In this document: in pieces, positions 1 through 64,000 of the stretch
How the letters are laid out: each line of letters opens with the position of its first letter
Numbering within the stretch: position 1 is the first letter of the stretch
DNA from: Candidatus Woesearchaeota archaeon
Lineage (GTDB): Archaea > Nanobdellota > Nanobdellia > Woesearchaeales > UBA9642
Reading direction: 5' to 3'
DNA: 64,000 nt
Assembly: GCA_026002815.1 (NCBI GenBank)
Contig: BPGB01000010.1
Span: 1-64,000, forward strand
Translations under genes and position numbers: made by a program
The notes under the pieces: generated by a model
Told to the model about the DNA's origin: nothing
What the model saw: only the letters and a program-made list of their open reading frames with translations
The model's database searches: none

Positions 1-2
1 TA

Positions 3-86
3 ACAAAAATAATAATTATGGATGATAAAAAGATAGAAGATACTCATTGTATTATTCTTGATTTAATAGATAAATTTTTTAATTGA
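3..86 (+). CDS. 3' end of a truncated upstream gene, or a 22-codon ORF
   Basis: This frame is open from the left window edge to a TGA at 84-86. The only internal ATG is at 18, which would give a 22-residue peptide. Because the frame stays open to the edge and the next gene starts eight bases downstream, I read it as the tail of a gene that begins outside the window. The product is not recognisable. It ends in a hydrophobic and acidic stretch (LDLIDKFFN). Which of the two readings is right cannot be decided from this window. Confidence 0.35.
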   Translation, partial: TKIIIMDDKKIEDTHCIILDLIDKFFN

Positions 87-93
87 TAAAACT

Positions 94-1152
94 ATGAATT
101 TAAAACCTATTGGTAAGCGTGAGTTTGATAATATAATATTTAATGTTTATGAAGTTGAAAACATAAAACAAAATTCTAATGATTGGTACAAACTAAGAAA
201 AGATTATATAGGAAGTAGCGAGATTGCTACTATATTAAATCTCTCTAAGTTTTCATCTATAAAAGAATTGATAATAAAAAAGGTATTTCCTGAAAAGATA
301 GATGAAAAGAAATCAAACCGAATGATAATGGGTTCTATTTTGGAACCAGTGATTGGAGATTTTATATTACCTTATTATGAGAACTCACTAGAACAAACAA
401 TTGAAAATTATAAGCAAAATAAAAAGATTAGAAATGTTGTGAAAGATGATTCAGTATATATCATAAAAATAAAGAATATCTTCTATGACAAAGAATTTAA
501 CATAATAGTGAGTCCTGATTATATAGATACAGAAGAAAAAATACCATATGATATAAAAACAATGACAAAATTTAGTTATGATGCATTTATATCTGATACA
601 AACCCAACAGATTATATTTGGCAATCGATAATGCAACAAATTGTATACGATTCTGAATTAGGATATTTATTCATAATGATAGACGCTAATGATATAAAGT
701 TATTTGAGATAAGAGCATCCGAATATTTACCAATGTTAGATGCTATTTATAACGAGTTAGATAAATTTTATTCTGATATAGAGTTCGCAAAATCTATAGG
801 TTATGAAGAATTTATGAATAAGTATATAGACATAAAATTTGATACAAGACATTTGGACGACCATACAGAAAAAGAACTGATAATAACAAAGAATAATATA
901 AACGAAGTATTTAGTAATTCAAAGATTATACATAATGATGTTATCAATAATATGTCTTTTGACATGTTAATAGAACTATGTCAAAAATATATTGAAATGA
1001 ATGAGTATAAAAAAGAATTATCAAAAGAAGAAGACAAAATAAAATCAATCTTTAAACAGATTGGAAATGGATATAAAAATATATTACTAGATGTAGATAG
1101 CGAGTACACTGTAAAAATTAACCTGGAAAGATTTAAAATAAATATCAAATAG
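94..1152 (+). CDS. YqaJ-like / lambda-exonuclease-type recombination nuclease
   Basis: Probable 5'-3' dsDNA exonuclease that would make single-stranded ends for phage recombination. Seen in the protein: a GSSEIA segment (residues 41-46) after a WYKLR helix, matching the 'R..iGgSdia' entry of YqaJ-type nucleases; MGSILEP with Glu84; then SPDYI (Asp141) and YDIKT (Asp153, Lys155), which fit the PD-(D/E)xK core. The conserved helix WQSIMQQIVYD (about 175-185) fits the family Q-x(4)-Q position. The 352-residue length is normal, and the C-terminal third is helical and unassigned. The start is the ATG directly after TAAAACT, the leader seen before other genes here. The neighbouring Sak4-like ATPase and SSB support a recombination role. 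In the core Asp153 replaces the usual Glu, which the PD-(D/E)xK class allows. Confidence 0.8.
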   Translation: MNLKPIGKREFDNIIFNVYEVENIKQNSNDWYKLRKDYIGSSEIATILNLSKFSSIKELIIKKVFPEKIDEKKSNRMIMGSILEPVIGDFILPYYENSLEQTIENYKQNKKIRNVVKDDSVYIIKIKNIFYDKEFNIIVSPDYIDTEEKIPYDIKTMTKFSYDAFISDTNPTDYIWQSIMQQIVYDSELGYLFIMIDANDIKLFEIRASEYLPMLDAIYNELDKFYSDIEFAKSIGYEEFMNKYIDIKFDTRHLDDHTEKELIITKNNINEVFSNSKIIHNDVINNMSFDMLIELCQKYIEMNEYKKELSKEEDKIKSIFKQIGNGYKNILLDVDSEYTVKINLERFKINIK

Positions 1153-1153
1153 G

Positions 1154-1582
1154 ATGTTAGGTATTCTCAACAAAACAAAAACAAACTATAAAAATATTTT
1201 GGAATATAAAAGAGTGCAAGAGTTGACAAAACATGGTGTTGTGTTCAATAATATATATCAGTGTGATGTATTAAAAATAATAGTAAGACTATCAAAAGAT
1301 ATAAGCAATATTAATAGTCTTATATTATTCAACCACGAAGTATTACTTGATATTGATTTGATTGTAAAAGATATAATATTTAATGAAAACAAATTTATAT
1401 TCGAAAAGAAAAAAGATGAGGAATATAATCTAAATATAATAACAAATGTTCAATTAAAGTTTGATGAAAATATAGAAGAAGTAATGAATATAGATACAAC
1501 AAGAATAGTTATAGATATATACTCAAAAGAAATATATGAAATAATTAAAAAAGAAGTTGTAAATATATTAGAGAATTATTAA
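1154..1582 (+). CDS. hypothetical protein between nuclease and Sak4-like ATPase
   Basis: Not recognised. It is a 142-residue, Lys/Ile/Asn-rich soluble protein with no signal peptide or membrane helix. The start ATG lies one base after the stop of the nuclease gene, so the two are probably translationally coupled. The C-terminal half alternates hydrophobic and charged residues (NVQLKFDENIEEVMNIDT..RIVIDIYS), suggesting beta strands followed by a helix. Its position inside the recombination operon suggests an accessory role in DNA processing. That is inference from context only. Confidence 0.6.
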   Translation: MLGILNKTKTNYKNILEYKRVQELTKHGVVFNNIYQCDVLKIIVRLSKDISNINSLILFNHEVLLDIDLIVKDIIFNENKFIFEKKKDEEYNLNIITNVQLKFDENIEEVMNIDTTRIVIDIYSKEIYEIIKKEVVNILENY

Positions 1583-1608
1583 ATTTGTAATCTAAAAATA
1601 TTAATAAA

Positions 1609-2376
1609 ATGAGTAATCTAAGTTTTATCATTAAAAACAAGCCAAGCTATTCTAATATAAAGCATGTTGTTTTATACGCATTACCAAAAATAGGTAAGAC
1701 GACAGCTGTTTCTTTGATACCAAACAATGTTATTTTAGCCTTCGAAGACCAATCTTTCTTTGTTGAGGCTGATATTATAGATATGAGAGCTAATAATGAC
1801 GAACAAATAAAAAACAAGCTAAAAGAGTTGCCTGAGTATGTAAAATCTCTTAAAGAAGCTGGATATAAATTCATAACAATAGATACTCTTTCATCAATGC
1901 TCCCTTTTGGAAAATATCTCGGTGAAGCCCTTTATTCTAAGACTTTGATAGGTAAGAACTGGTTCTCTAAAAATAAAGCAGAATATGGCGATCTTTTGAA
2001 TCTTCCAAAAGGATTAGGCTACGAATATCTAAGACAAGGTATAAACAGAATATATGATTATTTATTTGATTCTGGATTAAAAGTAATAACAGTAGCTCAT
2101 GTGAAAGAAAAATATAGCGACGAAACTGGAAACGTTTCTATGTTGGATATAGACGCTCCTGGTTCGCTGTCAAGAAGCATCGCAAAAGATGCACAAATAG
2201 TAGGATATCTTACCAAGAAAAAGAAAGATGAAGTTTGGATTTCCTTTAAGAATTTTGATAACACTATAACTGGAACAATCATAAAAGAGCTTCAAGACAC
2301 AGAAATACTACTAACAAAAAGAGAAGATGATAAAATTATATCAAACTGGGATGAAATACTAAAATATATATCATGA
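1609..2376 (+). CDS. Sak4-like RecA-fold ATPase (phage recombinase type)
   Basis: RecA-fold ATPase of the AAA_24/Sak4 kind, which in phages replaces RecA or the annealase and works with an SSB. Seen: beta strand HVVLYA followed by Walker A LPKIGKTT (25-32), and Walker B FITIDT (88-93). A third conserved block KVITVAHVKEKYSDETGN fits the sensor strand of the family ('vi.iaH.k....d'). Length 255 aa is typical. The start ATG follows a 26-base AT-rich spacer. The end overlaps the helicase start by four bases (ATGA), so the two are coupled. The order nuclease - ATPase - helicase - SSB is a coherent recombination/replication cassette. The exact family (Sak4 against a generic AAA_24 protein) would need a profile search. 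Confidence 0.8.
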   Translation: MSNLSFIIKNKPSYSNIKHVVLYALPKIGKTTAVSLIPNNVILAFEDQSFFVEADIIDMRANNDEQIKNKLKELPEYVKSLKEAGYKFITIDTLSSMLPFGKYLGEALYSKTLIGKNWFSKNKAEYGDLLNLPKGLGYEYLRQGINRIYDYLFDSGLKVITVAHVKEKYSDETGNVSMLDIDAPGSLSRSIAKDAQIVGYLTKKKKDEVWISFKNFDNTITGTIIKELQDTEILLTKREDDKIISNWDEILKYIS

Positions 2377-3317
2377 ATATAATCTCCATCAAAGATCTAT
2401 TAAAAAATTACTATAAAGAGTTTGAAAAAGATAAAAGTTATTTTATAAGTAAATATGAGTTCTTATATAACAAGTTAAGAAAGGATCAGGGATATATAAT
2501 TACTATAGCTGGAAGACCAGGGCATGGAAAAACTGTGTTAAGGCAAGCTATATTGTGGGATATAATAAATCGTAATCAAGATTGTATATTTAATATAGTT
2601 GATTTCCAATTAGATGTTCCATTAGCATATCTCATAGAAAAAGATATGGCGAGAGAAGGATATAATTCAAATAATAAAGAACATCTAGTGGAATTTGGAA
2701 AAAGAATAATAGAAAGAGGAAATAATATACATTTCATTGATAGCATAAATAATGTGGAAGAAATATATACCGCTTCAAGATATATATTTGATAATAATAC
2801 TGGTGCAAATGTTTATAATATAATGACTTTAGACTTTGCAGGTTTATTACCTCATTCTAAAACTGAAGGTGGAATAGCAGAGTTCTTAAATATATGTAAA
2901 AAATTGAGAAGAGAGCATAATTGTATATGCATTATATTAACACAGCTGAATAGAAATGTAAACGATAATAGTCGTATTAAACCTTCTAGTGCTCTTAATA
3001 GAATTCTTGATACAGATATATATGGTTCTGATTTGTTTATGCAATACAGTGACCTATTACTTACTATAGATATACCAATTAAGCGTGGTATAAGTATATG
3101 GTCAGAAAAAAGTATAATGTGCGACAATAATACTGTGATTATAACTTTATTGAAAGATAGAATTAGCGGAAATCTTTCTACTTATGTATATGAAAAAAAT
3201 AATTTTGATTATATATTCAAGTTTAATGTCGATGAATCTATCAATATAAATAATAACAATGTTCAAGAAGATATATATGACGAAGAAATAATAGATGAAG
3301 AAGAATATGATTCTTAA
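2373..3317 (+). CDS. DnaB-like (SF4) replicative helicase, helicase domain only
   Basis: RecA-fold hexameric helicase that would unwind the phage replication fork. Seen: Walker A AGRPGHGKT (46-54), a charged segment after it, Walker B MTLDFAGLL (151-159), and the DnaB-type H4-like sensor IILTQLNRN (188-195), where Gln-Leu-Asn-Arg is a strong DnaB hallmark. The protein has 314 residues and lacks the N-terminal primase-binding domain of bacterial DnaB; only about 40 residues precede Walker A. The C-terminus is very acidic (EDIYDEEIIDEEEYDS). The start overlaps the preceding stop (ATGA), and the end overlaps the SSB start as TAATG. A DnaG-like primase and a PolB lie downstream in the same operon, so this is the likely replicative helicase. 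Confidence 0.85.
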   Translation: MNIISIKDLLKNYYKEFEKDKSYFISKYEFLYNKLRKDQGYIITIAGRPGHGKTVLRQAILWDIINRNQDCIFNIVDFQLDVPLAYLIEKDMAREGYNSNNKEHLVEFGKRIIERGNNIHFIDSINNVEEIYTASRYIFDNNTGANVYNIMTLDFAGLLPHSKTEGGIAEFLNICKKLRREHNCICIILTQLNRNVNDNSRIKPSSALNRILDTDIYGSDLFMQYSDLLLTIDIPIKRGISIWSEKSIMCDNNTVIITLLKDRISGNLSTYVYEKNNFDYIFKFNVDESININNNNVQEDIYDEEIIDEEEYDS

Positions 3318-3967
3318 TGTCTAACCTTAAAATTTTAAAAACTATGACAACAATTGAAGAATTACTAAATTCTGGTTCCGAAAAATCAGACAAACCGTTT
3401 GGTTATAAGATTGAACCTGGTATAAAAATGTTTGAGTTACAAGATATCGAAGTTAGAAATATCAAAACTTCAAAAGGTAACAAAGTAAATATAATATTAG
3501 TAGGAGAAAATAAAACGGATGATGTAAAAATGTTTATCAAGCTACTAAAGTTTCCATTCGGAGCTGATTCATTTGTTAAAGGACCAGCTATTATCACATT
3601 AAAACTTTTACAAGCTTTAGGAAAGGATGTGAGTGATATACTTAAGATGAATGAGAAACAATTTGTTTTATCGTTTGCTAGTATATTTGAAACGTTATCT
3701 TCAAGCTTAAAGGATGCTACGAAGAAACCTATTCTATCAATTGTTATAGATAAGGAGGGATATGTTTATAATGGAACTAAAGGTTATAGTTTCTTTCTTA
3801 TAGATGTAGCTAAGAAAATAGAAGATCTAAAGTATACCAAAATTAGTTATAATAAAGAACATGACCCTGTCCTTATCGATACGGATAAAGAACTAAAAAG
3901 TTTGCCTGAAATAGAAACTAAAGCACAAATAGACCCAGAAAATATTGATAATGATTTACCGTTTTAA
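3317..3967 (+). CDS. single-stranded-DNA-binding protein-like, with SSB-type acidic tail
   Basis: The protein ends in ENIDNDLPF, the classic SSB C-terminal tip (acidic run plus Leu-Pro-Phe) that recruits partner proteins. The body (about 40-170) alternates strands and turns (KMFELQDIEVRNIKTS.GNKVNIILVG) and could be an OB fold, but I do not recognise a specific family. Two starts compete. ATG 3317 overlaps the helicase stop (TAATG). ATG 3344 (207 aa, MTTIEELL) sits directly behind AAAAACT, the leader seen before other genes here, and may be the true start. Placement beside the exonuclease, Sak4-like ATPase and helicase supports an ssDNA-binding role. Confidence 0.7.
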   Translation: MSNLKILKTMTTIEELLNSGSEKSDKPFGYKIEPGIKMFELQDIEVRNIKTSKGNKVNIILVGENKTDDVKMFIKLLKFPFGADSFVKGPAIITLKLLQALGKDVSDILKMNEKQFVLSFASIFETLSSSLKDATKKPILSIVIDKEGYVYNGTKGYSFFLIDVAKKIEDLKYTKISYNKEHDPVLIDTDKELKSLPEIETKAQIDPENIDNDLPF

Positions 3968-4433
3968 GGTCTCAACACAACCTTATTTTTCATATATTCT
4001 GTTTAATATAGTAAGAAGAGTAAACATATATGATGGGGGATACACTTCCATAGTGTATCCCCTATATAATGACTATTATAAAGGAAAAACGTTGGAATAT
4101 ATATCTGATAGCTTGTTTAAACTGCTTAATGAGATATATGTATTAAGAAAACATCATATAGATTATATTAATAATTATTATGGTTCCTATACTATGCATG
4201 TTTTAAGTGATAGGCGTAATCATGGTTTTATATTGCATTACTTAATAAACGAATTAAATAATAATTGCGTGTTAAGGAAAGTGAATATAAATAAAATAGA
4301 TTTTGATAATCCATATTATATATACATTAAGAATTCGGAATATATTGTAAGACAATGTAATATAGAAGAAGTTGAGGAAGTATGGGATAAAAAGTTCATA
4401 AATATATTCTATCCTTATAGATATGAAACATAG
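3945..4433 (+). CDS. hypothetical protein with a hairpin inside its coding sequence
   Basis: Not recognised; 162 residues, rich in Tyr, Asn and Ile, with a hydrophobic N-terminal third (YFSYILFNIVRRVNIYDGGYTSIVYPLY) but no clear membrane helix. Its start overlaps the SSB gene by 23 bases (ATG 3945 or 3951), and its end overlaps the next gene by 11 bases. A perfect 11-bp inverted repeat at 4036-4062 lies within the codons for GGYTSIVYP. This hairpin may act on the transcript rather than the protein. The function is unknown. Confidence 0.6.
   Translation: MIMIYRFKVSTQPYFSYILFNIVRRVNIYDGGYTSIVYPLYNDYYKGKTLEYISDSLFKLLNEIYVLRKHHIDYINNYYGSYTMHVLSDRRNHGFILHYLINELNNNCVLRKVNINKIDFDNPYYIYIKNSEYIVRQCNIEEVEEVWDKKFINIFYPYRYET
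4036..4062. promoter_or_regulatory. perfect 11-bp inverted repeat (RNA hairpin candidate) inside a gene
   Basis: GGGGATACACT (4036-4046) and AGTGTATCCCC (4052-4062) are exact reverse complements with a 5-base loop TCCAT. The stem is far more GC-rich than its surroundings. It lies 69 bases after the SSB stop. No U-run follows (TATATAATGAC), so it is not a standard intrinsic terminator. It may be an mRNA processing or attenuation element, or a protein-binding site. Confidence 0.6.
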
Positions 4434-5442
4434 CTCTGAGATATACATGTTTCATACAGGAACAAGTGAAAATAAAAGATTAGGTAGAAATGACCTGATC
4501 AGCGTCCTTAAGATGGTTGGGAATAATATGGATTCCTACAATTCATATGAGTTTGATTTTGCCAATATGAACAATCCTTATATGCCTTCTTGGGGTCAAT
4601 ATATGATTGATAATAGGATGGTAGAGAATACCGATTATCTTCCTGATTACCTGCCAAGAACTTTTTCTGTCCTCACTAAAGGTAAAGATAAAGGTTTTGT
4701 TTATTATCTATTACCTATATTGACAAACATGGTCCCTGTAGTTTCTAATGCTTTCTCTGTTAAAAATTATACAAAATATGAAGAGATATTCTTACATACG
4801 ATATACATAAAAACTCCACACATATGTGATATAGTTATCTCTTATTCCAGGGAATTATATGTGGTATATAAGGATATGCTAATAGAATACATAAGTACTA
4901 ATCCGATAGACTTTATAAACATACAAATAGAAACTTTAAAAATATGTAGGAATATACTAAATAAAATAAAACAATCTAAACATATATATGACTTAGAAGG
5001 AAATGCTGTAATAGATACAAATTATTCCTTAATATTTAAGAGTATTATAAATTTTGATTACTATAGATTGGTTAGATGTTTAATCAAAAAAAACGATAAA
5101 ATAACTCTATTATATACAATAGATCATAATAATTCAATATTATTCGATGCTATTGTAAAAAATAGTTCAAAAATCCTTAAAGAACCAATGAACGAATTAC
5201 ATAGTTGGATCGATCCAATTAGTCATAATTGTGATTATTATTTTCATCCTGACTCTATTATCATAGACTTTTATAGAAATAAAGCAGAAATAAATATTGA
5301 AGATAAAGCTCTAAAAATAGATATAAGAAATAATTACCTACATAATAGAATGGCTATAAGTCCTAATTGGATTATACCAACATCATTCATAGGTAGATTT
5401 GTTTTAGCTTGTAAGTTTATTAAAAGATTGAATTCATTATGA
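4423..5442 (+). CDS. hypothetical protein of the replication operon
   Basis: Not recognised; 339 residues. The N-terminal 60 residues are polar (HTGTSENKRLGRNDLISVLKMVGNNMDSYNSYEFDFANMNNPYMPSWGQ in outline), followed by a mixed region with TKGKDKGFVYYLLPILTNMVPV. The C-terminal half is helical and Ile/Asn-rich. There is no signal peptide, Walker motif or metal cluster. The start codon lies inside the end of the previous gene, and the stop overlaps the primase start (ATGA), so it is translated as part of the replication operon. Its position just before the primase suggests a replication accessory protein, on context alone. Confidence 0.6.
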   Translation: MKHSSEIYMFHTGTSENKRLGRNDLISVLKMVGNNMDSYNSYEFDFANMNNPYMPSWGQYMIDNRMVENTDYLPDYLPRTFSVLTKGKDKGFVYYLLPILTNMVPVVSNAFSVKNYTKYEEIFLHTIYIKTPHICDIVISYSRELYVVYKDMLIEYISTNPIDFINIQIETLKICRNILNKIKQSKHIYDLEGNAVIDTNYSLIFKSIINFDYYRLVRCLIKKNDKITLLYTIDHNNSILFDAIVKNSSKILKEPMNELHSWIDPISHNCDYYFHPDSIIIDFYRNKAEINIEDKALKIDIRNNYLHNRMAISPNWIIPTSFIGRFVLACKFIKRLNSL

Positions 5443-6473
5443 ACATAATAGATTTAATAGAAATAAAAGATTATATAAAAAGTAAAGGACTAACAGAAGA
5501 ACATATATTTAAAAGAATATTAAATATTGAAAATAAAAATCTTGATGGTTATAGAGAATATAGTATGTTTAATATAGAAGATACACCAAGTCAGTTTATT
5601 TACTGGAATGATTTTTTTAATGAGTATAGATTTAAAGATTTTTCATCAGGAAAAGAAGGCGATATTATAGATTATGTCGCCTATAAATATTTTGAAGGAA
5701 ATAAAACAGATGCAAAGAAAGCAATAATGAATATATGTGATGAAATAGTAAATAATAAGATATCGATTAAATTAGATAACAAAAACAAAGATTCAATTGA
5801 ATACAAATTAAAGAAATCAAAACTAGATAAAATAAATTCCTTAAAAATTTTAGGATTTGCTGATAAGTATTACAATAACAAAAAAGATTTATACTTCGTA
5901 GAAGAATTAAAAATACATCCAAAAATAATAAAAGAATTTGGAGTACTAACAGTAATAGATGAAGATAGAACAAAATTCCTATATGTAGATGCTGATGGTA
6001 CCTTTTGCCAAATATATGATCCTTTTGCAGATAATAAGATGTTTAAATTCTATAACATAAGTTCATTTAAAATGGATTCATTACCATTTGGTTTTAAAGC
6101 AAAAATAAATAGTATGAATAGTATTAAGAATATATACATATGCTCTTCAATTAAGGATATGTTATGTTTAAATAATCATTTCTATATAAATTACATGCTA
6201 TATAACTTAGCAGTCACTTACTTAAATGAAAGAGTTATTGACGAAAGAAATATACATGATATTATGAAAAAGTATAATTTATTTGTTATATTTGATGGAG
6301 ATGAGACTGGATTAAAAATATCTTCAGAAATAAAGAAGATAAGCAAAAAAATAAAAGTTATAGATGTAAGACAGTCATTCTATGATGAGGATACCATGAA
6401 ATATAAAGATATTGCTGAGATGCAGCAAGACAGAAAAGATTTAAATAAACTAAAACTTGATTGCTATGTCTGA
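5439..6473 (+). CDS. DnaG-like primase (Toprim), zinc-less N-terminus
   Basis: Primase that would lay down RNA primers for PolB. Seen: the Toprim Asp motif LFVIFDGDETGLKIS (DGDETG at 286-291) and a downstream KYKDIAEMQQ (about 321-331) in the place of the family's 'KD.aE'. The N-terminal block QFIYWNDFFNEYRFKDFSSGKEGDIIDYVAYKY (about 52-84, shown in part) matches the CHC2 primase finger fold ('..F.s...GDiidfv') but has no Cys/His ligands. The strand that should carry the first Toprim Glu reads IYICSSIKDMLCL (about 232-244), with Ser where Glu is expected. Either another residue takes the Glu role or the activity is altered. Length 344 aa suits a phage primase. The start overlaps the previous stop. 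Confidence 0.75.
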   Translation: MNIIDLIEIKDYIKSKGLTEEHIFKRILNIENKNLDGYREYSMFNIEDTPSQFIYWNDFFNEYRFKDFSSGKEGDIIDYVAYKYFEGNKTDAKKAIMNICDEIVNNKISIKLDNKNKDSIEYKLKKSKLDKINSLKILGFADKYYNNKKDLYFVEELKIHPKIIKEFGVLTVIDEDRTKFLYVDADGTFCQIYDPFADNKMFKFYNISSFKMDSLPFGFKAKINSMNSIKNIYICSSIKDMLCLNNHFYINYMLYNLAVTYLNERVIDERNIHDIMKKYNLFVIFDGDETGLKISSEIKKISKKIKVIDVRQSFYDEDTMKYKDIAEMQQDRKDLNKLKLDCYV

Positions 6474-7548
6474 ACTAAATTTCGATTGTGAAAAAGGTTA
6501 TATGATAACAAATAAAGATAATACTATAAATTTGAATAAGTATAATGAGACTGTTCGTTTACATAGTTTATATAGCTCAGATGATATCCGTAGCGACATA
6601 GTTACACTTATATTACTACCATATTTTTGTAAAGCAGATACAACTTATTACGATTATTGCCTATCATCTGAGAATTATGATAAAGGATTACTGCTCTGTA
6701 AAGCAACTCATATTATTAAAAACGGAAATGTATATTATAGTGGTACAATAAAAAATGATGAAACTAATTCGTTAGTAGTTCTTGATTTTATGTATAAAAA
6801 CAAAAATACTAACAATGATAAAATATTTGATTCGTTATCAAACGGATCTATATTCCTTGATAGTATATATAATATCAGTTCTTCTTCCATCCTTACAATA
6901 ATAGTAAGTAAAATAGAAAGTGATTTATATAATATAAAACTTCTTTTATTAGAAAAGAACCAAGAATTCAATCAAGTATTAAGAGCTATTAATAATTGTA
7001 AATATGATAAACTTCCGAATAGGTATGTTTTATCTATATTATCTTTCTATAACATTCTATACACTTATAATTCTATTACAAAAGAAACGAATAAGCCAAG
7101 TTTAAGTAAAGAACTTTCAAATACGATTAAAACGATGGTAGAAATTGTATCAAATGTTGAAAAAGATAATGAAATAGACTTTCTTAAAAGGCTATACATA
7201 ATCGTTTCATTACTATCTAAACACAAGTATCCTATTCAAAAGAACGACAATAGTATAAATATATATGATTATTTTTACTCGAATATAAATATAACAAATA
7301 CTTCAGATCTTGTCACCAATGAAATAAATAAGCACGCTTTAAGAAATTTAAATATACATAAGGATGATATCGATATAGCAGAAATTTTATTCAAAAAAGG
7401 AAATGTTAGTTTGTTTGAGCGTATAAGAGAGTTTAATGCTATAGATGTTGACGAAGAGTTTCTAAGATCAATAAATTTTTATGAGTATCCTTTTGAAGTT
7501 TTTACATTAGAAGGAGAACTCGTCAACCAAAAATATCTAATAAAATGA
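6466..7548 (+). CDS. hypothetical protein between primase and DNA polymerase
   Basis: Not recognised; 360 residues from ATG 6466 (MSELNFDCEKGYMITNKD). An in-frame TTG at 6457 is possible, but the ATG overlapping the primase stop is the better start. The N-terminal half looks beta-rich with short Asn/Asp loops. From about residue 180 the protein is helical (SILSFYNILYTYNSITKE..SKELSNTIKTMVEIVS). There are no catalytic motifs and no membrane helix. It is coupled to PolB by an ATGA overlap. The tight packing between primase and polymerase suggests a replisome accessory role, which is unproven. Confidence 0.6.
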   Translation: MSELNFDCEKGYMITNKDNTINLNKYNETVRLHSLYSSDDIRSDIVTLILLPYFCKADTTYYDYCLSSENYDKGLLLCKATHIIKNGNVYYSGTIKNDETNSLVVLDFMYKNKNTNNDKIFDSLSNGSIFLDSIYNISSSSILTIIVSKIESDLYNIKLLLLEKNQEFNQVLRAINNCKYDKLPNRYVLSILSFYNILYTYNSITKETNKPSLSKELSNTIKTMVEIVSNVEKDNEIDFLKRLYIIVSLLSKHKYPIQKNDNSINIYDYFYSNINITNTSDLVTNEINKHALRNLNIHKDDIDIAEILFKKGNVSLFERIREFNAIDVDEEFLRSINFYEYPFEVFTLEGELVNQKYLIK

Positions 7549-9614
7549 AAAAAGATTTTTTTATTCATGACATAGAAATTTATAATGATATGTCTTTTGC
7601 TATTTATAAAAAAGTGAAAGAGGACAAGATAATATATTTTGATTTAGTGAAAGATAAATCAAAACATAAAGCATTCTTTGAAAAGAATTTTCTAATCGAT
7701 AAAAACTATTTAGTTGGTTTTAATAACTGGTCTTTTGATATACCTGTAATCATCACTTTTAATGAAATAAATACTAATACTATAGATCGATTAAAAGAGA
7801 TTGTTAGTTTTATAATTGATTTGCCAAGAGATTGGTCATATAAGAAAGTTATAATTGAGACTTTTAACAAATTTATGAAAAAAGATAAGTCAAGATTTTT
7901 ATATAAACATTATATCTCTTCACTAAACGTCATTGACCTATATAAAATGAACAAATGGGATGATGATAGTAGAAGAGCATCATTAAAATGGATTGCAGCT
8001 AATATGAACTCTAGTAATATAAAAGAGACACCGTATGATTTTAACGATAACATAAAAGACTCAGAGCAAAAGATACAGGAATGTATAGAGTATTGTATAA
8101 ATGATGTTTATGAAACTGAGAAAATTCTCATTAGAAATAGGGAAGATATAAAAATGAGAATAGAGTTGAATAACCTTCTGAACGAAGGAAAAGTACCAAA
8201 CAGTTTTCTGTCATTATCTAATACAGCTATTGGTTCCAAAATCATTCTTGATGAAATTGTTAAAATAAAAAATAAGTCTATAAAGCAGATAAAGGCAGAA
8301 GCAAAGAAAGTTGAATATATATTCGATACCTGGAAAGATATAATATTTGATAATGTTAAAGAATATCTGACAAATAATAGAGAACTACATAATATATTGA
8401 AGAGTTTTACTAATGGAATTTTACATAGAAATAAGGAATATAGTATAGAATTTAAGTTTGAAAATACATTAACGAAAGAAACATTTTCAGACATAAAATT
8501 GGCAAAAGGAGGTGGACATGGATTACTATCGCCTGGAATGGTATACAGTAGCTCAGATACAATCATTCTGGATTTTGATGTAGCTTCCTACTATCCTAGT
8601 ATAGTTTTATCATATGGTTTATTTCCAAGGAATATAGGAGAAGAATTCAAAGAAGTTTATAAAAATATTAGGGATAAAAGATTTAAATATCCAAAGGGAC
8701 ATGCATTAAACAAAGCATATAAAGATGCCCTAAACTCTATAGTAGGTCTTTCAAATATGAACGCTAGTGTATTCTTTGACCCTAGTTTCTTTTTCAAAGT
8801 AACAATAAACGGTCAGCTAATGCTAACTATACTAATATATGAACTATCAAAAAATATTCGATTAGACTTAATACAACTAAATACTGATGGTGCCACTATC
8901 AAGCTATTAAAAGAAGATAGAGGGAAAGCAGAAAGAATATTTGATTGGTGGCAAAGAACATTTATGATATCTCTCGAATTTGTAGAATATAGAAAAATGC
9001 TTCTTGAGCATGTTAATAGTTATATCGCCGAATATAAAATTGCAGATTATTCGGATGATATATATGATAAAGGAATTGAGTATGTTAATCCTAAAACAAG
9101 AGAGGTATTCAAACTAAAATGTAAAGGTAGTTTTGTTTTTGATGACAATGATATCGAATTACATAAGAATAATAGCGCAAGAATTATACCGAAAGCAATA
9201 GCCAACTATTATTTTAAAGGAATACCTGTAACCGAAACTATATTAAGTGAAGAAAATATAGAGTTGTTTTTGTGTTATCAAAGAATCAATTCGGATACAG
9301 AATTGCTCTATATAAATGCAGAAGATTACCTAAAAGGTGCTGGATTAGATATAGCAAAAATATTTAAACATAAAGTAATAAGATACGTATACACGAATGT
9401 AAAAGATAATGCTGTGGTAATATTTAGGTCTTCATCGAGCGGTGCTAAGATTCTTGATAAAGAATCTAAATTTGTGTATATTTGCAATGATATTAGAGAT
9501 AAAGAAAATATAAAAAGAATGATTGATAGGAAACAATATATAATGAAAGCAAACCAGTTAATATCGAAAATTAATGTTAATACAAATAATATGTTCAACC
9601 TTTTTAATTTGTAG
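7545..9614 (+). CDS. family B DNA polymerase with 3'-5' exonuclease
   Basis: Replicative DNA polymerase. The exonuclease domain has Exo I FIHDIEIYND (Asp9, Glu11), Exo II VGFNNWSFD (57-65) and Exo III YCINDVYE (183-190), so proofreading looks intact. A GGGHG segment (322-326) matches the glycine motif before the palm in phage PolBs. Palm motif A is LDFDVASYYPSIV (Asp344), motif B KAYKDALNSIVGLSN (about 390-404), and motif C QLNTDGATI (Thr447-Asp448-Gly449). Motif C is the minimal 'TDG' form, not YGDTD, as in several small phage PolBs. No terminal-protein region is evident. 689 aa is compact for the family. The start overlaps the previous stop (ATGA). Confidence 0.9.
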   Translation: MKKDFFIHDIEIYNDMSFAIYKKVKEDKIIYFDLVKDKSKHKAFFEKNFLIDKNYLVGFNNWSFDIPVIITFNEINTNTIDRLKEIVSFIIDLPRDWSYKKVIIETFNKFMKKDKSRFLYKHYISSLNVIDLYKMNKWDDDSRRASLKWIAANMNSSNIKETPYDFNDNIKDSEQKIQECIEYCINDVYETEKILIRNREDIKMRIELNNLLNEGKVPNSFLSLSNTAIGSKIILDEIVKIKNKSIKQIKAEAKKVEYIFDTWKDIIFDNVKEYLTNNRELHNILKSFTNGILHRNKEYSIEFKFENTLTKETFSDIKLAKGGGHGLLSPGMVYSSSDTIILDFDVASYYPSIVLSYGLFPRNIGEEFKEVYKNIRDKRFKYPKGHALNKAYKDALNSIVGLSNMNASVFFDPSFFFKVTINGQLMLTILIYELSKNIRLDLIQLNTDGATIKLLKEDRGKAERIFDWWQRTFMISLEFVEYRKMLLEHVNSYIAEYKIADYSDDIYDKGIEYVNPKTREVFKLKCKGSFVFDDNDIELHKNNSARIIPKAIANYYFKGIPVTETILSEENIELFLCYQRINSDTELLYINAEDYLKGAGLDIAKIFKHKVIRYVYTNVKDNAVVIFRSSSSGAKILDKESKFVYICNDIRDKENIKRMIDRKQYIMKANQLISKINVNTNNMFNLFNL

Positions 9615-9617
9615 TCT

Positions 9618-10031
9618 ATGAGCAACACATTGAATGATTATCAGGAAATGTTATTATTTGAGTATTTGACTTATAAAGAAATTGGAAACAAGAAAATGAA
9701 TGATGAGAAGTATAATGAAATCCGAGAATTAGAGCATAATATGGATATAGTAAAAGAAGTCGTTGTCAAATATAGTGAGCAATATCCGCCCTTACTTTTG
9801 AAATATGCAAAGGATGAAGTAATCAAAAACCCGGACATCTTTCATTGGGGATGGTACGGAGCTTCTATACCGCGATATGCTCCGGAGCTATTGGAAATAT
9901 ATCCAAATAAATTCAATTGGAAATTGTTCGAATGGGCAGTAAAAGAATATTGCCCTGAATATATGAAATTCAAACCAAAAACAAATGAACAAAATGACAA
10001 AGGAAATATTCAATATGGATGTCATCTATAA
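9618..10031 (+). CDS. small hypothetical protein after DNA polymerase
   Basis: Not recognised; 137 residues, highly charged. The N-terminal half is helical (NDYQEMLLFEYLTYKEIGNK..). The C-terminal half contains a Trp/Pro-rich segment (DIFHWGWYGASIPRYAPELLEIYP..FNWKLFEWAVKEYCPEYM) that repeats the pattern W..x-Y-x-PE-x-L/Y and may be two related short helical repeats. The start ATG follows the polymerase stop by three bases (TAG TCT ATG). It is likely an early accessory or host-takeover protein, judging by its place downstream of the replication block. Confidence 0.6.
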   Translation: MSNTLNDYQEMLLFEYLTYKEIGNKKMNDEKYNEIRELEHNMDIVKEVVVKYSEQYPPLLLKYAKDEVIKNPDIFHWGWYGASIPRYAPELLEIYPNKFNWKLFEWAVKEYCPEYMKFKPKTNEQNDKGNIQYGCHL

Positions 10032-10245
10032 ACTTATTGTAAAGGATTATGATAGCATTGTTTATACAGTTAGTTCTGCTAACTATAATATCATACATCG
10101 CAAGTTCGAAGAAGAAAAAGAATATCCAATAAAAGAAGTATGGAAAATAAATAGATATATTAATAGAGAAAACAGTAAAGATATACATGAGTCATCTGAA
10201 AGATTAATACATTCCGAAAAAATTAAACAAAATGAGCAGGTATGA
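9985..10245 (+). CDS. small hypothetical protein
   Basis: Not recognised; up to 86 residues. The start is unsure. ATG 9985 or 9994 overlaps the previous gene by 38-47 bases, whereas ATG 10015 (MDVIYKLIVKDYDSIVYTVSS) overlaps by 17 bases and gives a more typical coupling. The N-terminal part looks like a beta hairpin (YKLIVKDYDSIVYTV). The rest is charged and helical with no cysteines. It ends inside the start of the next small gene (14-base overlap). Confidence 0.5.
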   Translation: MNKMTKEIFNMDVIYKLIVKDYDSIVYTVSSANYNIIHRKFEEEKEYPIKEVWKINRYINRENSKDIHESSERLIHSEKIKQNEQV

Positions 10246-10453
10246 TATACCAAGTATAGAGAATGTTAGAAGTCATAGATTTGCAAAACATATAAGCTAT
10301 ATGTGTTCAAAAATAAGAAATAATGGTATTGTGATATTAGAGAAAAATGAAGAGAATATGGAGTTTATCAATGAATATATATTAAACCACGAAGATAGGT
10401 TTTTTGTAATAGCAAATAAAACATACATCTATCTAATAGATAAAACATTTTGA
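10232..10453 (+). CDS. small hypothetical protein
   Basis: Not recognised; 73 residues. The sequence alternates a charged N-terminal helix (SIENVRSHRFAKHISYMCSKIRNNG) with a beta-rich C-terminus (RFFVIANKTYIYLIDKTF). It overlaps the preceding gene by 14 bases and is the last gene before the tnpB-less shell at 10471, which separates it from the next small gene. The three consecutive small overlapping genes resemble phage early-gene clusters. Confidence 0.5.
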   Translation: MSRYDIPSIENVRSHRFAKHISYMCSKIRNNGIVILEKNEENMEFINEYILNHEDRFFVIANKTYIYLIDKTF

Positions 10454-10538
10454 TACACATAAACTTGTTAGAAAGTATATATGAAAAATTAATTAAAAAT
10501 GATAGAAAAATAATGACATATTAAGAATTTTGGAATAT

Positions 10539-10636
10539 GGTCGCAGGAGTTTAGGCGACCTAACGGACGCAGAGGCAGAGGTTACGAAGCCAACGAAGCG
10601 TCTAAAATCCGAAATGTCATCATTTGGCATTAAGAT
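10539..10636 (+). ncRNA. omega-RNA-like structured 3' end, shell copy 1
   Basis: Three nested or sequential hairpins are visible. GGTCGC (10539-10544) pairs with GCGACC (10555-10560). GACGC (10566-10570) pairs with GCGTC (10598-10602). AAATG (10612-10616) pairs with CATTT (10621-10625) across a TCAT loop. In characterised IS200/IS605 elements the scaffold of the guide RNA used by TnpB comes from exactly this place, the 3' end of tnpB plus the right end. Bases just downstream would be the guide. Function here is inference. Confidence 0.5.
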
Positions 10637-10640
10637 TTAG
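10539..10640 (+). pseudogene. remnant of the tnpB C-terminus
   Basis: Reading in the tnpB frame gives the last 33 codons of the intact copy (GRRSLGDLTDAEAEV...SFGIKI) followed by TAG instead of TAA. Everything upstream of the Gly-Arg-Arg codons is missing. It was probably kept for its RNA structure and not for protein. Confidence 0.7.
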
Positions 10641-10644
10641 AACT

Positions 10645-10827
10645 ATGATAGCATTACTAGAACATAGGCCATTAGAAAAAAGACTTAACATATATAAGAT
10701 CTTGAATAGTAATTATAATTCAAATAAAATGAATATAATTAAAAGAATATTGGATTATAAATTTGATAAAAAGAATACAATAGTTTTTGATAAGTTTTTA
10801 AATAAGTATATAATCATAGAAATTTAG
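10645..10827 (+). CDS. small hypothetical protein downstream of the shell element
   Basis: Not recognised; 60 residues from ATG 10645 (MIALLEHRPLEKRLNIYKIL). A TTG further upstream would start inside the mobile element and is unlikely. The ATG follows TTTAGAACT, a one-base variant of the AAAACT leader seen before other genes. Basic, helical and Ile/Asn/Lys-rich, with no motif. It lies between the shell and the sigma-factor gene. Confidence 0.5.
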   Translation: MIALLEHRPLEKRLNIYKILNSNYNSNKMNIIKRILDYKFDKKNTIVFDKFLNKYIIIEI

Positions 10828-10838
10828 ATAAATAATTA

Positions 10839-10854
10839 AGATCATATAAGATCT
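10839..10854. promoter_or_regulatory. short inverted repeat just before the sigma-factor gene
   Basis: AGATC (10839-10843) and GATCT (10850-10854) flank ATATAA. With flanking ATTA/AAT it forms an imperfect longer palindrome. It ends five bases before the sigma ATG, where it could be an operator or affect translation. Short AT-rich palindromes are common here, so confidence is low. Confidence 0.3.
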
Positions 10855-10859
10855 AATAT

Positions 10860-11825
10860 ATGAATAGAAAATATATATTCGGTAAAAAAAGCTCAGGAAG
10901 TTATATAACTTCTGATATAGGTATAGAACAAAGCTTGTACGAATATATGAAGTTTGTTAAAAAATACAAAGCTTTGTCAGCTAAAGAACAAATAGAACTG
11001 ATAGAAAAATATCACAAAAACAGTACATCTGAGTCGGAAAAGAAAAAAATACTGGATGCAATCATTTACTCAAATCAAAGAATGGTTATATCGATTGTGA
11101 AAAGAGAGATATCAATAAATCATACAAATGGAAAAGCTGGTTTATATCTGATGGATTATATACAAGAAGCAAATATTGGATTATTAAAAGCATTCGAAAA
11201 ATATAAAACAGAATATAATGTCCTATTTTATACTTATGCAACATATTGGATTAGACACTATTTAAATGTGTTCATGAACACAGTCGTAGAAGAAAATAAA
11301 ATCATACCAATGACGTTCAAGAAAAAAATAAATACTCTTGTTGCTTACATAGAAGAAAAGCTTTCTAAGAATATAATACCTTCATCAGAGGAGATAATAA
11401 AAAAATCAAAAATTAATAAGCAAGAATACTCAATACTCCAACCATATATCTTAGAAATATATACCGATTACTCAATAAACCCACATGAAAAACCATATCT
11501 GTTAGAAAGTTACATTTTAATAAACGCATTAAAAATTAATCCTATATTTTGGAATTACATTATAGAATCTAATAATAGATATAAAACACAAGAATACGAA
11601 AAGAATGTATACAATATACATAAAGATAGAATATCCTGGGATAAAGAAAAAGCTATAATAGACCTTTTAAAAGGGAGTAGAATGAATAATAAATATATAG
11701 AAGTTATTAAAAAAATAATGAGAGATGAAAAGGTTGACCCTAAAATGAAATATATAGCAATAAAACAAATAAAAAGAAATAAGTTTCTTTATGAAGCAAT
11801 AAGGAAGATACTTAAAAATGTTTAA
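10860..11825 (+). CDS. phage sigma-70-family factor
   Basis: Sigma-like protein that would direct a multisubunit RNA polymerase to phage promoters. Region 2 is clear. IIYSNQRMVISIVKREI (about 68-84) corresponds to 2.1. LMDYIQEANIGLLKAFEKYK (97-116) matches the 'LDLIQEGNiGLmrAvdkfd' core-binding segment. The segment FYTYATYWIRHYLN (123-136) matches the -10-reading 'FSTYAtwWIRqai'. A region-3-like stretch follows (EEKLSKNIIPSSEEIIKKSKINKQEY). Region 4 (the -35 helix-turn-helix) is not recognisable; the C-terminal 100 residues are basic helices. No start leader resembling those of other genes is present, but the inverted repeat at 10839-10854 is adjacent. The partner polymerase could be the host core or a phage one. 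Confidence 0.8.
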   Translation: MNRKYIFGKKSSGSYITSDIGIEQSLYEYMKFVKKYKALSAKEQIELIEKYHKNSTSESEKKKILDAIIYSNQRMVISIVKREISINHTNGKAGLYLMDYIQEANIGLLKAFEKYKTEYNVLFYTYATYWIRHYLNVFMNTVVEENKIIPMTFKKKINTLVAYIEEKLSKNIIPSSEEIIKKSKINKQEYSILQPYILEIYTDYSINPHEKPYLLESYILINALKINPIFWNYIIESNNRYKTQEYEKNVYNIHKDRISWDKEKAIIDLLKGSRMNNKYIEVIKKIMRDEKVDPKMKYIAIKQIKRNKFLYEAIRKILKNV

Positions 11826-11830
11826 AATAT

Positions 11831-12583
11831 ATGATCATAGAATTACCACATGTCATAGATTCAATAAGGTGGAAAAACGAAATTATACCTATTAGTGTGG
11901 ACCTGAGCCCGGCAATTTATATATTATCAAAAGTTGGTATAAGTGATGTAAAAATAATATGCTCATTAAAAAGAGATGGTTCCTACAATAAAAAAATTTA
12001 TGGATATAATGATATAAAAAATCGTTTTCTAATAGATTTAAAAAAGATAGAGTCAATAAACGCAACAAACATAATCTTACCTTTTGATACTAGATTAAAC
12101 ACAAACATAGAAATTAGCATCCTTACAAGATTCATTTATAAACTAAGAACAAACAAATACCTGATTGAGGTACGCTCTAATAAGTTTATAATAGAATCCT
12201 GTATGTCTTTATACATACCTGTTAATAAATCAGAGGAAGGAAAATTTATTGTAGTAAATGGTGGTTATTCTGATGTTAATGGTATTGGAGATTTATTTAT
12301 TAACAACAATTTTATACCTTATAATGAAATGTCAGAACAGTTTATTAGAGCTGTATCTATGTCATGTAACAAATCAAAACCTACATCTATAACAAATAAT
12401 CTATTATTCTATCATATATTCATAGATGATAAAGTTCACGAAACAATCGTTTATAATAAAGTATTAAATATCTGCAGTACTAATTTTACAGAAAAACCTA
12501 CATATAATCTATTTATACCATTTTATAATGATGTAATCTCTAATAATTATATTAGATTCGCTAAGATATTAAATCTTATTTAA
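11831..12583 (+). CDS. hypothetical protein
   Basis: Not recognised; 250 residues, apparently beta-rich (SIRWKNEIIPISVDLSPAIYILSKVGISDVKIICSL in outline), with many Asn/Ile/Thr and no membrane helix. It starts five bases after the sigma gene and ends two bases before the next gene, so the three form one unit. A FIVVNGGYSDVNGIGDLFI segment near the middle (about 136-154) suggests a compact beta domain. No enzymatic motif is seen. Confidence 0.55.
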   Translation: MIIELPHVIDSIRWKNEIIPISVDLSPAIYILSKVGISDVKIICSLKRDGSYNKKIYGYNDIKNRFLIDLKKIESINATNIILPFDTRLNTNIEISILTRFIYKLRTNKYLIEVRSNKFIIESCMSLYIPVNKSEEGKFIVVNGGYSDVNGIGDLFINNNFIPYNEMSEQFIRAVSMSCNKSKPTSITNNLLFYHIFIDDKVHETIVYNKVLNICSTNFTEKPTYNLFIPFYNDVISNNYIRFAKILNLI

Positions 12584-12584
12584 T

Positions 12585-13535
12585 ATGTCAATGCTTATTA
12601 TACCAAACATTAAACATGTACTATATGAAGACCTTATAAAAGAGATTGAAGAAGAAATGAATATATTACAATCAATAAACTCTTTGAAACCTATAGAATT
12701 TGTAAAGGATGGAATACTGGATAATTGTTTGTATCTTTGCTCTATGTTTATGAATTCAAAACCAATCAAGGGAGGGAATTATACAATGTATCCTGGTTCA
12801 TTCTTAAGGCAGTATAAAGATAATAAGATAGGAACATACGAACTAGATGATGTAACTTTTGATATATACTTTAATATAATGTTTAAAATAAAATATTCAT
12901 CAAAGATATCAGTAGAAAGATATATACCTAGAAAGAATGAATTCGGAAACATTCAAAAGAATTTCAATATAATCGACAATCTATACATGAATGATATATT
13001 TATAAACAAGCACAAGGATACAATATTATATTCCATAATTAATAAGAAAAAATACATGAGATATAATAGAAGTAATATAAAAAATGTAAAATTCAGTGAC
13101 TACTTTTTTACAAAATCTCTTTATGAGTATATAAAATCACTATTTAACAGCAATGACGATATATTTTACAAAAAAATGAAACCTTTAATAAACGATGTGA
13201 CTAACATGATATATGTATATATTACTGTCAAAGAATTTTACAAGGTATTATTCTCTATTGATTTTCACTTTCTTTTGTTCAGACATGCTTTTAAAAAGGA
13301 TGTAATATGTGAAAATAAAATTAAAGAGTATAATGATATATTTAAAACTAATGATAAACTGACCAATATAGAAAAGGAAATAATAATATCATCTATAAAC
13401 CTATATAATAAAGATTATGTATCACATGGTCTGGAAAATATTAAATATGGACATAGAGATAATGATATATTATTTACAAATCTTACACATATGTTTGATA
13501 AAGATTTGTCATTTGTTTATAGCATTATACTATAA
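12585..13535 (+). CDS. hypothetical protein, last gene of the plus-strand train
   Basis: Not recognised; 316 residues, helical N-terminus (YEDLIKEIEEEMNILQSINS), with a GGNYTMYPGSFLRQYKDNKIGTYELDDVTFDIYF segment (about 64-97, quoted in outline). It ends two bases from the stop of the converging giant gene. There are no motifs or cysteine clusters. It probably belongs with the sigma gene operon. Confidence 0.55.
   Translation: MSMLIIPNIKHVLYEDLIKEIEEEMNILQSINSLKPIEFVKDGILDNCLYLCSMFMNSKPIKGGNYTMYPGSFLRQYKDNKIGTYELDDVTFDIYFNIMFKIKYSSKISVERYIPRKNEFGNIQKNFNIIDNLYMNDIFINKHKDTILYSIINKKKYMRYNRSNIKNVKFSDYFFTKSLYEYIKSLFNSNDDIFYKKMKPLINDVTNMIYVYITVKEFYKVLFSIDFHFLLFRHAFKKDVICENKIKEYNDIFKTNDKLTNIEKEIIISSINLYNKDYVSHGLENIKYGHRDNDILFTNLTHMFDKDLSFVYSIIL
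13517..13535. terminator. weak inverted repeat at the convergent junction
   Basis: TTATAG (13517-13522) and CTATAA (13530-13535) are exact complements with a 7-base loop, at the point where the two gene trains converge. The stem is nearly all A/T and overlaps the stop codon of the plus gene. It may be a weak bidirectional terminator; chance cannot be excluded. Confidence 0.25.
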
Positions 13536-13537
13536 TT

Positions 13538-16500
13538 TCACTTTTTAGATTTATACTCTTCATCAATATATTTTATTTTTCTTTTGACGTTGCTAAATGT
13601 ATTGTATAATAAAGGCTGAGCTGTCTCTATTGTTCTAAGATATTTAATATATGAATTTATTTCTATAGGATCAAGAGTATATTTTGTATTCCAAATAAGT
13701 ATATTTACTAAATCTGAAGCTTGTGAATTTGTATTTTCTTTGAACGGAGAATTTTGAGGATCATTTGATAAGGGTCTATATTCTAATCCCACAGATGATG
13801 CAAAATTATAAAGCATATCTATTGGTCTTTTGATAGGTGATGGTAATAATATATTAGTAACAATACTGGTACCTGTTACATTTGATTCTGGTATGTCAGA
13901 TAAATGAGGTAATAAATTTTCATTCCTCTCTTTCATAAGCTTGTAAAAATCATTAGCTCTTTCATATATTGATTTTTCTACAAAATTAGGTAGTAATTCT
14001 ATATTATCTCTACCACTTATAATAGAACTAATTAAGTATACTCTTATATAGTCATGTGTACTTCCAACTTTTTGTAATTCGTGTAGGAAAGATTGTACTT
14101 CTTGAAAATCATTATACATCACATTATTAAATGCTTCAGCTTCTGTATATCCATATGATACCATTTCTGATTTCACTCGTTCAAGAACATATGTTTTTTT
14201 CTTTTTATCTGCTTTATCAGAATCGTAAGGCATCTCATCATATAACATAAAGCCAACAAAGGTTTTATTCATATCATCAAGAATCTTCTTTGATTCGTCA
14301 GATGTGAAATTTAACTTACACCATATATTAAAGTTTACAATATTCTTTATCCTATCTAATCTTTTAAATACTTTGTCTAATTTTTTTATTTCTTTTAATA
14401 CTTCTTCAATAGATTTATATGAAACCTCTTTTTCAGAATAAAGGCTTTTACTCTCTTGTTTTTCAAATACATATTCCAATTCATTAAAAACATCTTCACC
14501 ATAGATTATTTTATATAGTTCAGAAATATAAGAATTTGATATAGTAATATATGATAGAAGTTTGTAATACTCATCATATAAAGCTTCGTATATTTCATAA
14601 AACCTTGCGGGGTCACAAGGATTTTCTTCATTATCTACCTCATGTCCTTTTTTATAATCTTCACATTCAGCCTTAGCGTTATTAAATTCCTTTATTAATA
14701 ACTCTATACTGACTATTATATCTGAAATATCCCTTTCTGATTCTAATAAAATATCATAGGTCTCTTTTACAATTATATTATAAAGCGATTTTAATGAGAA
14801 TATAGACAGACTTATAGATCCAAAAGCTAAAACATTTTTTAATGAAGATAAAGCAGAATTATTCAGCAGTATTTTATTTATTTGATATTGCATTCTCATT
14901 TTATCCTTATCATATTTATTCTTCATTATTTGATATTTATTAATCACTAACTTCCCAGCATATTTAGATGTTTTTAATATATCAAACATTGCAAAGAAAA
15001 TAGGTTGTAACAAAATAACCAAAAATATTCTGAATGATGACAAAAACTTAACAAACGCATTGTTATATATGATAGGATCACCAACAGGACTTAAATTAAC
15101 AAGAGCTAGTCTTGTAGCATTAGATGATATCTCACTAAATACAGGTTCCATTTTGCTTATGTTAATTTCCGGAGATACATCTACGCTCTGGTTAAAGTAA
15201 GTATCAATATCACTTGTAAATCTAAGATACATATCTACTAATATGTTTTCCTTTTCTGTGAGACCTTGGTTGGAATTATATTTTGCTTTTATACTTTTTA
15301 TATTCATTAAAAATTCCGATGAAAATGAAAGACTTCCATCATTATTTATCGAAAATATATCAAAAAACATGTAATTGTTAAGTTCTTTTAAATGAGAGTT
15401 TACTAAGGATAGATATAAAGCTTTTACTGAAACGGATCTCTCTGCGATGTTTTTAGAAGATATCAAAAAGTTATAGGAAACACCTTCTCTTTCCAATACT
15501 TCTTCAAAGAAGACTTTATTTATGAAACTTAAAATCTGTTTTGCATTGCCACCTGATACAACTGAAAAAGTAATTCTATCAGCAAAATTCATTAATTTAT
15601 CAAAATATAAATTAAAGGCTTCAACTATAAAAGAATTATAGAATTCAATTTTTTTATCTATTGTATCTGATTTTAATATTTTATGAGCCATTCTTTTAAA
15701 ATATGCATTATTGGAAAACGCTATAAACAAGTAAACAGTCATAGTCATAAGTGTATGAACTAAATTAATTAAAGTAATGATTACAGCAGATAATGAAAAG
15801 TTCACAAACATTGAAGCTATATTCAATATTTTCTTTATAAATGATAAGAATTTAATACCATTCAGTGATTTCATAGACATTATAGTGTCTGCTATCATCA
15901 TCACAATTGAAATAGAAATAAGAACCAGAAGATTGCCAATAAAGTTTCCAAGAACCGTAGTAGAAAATGAATATAATGGAGAGTAAATAAATATAAGCAA
16001 TACAAAAGATATAACTCCTACACCTGAAAGAATCATAGCAACATTTTTGCTAGTTAGTATGCCAGCTGCATCATTACCGTATAACAACTTTAATAATACA
16101 GAATGGATACCAAAACTGGATGATCTGGACTTCTGCTCTATTTCAGTTACTAAAGATTTGAGAATGATAGGAGAAACATCATTTATTCTATAATAGCGAC
16201 TAAGACCTAAAAATATATTTTTGTATAACACTAACGATGATGTAGGATAATAATCATCATTAAAAGGATCTCCTTCATTCATCTTTTCAAAAGATTCTCT
16301 AAGAAAGTCTATATATTTTTTATTTTTATCTTTTTCATTATTTATCAATAAGCTTCTTGTTTTAAAGCTATCAATGATGTAAGATATTCTTCCCTGGTTA
16401 TTTATACCACCAAATATCAACGTGTCTGGATTTATTTTAACATTAAATCTTTTATAATAAGAATTCATCAATATCTGCAATAATGCTAATGATTGATCCT

Positions 16501-19500
16501 GAACACTTAAAGTTTTATCATACAATGAATAATGAATATGATCTCCGATAAATCCTACAAAACCAAATAGCGACTTTAATCTAGATGAAAGCGTATTGCC
16601 TAATAAATCATCTAAAAGACTATCTTTTATTAGTAATACCGGTTCTATATCATAGTTGAAAGAAGAAAACACTTTTTTTATGATCTCAAATCTTGCAAGA
16701 TTTATACTCTCAATCTTTTGTTGTCCAGAACCAGTAGTAAATTTTATCAATGCATCTGAATCTTCAGAACCTATAACATTTTCATAGAGACTCTCTAATA
16801 ATTTTATCAACTGAATTAACTTCCAACGAGGAGATGTTATATTTTGATTTTGAGAAGAAGTGATTCTGACAGATTTATAATAACTCATCAAATCAGATAT
16901 TGGCATATTTATTATGTACTGCTTGGATACCGTAGATGCATAAAGTTCATATAGAGACATGGTTAATTTCCCGGAATCATCATTTTTTAAATCCTCAATA
17001 AGATCATATATTGTATTCCTTCCATTCAATGCAACAGACAAAAAGTTGTTTTGGAATATATGTCCTTTTTTTAATACAGTAAATTTTTGAGCTAAACTAT
17101 TTAAATTATTGATGAATACTTTCCTAATATCGTCAACGGACATTCCAGGAGCAATATCATAAAGCATTCCTATGGCGAAAAATAACATGCTGTCACTATT
17201 CAATCTTAGATTCTTTTTACCCTTTAATTGTTGGATTATACTTAAGTAATGTTCATTCTTTGCTGAGCTGGTTATGTACAAAGCATATCTCATGTAGTTT
17301 AAAGCTGATGGTTTTTTAACATACTTGTCGAAGTTTGAAGATATCTCTCTTACATATTTACTAACAACAGTTTTATTGATAGCGTGGAAATTGTTAAACA
17401 CAAACCCATCAATCATATCATACAGGTTAAATATTATATCATGTAAAATTCCACTATCTTTTCTTTCTTTATCTAAATTTTCAATGTCTATGTGTAACTT
17501 TGCAGCAATATATCTTGATAAAGGATTATCATCTTGTAAACTTTTTATAAAACTCAATGTGCTATTCACATATTTCTTTTCTATTTCTATATCATTGATA
17601 ATAATTCCATCCTCATTAACATATTTTATTGTCTGAAATTTATTAAAAACAGGGACGCTTGTTTTCATTAAGGATCTTGTATAATTCATACCTTTAGACA
17701 AGGTATCAAATAATAATCTATTAACAGTATTAGATAACGGTAGAGGGTTAATGGGCGCCATACCATTAGTAACATCTAAATTTACACTATCGTACCTAAA
17801 ATTGGTATTTGTATTATATACTCTATTGATATTTGACAACTTTGCTTGATCTTTGAAACTAATTGATATACCTACATTTTTCTTTATGAATTCATTATTG
17901 CTTAAATTAATATGATTGTTTTTTAATTCTGATATATATTTATTCAATCCTGAGAAATCTATGTTTTCATCAAGCCAGGTTAAATACATATTGATTAATT
18001 CATTGTTTATAGGCCCTATGTATCTATCACCTCTTGAATAATATTTTAATCTTTCTTTGATTATGTTAAAATATATATCTTTTATTGATAGTTTTTTCCC
18101 ATCTTTTTGCTCCTCATCTAACTTTAAAATCATTTGTTCTATAACATAACTATCTATATGAGAAGCATTGATTAAAATAAATAACCTATGAAGTGCAATT
18201 CTTTTGATAAATGACTCTTCCTTTAAATTATCTGTTTGATATTTTAAAACATCTGAGATAGTGATCTTATTGTTTTTATATTGTTCTTTTTTTTCACTAA
18301 GTGTCAGATACTCATATATATAGTTGAGCGCATCATCGGTAAATGAGAACATATACTTAGACATGGTTATAATAGATGTGATTCCTTTTAGAGTTGAAAA
18401 CATTCTATAGAACAAATCACTACCTATATACGGTATACCATAATCTGTTGATATGAAAAATAATAACAGATCATTTGAATTTTTTATACCGAAAGATGAA
18501 ATACTCTCTGTATAATCTCTAATAGATAGATTCCCATCTTCTGTTAATGTTAAACTATTTGTGTTCCTTGCACTATAGATTCTTGTAGATAATACATCTG
18601 AGATATCAAAATTAAATGAATCATTAGCTGAAATTTCTATTAATTTTGAAATGAAGAAGTTAGATTTTGTTGCGAGTGATTTGTAATCATTCATCAGATT
18701 ATTATCAATATGTTTCCGATTAAGTTTTACTTCGGATGCTGCTGATAACAATTTGAACAGATGTATAACTTCGAATATATTATTAAAAAATATTTTATTA
18801 TCTTTAATATATGTTTTCTGCTGAATTAAGCGGATTATATCTATTATTTGTTGAAGATCATCATCTTTACTTAAATAATTTGTAAGATTAGACTCTATTT
18901 TAATCAAGTCATTCATTAATGTTTCGTATTCTTCAAAGAGTTGGCTACTAATAGTTTGTATTCTATCACTAAATTGTTCTATGATTATCTTTACATTTTT
19001 GTATTGAAGATAATCTCTTTCTACATCATCTATGTTATCATGAGGGTATATACTATAGAATGATTTTGTTGTAGATTTAGATAATTCTTTTAAAGATTTT
19101 ATAAAATTTTCATATGCTTTTTCAAAACTTATTCTTAGCATATCAGAGTTATTGTTATCATAACTATTCGCTATCTCTAATAATGAATTATAGTAACCAG
19201 ATGATGAAAAGTTTTTTTCTATTAAAGATGTTACTTTATCCTGGTCTGTTGTGTATTTATATAAAGATTGATCTTTCTGCATGAAGGTTAAGCTTTCTAT
19301 ATATAATCTGTGATCAAACCTATTGCTATCATATAATTGCATAGCTATTTCCCTGGATACAGCCAATTCTCTACCAACTTTCATCTCTGATAAGGTAGGA
19401 TCATTTATTATTTCAGCAGGAAGATATTCAAACATTTCTTTGGAATTCAACTCAATGTAATACAATGATATAGAGTTATATAAATTATTAATTGATTTAT

Positions 19501-22500
19501 TATACATAACTCTATCTATATCATTGGAAAGTTTCACAATATTGTTAGAAGATATTTTAAACGCTGTTACTATATTACTATCATCAGATGAGATAGAAAA
19601 CATATCTTTAAACAAACCAGAGCGTTCATTATTTACCTTTTCATTGAATTCGTTATTTCTAAATCCTGAGACTTCAAAGTATGAGTTTATTAGTGTGCTT
19701 ACAAACAAAGGCGTAAATACATTTTCATCAAAATTCATTATTATATCATAAAGATTTGTTTCATTTATAACTTCACCATTGTTCGCATAATTAAAAGCAT
19801 CCATAAAAATCTTTCCCAATATCGTTGGTATCTTTTTGCCTTTTATAGTTCTTACAAATAATTCCGCTATCTCAGATCTATTCATAATTTTACGATTCTT
19901 ATCAATCCAAGAGTTATTTACATTATAATCATGGAAAGCTTTATTTATATTGTTTGATATGTCCGATCTATGTTGTTCAAATAATCTGATTAAATACTTC
20001 TCTTGAAATGATTTAAAAGATGATTTATATATAGATTCTTTTGTTTTATATTTAATAACTTCTATGAAGTTTCTACCTAAGGTGTCATCATTTATCATTA
20101 CAGCTCTATTAACTAATCTAAATGGAAAATCATATTTAGATTTAGTTAATAAAATATAGAATTGATCATTGGATATATTTCTTATAGATATATTTCTCAA
20201 TGCTCTCCCTTCTTTTATCCTTATATCGTATTTTGAAAATAGTTTATAAATATCATTTTTTACAATATTTTCAATGGTTCTCCTTTTTGTTTCTCTATTT
20301 AGTTTATCAATTAAATCATAAAGTTCTTCAATAAATTCGTACATGGTTCCTTCAGATTCATCACCTACATCAACAATATCTATGAAATCTTCTAATGGTT
20401 TAGCGATCAATATATTAAATCTGTAAAGATTTTCTTCTATATAAATGTCAAATTCTTTTAATATCTTATTTATTTTTAATCTATCTTCTGTAAATAATGA
20501 TAACTTTGATAAAACTTCATTTAATATAGGATGAATATCTGATAATGCTAATATAGAATCTTTACTATAACCTAACTCGGAATAAGGTATAACTGATAAT
20601 GTATGAAATAAAGATTCACTTATCGGTGTGACTAAAGGATTTTTCATTATTACTGTAGCGTTTAGTGTAGATATAAAAAAGTCAGAGATATTTGTTTCAT
20701 ATAAACTTTTTTCTGAGTTCTTTAAGTTTTGTTTATATTCATCAATTATACGAATCAAATCTTTTTCATTTTGTATATCTATTATATGCTTGAAGTGTTT
20801 CTTAATAGTCTCATACTTTAGTATTATGTGTTTATGTGTATTTATAAAGGAACCGTGAAATAATTCAATCCTTTTCAATGTTTTCTCATCACTACGCAAT
20901 CTATGACCTGAAACATCAATAAAGTGTAATACTACAATATATCTAAGTAGTTCGTAATTAGATGATATGTCATAAACCAGCTTGTTGAAACTTTCTTTGT
21001 CAATATTTTTTATATTATTATATAGACCATACTTATCTATAATATACGATAAAAGAATCATCTGACCATGTGTTAAAGATATATTGTTTCTTATTCTATA
21101 TTGCAGCTCATCAATTAAATATAAAACAATGGATATCGCTGACTCTCTATCCTGCTCTATTAAATTCTTTGTATTATCTTTCCTTTTTGAATTATACCAA
21201 CCATAATTGAAGAAGTTTTTTTCTATAATATCTATAATATTTCTTGTAATATCTCTGCCTTTTTCACTTTCTTCAAAGAACTTATCCATCATATCAGATG
21301 ATAAGATGGGATTCTCAATGTTGGCTTTATTTAAGTCAATAGATATTTTTTCATAAGTTTTATTATATGTTTCAATTATCTGATTCGCTATATATCTATC
21401 ATTAATTTTTTCTAAACCTAATATTAATGCATTAAAATCCCTGTTTATATTATTAATAGTTTTCGTGATTATTTCCTTGTCTCGCTCATTAATTATACTA
21501 TCATCAAGTTTTTTAATATATGATATATAGCTATTAAAAGAATCTGAAATTAAATCAATGATCTTATTCTCAGATGATCTTAGACTATTAAATAAACCAT
21601 AAACAACAAACACTTTTGAAAATTCATACAACCTTTCATTTCTATTATTTGAAAAGGATTCAAACCTTTTCACAAAATCTCTAAATGTCAATTTGTATTT
21701 TAAGTAGCTACCTTTATCATAAAAATCAAATATGAAATCTATAACATCATTAATGAACTTTAATTCTTTTTCTTTTAATGATGGTATATATGATTGATAA
21801 AAGTTCATTATCTCAATGAAATTTTCATTTTTGGCTATAATGTTATATATGGATTGCTTTGTAATTTCGATATCCGTCTTATTTTTAAACATTAGTTCTA
21901 ACCTGCTTGTTATCTCTACATCAGAATATACAAACCTTAATATGTCAATCAATAACATGTGCTCATAATAACTAGATATTCTCTTAGTTAATTGATATAT
22001 AGCATAGATAAAAGAAGTAGAAGACATGTTAAAGCTATTGTTTTGTGTGCTGAAAAAAATCAGCATTGAGCTATCCACTCCTCTAGCATCTATAGATTTT
22101 ATTTTATCAAAGAAATCTTTTAATGAATCATAACTGATACTAGCATCAGGTAATTTATTATACAACACAGAAAGTAATTCAAATATGTTTATAGAACCAG
22201 CATGTTCAAATGCAGCATTCGCATTAAAGAATAAAATATCTTCTGAGCTGTCCAGCGTAGATGGTATATTATTCTTTTCAATGAACTCCAATAGAAATGA
22301 AAGAAACTCTTTTTTATTTATTTTCTTTCCTTTTATTATAGAATCAATGAAATCATTGAATGTTTTATTATCGGAAATGTTTACAGAATTAAATAAGAAG
22401 CTTACAAGTTTATTAAATACTTCAAGATTAGAATCAGATAGATCTCCAGTAACAATTTTATCTATTATATATTTACTTGCTATTTCATGTGCAGATATTT

Positions 22501-23563
22501 TATCATTATGTATGAATCCAATATTTGCTTCTGCTATAGATAAGATATTATTAAAAAGTTCCTCGTCATACTTTTCAATATATATAGTAAATATATGTAT
22601 AATCTCTTCAAGAAGTATTTTATCAAAATCTAAACTGTTAATGTTAGATAAAAGCTTATCTATGTTAAAGTAAACCTTACCTTTTTTATAATAAGCAATC
22701 CGATCGTGCAAAGAATCTTCTAATTCTAAGCTATTATTAATTATAATCCAATCATATTTACTTGAGAGACTTATAAGTATATCAATTATCTTAATGTTAT
22801 CTTTTAATCGCTTTGAATTCTTAACCTTCTTCCTCAAAGATTCTTTTAATATATTAGCAAATCCTTTAAAATTATGATTCAATGATGATAAAGGAAACAT
22901 TGGTGCCAACATCATATCATAGAACATTCCATTCTCTTTATCAAATAAGTTTTGTTCTAATTTAACATCTATAATCTCTGAAATCCATTTTGAAATTATC
23001 TCTTCATATTGATAATATGATAATTTCTGATTAAGAATCCTTCCAATATATTTAATGTTAATATCATATATCTTTTTTGGCTGAATATTAATCGTACTTA
23101 AAACATTAGATAAAGCATCAATAATAGTTGGTATTGACATATTTTCTAATGCCTCATCTATATTATCATTCGTTATATTTAAAGAACTATGATCAGAACC
23201 AATTAATGAATTTAAAATATCAATAAGTTTTATTGATAGGTTCTTTTTAACATCAGAACGAACAAGAAAAACAAGTTGTTTTTTTATTAAAGAAATTCTT
23301 TTGTTCTTATCTATTGATCTGAAACCTTTCTTTTTATTTCTTTCAAGATGCTCATATATAACTTCAGAAAATGAATTAATTGTATGCTCATAGCCATCAA
23401 GAATATCTGGTAGAATCTTTTCATCTATAAATTTATTTATATCATTCGATATATTAATGTTTGTTGCATCTATTCTAAAATTAGATATATTATTAATCTG
23501 AGATGCAACATTAATAGCAAAATCTTTGATTAATTGTCTTGTTTTAATATCACAGTAAGCCAT
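13538..23563 (-). CDS. giant virion/transcription-block protein 1, with membrane segments
   Basis: A 3341-residue protein, mostly long Asn/Ile/Lys/Ser-rich helices. Near residues 2506-2624 are several strongly hydrophobic segments (e.g. VISFVLLIFIYSPLYSF, FIGNLLVLISISIVMMIAD, ALSAVIITLINLVHTL-like). Another lies at about 2845-2858 (FRIFLVILLQPIFFAMF), so it could insert into a membrane. At about 314-324 the sequence ILLEEIIHIFT resembles a zinc-protease helix, but with Glu in place of the first His of HExxH. It has no recognised polymerase motif. It follows the RNA-polymerase gene by a stop-restart junction (TAA AACT ATG). In crAss-like phages, giant proteins next to the polymerase are virion-associated; an ejected-protein role fits but is inference. 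Confidence 0.7.
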   Translation of the reverse strand: MAYCDIKTRQLIKDFAINVASQINNISNFRIDATNINISNDINKFIDEKILPDILDGYEHTINSFSEVIYEHLERNKKKGFRSIDKNKRISLIKKQLVFLVRSDVKKNLSIKLIDILNSLIGSDHSSLNITNDNIDEALENMSIPTIIDALSNVLSTINIQPKKIYDINIKYIGRILNQKLSYYQYEEIISKWISEIIDVKLEQNLFDKENGMFYDMMLAPMFPLSSLNHNFKGFANILKESLRKKVKNSKRLKDNIKIIDILISLSSKYDWIIINNSLELEDSLHDRIAYYKKGKVYFNIDKLLSNINSLDFDKILLEEIIHIFTIYIEKYDEELFNNILSIAEANIGFIHNDKISAHEIASKYIIDKIVTGDLSDSNLEVFNKLVSFLFNSVNISDNKTFNDFIDSIIKGKKINKKEFLSFLLEFIEKNNIPSTLDSSEDILFFNANAAFEHAGSINIFELLSVLYNKLPDASISYDSLKDFFDKIKSIDARGVDSSMLIFFSTQNNSFNMSSTSFIYAIYQLTKRISSYYEHMLLIDILRFVYSDVEITSRLELMFKNKTDIEITKQSIYNIIAKNENFIEIMNFYQSYIPSLKEKELKFINDVIDFIFDFYDKGSYLKYKLTFRDFVKRFESFSNNRNERLYEFSKVFVVYGLFNSLRSSENKIIDLISDSFNSYISYIKKLDDSIINERDKEIITKTINNINRDFNALILGLEKINDRYIANQIIETYNKTYEKISIDLNKANIENPILSSDMMDKFFEESEKGRDITRNIIDIIEKNFFNYGWYNSKRKDNTKNLIEQDRESAISIVLYLIDELQYRIRNNISLTHGQMILLSYIIDKYGLYNNIKNIDKESFNKLVYDISSNYELLRYIVVLHFIDVSGHRLRSDEKTLKRIELFHGSFINTHKHIILKYETIKKHFKHIIDIQNEKDLIRIIDEYKQNLKNSEKSLYETNISDFFISTLNATVIMKNPLVTPISESLFHTLSVIPYSELGYSKDSILALSDIHPILNEVLSKLSLFTEDRLKINKILKEFDIYIEENLYRFNILIAKPLEDFIDIVDVGDESEGTMYEFIEELYDLIDKLNRETKRRTIENIVKNDIYKLFSKYDIRIKEGRALRNISIRNISNDQFYILLTKSKYDFPFRLVNRAVMINDDTLGRNFIEVIKYKTKESIYKSSFKSFQEKYLIRLFEQHRSDISNNINKAFHDYNVNNSWIDKNRKIMNRSEIAELFVRTIKGKKIPTILGKIFMDAFNYANNGEVINETNLYDIIMNFDENVFTPLFVSTLINSYFEVSGFRNNEFNEKVNNERSGLFKDMFSISSDDSNIVTAFKISSNNIVKLSNDIDRVMYNKSINNLYNSISLYYIELNSKEMFEYLPAEIINDPTLSEMKVGRELAVSREIAMQLYDSNRFDHRLYIESLTFMQKDQSLYKYTTDQDKVTSLIEKNFSSSGYYNSLLEIANSYDNNNSDMLRISFEKAYENFIKSLKELSKSTTKSFYSIYPHDNIDDVERDYLQYKNVKIIIEQFSDRIQTISSQLFEEYETLMNDLIKIESNLTNYLSKDDDLQQIIDIIRLIQQKTYIKDNKIFFNNIFEVIHLFKLLSAASEVKLNRKHIDNNLMNDYKSLATKSNFFISKLIEISANDSFNFDISDVLSTRIYSARNTNSLTLTEDGNLSIRDYTESISSFGIKNSNDLLLFFISTDYGIPYIGSDLFYRMFSTLKGITSIITMSKYMFSFTDDALNYIYEYLTLSEKKEQYKNNKITISDVLKYQTDNLKEESFIKRIALHRLFILINASHIDSYVIEQMILKLDEEQKDGKKLSIKDIYFNIIKERLKYYSRGDRYIGPINNELINMYLTWLDENIDFSGLNKYISELKNNHINLSNNEFIKKNVGISISFKDQAKLSNINRVYNTNTNFRYDSVNLDVTNGMAPINPLPLSNTVNRLLFDTLSKGMNYTRSLMKTSVPVFNKFQTIKYVNEDGIIINDIEIEKKYVNSTLSFIKSLQDDNPLSRYIAAKLHIDIENLDKERKDSGILHDIIFNLYDMIDGFVFNNFHAINKTVVSKYVREISSNFDKYVKKPSALNYMRYALYITSSAKNEHYLSIIQQLKGKKNLRLNSDSMLFFAIGMLYDIAPGMSVDDIRKVFINNLNSLAQKFTVLKKGHIFQNNFLSVALNGRNTIYDLIEDLKNDDSGKLTMSLYELYASTVSKQYIINMPISDLMSYYKSVRITSSQNQNITSPRWKLIQLIKLLESLYENVIGSEDSDALIKFTTGSGQQKIESINLARFEIIKKVFSSFNYDIEPVLLIKDSLLDDLLGNTLSSRLKSLFGFVGFIGDHIHYSLYDKTLSVQDQSLALLQILMNSYYKRFNVKINPDTLIFGGINNQGRISYIIDSFKTRSLLINNEKDKNKKYIDFLRESFEKMNEGDPFNDDYYPTSSLVLYKNIFLGLSRYYRINDVSPIILKSLVTEIEQKSRSSSFGIHSVLLKLLYGNDAAGILTSKNVAMILSGVGVISFVLLIFIYSPLYSFSTTVLGNFIGNLLVLISISIVMMIADTIMSMKSLNGIKFLSFIKKILNIASMFVNFSLSAVIITLINLVHTLMTMTVYLFIAFSNNAYFKRMAHKILKSDTIDKKIEFYNSFIVEAFNLYFDKLMNFADRITFSVVSGGNAKQILSFINKVFFEEVLEREGVSYNFLISSKNIAERSVSVKALYLSLVNSHLKELNNYMFFDIFSINNDGSLSFSSEFLMNIKSIKAKYNSNQGLTEKENILVDMYLRFTSDIDTYFNQSVDVSPEINISKMEPVFSEISSNATRLALVNLSPVGDPIIYNNAFVKFLSSFRIFLVILLQPIFFAMFDILKTSKYAGKLVINKYQIMKNKYDKDKMRMQYQINKILLNNSALSSLKNVLAFGSISLSIFSLKSLYNIIVKETYDILLESERDISDIIVSIELLIKEFNNAKAECEDYKKGHEVDNEENPCDPARFYEIYEALYDEYYKLLSYITISNSYISELYKIIYGEDVFNELEYVFEKQESKSLYSEKEVSYKSIEEVLKEIKKLDKVFKRLDRIKNIVNFNIWCKLNFTSDESKKILDDMNKTFVGFMLYDEMPYDSDKADKKKKTYVLERVKSEMVSYGYTEAEAFNNVMYNDFQEVQSFLHELQKVGSTHDYIRVYLISSIISGRDNIELLPNFVEKSIYERANDFYKLMKERNENLLPHLSDIPESNVTGTSIVTNILLPSPIKRPIDMLYNFASSVGLEYRPLSNDPQNSPFKENTNSQASDLVNILIWNTKYTLDPIEINSYIKYLRTIETAQPLLYNTFSNVKRKIKYIDEEYKSKK

Positions 23564-23573
23564 AGTTTTAACA
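23564..23573 (-). promoter_or_regulatory. stop/restart junction box (TAAAACT before ATG)
   Basis: On the minus strand the stop codon of the polymerase gene (TAA) runs into AACT and then the ATG of the next giant gene. The same TAA-AACTAT arrangement recurs at 52165, 62734 and 63313 and, as TAAAACTATG, before the gene at 94. It is a candidate initiation or coupling signal. Confidence 0.45.
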
Positions 23574-26500
23574 TTTAGATAATATTGTTTGATTTTGAAT
23601 TCTATGCAAATTTAATATATTATCTTCTTTTACTAACTCGTATCCAAACAAATTTAATACTTCTTTATTAATTCTCTCTATTGTTTTATTATCCTCGCTT
23701 TTATATAATACACCATCATATTGTATAGGCATTTCGTCAAAATTCGATGTGAAATAATTCTCTAATATTTGATTAATGGATTTGACATCAGAACTTATAA
23801 ATTTATTATTCCTAATCAAATTTAGAAAATCCTTTGTTGTTATTTCTTTCCCTTTATTTTCAAATACGCTCACAATCAAAGAAAATATCAACTCAATCTT
23901 TTCGCTTTTAGAAATTTTGGCATCATCATTATCTAAAAACTGTAATAATTCATTTAATGTATCATCATACAATATGTAATTCTTATTTCTTATAGTACGT
24001 ATTTTAAGTAAAGAAGTAATTAAAAAGTTGTTATATATATCTCCGCTAAATCTTTTATTCACATCTCTTAAAATACTATCTATTATATATTTTTTTACTT
24101 CTTTATTTATATATGTTTCTTTATTCAGATAATTTATAAGATCATTAATTTCCTTCACTATGTTTCTATTTATATTAATTAAAGTACCAGAATAACTATT
24201 TACTATTTGATCAATAGTTTCTTTTATTATATTCATATCCATTCGATTGATTGATTTATATATATTTATAATATGTTCCGCGATTCTTTTGTATGTAGGA
24301 GCATTATGCATGCTTGTTAAAATGTCATATTTCTTTAAAGAAATTAAATACTTACCAAATTTTGATTCTAAACCTGGCACAAAAAAACCACTTCTTACAT
24401 TCAACTCTAACATTGATTGTGAAAGTATATTAAACAGTTCTTCTGGTTTAATATATTTATAAGCCATAGTAATAATATAAGCTCCAAATAAAATATATAA
24501 TTCATTGTGAAGTTTATTATAAAGTTCTTCAGAATAAGACGCATCAATTATAGGAAGTGTTAATATATATTCAAAGAAGGTTAATTCTTCAGTAAACTGT
24601 TTCCCATCTTTTTCAAAAACAATTTTTATCTTTTCGTTAAATATAGGATATTGTAATATTTTTGCATTTCTTTTATCTTCTTCTGTATATTCTTGCTCAT
24701 TCATCATCTTTCTAGTTCTATGATACATATTCGAGATATAATCAGTCAGTTTATCTTTTTCAATAATATTTCCTTTTTTATCTATTACCTTATATTCTTT
24801 AATATTTGCAATTCTTTCATATTTTTCATAATTAATTTTATTATGCACATTCAGGAAAATAATTAAAGGTATTCTATTCATTGGTAAAAAAACGTTTTGA
24901 GATAAAAATGTAATTAATGGATTATCTCTGATTGGGTTCTCTGTTTTACTAGAAAAGAAAGATTTTATATCAGCTTCCTTTACTCCTTTTTCATATATAC
25001 GACTAAACCTACTTGAAAAATCATTAAATTTTTCAATCATATAAAATAATCTGGATATTTTAGAAGAATTTATTTTAAAATCAGTAATAAAATCTACAGG
25101 GATATCTATCTGCTTTTCAGAAAAAATAAGATTATACAACTGCATTATCGTTCCTAAATTCTTTAATCCAAAATAATACATTTTTATGTCTTTATATTCT
25201 ATAGAAGATTTTTGAGAAATTGCTTTATTCATAAGATCTAATACAATCTCAAAATTATTAACAGCTGTCTTAAAAGTCTTAGTTTTAAATTTCTCTTCTT
25301 TCGTTTCTCCTAAATATGAACTTAAGATCATTTCATTATATAATTGAAGAGTATACGGATCCATCTTGTAAAACTGTTTTAACATATGTAAATCATGCTC
25401 ACTAATTATGTTTGAACCGATAGACTCTGCATACTCGTAAACTATATCAATCATAGAGTTAAATATGAAAGATATAGCTTTATTTATAAGTGTTTCATTA
25501 TTGATAGCTAAAATTGATAATATATTTTCTTGTTTATCAGAAGTTTTGGATATCTCTAATATCTTAAATGTATTGTTTATTACTGATAATGCTAAAGATG
25601 CAACATTTTCCATGCCTTCTTCTTTCAAAAATGTTAAATATATACCTTTTATTACATTTAATCCTTTAAACAAGATAAGTCTTTTTAATACATAATGAAT
25701 CTCAGGATATAAATATGGTATAAGATCTGATGATATCTTTCTTTTATTATTGATAGAAAATCTAAGAAGTTTATCTATTTTATCAGAATAATACACAGTT
25801 TTTGTTGTTCTTGTGATATATAAATCTAGTGTTTTATCCAAAATTATATTACCTTCTTCATCAATATCAAAAAGACCAAAATAATCATTGCTTATAATTG
25901 GTATAAGTTCCTTAGTAATTTCCAACATCCTATTAACTTCTTCAATACTCGATTTATTTATATTTGACAAATATCGAATAAGATCTATAATAGTAGTAAT
26001 TCCAACATTGCTAATGGTTGGTAATAGACTATATCTACTCATTTCACTATATTTCCTTTTTTGGAATGTAGTACTAGATATAGCTATACTACTAAGTACT
26101 TCTGAGTTATTAATCTCATTGATAAAAAACCTATAACTATATATATCTACAATAGTAAGAAACAATTTCTCCCGATCAAAAGTATATTTTTCTTCTAATT
26201 TTTTTATAAATGTAATACTTTTATATACTGCATTATAAAGAGAATTGATATTAGACGTTATCTGTGATTTTAAATGCTTTTTTATATCAGTTAATATTTC
26301 CTTAAAAGTTTCTTTATCTATATTTGTTCCTTTTTTATGTCTAAAAGTTTTTACTGAATCATATATTGCATTATAGCTCTGATTTTTTTTGATATTTAAT
26401 AGTTTTATAGCATCTTTTCTGGTTAATTTATCTCTTGATTTTAAGTTCATTAACATTATAATATTAGAAAAAAACTCAGCATTTTTATATGTAATATAAT

Positions 26501-29500
26501 AATAAGCAAAGAAGATAATATCATATAATCTATAAGCGTGTGAATTATTTATATTAAATAAGTTTATATACTCTCTTTTAACTTCATCAGTTTCATTTTC
26601 TATAGCTTCAACTTCCTTCAAGATATCATCTATACTGTTAATAACATTCTGTAATATTTTATCATCATATTTTATATATGGTGATAAGTAGTTTATTACA
26701 TTCTTTAATTTTTTCATAAATGTTACAAAGTTATCATAGTTGGATAGAACGCTTTCTATATTAAACTCGGTTGTTGAGTTATATGGACCTCCTAGCATGT
26801 GATAAATATAAATACCTGTATCATCCTTACTACCATCAACAGCATAGGTAACAAAATCTGAGTATGTAATTTTTGCTATATTCGAATGCACTGGTACATT
26901 CGCCTCTCTTTGTTGCGCATATACTGTATTACCTATAGACTTTAAAACAAACGAACCTTTCGTTGTCGCTTTTATCTTATTTATACTACTAGCATATTTT
27001 CTTTTATCTCCTTTATTTATTAACTTTGTAATCTTGGGTTCTGCAACTGGAAATACATTAGAAATATCTGGGTTAGATAACAATCTTGAAGAAGAATTTA
27101 ATATCTTATTACCAAGAACTTTTTTTCTATATAACAATCTTATATCATCATCTTTAAATTTGATAGATTTAAAATCAGTTTCATCTAATTCCACTAACTG
27201 ATAATCAGTATTATTAGCAAGCTTTGTAAGTTTAGATAAATATTCAGGCTTACTTATTGCTAATTTAACAATATCTATATATGCAATATTTTTATTATGA
27301 GTATATAATATACTTTTTGAGCCAAATATATTTTCTACTTCTTTTATATTTTCTTTTCCATTGACTTTTAATAAAAAGTATCTCGATAAATATGTAACAG
27401 AGTCGTTATCATAGTCAGCACCTTTTAATGCTGTTGCCATTGTAGATATAGAAATAATGGAATTAATACCAAATATAAATGATTTAACATAAAACTTGGA
27501 TACTGAAGCTGCCTGCTGTAAAGGTGAACGCCAGTTAACACTCTCCGTCATATTATACAATTCCATCGCCTTTTCAAGCCATACATTCAAATCATATTCT
27601 ACACCTTTATATTTTATGAAAATATTATCATCTTTTATAAATATATCAAACAAATCTGATAAATTTAATCTTTGTATTACTTGTTTAATATCTTCAACTA
27701 ATAATGACTCTTTATCCGATAAATTGTTTTCATAGTAATACTCATAAGCTCTATATAATGTCAACATTAAATTTATTATTTCATATCTTTCTCCAATAAT
27801 ATCATTATTAGGTAATCTGAAAAATAATAAATACGCATCATTCAAATCAAAACTTTTTACAGCCTCATCATAATCAACTGAAATAGTCATCATCTTATCA
27901 CTTTCTTGCATACTCGTCACATCTATCTTCTTTATATTTTTAAGTTTTTTATAACTTGACCTATCAAAATCCTTTATTATGAGAAGATCAATCAATTCTT
28001 TCATGCTCACAGAAAAATCCACAAAGCTGCCCTTTTTTTTGAAATTTGTAGTCTCATTTAAAAAAGTAAAAATATTATGCTGCTTAGACATGAATAATAT
28101 AAACTCAATAGTTAATAACTTGGGATTTATACTTTTCAAATCTTCTAAAGTAAAATCTTTTTTAGTTAACAATATATTTATTCTTGCAAAATCTTTATTT
28201 AATTTTCTTATTAATTCATTCTTCTTTTTTTCAGGTGCATTACTCTTAATTATCTCTTCAAGAAGAGCTTTATATCTAGTTGATATAGACTTTACTACAT
28301 CTTCTAGCTTTTCCTCTATATTTTTATCTACCAAATAATTTTCACCTTCTTTATTTTCCTCTGATGGTTTCAATAATCCAATACTAATAAGATAATCTTT
28401 TTCTATCAATCCATATTGAAATAATAATAGAGCAAGTTTATCATAATTAATCATTCCATTTTTCATCAATGATGAATCAAATAACTCTTCGTTGTTGTTT
28501 TTTAGGTAATTCAAAAGATATAAAAATTGCGTGAATACTGCTATGCTTTTTACACTATTTGAAAAACGATTTTCGGGTCCTGAATATTCTTCACTACTAA
28601 TATTTATAAGTATAGTACCATCAGGTAAAATAAAATCTTCAATGTCACTGTAAGTACCACTATATACTATTACAGAAGTTGGTAAAATCGGCAACAAATC
28701 CCTAAAGCTATTAGATAATTTAAATCCTATCCCCGATATATTGTAAAAATCTACAAAGTTTATATTATAATCAGTTTTATATTTGTCTGTCCTATAATCA
28801 GTTATTATTTTTTTTGCTTTTTTACTAATGATTGCAAAATGAACTTTACCAGATTGATCTATCAATGTTAATTTTATAGTATCTTTATCAATACTTTTTA
28901 CTGAATTATTTAATAATCTATTTATATTTTCTTCATTATCTATATATATAACATCATCAGATACAAATGATTGATATTCCTTTACACCTTCAAATGACAC
29001 TATTTTAATCTTTGTTTCATCTTTTATTCTTTTAAATACAATTGGATTTAAAGCATTTAGCTTAAGATAAACATCTATCGGTATATTCTTATTCTTAGCA
29101 TCTTCTACTATCTCTTTCTTCGTCATTACTTTAATACCAGTAACTCTATAAATATAACCATTAAACTCAAATAATTCACCCTCCTTTATAACATAATTCT
29201 CTGTTAATGGCATCTTACCAAGATAATGTATCCTTGAAGCTATAGTTGTGTCAATAAAAGGATGTAATACTCTATTGTTTTTTATACTACCTTTAAATAT
29301 TTTTTTATCATACTTATCAGTTATCTCTGGAATTTGTTTTGCCATATCACCTGGGAAAGATCTAGCTTCATCTGAAATCAATTTTATTTTTGACAAAATC
29401 TTTGTTTTAATAGCTGGAACAGAAGTTTCACTAAGACCTAACATTTTCATTTCTTCTCTTAAAGTTGAAATAACTTTTTTTTGTTCTGAGCTAAAATCCT

Positions 29501-32500
29501 TGTAAACATCATGAATAGTATCATCTATAAATTTATTAAACTTCTCATAATTGAAATCTCTTAAACTAAAATTAAACACAGATTTCATTACTTCATTCGA
29601 ATATTCTCTCATCTCATCAAAAGTGAGTATAAAATTTATAACGTCTGTTAATGACTTATATACAGTGTTTTTTATAATGTTTAATATTTCTTTTTCATCT
29701 TTAATATTATTTTGTCTTGCTATATCTAAAACAATGTCATATATACCTTTAAACGTTTCAATCTTCATCAGAATATTATTATTCAAATCACTTAAAGAAT
29801 TGATTTCTTCTAATTTTTCAATAATTAATTGATATAATGCTACTTTGCTCGCTTGTAAAAATAATGTAAACTTGACATTTATTTTAACATCTGTTTTTTG
29901 TTCTTTCCCGGAAAAACTATTTAAACCTAAAAACCTTATGTCTTTTTCGGATATATTGGCAACAACAATCTCTTTATTCTTTTCATTAAAAAGCATTATA
30001 CCGTTGTCATTAATTATTAATTTATTATTTTCTGGTTTTGTATTTTTTATATATGCTTGTTTACCACCTGATTCAAAATTTATATAATGTATTCCGTTGG
30101 ATTTCATATAATAATATAAACTGTCTAATATATTAGTTTCTTGTCTATTATCTCCAATTGTTATATATTTAGTAATATTTGGATGTATAGGAAACAACGC
30201 AAATTTATCTTGACTTCTAAAATACACAGAACTATTTATCAATGGACCTGAATAATGTACCTTAAATAATGATATACCTTTCATTATTAATAACATCTCA
30301 TCAAGAGTAATTCTTTGACCTGATATTATTTTTCTATATGTGGATTCTTTTTTCTCATTCCATTCTTGTGTCTGTATGGCTAATGCTCTATAAACTTCCA
30401 ATGGTATATATCCATGTCCGTTAAAAAACTCAATATTGGTATAATCTGTAAATTGTCTAAGAAAATTATTATATACATCATTAGATTTAGAAAACGCATT
30501 ATATAAAACTTCGTCAACTGTTATTACCTTAAATTTATTATCCTTTATCACCCAATTGTTATTACCAATGATTCTATTAAAATGCAATTGACTAAATACA
30601 ACTTTTGGTGATAAGTTATTTCTTTTCTGATTATCCTTTAACTTATATTCGTGAGGGTCATTATTAAACTTTGTATATGATAAAAATAACTCGGACATAA
30701 GTATATTAAACGCATATAATTTCCCTGCATCAGATTCCTCATTTACTAACTTATCATCTCCTATAAATTTCGAAACTATTTCATTAATAAAAACAGACAT
30801 ACCTGTAGGATCGTTGTATACAGCTGATAAAAATGAATGATTATCTCCAAACATAAATTGTTCTATATACTCTATAGCTAATGAATTGTTCATTGTAAAT
30901 TCTGCAAGTTTAAAGCGTAAGTTATTAGCATCATAAATTAGTCTATTTTTTTCAATAACTTTTCTTATATTATAGTATTTTTTGATTTTTATGCTTTGCT
31001 TGAATTTCTGCCAAGAATATGAGCTCTGAATACTATCCTTACTAATAAAATCTTTGTAAGCTTCTTTTAAAACATTTGAAATATAATTATCTAATATTTT
31101 ATTTAAAGATTTATTTTTTTCATTAATGCTTTGTATCAAATGATATGCAGGATAATAACTGTACATGTTTATATCTCTCATGCTTTCAAGAGCATCACTT
31201 ATAATATAATATTTCTTATTTATCCTTTTTATAGTACTCCTATTATCTTTAAATAACATATTATCATGCATCTTGTGTAAATTATATGTTGGATTATTTA
31301 TAGAGAAATACTTAACAATACCATTAAATTTATCTTTTCTATCTTTTATATTTTTAAAAAAATTGTGTACCTTTTCTTTAGATATATTTGCATCTATTAA
31401 TTCCTTTTCATTTAATAGTTCGTTCACTATATCATCAATATATTGGTACTTAAATAACAAATCTATTTTTGTAGATATATCTTTAGCCCTCTTTATATCA
31501 TAATGAATAATTTCCTCATAAAATGTTACAAACTTGGTTATGTTATTTCTGATAGCAATCGTAACGGTGATAATGTCTAAAATTTCATTTAAACCCTCTA
31601 ACTTATTGTTATCCTTAATAGAAATTTGATCATTATTATATTTGAATATTATATTATCATTGCTGACTTCTATATTAAATGGTTTACTATAAATAGCATT
31701 CATTACCGCATTAAAAGTATCTATATTTTCTAACCCTATATAAGATTTAACAAAATCATCTATTATGACTTTTTTTAATTTGAAAATCATTTTCTTTATT
31801 GAATCAACATTTATATCTTCTTCAAATATATCTTTTTCAGATGCTGTTAATAAAAATAGATCATAAAAAACATTAAACAAATATTCAACTTCACTCCTGC
31901 TATCATGAAATATATATAAAAGCAATCTTAAAAATTCTTTTTTTATTTCATCATTATTGGTTTTATTTATTTCATCTATTATTTTTACATGAAAATCTTC
32001 TAATTTATCTTGCTTTTCTTTTAGTTGTGTTTTAATTATATTAGCAAGCTCTGGATTTATGCTCAACTCTTCTATTTTTATACCAACAAGAGTTTTGAAC
32101 AACATTAAATTTATAGTTTCAGATAATTTATTCACATAATTCATCTTTTTCTCATATTCTTCTTTGCTTCTCTCATACATTAACACAGAATCAATGTGCT
32201 TGAACTTCTCAAACTTCCCATTGGCAGCTGCTATAAAGTTATTATTTAAAGATATCCCGCCATTATCATTAACAAAATCTAATAATGGTTTTGTAAACAT
32301 TGAAGCTAAATTGAAATATATATCACTTCTAATCTTACCATCAAGCAATGTAAATTTTGATAGTGGTCTAAAACCATTTACCATAGAATCACCAGTGTAA
32401 ACATTTTTATCATCTATCAATATTCCAGTTTTAATTTTTGTTCCTATTGGCTTAGTAATTAACCTCAGGAAAAAACCACCAATACCAAAAATGTTATTCT

Positions 32501-35500
32501 GATTTGTTTTATTATCAAATAATGAATTACTTAATGTTAGTGGATTATTCCTTGCAATTAATGGTAATAATAATGTGGTTTTTAAACCATTACTTTCACC
32601 AATAGGTATTCCATATGCAGAGAAAGATGTAGCAGCTCTTAAATATTTTGATACATCCTTACTTATTTCGCTTATATTTATAGGTATTATTTGATATCCG
32701 TCTGCAAATATGTTTGATATAACACCACCAAATGGTACAGAAGATGATATCTTTTCTTTATCCCTGACTTCTTTGTTTAATGTTTCTATATTATTAGATG
32801 TGTTATTATATAGCATTACTTTCTGTTGTTTGGAAACATTTATGCTTTTTGTTCTAGTCACAGATTCAAAAATATAAAAAACATTTTCAATTAATCTTTC
32901 AGTGTAATTAAAACGAACTCTCTCATTTGAGTTATTTAAATTAATTTCGCCTGGCTTGCTTTTTATTATATTATTTCTTACTATGAAATCATATTTTAAA
33001 GTTTCATTATTAAGACTTACCGATATAATACATGCTTTAAACGCAGAAACGACATATTGAGTTATTAAATCAATATCATCTATATCTCCTATCTCGCTTT
33101 TTAAAACATCAACATCTAATAAGGAATTTGATAAATTAGTATATAAATTAGGGTTTTCTTTTACACCAGCTTCTGAATCTTTAATATACTTATTAAACAC
33201 ATTAACAAACTCTTCTATATTTGATGACTCTTCTGATGCTTTGATTATAGCATTACTTATGTATTCCAGATATTTATATAAGCTATTTCTTATGTTAAGT
33301 AAATTTACATTATTTATATTTATATAATCTAACTGATTAACATCAATATAATACTGCTCATTTATAGCTTCTCCAGTTCCGTAAAATAATCTACTTCCAA
33401 AAGCCATCGTTGTTGAACGAAACAATTCATCTAATTTTATGTATATAGCATCGATAGAAGAATTAAATATTGTATAAGCATCAATTAAAGCAAGAGCTGG
33501 ATCCTTGTATCTTGTTGGATTATTTTCTTTTATGATATCAGCTATAACTTTAATAATAATATTTTTATCTTTATGATTTCCATTATCCTTATATCTTTCG
33601 TATAATATCTTTAAGAGCATTAATTTATGATAAAAACTATTAATTTTCTTTGAGTTTAAAAATATTCTTTCTCTATATTTATTATTCAATATGTTATCCC
33701 CAAATGACACAACAGGATGCTCTGTATCATCCGTAAGCATTGGATTAACATATTGATGTTTAGATAATTTTGAAATAGCGTTTACAATGCTCCTATAAAA
33801 GATATTATCTACTTTCGACTTTGATAAAAAATCACTATTTTGAACATAAAACATATAAATTAATGCAAGCTTAGGAGATAATAAATTATTGCTATCTTTG
33901 GAAAAATAATTAATTGTTTTAGTAAAATCTTTAAAAATATCAAAGTATATTTCCGCATCTCTCTTATCTTTATTAGATAAGTAATCAGGATTACCATGTA
34001 TAGATTTTTGTAAAAACATTGTTAATTCTGCTAATGTTGATTTACCTGACATGTTAAGAAATGTGTTAATTAAAAACATAGATTCTTCATCAAACAATGT
34101 CTCAGATTCATTTATATCAACTAGGTCCCCATTATTCATCAATTCTTCTTTTTGTACTTCTTCAAACTCTTCATCTATTTCAACTGTAGTTTCCTTATCC
34201 TTTACAAATTCAGGTAAAAATAATGATATGGATTCCTTTAAATTTTTAAAAATGTACGAATCTATTGTTTTATCATTTTTAACTTTTTCATAATGCTCGT
34301 CTATTATTTTTTCAAGGTCAGATATTTTTACTGATTTTACATTATTTTCTACTAATATTTGAAGAAAACCTTTATCTAAAGTAATACACAACTTATTTAT
34401 TAAATATATTGTTTTTTTATCAAATTCTACTGTTCTAAAAATTATATCATTTTTCTTCTTTATATAACCTAATATATTGTCTATTTCTTTAATATATTCA
34501 TCTATTAAATCATATATTTCTTTCGAATTTGAAAATGACTCTCTGAGCTGTTCAACAATACTCCTAATATAAAATAATTTAAATAAATTCGAATATGCGT
34601 CTATATTATCTATAACATCGTTTGAAAACATGCTAAGCTCATCTACCTCAAGATTTTCAATTCTATCTAAATACTTTTTAGCGTATACCTTTAAATCGAT
34701 AGGGTTTCCTAAATTTATAGTTTTCCCAGATAGAATGTCACTTACAATGTTTAACGATTTATTAATAGGTTGATTAATATTAAACAATTTAAAGACACCA
34801 TATTTAGATTTAGAAAAATCACCCTGAATATCTTTGGATGATATAGATTCAATCTTTTCATTAATGACCTTATCATTATTTTCTATTACTACATTTATAT
34901 CATCAAAAAGAAATAAAAATCTTTCACCATCAGACACAGATTCTAATGTTTGTTTAGAATCAGGTGTAGGAGTAGTTTCTCCTGCGGATGCATCTTTAAA
35001 TAAAATATAACCAGCCATTCCTTTAAATGGAGACTTATAATCCTTCCTATTAATTAATTCTAATTCAATATCCGATAATATTCTACCATTAGCATCTTTG
35101 GTATATTTTATTTTAGTTTGTACAATATATGTATTTTTTATACCTGCTTTTTTTAATATTTTATCATCTAAGTTTTCAAAATAGAAAATATCGCTTCTAG
35201 TATCATTCATAGGATCATAACCTATAAATACTCCTTCTTCCTCTCCCTGTGGTATAATATTTTGTATGAAATTTAGGAAAAGTAATTTGTTCAGATTCTT
35301 TTTATTAATATTATATAAAACAGATGTTCCATATTTTTGATTTAATTTATCAGATTTGTTAAACCTATTACCCGTCCTATCACCAACTAAAAAACCAGCA
35401 TCAGAAAAAGATTTAAAAATGATCTTTTGACGTTGATCATTTTCAATGTTTGATAAAGAATTATGAATCATCGGAAATTCATTCTCTATGACTTTACTTT

Positions 35501-35711
35501 TAAACAAATTATATATGTCATTTACAAATACAAACTCTGGATTTGGATTATTTAATGCATTATAAATATTGTTTAAAGATGTATAAAGATTAAGCTCTAA
35601 ATTTAAATCTATTTTTCCAAAAGCAATCCAATCTACCTTCGTAAATACATTAGATACAGGTATCACTCTATTCCTATCTATGTTTGTTAAAGTATAACAA
35701 AACTTAGCCAT
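23568..35711 (-). CDS. giant RNA polymerase protein (DxDxD, crAss-like)
   Basis: A 4047-residue protein that most likely contains the phage RNA polymerase. At about 2764-2772 is KGADYDNDSV, matching the DxDxD metal-binding loop of the second double-psi beta-barrel of multisubunit-type polymerases (canonically DFDGD). It is framed by a hydrophobic strand region (FIFGINSIISISTMATAL) and then YLSRYFLL. About 170 residues later a conserved-looking TKGSFVLKSIGNTVYAQQREANVPVH block follows, shown in part. Giant crAss-family polymerase proteins are known to be single chains with this signature and to be in virions. The N-terminal third is helical with an acidic linker (about 505-545). The Asn in place of the usual Gly (DYDND) is unusual. 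The first-barrel lysine residues could not be assigned. Confidence 0.85.
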   Translation of the reverse strand: MAKFCYTLTNIDRNRVIPVSNVFTKVDWIAFGKIDLNLELNLYTSLNNIYNALNNPNPEFVFVNDIYNLFKSKVIENEFPMIHNSLSNIENDQRQKIIFKSFSDAGFLVGDRTGNRFNKSDKLNQKYGTSVLYNINKKNLNKLLFLNFIQNIIPQGEEEGVFIGYDPMNDTRSDIFYFENLDDKILKKAGIKNTYIVQTKIKYTKDANGRILSDIELELINRKDYKSPFKGMAGYILFKDASAGETTPTPDSKQTLESVSDGERFLFLFDDINVVIENNDKVINEKIESISSKDIQGDFSKSKYGVFKLFNINQPINKSLNIVSDILSGKTINLGNPIDLKVYAKKYLDRIENLEVDELSMFSNDVIDNIDAYSNLFKLFYIRSIVEQLRESFSNSKEIYDLIDEYIKEIDNILGYIKKKNDIIFRTVEFDKKTIYLINKLCITLDKGFLQILVENNVKSVKISDLEKIIDEHYEKVKNDKTIDSYIFKNLKESISLFLPEFVKDKETTVEIDEEFEEVQKEELMNNGDLVDINESETLFDEESMFLINTFLNMSGKSTLAELTMFLQKSIHGNPDYLSNKDKRDAEIYFDIFKDFTKTINYFSKDSNNLLSPKLALIYMFYVQNSDFLSKSKVDNIFYRSIVNAISKLSKHQYVNPMLTDDTEHPVVSFGDNILNNKYRERIFLNSKKINSFYHKLMLLKILYERYKDNGNHKDKNIIIKVIADIIKENNPTRYKDPALALIDAYTIFNSSIDAIYIKLDELFRSTTMAFGSRLFYGTGEAINEQYYIDVNQLDYININNVNLLNIRNSLYKYLEYISNAIIKASEESSNIEEFVNVFNKYIKDSEAGVKENPNLYTNLSNSLLDVDVLKSEIGDIDDIDLITQYVVSAFKACIISVSLNNETLKYDFIVRNNIIKSKPGEINLNNSNERVRFNYTERLIENVFYIFESVTRTKSINVSKQQKVMLYNNTSNNIETLNKEVRDKEKISSSVPFGGVISNIFADGYQIIPINISEISKDVSKYLRAATSFSAYGIPIGESNGLKTTLLLPLIARNNPLTLSNSLFDNKTNQNNIFGIGGFFLRLITKPIGTKIKTGILIDDKNVYTGDSMVNGFRPLSKFTLLDGKIRSDIYFNLASMFTKPLLDFVNDNGGISLNNNFIAAANGKFEKFKHIDSVLMYERSKEEYEKKMNYVNKLSETINLMLFKTLVGIKIEELSINPELANIIKTQLKEKQDKLEDFHVKIIDEINKTNNDEIKKEFLRLLLYIFHDSRSEVEYLFNVFYDLFLLTASEKDIFEEDINVDSIKKMIFKLKKVIIDDFVKSYIGLENIDTFNAVMNAIYSKPFNIEVSNDNIIFKYNNDQISIKDNNKLEGLNEILDIITVTIAIRNNITKFVTFYEEIIHYDIKRAKDISTKIDLLFKYQYIDDIVNELLNEKELIDANISKEKVHNFFKNIKDRKDKFNGIVKYFSINNPTYNLHKMHDNMLFKDNRSTIKRINKKYYIISDALESMRDINMYSYYPAYHLIQSINEKNKSLNKILDNYISNVLKEAYKDFISKDSIQSSYSWQKFKQSIKIKKYYNIRKVIEKNRLIYDANNLRFKLAEFTMNNSLAIEYIEQFMFGDNHSFLSAVYNDPTGMSVFINEIVSKFIGDDKLVNEESDAGKLYAFNILMSELFLSYTKFNNDPHEYKLKDNQKRNNLSPKVVFSQLHFNRIIGNNNWVIKDNKFKVITVDEVLYNAFSKSNDVYNNFLRQFTDYTNIEFFNGHGYIPLEVYRALAIQTQEWNEKKESTYRKIISGQRITLDEMLLIMKGISLFKVHYSGPLINSSVYFRSQDKFALFPIHPNITKYITIGDNRQETNILDSLYYYMKSNGIHYINFESGGKQAYIKNTKPENNKLIINDNGIMLFNEKNKEIVVANISEKDIRFLGLNSFSGKEQKTDVKINVKFTLFLQASKVALYQLIIEKLEEINSLSDLNNNILMKIETFKGIYDIVLDIARQNNIKDEKEILNIIKNTVYKSLTDVINFILTFDEMREYSNEVMKSVFNFSLRDFNYEKFNKFIDDTIHDVYKDFSSEQKKVISTLREEMKMLGLSETSVPAIKTKILSKIKLISDEARSFPGDMAKQIPEITDKYDKKIFKGSIKNNRVLHPFIDTTIASRIHYLGKMPLTENYVIKEGELFEFNGYIYRVTGIKVMTKKEIVEDAKNKNIPIDVYLKLNALNPIVFKRIKDETKIKIVSFEGVKEYQSFVSDDVIYIDNEENINRLLNNSVKSIDKDTIKLTLIDQSGKVHFAIISKKAKKIITDYRTDKYKTDYNINFVDFYNISGIGFKLSNSFRDLLPILPTSVIVYSGTYSDIEDFILPDGTILINISSEEYSGPENRFSNSVKSIAVFTQFLYLLNYLKNNNEELFDSSLMKNGMINYDKLALLLFQYGLIEKDYLISIGLLKPSEENKEGENYLVDKNIEEKLEDVVKSISTRYKALLEEIIKSNAPEKKKNELIRKLNKDFARINILLTKKDFTLEDLKSINPKLLTIEFILFMSKQHNIFTFLNETTNFKKKGSFVDFSVSMKELIDLLIIKDFDRSSYKKLKNIKKIDVTSMQESDKMMTISVDYDEAVKSFDLNDAYLLFFRLPNNDIIGERYEIINLMLTLYRAYEYYYENNLSDKESLLVEDIKQVIQRLNLSDLFDIFIKDDNIFIKYKGVEYDLNVWLEKAMELYNMTESVNWRSPLQQAASVSKFYVKSFIFGINSIISISTMATALKGADYDNDSVTYLSRYFLLKVNGKENIKEVENIFGSKSILYTHNKNIAYIDIVKLAISKPEYLSKLTKLANNTDYQLVELDETDFKSIKFKDDDIRLLYRKKVLGNKILNSSSRLLSNPDISNVFPVAEPKITKLINKGDKRKYASSINKIKATTKGSFVLKSIGNTVYAQQREANVPVHSNIAKITYSDFVTYAVDGSKDDTGIYIYHMLGGPYNSTTEFNIESVLSNYDNFVTFMKKLKNVINYLSPYIKYDDKILQNVINSIDDILKEVEAIENETDEVKREYINLFNINNSHAYRLYDIIFFAYYYITYKNAEFFSNIIMLMNLKSRDKLTRKDAIKLLNIKKNQSYNAIYDSVKTFRHKKGTNIDKETFKEILTDIKKHLKSQITSNINSLYNAVYKSITFIKKLEEKYTFDREKLFLTIVDIYSYRFFINEINNSEVLSSIAISSTTFQKRKYSEMSRYSLLPTISNVGITTIIDLIRYLSNINKSSIEEVNRMLEITKELIPIISNDYFGLFDIDEEGNIILDKTLDLYITRTTKTVYYSDKIDKLLRFSINNKRKISSDLIPYLYPEIHYVLKRLILFKGLNVIKGIYLTFLKEEGMENVASLALSVINNTFKILEISKTSDKQENILSILAINNETLINKAISFIFNSMIDIVYEYAESIGSNIISEHDLHMLKQFYKMDPYTLQLYNEMILSSYLGETKEEKFKTKTFKTAVNNFEIVLDLMNKAISQKSSIEYKDIKMYYFGLKNLGTIMQLYNLIFSEKQIDIPVDFITDFKINSSKISRLFYMIEKFNDFSSRFSRIYEKGVKEADIKSFFSSKTENPIRDNPLITFLSQNVFLPMNRIPLIIFLNVHNKINYEKYERIANIKEYKVIDKKGNIIEKDKLTDYISNMYHRTRKMMNEQEYTEEDKRNAKILQYPIFNEKIKIVFEKDGKQFTEELTFFEYILTLPIIDASYSEELYNKLHNELYILFGAYIITMAYKYIKPEELFNILSQSMLELNVRSGFFVPGLESKFGKYLISLKKYDILTSMHNAPTYKRIAEHIINIYKSINRMDMNIIKETIDQIVNSYSGTLININRNIVKEINDLINYLNKETYINKEVKKYIIDSILRDVNKRFSGDIYNNFLITSLLKIRTIRNKNYILYDDTLNELLQFLDNDDAKISKSEKIELIFSLIVSVFENKGKEITTKDFLNLIRNNKFISSDVKSINQILENYFTSNFDEMPIQYDGVLYKSEDNKTIERINKEVLNLFGYELVKEDNILNLHRIQNQTILSKC

Positions 35712-35712
35712 A

Positions 35713-35913
35713 TTAATATATTTTTATATTTGCAAATTTATGATTTATTATTTTTCTATTATCAATCCTAAAATCTTTTTTATAAGCATGCGCTATATAT
35801 TTTCTATAATCTCTCAATATAACAATTTTATCTCTAGGTATTTCTTTACCTTCATGAATATTTATGAGATCATCACAATCAAAAAATAGTGATATTATAT
35901 TACTTACATACAT
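35713..35913 (-). CDS. small basic protein between two giant genes
   Basis: 66 residues from the ATG at 35913 (MYVSNIISLFFDCDDLIN). The ATG overlaps the last codons of the helicase-SLOG gene, and the stop lies one base before the polymerase start, so it is coupled on both sides. The C-terminal half is very basic (RDYRKYIAHAYKKDFRIDNRKIINHKF). A longer upstream start in the same frame would overlap the giant gene more and is unlikely. Function unknown; a small partner of the polymerase block is conceivable. Confidence 0.5.
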   Translation of the reverse strand: MYVSNIISLFFDCDDLINIHEGKEIPRDKIVILRDYRKYIAHAYKKDFRIDNRKIINHKFANIKIY

Positions 35914-38900
35914 TTTTATCTGGTTTAAGCGAATCAATGATAGCTTCCAAATATGATAGACTTTCAGTATCAAGATTACTTGTGTTTATTTCATTTAATA
36001 TAGAAATCATTTCATTCCTATTTTTATTATCAATTTGATTGATAAATGACATTAAAAATTGCATTAAAGATTCAATAGAATTAACTTCAACCAAAAATCC
36101 ACCATAAACAGGATGATTAGATAATAATCCTTTTATTTTTGATAATGCTTCAGATGTAGATATTTTTTTGGACTCTTCTTCTACTTGTTTACTTGGCTCT
36201 TTCTTAATATTTTCTATTAAATCAGATGATTCCTTTTGTTGATTAACTTCAGGTTCCTGCTGATGATATGATGTAGATGAAAGATTTTCAGTATCAAATA
36301 ATGTTGGTTGTTTGTAAGCTGGAGTTTTTACTTCTTGTTGAATAGGCAATGATTCTATTTTCTCTATTAAGTCATTCTCTTTAAATACAATAGCATTATT
36401 CTGAACAAGATTTTCAGCTAAGATGCGAGCCTCCTGTCTTTTTGTATATATACTGCTTTTAGGATCATATACATATACAGGAACATTATGTTTAAAAGCA
36501 TATTTCATAGAATCCTTAAAAGAAGTTCTATTAGTTTTACTTGATCCAAAATCATCAGGCATAGCTACAACAACATAATCAGATAAATCAACTCTATTTT
36601 TATAAGTTAATATATAATTTCTTGCTTTACTAACTTTATCTTCTGCTTTCTCTTTTATAAATGATATCAATACTTCATTTTCATCTCTTCTCATCATCTT
36701 AGCTTCTTCCATACTACTACTTGTGATAGATATGAATTTTTTATTATATACCTTAGATAAATTTTTAACAATACGATATATGTTTGACTCTCTCATTACA
36801 ACAATAGTATATGAATTTTTCATTAATTCAGCTATTACTTTTGCTATATGATTTTCTTCCTCTTTTGTTAATGATTCAGGAGAAAATACACTTATCTTTT
36901 TTGAAGATAGAATATTTTCATCTCCTTTGACAAGACACTCTAATTCTTTTTTATTCTTTAAAGTAATGTTTATCCTTCTAACATCATGGTCTTCTTCTAA
37001 TTTCAATTTTTTTAATACCTGTACCTCGACTGGTTTTTCTTTATGTTTATTTGTATCATCTTCAGGTTCAAATGGTTTCTTTTCATCAATTATTTCTCCT
37101 TCTACCTTTTCTTTCGATAAATCTTGAGCTATACGTGCTTTTTCTGAAGTTTCAACTACAATATTTTTTGTCTTTTCATCTGTTTCTGATTCAATGCTCG
37201 GCTTTTGTTCTTTCGTTTCTTCTTTAGATTTTTTATTTATATGATCTTCATATATCTTTTTAATCTTTTCATTGATTATTTCATCATTAATAGTATTTTC
37301 AGTGGGAGCATAATCAGTCTTAATAATCGCTAAACTCGTGGTTCTCGATAGAGCTGTATAGATCAATTGATTCCTTTCTACTTTTTCCTTATTAGAAGTT
37401 ATATCGTCTATATCTACAATAACAACATCATATGTACTACCTTGTGCTTTATGTGTTGTCATAGCAAATCCATATCCTATATTAGAAGGTAATACATCTT
37501 TATTATTAATAGTAAGATTATCTATAATACCAAAAGAGGATCTCCAATCAAGAAAATCATTATAAATCTTAGATCCTTCCCTATAGTATCCATTACGATA
37601 GGCATCCGATATTCTTTTTTTAAAGTCAATATATCTTTCTCTTATAATATCAGCTGTGTGTTTATCAGAAGTATCAAGTATTCTTATATTAACAGATGAA
37701 TTCGAATCATCTGAAGATTTGATTCTTACTTTTAGATCCCATCCCTTCATTCCTTCTGATTCCTCTATCTCTGTTACACTTAAAACAACTAATTCATTAG
37801 AGTTTTCTAAGGGATCTGCTATTCCTACAGGACGTAGATTTCCTTTAACTACTAAAACATCATTCGGTAGAAATTTATGTTGTTTTTCCTTTTCTCCATG
37901 TATAATTTCTCTCACTAACCTGTTGTAATAATCTACCGTTTCATTCTTCCATGCTAATATTTTTATAGTATTAGCTGTCTCAGGATTCTTAAATATCTCC
38001 TTATTCTGATTTATTATCTTTCTAATACCTTTTGAATTTCTAAATATATATCCATCTTTTGTTTCTAGATTAATTTTATCTTGATAGGATATATTTACTT
38101 CCGCGGATTCTAGATTATCTCTAATATCTTCAAGAAGAAAAGAAAGAGGGTTTGTATTTTGCTGTCTTTCTACTTCAGTTAGTTCATATATATTGTATAC
38201 ATCAGTAAAAGCTTTAGATTTTTTCTCATTAACAGGTGGCAACTGAGCTGGATCTCCCATGAATATAATCTTCATTCCATAATCATATGCTTCTTTTAAC
38301 AAATAATCATACATTGTCTCATTAATCATAGAAGCTTCATCAATAACAATAACATTATAATATGATATTATTGATGGTCTTTTTTTCGCCGTATTTATAT
38401 TGGAAAGATTTGCAGTTCTTATATCAAAATCTGGTAAGAAACCAAGTGCTCTATGTAAAGTTTCTACTGGTGCATCACTAATTAATCCTTTTAATACACC
38501 TTTTGCTTTATGGGTCGGTGCTGTAAAAAGAAATTTACTATTACTAACATCCTTAATATATTTTATTATAGTTGTCTTCCCAGTACCAGCATACCCCATT
38601 AATGTAAATACATTATTTCTCTTCCATTCTTCAAACTTTTCTTTAGTAGTCATTTTATCATTATATTCCTCCTTAAGTTGAAGGAATGCAGATAAATATT
38701 TTAAAGCTTCTTTCTGTTGATTATTTAGTTTTATCTCTTTTTCAGCAACCAATATTTTATCAGGAACATCTATCTGTTTTACCTCATCAATCAATTTTTT
38801 ATTCTTTATTTTTATTGTCTGCATCCTTTCTTTTTTCTTAACAGACGAAACAATAGCATTTAAATCTAAAGCCTCTATATAAGCGTCTGTTAATATTTTA

Positions 38901-41900
38901 ACATAATGATTTATAGTTAATTTATCAAGTTGCGATATTTTCTTAAACCAGTTAATAAATTTTAATAAGTTACCTTCTGATTTTCTTTTTTGATTAATGT
39001 ATTGCTCGATAACCTTTTCTTTTAATAATTCAATAGAACCAATCAAGGATACAGCTTTTTTAACTATCTCATTATTAGCAAAAGCATCAATATAGTTAGA
39101 AATATTTTGAATATTATCATCTGTTATAACCGAAGAAGCAAAAGGTTGTTGATTATTAGTTTTTGTGATTACATGGTCATCTGTTTCATCAATTTTTATA
39201 GCTGATTCTTCTGCTAATTTTAAATTCTCTTTCATCTTATCATCAATTGTTTTTTCCTGATCTTCTTTCTTTATTAAATCAGGATACAATTCTTTCTCTT
39301 CATCAATTTTAATATCACTTGTGTCTTTTGTAATCTGATCAGTAGCTGCAATATCTTTACTCTTCTCTGTTATAGACGGTTCTGTTTTGGTCTCTGTCTC
39401 CTTATCCCCAGTTTTACTTAAGTCCTTTTCTACTTCTTTATCATCTTGTTTTTCAGATTTTAATCTGTTAGTTACTTCTTCTGCTAAATTATTTAACTCT
39501 TCCTCTTCTTTTTGGATCTGTTCATTGATCTCTTTTTGTATATCTTTATTATTTTCAATTATCTTTATACGAGCTTTAATATTATTTATTAGCATGTTTA
39601 TATTACTAATTAATCTATTATATGTATTTGTGTCTATTTTATTTATATTATTATTTAAGAAATTCTTTGATTTATCTAAGTAATTAAGCATATTATAATA
39701 CGCTTCTAATGAAAGGTCTCCAGAAGCAATATCCTTAATATATTTTGATAATGTATCTTCTAATAATTTTATAGGTTCTAGTATATCAACGTCTTGTGAA
39801 GATTTTTTAGTTTGTTCTGTTCTTCTAATAACATCTGACACAATTCTTAAAATCTCTCTTTCTTTTTTTATATCAATTATTTTTCCTTCTTTGTCAACCA
39901 AATTTCTATTAAACAATATATGAAAAACTTCATTAAATATTTTTTGTATTAGTTCGTCATTAACGTTATAAGACTTAATGAATTTATATAACTCTGTTTC
40001 TACTATATCTTTATCTGGAGATATCCAATTACTTTTCTTATCTTTTTCTTCTACAGTCTTATCTAATTCTTTACCTGATACTTTATCTTCTGTTGTTTGC
40101 GTTTCTTTTCTTTTATCATCTGTTTCAGGAGCTTCCTCACTTTTTGTTGGTAATGATTTAACATCAGTAACTCCATCCTCTTTTTTATCACTTTCTAATA
40201 GATCATCAATATATCCAAAAATATTGGACATGTAATCATTATAATCAACACTATATTTGCTAAACCCATTGAATTCAAAAAGCTCTACACCAAAGAAATT
40301 ATTATTACTGGATTTGATAAATGACTCTATTTGCTGTATTAAATAGCTCTCAGTATCAAACTTTGTTTTTCTATTCATTAACTCAATGAGCATGTCAGAT
40401 ATAAACTGAAATTTATTAGATTTGTTTAGCTTCTGTAATGCATTTTTTGCATCAGAAACAGATTTATCGGTAGCTATAAGCACTTTATTAGCTCCGGCAT
40501 ATATAATATTGCTACCCATTAATTTTTTCAAAACTAAAAAGGATCTATTAATATTATCTATTTGCTCACTAATTGTTTTTATCATATATTCTCTCTCAAC
40601 ATCTGTAAAGAACTTTGAATCTTCTTTTTTCTTCTTAGAATATTTTTTTATTATACTTTTAGTTTCTTCTATGAAAGCAATCTGATCGTGTATAATAGAC
40701 CTAATTCTCTTAAACTCTGATACTAACTCATCAGAAATATCACCGTGTTTAAATTTCTTCAAAGTTTTTTCTATAAAAGAAGATAAAGATAATAACTTTT
40801 TATCTGTTTCTTCTATTTTAGAAATTATTTCATTGATATTCTTTGCATTATTAATTTCAGGATCCTTTATGTTAGAAAGTAGTTCATTCAAAGCTGTTAA
40901 AGAATATTCTATATCATCATAAAATCTGGAAAAATTCTCTAATAAACCTATTATTGTCAGGACTAAAGATTCTTTCTGATTATTGGATAAGTTTTTTAAC
41001 TTTTTATCACTATAAATAAGAGCTCTTACATTATTATGTATTTCAAGTCTATTATTTTTATCAGAATTGATATAAGATGTAATTAAATTAGATATTTCAC
41101 TATTATCAACTAAAATGTATTCAAGTAATTCATCATCCTCTAACAAACTAAATACAGATACTTCATTGAAGGTATAAACAGCTAACACTCTCTGTAATTC
41201 TAACATTAGATTTATATAGTCAGATAATATTTGACCAACATGATAACCATCACTTGATATTATCCTGATATTCTCTAAAGTAGAAATTATTAAAAAGAGT
41301 TTCTCTATATTTTTAATATTATCGACATCTATTTTCTTGCTATCAGATGTCATATTTTTTATATTCTTCTCAATAGTGCTGATAGAAGATTTAATATAAT
41401 CAATGATTTTTTTTCTTTTCCTATCTACTGGTAAAGAGTCTAATCTTTTTATTTCTTCTTCTGTTAAATCATACATATAAATATTCCATATGTAGTCAAT
41501 GATTCCATCGTCTAAATTTTCAAATATAACTAAAGATTCATTAATAATATTACTGGCATTATTAGCAATAGCATTAAATATGTTTACATTGAAACCCTGA
41601 CCTTTTAATAATGATTCAATTAAACTTTTTAATTGTTTCTTCAATATAGGATTATTATCAAGTAATGGTGCTTCATCTATTCTTTTTAAATATTCATTTA
41701 ATGTTTTTTCAAAGCTCTTTTTACTTGATTTATAATCAGTATCCAAGTACGTTAATAATGATACTTTTTCATCAATGAATTTTAAATTCTGTATTAATAA
41801 GAATTCTTTATTTAAATCTTCGATTATTTTTCTTTTATATTTAATAGAATCTAAGTTTGTACCAAATTTAGATAATGAATCTATTTTATCTGGCTGTTTC

Positions 41901-44900
41901 TCTAACACATTCTTATCTATATTATAATGTATAATAAGATCTGTTATCAGATCAATAGTGTTAATAGTTCTTAATTGTTTTATATATTTACTGCCTATTA
42001 TATATTTGAATGTTTCTTCAATATTTTTGATATCACTTTCAGGTATATTATTAAAAATATTCTCTGTAATGAATTTTAACATTTCATTCTTATTTTCTTC
42101 TGAATAATTTTCACTGTTTTGTATAATTGTATATATTATTCCATATAAATATTTCTGTTTAATATCTTTTATTCTTTTACTTTTTTCTTTTATATTTTCT
42201 TCTACTTTATAATCTACGCTGTCCTTTATTAATGCATCAGCGATACTATTAATTACCGACATGTTATAATTCAAGTCATTATTCTTAGATAATATGTCTT
42301 TTATTCTCTCCTTTTTCAGATCATCATTACTCAATAAGTCATATAATTCTCTATTTTGTTCTTTTATATCTTCTAAAAGTTGTTTTCTCTTTTCATGATA
42401 TTTATTTTGATAATCCTTCAAACCATTCAATACAACATCAATATGATTAAAATATTTATCAAGTATATCATTTTTAATTTCTTCCTCTGACTTGTTTTTA
42501 TATTTTTCTTTTAGAGATTCAATAACTTGATCTACATATTTTTTATCATTTAATATATCAGCTCCACTCATTAGGCTTATAAAAGATACAGATTCATTTA
42601 AATTCATATCTTTTGATAAAATCTTAGCTGTCTCATTAAATTTAGATACTTCATCAATAAATATTTCTAACGCTCCCTTATTGTGCAAAAAGTTGAAAAA
42701 GTTATGTAGAAATACATTACTCAATTCTCCAACATCCTGAGTTTTTTGATATATATCATTAAGATCAATACCTAATAACTTATTTAAAGAGTTTGACGCT
42801 TTATTTAATTTGTCCGGGCTTATAAACAACTGTCCATTATATAAATTAACAAGACCTATACTATTTAATTCATCAATTAGTAGATTTAGCTTTTTAAAAT
42901 CTTTAATATCTCTATTTAAATTATATAAACCTTTTACAAATGAGACACCACTTCCAAAAAACGCAGATGCAAAAGTAGTCGCATAAAATGTTATTAAATC
43001 CTGCTTATCTATTTCAAAATCAAATGCACCTAAGAAACTTCCTATATATGGATTTGACGATAAAGATGGATTTAACCGTAAATTCTTATATATAGAATCA
43101 CCAATGTTTCCTTGTAAGAACTCTTGTATGTTTTCTTGTGTGACCTCTGTAACAGTGTCCGCCAAAAATCTTACTATGTTTTTGGCATAATATTTAGGTG
43201 TTATTTTTATCTTATTAAAAACAACTCTATCTATATTTGATGGTTTGCTTTTTACCATCAGATCTTTTGATATTTTGAACGCTTTCCTAAAAGCAATATC
43301 CCTACCACTACTTAATATATTGTTAAATATTTTTAATCGACCTACAGAAGAAGCTAAATTTTCAAAACCAAAAGGATTTGTTGATAAAAGCAATGCAAAG
43401 TTTAAACTAAAATCTGCAAGATAAGCACCTATTAAAGATTCTTTTATTTTTTCTTTATTTATCTTACCAAATTTAGAATATACGGAATATATAGAATAAT
43501 TTGGATCTTTATTTAACAAATAATTTAATGTTCTTGCCTCTAATTCTAACTCATTTTGGATATAATTATAATTCGCTGTTTGCCACGCTTCTGATGCTGC
43601 CATGAACATTGAGCCAAGATTAAAAACATGCTTAAAAATCCTATGGTTTGACCATTGAGTTATGGCATTTCCTAACGCTCTACTAGCTAAAGGTGTTCCT
43701 TGTATTACTTTACTTACATTAGAAATTACAGCAGCTCTCTCTGTAGCAGTTAAAGATTTAAAACCAGCAGTTGATAATTTTTGAGCAATAGCACTATCTA
43801 AGTTTGTTAATCTATTAATAGATATCATATTTCTTGTTACGGAAGCCGTTGCAGCTGTCCTAATCAAAAAAGAATTTACAGGCTTAGAAAATCTTGATGT
43901 TAATAATAAAACACGCGGTAATGCAGATGAAGCCAAAGCATTGAGTGCAATAGATTGCCCAATGAATCCAACAATCGTTCCAATACTACCTATACCTTCT
44001 TGAACACCTCTTATTATATCCTCAGATGTGGTAGACTGAAATCCACTTAATTTCTGCTCATCAATCCCAAGATTCTTGTAATAATTAAACAACATATCTT
44101 TTGCCTCAGAAACGCTAATAGGTGATAATAATTGTAAATCCTTTTCATCTACAAAATTGCCAAAACTAATTGTACTTAAAAATTGAGCTCCGGCATATTT
44201 CAAACTACCAAGCCAATCTATCCCTAAAAAAGAAGTGTTACTTTTAACTAAAGATGAACCAAGTAGTTCGTAATAATATTTTTTCTGCTCAGAACTATAC
44301 TTCTTCTTATCAAGATATGGAAAACCAAGGTCTTCTGCAAATCGCTTAATAGCCTTCCCAGTTATTACTTTTTCTTTCTCTTTATCATCCAAATTATCAG
44401 CTTTATTTGATTGATTATACAAACGCTCATACATCACTTTATATTCATCAAATTTGTTCCTTCTTATTTCTAATAGCATATCAAATACGGTTTCATCATT
44501 TTTTGCATATATATTTTTAAGGTTCTGATTATTCATTAGCTCCTTCAAAGCTTGCTTCCAAGAATTTTGAAATTCTATTTTTGATTTTCTTATTTTTTCT
44601 TGAACTAAATTATCATATCCTCTATCACTTGAATACAAAACGTCTAGATAAGGTAAAAGATTTAGATTTTTACTTTTTGCTTCATAAATCTCTTGCGCTC
44701 TTTTTTTGACTAATTTTGATAAAAGATCTAACGAAGCATCCTCCGGTAACATCAAATTTGGATCTGTTAATTTTTCTTTACTTGTATATATAAAATTAAA
44801 TAACGACTCGTCTAATTTAATATTAAACTTGTTTTTTAAGTAGTCTTTAAGATCATTAAACTCCGCCATTAAACTCTCATATGTATCTATTATGTGTTGA

Positions 44901-46045
44901 AAATTATCCGCTTTGTTGCTATCGCTTAAATTATTTATACTATTTTTTAATTCTTTATTTAATATATCAATTTTATTTATTTTATTTCTTACATTATTAT
45001 CTTCATTAAATACATCATAAACATGTGTTGGATTATCAAGACCTAAAACAATATCCTCCCTAAATGCTGAATGTCTATCTTTTAACGCCAAATTATCCAT
45101 CGGATAATTACCTTCAGCTTGATACCTACGAATATCCTTATTGATCTGTCTTTGTAATTCTACATTATATAAATTCTCTTTTGAAATAGATTTAGCGAAA
45201 CTAACGAAATTATTAACGTTCTTTGAAAATCCTTCAATCTGTGAAACAAACTCCTTTATGTTAAAAGTATTAATAGCACTTTTATCATAAATAGATTCAT
45301 ATAACTCCTTGATAGATTTATGACCTGTTTGTTTAAGTATTTGATCTTCAGCTTCTTTTTGTTTATTGACAAGATCGTTATACTGTTCAGCTAAAACATT
45401 ATATTCTTTTGGATCTCCAGAATAATTTTTTAACCTATTATTTAATTCTATTGCAGATTTATTTATATCTTGCAATTTTTTGAAAATTGAATCTGTGTCT
45501 TTTAAACTTATCTTATTATTCTTAATAGCATCTATATATTGATTATTCGCGTTAATAATGGTATTATTGTTTTTCTTTATAATTCTGATGTTATCTTTTA
45601 TTTTTTTCTCAACTAATAAAAAATCTTCAGGTTGGTCTGTATTATACTCATACTCAATTTTTGGAAATATGATATCGGTTTTGTAATTTGGATCCTTCTT
45701 TACATTATTGCTTACATCATTATATAATTTCAAAACAGATAAGTTATCTATTAAATACTTCTTATTAATGTTTTTTAATATTTTAATTTTTTCACTTTTC
45801 GGTAATTTTTTATGATTAAATACATGTAAAACAGATTCAGTATATTCCCTATTTGCACTGCCTATCTTATCCATTACTATGCTGAAAGACTTTTTGTTAT
45901 TTATAGGATCATACATAAAATTTAAATAATTATCGAAAGGAATATCTAAACCAGTATGATCCCACAAATCTTTTAAATTATTGTAAATAGAAGAAGAAAT
46001 TGTTGTTGATACATTAATAGGATTATTATCTTTTAACTCTTCCAT
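35900..46045 (-). CDS. giant fusion: helical/membrane N-terminus, SF1 helicase, SLOG domain
   Basis: 3381 residues. N-terminal 650: coiled-coil-like helices. Hydrophobic segments lie at about 682-718 (GTIVGFIGQSIALNALASSA), 871-893 and 1015-1040. Acidic/Lys/Thr-rich linkers lie near 1985, 2230 and 2970. The helicase is clear: motif I GYAGTGKTT (about 2485), Ia TAPTHKAKG, II VIVIDEASM (about 2567), III FMGDPAQLPPV (about 2598), V TTHKAQGSTYD (about 2868), VI QLIYTALSRT (about 2896). This is the RecD/Dda type (SF1B). At about 3030-3210 a Rossmann region with KARNYILTYKNRVDLSDYVVVAM.. and HNVPVYVYD resembles a DprA-like SLOG domain. The C-terminus is a Gln/Glu-rich tail. The role (ejected motor, or processing of injected DNA) is inference. 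Confidence 0.8.
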   Translation of the reverse strand: MEELKDNNPINVSTTISSSIYNNLKDLWDHTGLDIPFDNYLNFMYDPINNKKSFSIVMDKIGSANREYTESVLHVFNHKKLPKSEKIKILKNINKKYLIDNLSVLKLYNDVSNNVKKDPNYKTDIIFPKIEYEYNTDQPEDFLLVEKKIKDNIRIIKKNNNTIINANNQYIDAIKNNKISLKDTDSIFKKLQDINKSAIELNNRLKNYSGDPKEYNVLAEQYNDLVNKQKEAEDQILKQTGHKSIKELYESIYDKSAINTFNIKEFVSQIEGFSKNVNNFVSFAKSISKENLYNVELQRQINKDIRRYQAEGNYPMDNLALKDRHSAFREDIVLGLDNPTHVYDVFNEDNNVRNKINKIDILNKELKNSINNLSDSNKADNFQHIIDTYESLMAEFNDLKDYLKNKFNIKLDESLFNFIYTSKEKLTDPNLMLPEDASLDLLSKLVKKRAQEIYEAKSKNLNLLPYLDVLYSSDRGYDNLVQEKIRKSKIEFQNSWKQALKELMNNQNLKNIYAKNDETVFDMLLEIRRNKFDEYKVMYERLYNQSNKADNLDDKEKEKVITGKAIKRFAEDLGFPYLDKKKYSSEQKKYYYELLGSSLVKSNTSFLGIDWLGSLKYAGAQFLSTISFGNFVDEKDLQLLSPISVSEAKDMLFNYYKNLGIDEQKLSGFQSTTSEDIIRGVQEGIGSIGTIVGFIGQSIALNALASSALPRVLLLTSRFSKPVNSFLIRTAATASVTRNMISINRLTNLDSAIAQKLSTAGFKSLTATERAAVISNVSKVIQGTPLASRALGNAITQWSNHRIFKHVFNLGSMFMAASEAWQTANYNYIQNELELEARTLNYLLNKDPNYSIYSVYSKFGKINKEKIKESLIGAYLADFSLNFALLLSTNPFGFENLASSVGRLKIFNNILSSGRDIAFRKAFKISKDLMVKSKPSNIDRVVFNKIKITPKYYAKNIVRFLADTVTEVTQENIQEFLQGNIGDSIYKNLRLNPSLSSNPYIGSFLGAFDFEIDKQDLITFYATTFASAFFGSGVSFVKGLYNLNRDIKDFKKLNLLIDELNSIGLVNLYNGQLFISPDKLNKASNSLNKLLGIDLNDIYQKTQDVGELSNVFLHNFFNFLHNKGALEIFIDEVSKFNETAKILSKDMNLNESVSFISLMSGADILNDKKYVDQVIESLKEKYKNKSEEEIKNDILDKYFNHIDVVLNGLKDYQNKYHEKRKQLLEDIKEQNRELYDLLSNDDLKKERIKDILSKNNDLNYNMSVINSIADALIKDSVDYKVEENIKEKSKRIKDIKQKYLYGIIYTIIQNSENYSEENKNEMLKFITENIFNNIPESDIKNIEETFKYIIGSKYIKQLRTINTIDLITDLIIHYNIDKNVLEKQPDKIDSLSKFGTNLDSIKYKRKIIEDLNKEFLLIQNLKFIDEKVSLLTYLDTDYKSSKKSFEKTLNEYLKRIDEAPLLDNNPILKKQLKSLIESLLKGQGFNVNIFNAIANNASNIINESLVIFENLDDGIIDYIWNIYMYDLTEEEIKRLDSLPVDRKRKKIIDYIKSSISTIEKNIKNMTSDSKKIDVDNIKNIEKLFLIISTLENIRIISSDGYHVGQILSDYINLMLELQRVLAVYTFNEVSVFSLLEDDELLEYILVDNSEISNLITSYINSDKNNRLEIHNNVRALIYSDKKLKNLSNNQKESLVLTIIGLLENFSRFYDDIEYSLTALNELLSNIKDPEINNAKNINEIISKIEETDKKLLSLSSFIEKTLKKFKHGDISDELVSEFKRIRSIIHDQIAFIEETKSIIKKYSKKKKEDSKFFTDVEREYMIKTISEQIDNINRSFLVLKKLMGSNIIYAGANKVLIATDKSVSDAKNALQKLNKSNKFQFISDMLIELMNRKTKFDTESYLIQQIESFIKSSNNNFFGVELFEFNGFSKYSVDYNDYMSNIFGYIDDLLESDKKEDGVTDVKSLPTKSEEAPETDDKRKETQTTEDKVSGKELDKTVEEKDKKSNWISPDKDIVETELYKFIKSYNVNDELIQKIFNEVFHILFNRNLVDKEGKIIDIKKEREILRIVSDVIRRTEQTKKSSQDVDILEPIKLLEDTLSKYIKDIASGDLSLEAYYNMLNYLDKSKNFLNNNINKIDTNTYNRLISNINMLINNIKARIKIIENNKDIQKEINEQIQKEEEELNNLAEEVTNRLKSEKQDDKEVEKDLSKTGDKETETKTEPSITEKSKDIAATDQITKDTSDIKIDEEKELYPDLIKKEDQEKTIDDKMKENLKLAEESAIKIDETDDHVITKTNNQQPFASSVITDDNIQNISNYIDAFANNEIVKKAVSLIGSIELLKEKVIEQYINQKRKSEGNLLKFINWFKKISQLDKLTINHYVKILTDAYIEALDLNAIVSSVKKKERMQTIKIKNKKLIDEVKQIDVPDKILVAEKEIKLNNQQKEALKYLSAFLQLKEEYNDKMTTKEKFEEWKRNNVFTLMGYAGTGKTTIIKYIKDVSNSKFLFTAPTHKAKGVLKGLISDAPVETLHRALGFLPDFDIRTANLSNINTAKKRPSIISYYNVIVIDEASMINETMYDYLLKEAYDYGMKIIFMGDPAQLPPVNEKKSKAFTDVYNIYELTEVERQQNTNPLSFLLEDIRDNLESAEVNISYQDKINLETKDGYIFRNSKGIRKIINQNKEIFKNPETANTIKILAWKNETVDYYNRLVREIIHGEKEKQHKFLPNDVLVVKGNLRPVGIADPLENSNELVVLSVTEIEESEGMKGWDLKVRIKSSDDSNSSVNIRILDTSDKHTADIIRERYIDFKKRISDAYRNGYYREGSKIYNDFLDWRSSFGIIDNLTINNKDVLPSNIGYGFAMTTHKAQGSTYDVVIVDIDDITSNKEKVERNQLIYTALSRTTSLAIIKTDYAPTENTINDEIINEKIKKIYEDHINKKSKEETKEQKPSIESETDEKTKNIVVETSEKARIAQDLSKEKVEGEIIDEKKPFEPEDDTNKHKEKPVEVQVLKKLKLEEDHDVRRINITLKNKKELECLVKGDENILSSKKISVFSPESLTKEEENHIAKVIAELMKNSYTIVVMRESNIYRIVKNLSKVYNKKFISITSSSMEEAKMMRRDENEVLISFIKEKAEDKVSKARNYILTYKNRVDLSDYVVVAMPDDFGSSKTNRTSFKDSMKYAFKHNVPVYVYDPKSSIYTKRQEARILAENLVQNNAIVFKENDLIEKIESLPIQQEVKTPAYKQPTLFDTENLSSTSYHQQEPEVNQQKESSDLIENIKKEPSKQVEEESKKISTSEALSKIKGLLSNHPVYGGFLVEVNSIESLMQFLMSFINQIDNKNRNEMISILNEINTSNLDTESLSYLEAIIDSLKPDKNVCK

Positions 46046-46076
46046 AATAAATTATATATTAACAAAATTATTGTAA

Positions 46077-48137
46077 TTAATATTTTATTCCTAACAATGG
46101 AAGAAAACCATCTTGTTTATATAATTGATTTCTAACATCCTTGTTTTTTATTTGGCTGTGTTTTCTTACTACTGGTATTACAAAAAGTTTAGCACTTGCA
46201 ACACTTTGTCTATCAGCTTTAAAATCATTTGTTCGCACTGTCTTAACATATACATAAAAATTTTCATTATGTGGTATAAGATGAACAATGTTTTCATGGT
46301 TTTGTTGCATTCTTATTAACTGGCTTTTAATAGGTTCTTCAATATTAAGACCAGAAATATTACTAGCATCGTAAGCTTTAGCGGATCCAAATTTATATTC
46401 AAAATCTGGATACATTTCATTCAATGTCTCTTGAAGCACTTTTGTAGCTTTTTCTATATTATTTGACGGATCTTTAATTTCATTTGCTTTTTTAATATTT
46501 TGTGCATCTATTAAAGCCAAATCAGCATCTTTGTCAGTAGTTACTGTCTTATTGTTAGATGTTACATATAAGTTATATGTTTTATTATCTCCTTCACCTT
46601 TCTCCACCAAATTATATCCTGTGAAAGTATAATGGAATTTATCATCATCCGAACCACCAGAACCACCAGAACCACCAAAACCGCCTATACCTCCCAATAA
46701 TCCTGATAATGATGGTGGTGTTGATGTTCCACCAGTTATTACTTGTGTCTTCTCGTTAAACTTGTTCATAGCTAAATTATGCCCAATCTCTAAAGATCTC
46801 TCTAATAATCTTATGTTAGAATATAATGGTAAAAACTTATTTTCAATAAAATTATGAAACAAATCAGGTGTAATAATATATTCTATTCCATTATTTTGCA
46901 TCTCTTTTAACTCGTTTAAAGTAGATTCCAATCTATCTATATTAGAACCAACTAATTCTTTCTCTTTTTTAATACTATCTAATTGTTTTACCATGTCTGA
47001 AATCTTTATTAAATCATCAAATGAAAAATTATTATTAATCATATCATTATACAAACTAATAGTAGATGCTAAATCATCCGCTCTCTCCTGTAACTGATTA
47101 GCTCTTTTCTGATATGCAGATAATTGATAAGTAATAGAGTTACTTCTCGCTCTTAAATCAGATATTAAAGATTCTACTGTTCTTATATAATCAAAATTAT
47201 TAACTTTCAAAGTTTCATATACCTCAGCCTTTGATTTATTCCTTATATATTCCCTAACTAACCCATTATTAGAATATATATCGTATGTTAACTTCGTTAA
47301 ATCAATAACCTGAGATACACCACCACTTGTTATTTTCGCTACAATAGGATTAACACCAATAGATGTTGCACTTGCTGATTTGGCAGCACCGATAATATTA
47401 CCTTCATTATCTTTACTATATGAAACAGAACCAGAACCAAATGTAGATAACTGCTGTCTCATTAAATTATTAGCCTCAGTTTCAGTAATCTCAGCCATAT
47501 GCCCGTTCTGATCCAACATATAATATTTTACACTTCCAGCCCCTTCATCAATACCAAATTGTTTAAGATGATCTGAAATCAATTTATTTAAATCTACACC
47601 TATTAAGTTCTTATCTATTTTGTAAGATGCTAATCTCGGATCATCCAATGACATCCTACTATATTCTTCAATCTGTATATCTAACATCCTATCCAGATCT
47701 GGATCATACATGGCATAGGATTTCTTTTCTGGATCCCCCTCATCATATATACCTGACACCTTTAAGTAATTTTGAAATTGTTTCTCCTCTCTATATTGTT
47801 CAGAAACTTTTATACCATTCATTACAATATTATCGCTTGCAATGTTTGTGAAAAGATTTTGGAAGGAACTAACAACATCAGGATCACGTAAATCCATATT
47901 TGCATATTGGTTTATATATTTCTGTATAGACAATAAATGTTCCTTCCTTCTATTATCTACATATGGATTATATATCTCAGAATAATAAAACTTTCCCCAA
48001 TACTCCTCTAATTGCTTCTTTTTGTTCTCATAAGATGTCGCTGCTTGTATGCCAGATTGTAATTGAAAATTTACATCTGGCGTATATAGCATTGGAGCTG
48101 GTATTATGTCTGTAATGTTAGGAATATACGTAGCCAT
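46077..48137 (-). CDS. probable virion/cargo protein with coiled coil and Gly-rich linker
   Basis: 686 residues. N-terminus MATYIPNITDIIPAPMLYTPDVNFQ, then helices; a strong coiled-coil region at about 329-369 (AYQKRANQLQERADDLAST). Next comes a glycine/serine linker at about 466-497 (GLLGGIGGFGGSGGSGGSD), and then a beta-rich C-terminal domain (KFHYTFTGYNLVEKGEGDN..YNLYVTSNNKTV). No enzymatic motif. It lies between the giant block and two other probable virion proteins, with a 3-base gap to the upstream gene. In crAss-like phages this slot holds internal cargo proteins, so a virion role is likely, by synteny. Confidence 0.6.
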   Translation of the reverse strand: MATYIPNITDIIPAPMLYTPDVNFQLQSGIQAATSYENKKKQLEEYWGKFYYSEIYNPYVDNRRKEHLLSIQKYINQYANMDLRDPDVVSSFQNLFTNIASDNIVMNGIKVSEQYREEKQFQNYLKVSGIYDEGDPEKKSYAMYDPDLDRMLDIQIEEYSRMSLDDPRLASYKIDKNLIGVDLNKLISDHLKQFGIDEGAGSVKYYMLDQNGHMAEITETEANNLMRQQLSTFGSGSVSYSKDNEGNIIGAAKSASATSIGVNPIVAKITSGGVSQVIDLTKLTYDIYSNNGLVREYIRNKSKAEVYETLKVNNFDYIRTVESLISDLRARSNSITYQLSAYQKRANQLQERADDLASTISLYNDMINNNFSFDDLIKISDMVKQLDSIKKEKELVGSNIDRLESTLNELKEMQNNGIEYIITPDLFHNFIENKFLPLYSNIRLLERSLEIGHNLAMNKFNEKTQVITGGTSTPPSLSGLLGGIGGFGGSGGSGGSDDDKFHYTFTGYNLVEKGEGDNKTYNLYVTSNNKTVTTDKDADLALIDAQNIKKANEIKDPSNNIEKATKVLQETLNEMYPDFEYKFGSAKAYDASNISGLNIEEPIKSQLIRMQQNHENIVHLIPHNENFYVYVKTVRTNDFKADRQSVASAKLFVIPVVRKHSQIKNKDVRNQLYKQDGFLPLLGIKY

Positions 48138-48140
48138 AAA

Positions 48141-51100
48141 CTACTTTTTTCTTAGACGGTTTATTAATAATTCAAACAACTGATTAGATTTTTTTTCAAT
48201 CTCTCCACCTTTATATTTCTTTTCTTCTTCTGTATCGCTTTCATTCTGACTTTCATCCTGATTATAATATTCATTATTATATGTAGTATATGGCGACGAT
48301 GTAGATGAAGGATACCCTTCTATTTTAGGTATAGGCGGTTTGAAAGAATTATTTCCTTGCTGTTGTTTACCTGTTATTGTCGGTAAATGCTCCTTCAAAT
48401 AATCAGAAATAATCTTATTTGCTTCTTCTGTATCTCCCAAAATACTTTTAACTCTATTTGCAAAATTATAAATATCTTCCATAGTCATAGGCTTAGATGG
48501 AGATAATTGTTTACCTAATTCAGGTATAAACTGTACTCTACCTTCGTCATCTATTCTAAATGGAGTTTCTTTTAAATATGATTCATTCATGTTGTGTCTA
48601 TAAGATCTGTTGGTTATCATCTTATTCCAAGATGCAACTAAATTCCTATATGCTTCTCGTCTAGCATTATCGTATTGCTGATTAGCTATTACAGTTTTAT
48701 CATACAAGTTTTGAGCTTTAGCTGTATTGTATTCTCTTTGTCTATTAAGTATATCCGCTTTTATTTGATTGTATTGATTTGCTAAGTTTACATTTTGATT
48801 ATATGTATTTCCTATTATGTTAGCTATATTCTCGGATGAAGATGCAACAATACCTGAAGCGATTGAGGATAATACTTGAGGTGAAATAGAACTCGCTAAT
48901 ACATTTAATGTATTTTGAACTGATTGAGAGTTTAATTGAACTTGTCTTTCAGGATCTACAAAAACAGGACGAGGAACATCAGGAGAATACATGAATTCTC
49001 TTGGAAGGTATTTTTTTATAGAATTAAGAATAGCTAAACTTGATAATGTGTTATTGATGTCTTGTTTGTAAAACTTATTATCTTTATAACCTTTAGTCTT
49101 AATCTCACCTTCCGGCTCTTTTATATCTTCTACTGTCGTCTTTGGAATATAAGTGCCAACACGAGGTTTAGGTTCCTGTAAAGGCTCCGACACAGGTTCT
49201 GGTTCTGATTCTAATTCCGGTATTATATATGATGCTGATGTGTTCTGCCCACTTATACCATCCAAAAGCAATTCATCCTTTCTAGATGGATTTATTTTGT
49301 TTATTTTTCTTTTTTCATCTCCTTTTAATTTATTATAACCCATTTGATATATTATCGAATGTAAGGGATTCAATGGAAGCCCACTCTGAGTTTTAAACCC
49401 TATTTTGTAATATTCTTTGTCATATACATTAGATAAAGATAAGATTGCATCAAGTTCTTTATTTATTCTTTTTACATTTTCAGGATTGCTAGTCCTATCA
49501 AAAATAGTTCTTCTTGTATCTAAATCTATAAATTTATTTGTTAAAACGTTAAACGCATTCTTTATTTTGAATATTTTTTTTATATTGTCATCTTCAATTT
49601 TATCAAGTGTTGTTATGATTTTTTCTTTTTCTCTATTTACATTGGTGTTAAATGTATTATCCTTTGAATTTATTTTGGTGCTGCTTATATAAGATTTTAT
49701 ATCTTTTGTAGTTATATCTGGTTCTACTCTCAAAGCTTTTAATATCTCTTCTCTTATAGCTTTGTTATTTTCAACATATTTTTTAAGATCATCTAAACTT
49801 CTTATGTTCTCAGGTAAATATGTTTTATAAGTTTCATACCAAGAAGCAATTATATCATCTATATTAACATCTAATTTATTATTATCTCCATTGTTCTCTA
49901 TATATTTGTTTTCACTTCTTTTTTCTCCTCCCTCATCAAACACTCTTTGTTGAAATCCTCCTGGATACGTATTTGGCATTATATTATATACACTATAATT
50001 TGTTGATGGATTATATTGATCTGGTCTGAAATATCCAAAAGCTGAACCAGCACTAACAAAATCACCTCTATCTCGACCTGTAGCAATAGGATACATCACA
50101 TCACTAGAATATGGATTCTGATTATTTCTTAATGCATTTCCTGCAGATATGTAATAGTTAAGCAAATCCATCCCACCTGGAATATTAAACCTAAACTTAT
50201 AGTCTTTTTTATTATCTGTTTTTTCTATGTTTGGTTGAAGGTCAGATGTGTACATTTTATACATCTCATCTGGAGTATTTTTAGGCTCCATCCTTTTTAA
50301 ATCTTTACCTTTTACTTCATTTACCATAGCATCAAAATCTGGAAATTTTGAACTATTTTGACTAGAGTCGGGAGATGTATAATTTTTATGATCGCTATCA
50401 ACACTCAAAGGTGATATGTAATTTTTATGACCACCATCGACACTTAAAGGTGATATATAGTTTTTATGATTGCTATCAGCACTTAAAGGTGAGATATAAT
50501 TCCCATGTAAATCGTTTGTTTGATCAGGAGATACATAGTTTTTATGTTCCTCATTCTCAGGAGCAGGTACATAATTCGCGTGCTCATCTTTTTTATTTTT
50601 TTCATTACCTTTTACATCCATCCCAAGCTGAGCTTTAGGCATATCACGATCTGCGTTGTCATCAGAACCACCCTCTTGCTTTTCAGCTAATGGTATCCCT
50701 TTGATTGTTTCAAGATATGTTTTAGCAAATGTTGGTATTTTATCGTAAGTTAAACCGTCAGGATTCTTCATTCTCTCTTGATACATAGCTAATATAGAAA
50801 GCAATCCCATCTTTCCATCTATATCAGCCATAGCTGTTCCAACCTTCAAAGAATCCTTTTGTTGCTCATCTTCTAGTATTTTACTTGATTTGTTTAAATC
50901 TAATAGCTTCCTTGCCAATTCTGCTGGAGTTTTAGGTGTTTTTGCACCAAACAGATTTAATATATCTTTATCTTCAATCTTTAATTCTTTGCTATTACTA
51001 AAAATAAAACTACCATCAGGTAACAAAAGCGGTGTTCCTCCTTGAGAATGTTTTTTTCCGTTAATGTAATAAAGCTTTGGATATGATAATCCTTTATCAT

Positions 51101-51242
51101 CATAAGTTAAAACTACCTCTCCTTTCTCTGCTTCCAAGTTTGCCAGCTTCCTATCAACAGGATCAATGGTTTTTTTTATTCCTTTATCAGATGTATTGGT
51201 TTTAGCTTTTAATAATGATAATATTTTATCAATTCTCGACAT
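48141..51242 (-). CDS. probable virion/cargo protein with 13-residue tandem repeats
   Basis: 1033 residues. The N-terminal domain has EVVLTYDDKGLSYPKLYYINGKKHSQGGTPLLLPDGSFIFS (about 42-83, quoted in outline), a recognisable HSxGGTP-LPDGS segment. Then low-complexity Gln/Lys/Asp/Pro linkers carry a tandem repeat (about 221-297). The C-terminal third is helical and Asn/Gln/Ala-rich (SENIANIIGNTYNQNVNLANQYNQIKADI), ending in KYKGGEIEKKSNQLFELLINRLRKK. The motif AQLGMDV (about 204-210) and the C-terminal GGEIEK recur in the 296-residue neighbour. The length, composition and place beside the tail genes point to a virion or scaffold-like protein. No enzyme motif. Confidence 0.6.
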   Translation of the reverse strand: MSRIDKILSLLKAKTNTSDKGIKKTIDPVDRKLANLEAEKGEVVLTYDDKGLSYPKLYYINGKKHSQGGTPLLLPDGSFIFSNSKELKIEDKDILNLFGAKTPKTPAELARKLLDLNKSSKILEDEQQKDSLKVGTAMADIDGKMGLLSILAMYQERMKNPDGLTYDKIPTFAKTYLETIKGIPLAEKQEGGSDDNADRDMPKAQLGMDVKGNEKNKKDEHANYVPAPENEEHKNYVSPDQTNDLHGNYISPLSADSNHKNYISPLSVDGGHKNYISPLSVDSDHKNYTSPDSSQNSSKFPDFDAMVNEVKGKDLKRMEPKNTPDEMYKMYTSDLQPNIEKTDNKKDYKFRFNIPGGMDLLNYYISAGNALRNNQNPYSSDVMYPIATGRDRGDFVSAGSAFGYFRPDQYNPSTNYSVYNIMPNTYPGGFQQRVFDEGGEKRSENKYIENNGDNNKLDVNIDDIIASWYETYKTYLPENIRSLDDLKKYVENNKAIREEILKALRVEPDITTKDIKSYISSTKINSKDNTFNTNVNREKEKIITTLDKIEDDNIKKIFKIKNAFNVLTNKFIDLDTRRTIFDRTSNPENVKRINKELDAILSLSNVYDKEYYKIGFKTQSGLPLNPLHSIIYQMGYNKLKGDEKRKINKINPSRKDELLLDGISGQNTSASYIIPELESEPEPVSEPLQEPKPRVGTYIPKTTVEDIKEPEGEIKTKGYKDNKFYKQDINNTLSSLAILNSIKKYLPREFMYSPDVPRPVFVDPERQVQLNSQSVQNTLNVLASSISPQVLSSIASGIVASSSENIANIIGNTYNQNVNLANQYNQIKADILNRQREYNTAKAQNLYDKTVIANQQYDNARREAYRNLVASWNKMITNRSYRHNMNESYLKETPFRIDDEGRVQFIPELGKQLSPSKPMTMEDIYNFANRVKSILGDTEEANKIISDYLKEHLPTITGKQQQGNNSFKPPIPKIEGYPSSTSSPYTTYNNEYYNQDESQNESDTEEEKKYKGGEIEKKSNQLFELLINRLRKK
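50352..50582 (-). repeat. tandem 39-bp (13-residue) repeat, about six units
   Basis: Within the 1033-residue gene, units of the form NYISPLSVDxxHK repeat with a 13-residue period. Three central copies are near-identical, and the outer copies (NYVPAPENEEHK, NYVSPDQTNDLHG, NYTSPDSSQ) have diverged. The repeat keeps Asn-Tyr-x-Ser-Pro at fixed spacing. Confidence 0.85.
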
Positions 51243-51267
51243 ATTATTTATTTTATTGTGTATCTTC

Positions 51268-52158
51268 TTATTGCATTCCAGATTGCTGGGATTGTAAATC
51301 CATGATTAATCTTTCAAAGTATTTAGGATAACGTCCAACAAAGTCAACAAATTCTTCATATGATATGTCATACTCTCCACTAGAGGGTGCACTCTGCTGT
51401 TGAACATCTTGCTGTTCGCCTTCATATGATGCATTGTCACCCTCCAAAGTAGACCCACCCATATCAAATTTAGGCACCTCCATTACTCCCTTTTCAAAAT
51501 CTTCTGGTTTTAAATTTATTCTTTTAAGTATATAATTGCTATCTTCTTTGTCGTCTATTGTAGCAATCTTAAAATAAAGCTGCCTTCCTTGTTCGTCTTT
51601 ATATGGTAAGACGTAAAATTTCTCACCATTGCTATATTTAATTTCTTTTATAGCATCTAAATCTAGGTTATGATATTTATCCTTAAAGTTGTTTAATATA
51701 TAACTATCTAATCCTGGGAACGTTTTAGATAATTCTTTTATTTTTTTGATTTTATCGTCATCATCTCCTCCTCCATCATCAACATAATCAAGATCATTAA
51801 CCTCCATACCTAATTGTCCTTTAATAAGCTCTCTTGTATTGTTATACTTATCATATAGATTGTCTATGTCATTCATCACACTTTTTGCACTTTCACGACG
51901 AAGAATTCTATCTAATATGTCACCAACACTAAACAATCCACCATACTCATACTTTTCAATTTCCCCACCACGAAGTTTAGACATCACATTTTTGGCAAAT
52001 TGTGCCTTCTTCCTAATCTTAGGATCTTTAGATTTTAATCCTTTTTCAATACATTCCATAGTAACTTCACCTCCGCAATATTCACGGAAAGAGCCCACTG
52101 TACCTTTTTGCTTCATTTTATTGGTAGCTTCCTGTATCCATTTTTTATTTTCTTTCAT
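51268..52158 (-). CDS. probable virion/cargo protein (GTVGSFREYC-type)
   Basis: 296 residues. The N-terminal region WIQEATNKMKQKGTVGSFREYCGG..TMECIEKGLKSKDPKIRKKAQFAKN (about 7-58, quoted in outline) is a basic segment that I recall from structural proteins of crAss-like and related Bacteroidota phages. Acidic Asp-Gly-Gly-rich linkers follow, and a C-terminal SGEYDISYEEFVDFVGRYPKYFERLIMDL. GGEIEK (about 69-74) and KGQLGMEV (about 116-123) match motifs of the 1033-residue neighbour. The start lies after the stop/restart box left downstream of the shell element (TTTAAAACTATAAACTAATATG). A role in packing virion proteins or DNA is inference. Confidence 0.6.
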   Translation of the reverse strand: MKENKKWIQEATNKMKQKGTVGSFREYCGGEVTMECIEKGLKSKDPKIRKKAQFAKNVMSKLRGGEIEKYEYGGLFSVGDILDRILRRESAKSVMNDIDNLYDKYNNTRELIKGQLGMEVNDLDYVDDGGGDDDDKIKKIKELSKTFPGLDSYILNNFKDKYHNLDLDAIKEIKYSNGEKFYVLPYKDEQGRQLYFKIATIDDKEDSNYILKRINLKPEDFEKGVMEVPKFDMGGSTLEGDNASYEGEQQDVQQQSAPSSGEYDISYEEFVDFVGRYPKYFERLIMDLQSQQSGMQ

Positions 52159-52164
52159 ATTAGT

Positions 52165-52177
52165 TTATAGTTTTAAA
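52165..52177 (-). promoter_or_regulatory. TTTAAAACTATAA box before the 296-residue gene
   Basis: Read on the minus strand, the tnpB-remnant stop TAA runs into AACTATAAACTAATATG, the start of the next gene. The same box is found at 62734 and 63313 next to tail genes with no mobile element. It is a candidate initiation, coupling or promoter element of the phage. Confidence 0.45.
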
Positions 52178-52274
52178 TCTTAATACCAAATGATGACATT
52201 TCAGATTTTAGACGCTTCGTTGGCTTCGTAACCTCTGCCTCTACGTCCGTTAGGTCGCCTGAACTCCTGCGACC
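52177..52274 (-). ncRNA. omega-RNA-like structured 3' end, shell copy 2
   Basis: The hairpins of copy 1 are retained. GGTCGC/GCGACC has its only change in the loop, GACGT/GCGTC keeps a wobble pair, and AAATG/CATTT is unchanged. Retention of pairing while loop and linker bases vary suggests the RNA may matter. No transcript evidence is available from sequence alone. Confidence 0.45.
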
Positions 52275-52398
52275 ATATTCCAAAATTCTTAATATGTCAT
52301 TATTTTTCTATCATTTTTAATTAATTTTTCATAATACTTTCAAAATATAGTATTTTACGTATTGCCTTTTATATTGTTTCATCACTTATTTTATAGTT

Positions 52399-53568
52399 TT
52401 AAATCTTAATGCCAAATGATGACATTTCAGATTTTAGACGCTTCGTTGGCTTCGTAACCTCTGCCTCTGCGTCCGTTAGGTCGCCTAAACTCCTGCGACC
52501 TTCATTTAAAATATTCTGTGCTGCAAGTAAATCCCTTTGATTAACAACACCACAGGATTTACAAGTCCATTCTCTGTCAGATAGTTTCAAATCATCGTTT
52601 TTTGCTCCACACTTACAGGTTTTGCTGCTTGCAAAAAACCTATCTACTTTTATAACCTCTTTTCCATACCAATTACACTTGTATTCAAGTATTGACACAA
52701 ACTTACTCCAACTAACATCGCTTATAGCACCAGCCAAACAATGGTTTTTTAGCATACCATTGACATTTAGGTCTTCAATAAATATCCTATCGTAGTTATT
52801 TACTAAAAATGTGGTGTAATTGTGAAGAAACCAATTTCGTTGATTGGATATTTTCTGATGCAGGCGTGCTATTTTTAATCTACATCTTTCGTATCTGTGG
52901 CTGCCTTTTTGTTTTCTGGAAAGATGTCGTTGCAATCTTTGTAACTTCGCTTGGCTTTTGCGAAGAAACTTAGGATTGTCAATTTCTATTTCATCAGATT
53001 GTGTGGCAAAAGTTTTAATTCCTAAATCAATTCCTACTTCTTTATTAGTTTTTGTTTTAGGTGTTACTTCTGTTTCAATCAGGATAGAAGCAAAGTATTG
53101 TCCTGATGGATTTTTGCTGATGGTTACTGACATTAACTTGCCATCAGGTAATTCTCTGTCAATAACCATTCTTATCTTTCCTATCTTTTCCAATTGTATT
53201 TTGTTGCCTATTACTTTAAACTTTTGATTAGGTAATCTGAAAGAGTTTCTACCTTTTTTCTTTTTGAAAGAAGGGAATCCTATTTTCTTTTTTCTTGTTT
53301 TGCTGAAAAGTTGTTTCAGAAGTTGGTTGAAATCTATTTCCTTTTGTTGTATTGCTGCTGCACTGACTTCTTTCATCCATTCAAATTCTTTTCGTAATTC
53401 AGTGCTTGTCTTAAATTTGACATTAGGATTGGTTTCTTTATCATAGGTTCTGAATGTAGCAACCTGATAGTTCCAGAAGAAACGAACACATCCAAAAGTT
53501 TTATTTAATAAAACTTCCTGTGTTTTATTGGGATATATTCTGTATTTATATGCTCTTAGTATCTTCAT
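52399..53568 (-). CDS. tnpB: TnpB RNA-guided endonuclease
   Basis: 389 residues from ATG 53568; a TTG two codons upstream is less likely. The N-terminus MKILRAYKYRIYPNKTQ and GCVRFFWNYQ are classic TnpB. RuvC-like residues are all present: VGIDLGIKTF (Asp182), IFIEDLNVNGML (Glu265) and NQRDLLAAQNIL (Asp346). The zinc ribbon reads TCKCGAKND...WTCKSCG. Its first pair is CxC (318, 320), one residue short of the usual CxxC; the second pair is 336/339. In characterised relatives TnpB uses an omega RNA from the element's right end to cut DNA beside a short target-adjacent motif, so retaining the element. The gene sits in the virion operon between HNH and cargo genes. Confidence 0.95.
   Translation of the reverse strand: MKILRAYKYRIYPNKTQEVLLNKTFGCVRFFWNYQVATFRTYDKETNPNVKFKTSTELRKEFEWMKEVSAAAIQQKEIDFNQLLKQLFSKTRKKKIGFPSFKKKKGRNSFRLPNQKFKVIGNKIQLEKIGKIRMVIDRELPDGKLMSVTISKNPSGQYFASILIETEVTPKTKTNKEVGIDLGIKTFATQSDEIEIDNPKFLRKSQAKLQRLQRHLSRKQKGSHRYERCRLKIARLHQKISNQRNWFLHNYTTFLVNNYDRIFIEDLNVNGMLKNHCLAGAISDVSWSKFVSILEYKCNWYGKEVIKVDRFFASSKTCKCGAKNDDLKLSDREWTCKSCGVVNQRDLLAAQNILNEGRRSLGDLTDAEAEVTKPTKRLKSEMSSFGIKI
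52402..52500 (-). ncRNA. omega-RNA-like 3' end overlapping tnpB
   Basis: It overlaps the last 33 codons of tnpB. Hairpins: GGTCGC (52500-52495) with GCGACC (52484-52479); GACGC with GCGTC further in; AAATG/CATTT with an ATGA loop (52414-52427 on the plus strand). The RNA would read through to the box TTTAAAACTATAA, which would then be the guide or its start. This placement matches known omega RNAs; the ends are not determinable here. Confidence 0.55.
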
Positions 53569-53647
53569 TAACAATTCCCTTTATTATCATACAATATCGT
53601 GCCACATGTCTTGAATTATGTCAATATGTCATTATGTTTTGTTAACT

Positions 53648-54133
53648 TTAAGAATATTTCCAAAGGATCTCTGGAGCTAATTCTTCTATGATCTTAATGT
53701 TTCTTTCATAATCCAATAATGTTTTTCTCTTTTTTGGATTTTCCCATTTTTTATGACAACCTTCATGATCCAACCAATCTAAACAATGATATGTTATATT
53801 TCTTTCATCATAAATTAGTTCTGGTCTTCCGATTCTCTTACAATCACTTCTCGATATAATATGGGAATGAGAGAGTTTTATGATTGCTGATTCCTTCTTA
53901 CCACAACCACTACAAATCTTTTTGCGAGTATAGTCTATTTTCCTTAAAACAGACTTGTATTCTCTATCAATTAATTTTTGCTTATCTGACTTTTTTCTGA
54001 TCGTTTTCTTCTTTTTCTTCTTACCTGATCTAGAATTCAATCTGTCTTTGTTGTGTTTATAACACAGTTTATAAGTTTTATTTACAACATATGAGCTACC
54101 ACAAACTTTACAGATTAGATTTTTATTACTCAC
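53648..54133 (-). CDS. HNH endonuclease (free-standing, probable homing type)
   Basis: 161 residues from a GTG at 54133 (VSNKNLICKVCGSSYVVN). An N-terminal zinc knuckle CKVCG (about 8-12) is followed by a Lys-rich basic stretch (KKKKKKTIRKKS). Then comes an HNH core: CSGCGKKES (about 74-82), LSHSHIISRS (about 88-97), NITYHCLDWLDHEGCHKKWEN. The Cys pairs plus His-His and Asn-His match the C2C2-type HNH/NinG-like nucleases. It lies between a tail gene and tnpB. The start is preceded by ACTATAACTATAAAATT, related to the stop/restart box, so it too was inserted at an operon junction. A homing role is likely; a NinG-like recombination role is the alternative. Confidence 0.8.
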   Translation of the reverse strand: MSNKNLICKVCGSSYVVNKTYKLCYKHNKDRLNSRSGKKKKKKTIRKKSDKQKLIDREYKSVLRKIDYTRKKICSGCGKKESAIIKLSHSHIISRSDCKRIGRPELIYDERNITYHCLDWLDHEGCHKKWENPKKRKTLLDYERNIKIIEELAPEILWKYS

Positions 54134-54166
54134 AATTTTATAGTTATAGTATGCAAATATAATGAA

Positions 54167-57100
54167 TTATCTTATAGATGCTGAAAGTTTTGTCAACAAT
54201 ATTATGAATTCTATCTTGTATGGTATGTGATATATACCATTGTCATTATCTGGTTCTTTAATTAACCATATGTTATTCACATAATGCCTAAATCTTTTGT
54301 GTTCAACGGGAGACTTGCTATAGTCAATCTGACTAGAATCGATAAATCTATTATAGCCATCATCTGATAAAATTAAAAATGGTATACTATTACCTGAATA
54401 TTCCCCTCTATCTCTTATAAGATCCACAAATCCATTTACTCTATATTTGTTTTCTACTTTTTCATAAAGTATATTTACACCTGTTGGTGTATACTGCGGA
54501 TAAGATACTGAAGCAAATGGATTGTTCTTCGGTTTCATTATTAGATTACATATTCCGCTACATTGCTCTGTATTATAAACTACCAATTTATCAAAGTTGT
54601 AATCTAAAACATGAAATTGAGATTGACAATTTTTATTGTATTTGAATGCTTGTATTATATATTCTATACTTCTTAAAGTCTTGACGTTTATATCTAACAT
54701 ATTCCTAAAGTCAACTTCAAAGTTATAACCTATACCATAAAAGTTACAATAGCTATCACATCTTTCATTGTGAACCCATATTCCATTACCTTTTGTAGTT
54801 ATAAATGTGTTATTGCTTCCTACTGCAAAGTCTGGATGCCAATCATGAAATGAAATAAATCCTTTAATGTGTGGATCATATGATAATGTCCAACTTATAT
54901 CTTCTACATATTTATTGTCTTTGCTATCTATGTCTGCTAAATAGAATGTATCAACAATGTGATCCTTTAAACCTGGTTGTGGTTCCTTTGATGGATCTAT
55001 CACTAACACTTTATTCTTGTACATGATTCCACCATTGATGTTTTTGTATACATCTACATACTTAAATTTCAAATGTTTATACTCGTCTTTAATCTTATAA
55101 TCTCTTTTTATAAAATATACAATCGTGTATTTATTATCAAATACTATCTGCTGTGTTATACCTAATGCTGGATTTTCATAATCCTCTAATCCTTCTATTT
55201 GTTCTGTTATTTTTTCAGGTATAAAGTATTGGGACCACAATTTCATTGATGAAAGTGTAATCTCATTTAAAGATTGAGCATATTGATATATTCTACCTGT
55301 GTTGGAAGATATAAAATATAAACCATACGGTGTGTTCAAACTCGCTCTTTTAAACTTCATAGATGCATATTGGTATTCAACCTGAGCATTATTTACACGA
55401 TTTAATGTTTGTTCAAATAAACCACCAGCACCTACAATCAACTCTCTACCTGAGTTTGTTTTGAATGTCTCTACTCCTGGAAATAACATTGGAGGTGAGT
55501 GTTTAAAGTATACCAATACGGCTGTACCTCCAACATCCTGAAATCCTGTTACAACATCTTCAAATACTTTTATGTTGTTAGGTAGAAATATTCTCCACAT
55601 GTCTTTTTTTAGATAGTGATTTTTGAATTGACCTCCAATAGGTAGAGAATAAATCACCATTCTCTTATCTTTAATGTAAGCTTTTTCTGCGTCGATTGGG
55701 CTGTAATCTCTCGGCTGTATATCTTCTAATGTGGAATAAATTAATTCATATGTGTGCAAATTCATAGATTGATCTGCTATAAATATATCAGTATCATAAT
55801 ATGTCTTTACATCAAAATGTTTATTATAGTCTGAATTCCTATACGGATCAAAATACTCTTGCCCATTTACATTCATATCATTCATTCTATAAGCCATATT
55901 GTATTGGCTTTCAATAAAGAAATCTCTAACAATACCATTGGATAGATACATCCATTCATCTGGATTTGTATCACTAATCAAATGTACTTTTGTATTATTG
56001 ACGAGTGAATAATTGGTTGTACATTTTATTCCAATACATCCATCTAGATTGTAGTTTGCTACAGATTTAACTAATGCCATCGGTGTAGATGAGGCAGATG
56101 CTAATAAACAACTCATGACTGAAACTAAACCTGTAAGCAAAAATGGAATCTGTACTATCTGAACCAGAGCAACACCTAAAGCTGAAGTTATAAATACGGA
56201 AAATCCTAATATCATTGCGGTAATCGATACAATAATTTTTATTATAAATAATATAAAACAAGCAATACCTCCAACTGCTGCAATAAAACAATTTACAGGA
56301 TTAGTACATTTTAGTTCATTACAAAATTTAGGCAAATCCCAAGATGCTAATGATCCTGTTATGTTTGTCAATTTACCAGCAACAGCATTTATTGAATCAA
56401 TTATATCTTTGAATGTATCTACAAGTTTACAAAAACTCAATAAAGATTGTCTACAATTGCTTATATTATTGTAACCAAGAACGCTCATTATGTTCAAATA
56501 ATTTGAGACCTTATCTAAACATTCCTGATCTTGTGAACTTGAACACACAATAGATCCTAATAATGTAAATTGTGTACCAGATATAGGTGTGTTCATTATA
56601 GATGATATGCTTTCAGTTAAATTTAATTTCTCTGTGTTGATCCAAAATCTTGGATGTAATATATGCCTATGCGCTGGATAATTAAATTCAAATCCATCTG
56701 GTTGATTTATTGGTATTGTATTAAAGTAATTAAATCTATCTTTTTCTGTATATCTAGTTACATAAGTATCGCCTCCAAAATAATATTCAGATTGGTATGG
56801 ATCAGCATATCCATATCTATAATTTTTAACTTTTGTGTAGTTTCCTATTTTGTATTTTCTTATTGAATATAACTGGCTATAAGGTCTATTATTGTCAACT
56901 TTTAAACCTACATATCTTAATGATCCATCATTTTTTATAACACAAGACGTTAAAACATTACCATTGCTATATCTCTTACTCGGATCTGTTGAATTGATGT
57001 TGCAACAAGATTTACCTTCTTTTGGATTATATATTCTATTTATTAAACTATTATCATTAGTGAGTTTTTCAATTAAAGGTTTTGAATTAATAAAAACACA

Positions 57101-59992
57101 TGGAGTTCTAAATAAATGATTTATTCTATAAGATCTTGATGTATTCACATCTGTGAATGAATATATATTACTTCTCAAATAAAAACTATCATATATATCT
57201 CCTATGAATTTATCACACGACACATTATATCTTACAAGATTGTGCAGCTTGTTGTGAGTTATAATATTTAAAGCATATGGTTGAAATGGTAATACCTGCT
57301 CTTCTTTACCTCTTAAAGTATAGAAAACTTCATTTACGGACATTAAATATAAAGGAAGAAACATTGATACCCTCATACCTTTAGGTATCATATTTAACAG
57401 ACCATCATCCTTTTTTATTATCTCAACATGTTTAAAGTTAGCACCACCAAAAACAGAAGCAACACCTACAGCTACATCTACACCTCCATAAACATTTCTC
57501 ATTATATCTCCAAAATCCAATCCTATACTATTAAAGAAAGACATGGTTGGAGCTAAAAGAGGAAGAATCTGATTTGTGAATTGCATACCTATGAGAGAAC
57601 TATATGCAGCTAAAGCTTTTTTAATTATAGTTATTGTTCCAGCTGTAGCTAAATCCACAGTTGACGATTCCGCTGTTTGTCTACTATCATGTCCTCCATA
57701 TCTAACCTCATAACCTCCATTAAGTATTTTGAAACTTTCTAATGTTGAGCGATATATGAGCATCGCTATTTTATTAGGAGATACAATTTTTGCTTTTGGT
57801 AGTCCATTATTGATAATTAGATATTTATTTTCTGAAACACCTTTAAGGTCTCCATATAACTTTATAAACTTAGCATTAAGGTATGGATAACCCATTGTTA
57901 TTTCTGGTGAATGGAAGAAGTAAAAACCATTTTTTATATTATCTTTATTTTTGTATCTTATAGCACCTACTGTATCTAAATCGTATGTGTCTCTATTATC
58001 TAAATCTTTTGTTAGAGATATTGAACTATTACCTGGTGATGTTCCATAATTTAATTCTGTTCTAGTCTGCAATAGAGATAAGAATGGATTATATTCTGTT
58101 GTGTTATCATCACAAGGATAAGCTTCAAATAATGAGTTGTGATAGTTGCTATCATTAGATAATGTTTCATCTATATAATCATATCCTCTCGCTGTACTTA
58201 GAACTCCTTTAGCTATTATTGTTCTATTAGCCCCACGAACACCTCTCCATATCTCAAATCCGACTATATCTTTTATTTGGTTGCCTTCATTATCTAAAGG
58301 ATGATAAATGTTTTTAAAATATATACCAAGATTCCTAATCTTTTGATTGGTGGAATTATACAAATAAAGATCTTCATGTATTGTCTCATCTGGCATCCAA
58401 TGCAATCGTATTCTTTTACAACACAAATCAAACTTACTAGAATCTAACTCTCCGTAAGGCAATGTGTATTTTGCTTTATCTGAAGGCTTTATAACATTTT
58501 CTTTATAGTGTGTCCAATTCCATCTTTCTGGATGCCTACAATCATACAACTCATCACTATAATAAACACCAGGATAACCTTCTGCTATTATAACACCTCC
58601 GTCAGGTCCGTTAGGTATGTTTAATTTTGACTTATAAATTGCATTATTTATTTGTCTACCTTCACATTCTATGATGTTAAATGGAGGTGCAGGTATATGA
58701 TAAAATGATGAATATTCTCCTGTATTATAAACCCATCTTATATAAAAGGTGTAAACTTCATCTCTGAGATATTGAACTACATCTGCTTCTATTCTATAAT
58801 CTCCTGCTGCAGTCTTTAAATCATAATAGTATCTTTCAGGATATTCAGCAACAAACCATCTTGTTTCTATAAGATTAGCTAATGGTTGATAATTAAAATC
58901 TAATCTGCTTGTAGGAGAAACCCTAACTAAATGACTCCCTGTAGATGTTATATAATCAGATTTTTCAAATAGCAATCTCCTCGTAAATATCTCTGTTAAA
59001 CTGATTGGCTTTACCGTTGATTCATCTATGAAACCAATATTTAATATGTTTGATTTTGTGTCATATTCTCCAACTATATATGATTTTACTTGACCATTAA
59101 CTTGGTAAATGATAGCTAATAGATATGTCTCAAAGGTATCAGTGTCTATCTCATCAATGTATATTTCTATACTATTTGATGTTGGATTTTCATGTGATGA
59201 GAATACATGTGCTGGGGGACTAACAAACCAGTTTCCATAATTTTCTCCATTTTTGGAATATGCTATGGCAACACTATAAATACCATTTGGTAGTGTACCT
59301 CCTACTCTCCCTTTCTTAACAACAGGTCTAGGTATTTTTATTTTAGGCGTTAATGATAGTTTGTTACAGTCAATAGATAAAGGAAGTATTGGCTCCGCTT
59401 CATAACAATCAGTACTTGGATCACTATCAAACGTTATATATGGAATGTTAACAATATCATCCAACCAAGGTCTAATGGTCGGATCTCCTCTTTCGTCCAT
59501 ATTTTTTGGCCATAGATTATAGTTCCCTAAATCTATTACACGATCAGGATTATGCCCATCAGACCAATAGACATAGTAATTCTGCCTATGGCCTAATCTT
59601 GAGACACCTGTTATAGCATGTATCTTAGAAAAGTTTAAACATGTGTCTCTGATAACTGTAACATATTGGCATGTCGATTTATCAAATATTCCTATTTCTG
59701 AAGGTTTATTATCTAGGGGATTTTTATTTAATGTTGAGAATACACACCACTTGTCATCATACAAATATACCATTCCAACAATATATGCTTCTTGATTTTC
59801 TATGTAAATCCTTGTACATAATTTATTGGAAGGTTCAGAGCTTAGAACAAATTTATCTCCTTTATCACTAGCGTTTATAGCATTCCTCGCATATTCCCAT
59901 GTACCAGGAGCTTCATGCATGAAGCTTTCTTCATTCGATAAAAACTTCATGAAATAATTCATTCCAATATTGTCCCTATTGCTCTTTGCCAT
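54167..59992 (-). CDS. giant tail protein, P22 gp10-like stabilisation/muzzle type
   Basis: 1941 residues, beta-rich. The N-terminus (MNYFMKFLSNEESFMHEAPGTWEYARNAI..SNKLCTRIYIEN) is of the kind found in crAss-like 'stabilisation' proteins; repeated Trp/Tyr-rich beta modules resemble beta-propellers. A hydrophobic block at about 1228-1305 (AVGGIACFILFIIKIIVSITAMI, ALVQIVQIPFLLTGLVSVMS) has several strong membrane-type helices inside an otherwise soluble protein. The C-terminus is again beta-rich and Asn-rich. It is followed by the HNH gene and preceded by gp4-like genes. Family assignment is by synteny and general resemblance; no specific motif proves it. Confidence 0.65.
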   Translation of the reverse strand: MAKSNRDNIGMNYFMKFLSNEESFMHEAPGTWEYARNAINASDKGDKFVLSSEPSNKLCTRIYIENQEAYIVGMVYLYDDKWCVFSTLNKNPLDNKPSEIGIFDKSTCQYVTVIRDTCLNFSKIHAITGVSRLGHRQNYYVYWSDGHNPDRVIDLGNYNLWPKNMDERGDPTIRPWLDDIVNIPYITFDSDPSTDCYEAEPILPLSIDCNKLSLTPKIKIPRPVVKKGRVGGTLPNGIYSVAIAYSKNGENYGNWFVSPPAHVFSSHENPTSNSIEIYIDEIDTDTFETYLLAIIYQVNGQVKSYIVGEYDTKSNILNIGFIDESTVKPISLTEIFTRRLLFEKSDYITSTGSHLVRVSPTSRLDFNYQPLANLIETRWFVAEYPERYYYDLKTAAGDYRIEADVVQYLRDEVYTFYIRWVYNTGEYSSFYHIPAPPFNIIECEGRQINNAIYKSKLNIPNGPDGGVIIAEGYPGVYYSDELYDCRHPERWNWTHYKENVIKPSDKAKYTLPYGELDSSKFDLCCKRIRLHWMPDETIHEDLYLYNSTNQKIRNLGIYFKNIYHPLDNEGNQIKDIVGFEIWRGVRGANRTIIAKGVLSTARGYDYIDETLSNDSNYHNSLFEAYPCDDNTTEYNPFLSLLQTRTELNYGTSPGNSSISLTKDLDNRDTYDLDTVGAIRYKNKDNIKNGFYFFHSPEITMGYPYLNAKFIKLYGDLKGVSENKYLIINNGLPKAKIVSPNKIAMLIYRSTLESFKILNGGYEVRYGGHDSRQTAESSTVDLATAGTITIIKKALAAYSSLIGMQFTNQILPLLAPTMSFFNSIGLDFGDIMRNVYGGVDVAVGVASVFGGANFKHVEIIKKDDGLLNMIPKGMRVSMFLPLYLMSVNEVFYTLRGKEEQVLPFQPYALNIITHNKLHNLVRYNVSCDKFIGDIYDSFYLRSNIYSFTDVNTSRSYRINHLFRTPCVFINSKPLIEKLTNDNSLINRIYNPKEGKSCCNINSTDPSKRYSNGNVLTSCVIKNDGSLRYVGLKVDNNRPYSQLYSIRKYKIGNYTKVKNYRYGYADPYQSEYYFGGDTYVTRYTEKDRFNYFNTIPINQPDGFEFNYPAHRHILHPRFWINTEKLNLTESISSIMNTPISGTQFTLLGSIVCSSSQDQECLDKVSNYLNIMSVLGYNNISNCRQSLLSFCKLVDTFKDIIDSINAVAGKLTNITGSLASWDLPKFCNELKCTNPVNCFIAAVGGIACFILFIIKIIVSITAMILGFSVFITSALGVALVQIVQIPFLLTGLVSVMSCLLASASSTPMALVKSVANYNLDGCIGIKCTTNYSLVNNTKVHLISDTNPDEWMYLSNGIVRDFFIESQYNMAYRMNDMNVNGQEYFDPYRNSDYNKHFDVKTYYDTDIFIADQSMNLHTYELIYSTLEDIQPRDYSPIDAEKAYIKDKRMVIYSLPIGGQFKNHYLKKDMWRIFLPNNIKVFEDVVTGFQDVGGTAVLVYFKHSPPMLFPGVETFKTNSGRELIVGAGGLFEQTLNRVNNAQVEYQYASMKFKRASLNTPYGLYFISSNTGRIYQYAQSLNEITLSSMKLWSQYFIPEKITEQIEGLEDYENPALGITQQIVFDNKYTIVYFIKRDYKIKDEYKHLKFKYVDVYKNINGGIMYKNKVLVIDPSKEPQPGLKDHIVDTFYLADIDSKDNKYVEDISWTLSYDPHIKGFISFHDWHPDFAVGSNNTFITTKGNGIWVHNERCDSYCNFYGIGYNFEVDFRNMLDINVKTLRSIEYIIQAFKYNKNCQSQFHVLDYNFDKLVVYNTEQCSGICNLIMKPKNNPFASVSYPQYTPTGVNILYEKVENKYRVNGFVDLIRDRGEYSGNSIPFLILSDDGYNRFIDSSQIDYSKSPVEHKRFRHYVNNIWLIKEPDNDNGIYHIPYKIEFIILLTKLSASIR

Positions 59993-60002
59993 TTTTAATC
60001 AT

Positions 60003-61046
60003 TTATAGATATGGACCATAATAGATATACTTCATTAGTTTTCTATTGACTCTCCAAGCATCTCTTATCTCTCTCCACGATGGAGTGTTTACTAAACTTT
60101 TAGCTTGATAGCGGGCAGATGATAATTGTTGATATATTAACTGCAAAAGATTAGCAGCATTTTTATCTGAATTATTTATTAATGCCATTTCAAATATAGA
60201 GTACATCAAATGGTATACAAAATATCTCCAAAGTACAGGATGAGATGGAACCAACAACTCAGAACCATCTTCTGATACAGGTAAGCTCATATAATTAATA
60301 TAAAGTTTACCCGTTCTTACGTTCAAATAAAACGCATCATCCAAAACTTTCATTGTATTTATTTTATTAATTCTAACATTGCACTCTGGACATGTTAGAA
60401 TATTATCAGCATGATTTGTTTCAATGTGAACAGGTATGAAACTTTTGTATCTATATATAGAGGATTTAACAATTTGCCATACTTCATATGTTTTGTTGTC
60501 ACATACAGTAAACACTGTTCTGGCTGGTTTTTTTGAATCTGTTATACATATAGTGTTACCACAATCACCGGTGCATGGTTTATCTTCGCAATCACATGTT
60601 TGTTCATTTGGACAATCAAATATCTCTTTTTCTTCGCATATTTTTTCTTCCTTGCATCTATTAGGTTCAGATATATCAATATATTGTTTTAAATAACTAG
60701 GTATAGCATTTAGAGTAACACATCCAGTGTTAGGATCTATCGGTATATCTTCTATATGGAATCCTTGCGGTGGTATATCTATTTTGACAAACTCACCACA
60801 TAAAGCTGCAAAATTTAAACTATAAAATCCAAAAGGTTTCTCAGCTCTACCATTCTCTATATCTAATATTCTTTCATACCTTTTAAAAATCTTAATTCCT
60901 AAATCTTGCAAACAATATACAATCTCACTATATATGATGTTTTCATCAAAATAACCTAATGCGTTATATTTACGCATTCGCATTTTAACTTCACCTATTA
61001 ACTCAGATATAGGTCTGTATTCCAGTATGTAATTATAACTTGACAT
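60003..61046 (-). CDS. P22 gp4-like tail/ring protein with Cys-rich insert
   Basis: 347 residues. The N-terminal helices (YRPISELIGEVKMRMRKYNALGYFDENIIYSEIVYCLQDL, outlined) and C-terminal helices (LLQLIYQQLSSARYQAKSLVNTPSWREIRDAWRVNRKLM) bracket a beta insert. From about residue 130 to 175 the insert carries many Cys (CKEEKICEEKEIFDCP..CDCEDKPCTGDCGN). A CPECN pair lies later (about 237-241). The helical frame fits the tail-accessory (gp4/ring) role known next to gp10-like genes in crAss-like phages. The TAATG overlap with the upstream 248-residue gene couples the pair. Which ring protein it is cannot be told. Confidence 0.6.
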   Translation of the reverse strand: MSSYNYILEYRPISELIGEVKMRMRKYNALGYFDENIIYSEIVYCLQDLGIKIFKRYERILDIENGRAEKPFGFYSLNFAALCGEFVKIDIPPQGFHIEDIPIDPNTGCVTLNAIPSYLKQYIDISEPNRCKEEKICEEKEIFDCPNEQTCDCEDKPCTGDCGNTICITDSKKPARTVFTVCDNKTYEVWQIVKSSIYRYKSFIPVHIETNHADNILTCPECNVRINKINTMKVLDDAFYLNVRTGKLYINYMSLPVSEDGSELLVPSHPVLWRYFVYHLMYSIFEMALINNSDKNAANLLQLIYQQLSSARYQAKSLVNTPSWREIRDAWRVNRKLMKYIYYGPYL

Positions 61047-61792
61047 TATTCAGATCTATTTATATGTTTATTGTCTTTTGTGTCAAAAGTGGTTTGTATA
61101 TTTAACATTGTAATTAATTTCTGTATAGCCATGTTTTCCACATCAGCAATTATTGTATCTGGTATGTTTATTTGCATGTCTTGTGCTACAATACACTCTT
61201 TACTGTCATCTTCACAATCGCAACTAAATGCTTTTGCATTAACTACATCTTTAAATGAAGCCGTAATGTTGATTTTTCTAGGTATCCCTTTTCCTTTATT
61301 TATCTCTTTATCTCCATATACAGACATGTCTATTAGCCATACATATCCATCCATATAAGAAAAATACTTGTTTTTTATAAATCTCTTAAATCTACTATTT
61401 ACAATATTAGGTATATCGTAAATATCAATGTGTGTGAAATAATGAGAATAATCTATACTTGTGACATTTCTTATCAAAACTTTCCCATTTAAAGATCGAA
61501 CTTCTGGTATTTTTTTTTCAGTTCTGAAAATAGGATAATCATTACAACACTCAAACCCATCAAAACATGATAATGCTAACATGTTTTCTTCTACAACATC
61601 TATACCTTTTATGGTTGTATACATCTCAGGACTTGAAACTATATTGTATACATCATTGTATTTTTGTAGAATTAAATCAGTAGAAGAGTTGAATACAGAC
61701 CACAAAAATCTATCAGTCACCAATGCATCTACATTGTTTGCTTTCAGCAAATATCTTAATCTGTTTACAACATCTTTTATTTTGGTAGCCAT
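61046..61792 (-). CDS. tail ring / gp4-like protein
   Basis: 248 residues. N-terminus MATKIKDVVNRLRYLLKANNVDALVTDRFLWSVFNSSTDLILQK (outlined) is helical. A small beta domain carries Cys (ALSCFDGFECCNDYPIFRTEKK), then strands around CDCEDDSKEC. The C-terminal helix VENMAIQKLITMLNIQTTFDT fits packing in a ring. In crAss-like genomes a protein of this size precedes the gp10-like gene and forms a tail ring. Stop and next start overlap as TAATG. The start is the ATG after a TATTAAACTATGAATT leader. Confidence 0.55.
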   Translation of the reverse strand: MATKIKDVVNRLRYLLKANNVDALVTDRFLWSVFNSSTDLILQKYNDVYNIVSSPEMYTTIKGIDVVEENMLALSCFDGFECCNDYPIFRTEKKIPEVRSLNGKVLIRNVTSIDYSHYFTHIDIYDIPNIVNSRFKRFIKNKYFSYMDGYVWLIDMSVYGDKEINKGKGIPRKINITASFKDVVNAKAFSCDCEDDSKECIVAQDMQINIPDTIIADVENMAIQKLITMLNIQTTFDTKDNKHINRSE

Positions 61793-61802
61793 AATTCATA
61801 GT

Positions 61803-62729
61803 TTAATAAGTACAGTTAGGTGTACAATCTGAAATCTCAGCTACAGGAACAAAAGGAGTAACTACAGTATTTGTAGCGCTATTATATTTATGAGCAAAAA
61901 TAGAACCTTTTTTTGCACATATAGTAACGTCAACACCTGTTGTACTTATATCATACCGATCAGTTATAAACTGACCGTTATTACAAGATTGGTACACAAT
62001 ATATAATGATGTATTTACAGCATCCGGACCAACTACTACTCTATAACTTTTACATTCATTACAACATTCTTCTGTCAACCTTTCTATATTATTGTTATTT
62101 GTAATTTCATTTGTAGTACAAAATCTAAATCCTACATATTCATTAAGAACTACATCATTATTATGAAACAAAATCATGTTAGAAGGAGTTATATTTTCAT
62201 TCTCTGCTGTAGGACATCCGCTATTATTAGATAATATCTGAGATAAATTATTACTGCTTATAGGATTAGACACTACATAATTGAAACACTTATTATAAAA
62301 GCTTTCATTTTGTATTACATATTCATATATAGCAAATCCATCCCATGATGCATTTGGTTGCGTAGGAGTATTTATTGTTGCAATCTCAAATAACGGATTG
62401 GAGGTATCTGCTGTGAATGGTCCCAATGTAGCATTAGCTCTACAACAAGGAATTATATATATTCTCAATCTTACATCACACCCCAATGTTCTACATATAT
62501 CTATGTACTCGTCAAAACTAAAATTATACTGAAATGGATTATAATCTCCTACATTAACATTATTTTTTAATCTTATTGCAAAGTATTTCCACCAACCTTG
62601 AGTAGTTTTGATTACACTATTTCCGTTCTTGTCTACAAATGTCATATAAACAAGATGACACCCTTGATCTCTTGTAGCATTTGATTGAAACTCCAAATAT
62701 CCATTTATTTGTATATTCACGGTTGCCAT
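61803..62729 (-). CDS. Cys-rich beta-structured tail-appendage protein
   Basis: 308 residues, mainly beta-strand and Asn/Thr-rich, without a membrane helix or signal peptide. Cysteines are frequent and spread (DQGCHLVY, TLGCDVRLRIYIIPCCRAN, CFNYVVS, EECCNECKSYRVVV, CTPNCTY), suggestive of disulfides or metal sites. The N-terminus MATVNIQINGYLEF is a strand. The role is probably a tail fibre or adaptor, based on its place among tail genes and composition. The start follows the TTTAAAACTATAA box. Confidence 0.55.
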   Translation of the reverse strand: MATVNIQINGYLEFQSNATRDQGCHLVYMTFVDKNGNSVIKTTQGWWKYFAIRLKNNVNVGDYNPFQYNFSFDEYIDICRTLGCDVRLRIYIIPCCRANATLGPFTADTSNPLFEIATINTPTQPNASWDGFAIYEYVIQNESFYNKCFNYVVSNPISSNNLSQILSNNSGCPTAENENITPSNMILFHNNDVVLNEYVGFRFCTTNEITNNNNIERLTEECCNECKSYRVVVGPDAVNTSLYIVYQSCNNGQFITDRYDISTTGVDVTICAKKGSIFAHKYNSATNTVVTPFVPVAEISDCTPNCTY

Positions 62730-62733
62730 ATTT

Positions 62734-62746
62734 TTATAGTTTTAAA
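62734..62746 (-). promoter_or_regulatory. TTTAAAACTATAA junction box before the 308-residue gene
   Basis: The stop TAA of the upstream gene lies inside this box, which is followed by AAAT and ATG. There is no mobile element here. It is the phage's own form of the junction used beside the TnpB elements. Confidence 0.45.
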
Positions 62747-63309
62747 TATTTTATCACTGAATTACATGTAGATGTTAATGTTCCATTTGTCGTGACTGTT
62801 TCAACCCAAATCCAATATTCATTTCCAGGAGCAAATGACATACTTCCTAAAATAGGAACAACATAATAATTCACATTTGATGGAACATTAAATGTATATG
62901 TTGTATTTGTATTTATGTGTTTCACTTTAATGTTATATCCAGATACCTGATAACCTGACATTAAATCATTATCGCTAACAGGTGTCCATTCCACTTTAAT
63001 GTTATTATCAAAATCTATCATTATATGCTCTACAGATTTTGACGCATTTCCATTCATAACACATGAAGGTGTAGTATTAAATATTAGATATTGCTGGAAG
63101 AAAGATTCAAGATTTGTTCCTCCAGGAATCTCCAATACATTACCACCATTACTCAATACAATGCCAGTACTTAATGTGACACATGACCAATCTATATAAT
63201 AACTACATTTATTTATAGTTACACATCCAGGTTTATCACATGAAGGTAGTGATATGCTAGGTACATCATTTTTACATTTACATGAATTATTGCATTTCTT
63301 ACAACTCAT
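62734..63309 (-). CDS. Cys-rich N-terminus plus fibronectin-III-like domain
   Basis: 191 residues. The first 45 are Cys-dense (CKKCNNSCKCKND, CDKPGCVTINKC). Residues about 95-185 resemble a fibronectin type III beta sandwich: KVEWTPVSDNDLMSGYQVSGYNIKVKH (outlined), a loop, then YEYWIWVETVTTNG-like strands (GNEYWIWVETVTTNG). Fn3-like domains are common in phage tail appendages that touch the cell surface. The stop lies inside the next gene's box. A cell-surface or fibre-decoration role is inferred. Confidence 0.55.
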   Translation of the reverse strand: MSCKKCNNSCKCKNDVPSISLPSCDKPGCVTINKCSYYIDWSCVTLSTGIVLSNGGNVLEIPGGTNLESFFQQYLIFNTTPSCVMNGNASKSVEHIMIDFDNNIKVEWTPVSDNDLMSGYQVSGYNIKVKHINTNTTYTFNVPSNVNYYVVPILGSMSFAPGNEYWIWVETVTTNGTLTSTCNSVIKYLKL

Positions 63310-63312
63310 AGT

Positions 63313-63325
63313 TTATAGTTTTAAG
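63313..63325 (-). promoter_or_regulatory. TTAAAACTATAA junction box before the Fn3-like gene
   Basis: Reads CTTAAAACTATAAACTATG on the minus strand. The TAA stop of the upstream partial gene is its first part, and the ATG follows at once. It is almost the same as the junction at 52165. Confidence 0.45.
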
Positions 63326-64000
63326 TTCTGGTCATTATATTTATTGTAGGACTATCCTTCTCTGTCATAAAAATCCTCTGAACGTTTCCACACACACAGG
63401 TATATGATTTAATCTTTAACTCTTGCTTATAGTTGCACGTTTTTCCTGAATATATGTAATCTATAGATACAACCACAGTATAATATGGATCTGAATTACA
63501 TGTAGATACAGTTCCACAAGATGAAAATGCTACATTTACATTGGGAGCTTCACCGCTAATTGTAGGTGTAACAACTTCATGTATGTTGCAGTCATTATAA
63601 CTGCTATGAACAACAGATACAGAAGTTATAGTTACTGAAGGATCTGAACCTATGATAATGTTATAGTTATTTAAAGATCCACTGATAGGCTTGTAAATAA
63701 TACTAACAGGAATATAATCTAAACAACCACATCCACATGTAGCTAATTCATTACTTATGCTGTCTATTTGTGTATTTATATTTGTTATCGATGTATCAAT
63801 CTGTGCTAGTTTATTACAAAGATTTGGAAATATAGTTGTAGCAAAAAAATGAATGAACTCTCTCAAAGATTGAACTGATACATTTTCTATACCTAGCTGA
63901 GAACAACTAAATGTGTAATTTATACCTTCAGTTACATCACCAACAATATTAATTATATTACATATCTTTTCAACAGCACTATTAACATAATTAATCCAGT
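63321..64000 (-). CDS. partial Cys-containing tail-appendage protein (5' end outside the window)
   Basis: Open on the minus strand from the right window edge to the stop at 63321. A TTG at 63866 is only a nominal start. In-frame codons continue upstream through 63998 (residues such as ..NYVNSAVEKICNIINIV..), so at least 225 residues of the C-terminus are present. The visible part has a helical stretch (FIHFFATTIFPNLCNKLAQIDTSITNINTQIDSISNEL, outlined), then a Cys-rich beta region (CGCGCLDYIP, NDCNIHEV, SSCGTVSTCN, YTCVCGN). Composition matches the two genes downstream; a tail-fibre-type role is inferred. Confidence 0.6.
   Translation of the reverse strand, partial: WINYVNSAVEKICNIINIVGDVTEGINYTFSCSQLGIENVSVQSLREFIHFFATTIFPNLCNKLAQIDTSITNINTQIDSISNELATCGCGCLDYIPVSIIYKPISGSLNNYNIIIGSDPSVTITSVSVVHSSYNDCNIHEVVTPTISGEAPNVNVAFSSCGTVSTCNSDPYYTVVVSIDYIYSGKTCNYKQELKIKSYTCVCGNVQRIFMTEKDSPTINIMTRT

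Follow-up and report, generated by a model that had tools for sequence, protein, structure and literature searches.

Related systems

The nearest described class to the elements reported here, short tnpB-less copies that we call shells, is that of the palindrome-associated transposable elements (PATEs) of Haloquadratum walsbyi, which are transposase-free, derive from IS605-type elements, tnpB-only ones included, by deletion of the core, and in some families were multiplied as units (PMC3119063). PATEs reside in archaeal chromosomes and the quoted tnpB-derived case is a 52-bp terminal remnant, whereas the shells keep a complete 108-nt scaffold, are found in phages and lie here beside an intact TnpB (PMC3119063). 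TnpB processes its own 3' end into an omegaRNA, the guide being taken from outside the element (PMC10278001), and cleaves next to a TAM (PMC10097598). In ISDra2 and AmaTnpB this RNA is made of the tnpB 3' end and the right end with a scaffold of about 106 nt, and its coding sequence lies in cis to tnpB, with tnpA as a further neighbour in ISDra2 (PMC10097598, PMC10278001). The TnpB of this study belongs to the same nuclease family with the same triad, and the same RNA architecture is predicted for it, but three scaffolds occur without the gene and no tnpA was found. TnpB genes are also known in Epsilon crAss-like phages (crAssE-Sib), again a crAss-like setting, and gene-less right-end copies are not known to be described for them (PMC11054128).

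The open-licence literature yielded no description of phages with TnpB right ends that lack the gene. Stand-alone omegaRNAs of IscB, with the guide RNA encoded apart from the nuclease, were reportedly described by Altae-Tran et al. in 2021; they concern IscB and not TnpB, and a bacterial chromosome and not a phage. What is added here, as read from sequence, are gene-less units that retain the entire predicted guide-RNA module and were multiplied as such; they occur in three phage groups, in some genomes together with their nuclease and in some without it.

The tnpB gene and its predicted RNA

The window, i.e. the whole stretch of DNA analysed (64,000 nt), represents contig C10 of a 26-contig, 1.7-Mb assembly that is about 82% complete. 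An earlier reading of the sequence alone had claimed one intact tnpB in it. This gene (52399-53568(-), ATG start at 53568) indeed encodes a 389-aa protein of the RNA-guided nuclease family, with Pfam domains PF01385, PF07282 and PF12323 (OrfB_IS605, Cas12f1-like_TNB and HTH_OrfB_IS605) well over their cut-offs and an intact RuvC triad (D181/E265/D346), so that the combination typical of TnpB (OMEGA) nucleases, OrfB_IS605 and a TNB zinc domain with the RuvC D-E-D triad, is present. Among natural homologues with an experimental structure, the best match is D. radiodurans TnpB (8h1j/8bf8, E 6e-69), and alignment to the solved TnpB structures spans almost the full length. Two features are unusual, a zinc site formed by a CxC pair and RDLLAA instead of RDxNAA; they are probably a lineage trait and not decay, since the phage TnpBs L028 and L029 have the same CxC pair plus RDILAA. 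An ORF adjoining the tnpB element (53648-54133(-)) shows, on visual inspection, pairs of cysteines and a stretch resembling HNH, and yields only a weak sub-threshold SieB match in Pfam.

The structured RNA expected of an OMEGA nuclease, which overlaps both the 3' end of tnpB and the right end, is likewise predicted by fold and covariation. The putative omegaRNA/reRNA scaffold is a block of 108 nt (GGTCGC..ACTAT, 52393-52500(-)), which is about the same length as the processed AmaTnpB scaffold of 106 nt (PMC10278001). Its three hairpins, noticed by the sequence-only reading as a preserved structured end, make up both the minimum-free-energy and the centroid fold predicted for the block in tnpB (z -3.9, none of 200 shuffles being as good). 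An Rfam scan of the window gave no match. Nine related phage tnpB right ends (~55% protein identity) have a GGACGY/GCGTCT stem and the ..ACTAT end in common. Compensatory changes in relatives support the predicted stems: double changes occur at three stem pairs in the relative L039, at 4 pairs (7 cells) among the nine tnpB ends and at 6 pairs (12 cells) in a set of right ends of which half are tnpB-less, with most stem pairs invariant and a shuffle control that ignores kinship. Covariation no better than chance, which that reading had named as a result that would speak against it, was thus not obtained.

Gene-less copies of the element

Two copies without the gene, keeping about 100 bases of its 3' end with one and three differences, had been claimed for the window. 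BLAST confirms both, the shared block being 108 nt long, and the counts were essentially right, with 3 differences to tnpB in shell A and 2 in shell B, one of the latter in the last 7 nt of the block. Shell A (52167-52341(-)) has a core at 52167-52328 consisting of a 54-nt left end and the 108-nt scaffold, beyond which its likeness to shell B extends out to 52341, while shell B (10471-10646(+)) has a core of the same composition at 10485-10646; both were delimited by BLAST and a model match. A search of the remaining assembly, which the sequence-only reading had proposed, revealed a third tnpB-less copy, shell C (G000:C16:15006-15167), with 2 differences in the block. Shells B (10471-10646) and A (52167-52341) are 96.6% identical, and the match of either one to the 3' end of tnpB covers 125-151 nt at ~91-94% identity, E being 1e-48 or lower (local BLAST), a similarity that far exceeds chance.

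When the three shells are aligned with the 3' end of tnpB, identity sets in at GGTCGC, where hairpin 1 has its first base, and ends after AACTAT. Upstream of this block the shells and tnpB diverge, yet the C-terminal tnpB frame remains open in the shells. The change from GACGC to GACGT in shell A leaves a G-U pair, the wobble that had been described, and GACGT is the common form among the nine related phage tnpB ends. The 54-nt left end is identical in A, B and C and is not present in the tnpB element apart from 13 nt (ATAATGACATATT, 53623-53635(-)), the sole left-end sequence that an exact motif scan finds in common; its 17-nt core occurs nowhere else within C10 or C16. As to a possible promoter in this left end, the Bacteroidota -7 motif has no convincing counterpart there, and none is proposed. 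Matches to the left end among the host bin's relatives (E 1e-5 to 7e-4) were rejected as AT-rich chance matches inside unrelated sequence.

Since the same left end and junction recur in all three shells, the sequences indicate that the gene-less shell itself was multiplied as a unit and that the copies do not represent three independent deletions. The resident tnpB copy is not their direct parent, nor are the shells simple truncations of it, because its left end matches theirs in 13 nt only. As in PATEs, the ends are shared with an IS605-type element (scaffold at the right end 97-98% identical, left end 13 nt) and the transposase gene is absent.

Genome context

The proposal of a crAss-like phage agrees with the gene content of two contigs. 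C16 carries crAss-like TerL and portal genes (PHROGs), its TerL matching crAss-like phages, and at its right end a probable capsid gene, judged by position and size; C10 encodes the ring proteins, ring 1 just under and ring 2 over the Pfam cut-off. The terminase, portal, probable capsid and ring proteins of Crassvirales are therefore distributed across both contigs, and because of this complementary content and the shared shells, C10 and C16 (64.5 and 27.8 kb) are probably parts of a single divergent genome of a crAss-like phage, about 92 kb long. Three giant ORFs of 3341, 4047 and 3381 aa are located at 13538-46045(-), the 3341-aa ORF being without a Pfam hit, and a Sigma-70 region 2 protein (10860-11825(+)) is encoded shortly downstream of shell B. 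Positions 6000-10000 of G000:C16 have a GC content of 42-54% against ~28% over the rest of the contig and are either an acquired segment or an assembly chimera.

In line with the earlier remark that no TnpA is visible, no Y1_Tnp domain (PF01797) was detected in the 1.7-Mb assembly, about 82% complete, and no Y1 TnpA in eight related phage records. Movement must consequently have used a transposase from elsewhere or predate its loss, as far as these records tell. In this respect the shells lack the available Y1 transposase of a PATE-like system, which bears on their movement and not on their being a derivative. A tnpA together with normal full-length copies elsewhere, which according to the sequence-only reading could reduce the shells to simple debris, was likewise not found: the assembly contains no further full-length tnpB element, and the one TnpB signal it gives besides comes from a C-terminal fragment on C11, which is unrelated. 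This 85-aa piece was rejected as shell parent, its right end being unrelated to that of the window. It lies in a degenerate IS605-type element on a second crAss-like phage contig (G000:C11:11160-12420; L009 about 7270-8420), in the order TnpA-like remnant (by eye, in reverse), GIY-YIG-like ORF and TnpB piece.

Gene-less right ends in other phages

A second phage with such copies is the 243-kb IMG/VR record 3300042560_001323, encoding a terminase and an RNA ligase. Its 11 related right ends comprise four intact tnpB copies, one truncated tnpB and six tnpB-less copies; three of the six have one junction, and their left end is related to that of the tnpB copies. Exact right-end motif searches of IMG/VR returned nothing or only L039, a one-off deletion in which codons 1-82 are joined to the right end and which cuts into stem 2. 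One right-end search of a Chryseobacterium phage with TnpB gave no extra copies.

The third group consists of cultured Bacillus Siophivirus phages. KKP_4047, 4048, 4049, 4050 and SIOphi have a gene-less copy of the KKP_4049 TnpB right end, a well conserved shell of 214 nt composed of the left end of the tnpB element, the last tnpB codons and the scaffold, so that both ends are shared with the tnpB element. It lies directly after TTTAT and interrupts an ORF. In phage Yucatan the shell site is uninterrupted (32683-32842), and the site at which KKP_4049 holds its tnpB element is likewise empty, TTTAT preceding it here too; the shells were accordingly inserted 3' of TTTAT with a clean empty site and no target duplication. 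KKP_4049 contains the tnpB element and the shell in the same phage. The shell is present in SIOphi, KKP_4047, 4048 and 4050, none of which belongs to the records with near-identical tnpB, and SPG24, BSP9, BSP18, BSP21 and phiNIT1 have the tnpB element and no complete shell. In SIOphi and KKP_4049, compared with KKP_4050 (L217 and L218 being SIOphi and KKP_4050), ~60 nt are lost just after the shell right end, which alters the would-be guide and retains the scaffold. Because the same type of gene-less copy was found in two unrelated phage groups, gene-less TnpB copies in phages look like a recurring, testable satellite and not random debris.

Origin and possible function of the shells

The shells are probably non-autonomous IS200/IS605-type derivatives that kept the complete omegaRNA unit and were multiplied in the phage, for which we propose movement by an outside Y1 transposase and loading by the resident TnpB. 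This reading draws on the anatomy of the shells, the junction common to three loci, the preserved fold of the RNA and the recurrence of this architecture in two further groups of phages. A left end would have been fused directly to the complete omegaRNA module (scaffold and flank guide) of a tnpB-only element, dropping the nuclease gene, and the resulting unit would then have been multiplied to three places in one crAss-like phage by the outside transposase. Read-through or leader transcription could yield a guide RNA from each shell, and the resident TnpB may load these RNAs and cut phage copies without a shell at that site.

Loading of shell RNA by this TnpB is chemically likely because the scaffolds are near-identical, and supply of the nuclease in trans, as the sequence-only reading had suggested, is plausible. 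Four cultured Bacillus phages keep the shell with no tnpB found in the genome, so it can be argued that a resident TnpB is not strictly required for shell persistence and that supply in trans need not be what keeps the shells.

A rather doubtful alternative is that the shells are simple debris, neutral termini left by internal deletion, in which the fold is preserved only as the copies are young. The window copies are 96-99% identical, leaving little time for decay, and the stem pairs that never vary, the one-off deletion in L039 and the shell-only Bacillus phages would all suit such an origin. Debris does not account for one junction at three loci, which points to multiplication of the gene-less form itself, likewise in the second phage; moreover, identity begins exactly at the scaffold boundary, and helix 1 of the second phage is 100% paired, tnpB-less copies included, although the copies differ.

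If the non-autonomous derivatives make working guides, the smallest TnpB-dependent mobile unit would be an RNA gene of about 160-220 bp, and phages would contain multi-guide TnpB systems overlooked by annotation because the units contain no gene. A further step, which we put forward only tentatively, is a split system with a single TnpB gene for several scattered guide-RNA units that lack the gene, every unit protecting its own site or homing to it; phages with TnpB could then spread or fix a large number of short elements simultaneously and cleave rival phage genomes in which these are missing. KKP_4049 (TnpB and shell), the SIOphi type (shell only), the SPG24 type (TnpB only) and Yucatan (both sites empty) form a natural test set for use in trans, homing and inter-phage exclusion.

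Insertion sites and flanking sequences

By analogy with TnpB biology (PMC10278001), the guide of the tnpB copy would be the 16 nt just beyond its right end (52377-52392(-)), and the corresponding positions are 52151-52166(-) for shell A and 10647-10662(+) for shell B. At 0-1 mismatches, the window offers no second target for the putative guide of shell A, of shell B or of the tnpB copy; the putative guide of C, which lies on the other contig, has a single match with 2 mismatches, as chance predicts.

The right ends of A, B and C lie 8, 0 and 10 nt upstream of a same-strand ATG. In shell A it is that of a 296-aa ORF (52158), while in shell B the last two scaffold bases AT together with G10647 form the ATG of a 60-aa ORF (10645-10827). 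This proximity in three of three cases is unlikely by chance (roughly 0.001), because only ~11% of intergenic position-orientation choices in C10 qualify by crude gene calls, survivorship and small numbers limiting its weight; the right end of L039 runs into an ATG as well. The shells might be kept because they lie between promoter and start codon of phage genes and influence these genes as structured leaders or as repression guides resembling those of TldRs. TldRs are nuclease-dead TnpB regulators that have lost the RuvC catalytic residues. Control of this kind is improbable, since the window TnpB retains its triad, the shell of the Bacillus phages lies inside an ORF that it disrupts, intergenic sites would be favoured by survivorship alone and no conserved target is known. 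That the shells are classic terminal-inverted-repeat MITEs moved by a DDE transposase, with borrowed TnpB sequence only, is highly improbable: their ends are partly complementary (AAATAATGACAT / ATGTCATCATTT, a duplex energy reached by 2.2% of shuffles), but the right half is the tnpB 3' end and no inverted repeat of the left half, A, B and C show no consistent target duplication and the Bacillus insertions have none.

For the non-autonomous derivatives in the window, left flanks ending in TAT suggest a candidate TAM and the boundaries. Empty sites for the window's shells were not found, the nearest IMG/VR TerL relatives being ~42% identical and none of those searched carrying the model, and the relatives of gene X (L041 and L042) are too distant to define the shell junction. 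The sequence following the tnpB right end (ATGAAACAATATAAAAGG, 52342-52392) is similar to the beginning of the 296-aa ORF that follows shell A (ATGAAAGAAAATAAAAAA, 52140-52166), which could be a duplication remnant or a coincidence between AT-rich starts. A paralogue exists of the gene downstream of shell C (L008:6219 versus L008:9179), and upstream of this paralogue CGTATATTTGTTATG resembles the joined flanks of shell C (CGTAT|AAAATTTGATATGG) and is a possible stand-in for its empty site.
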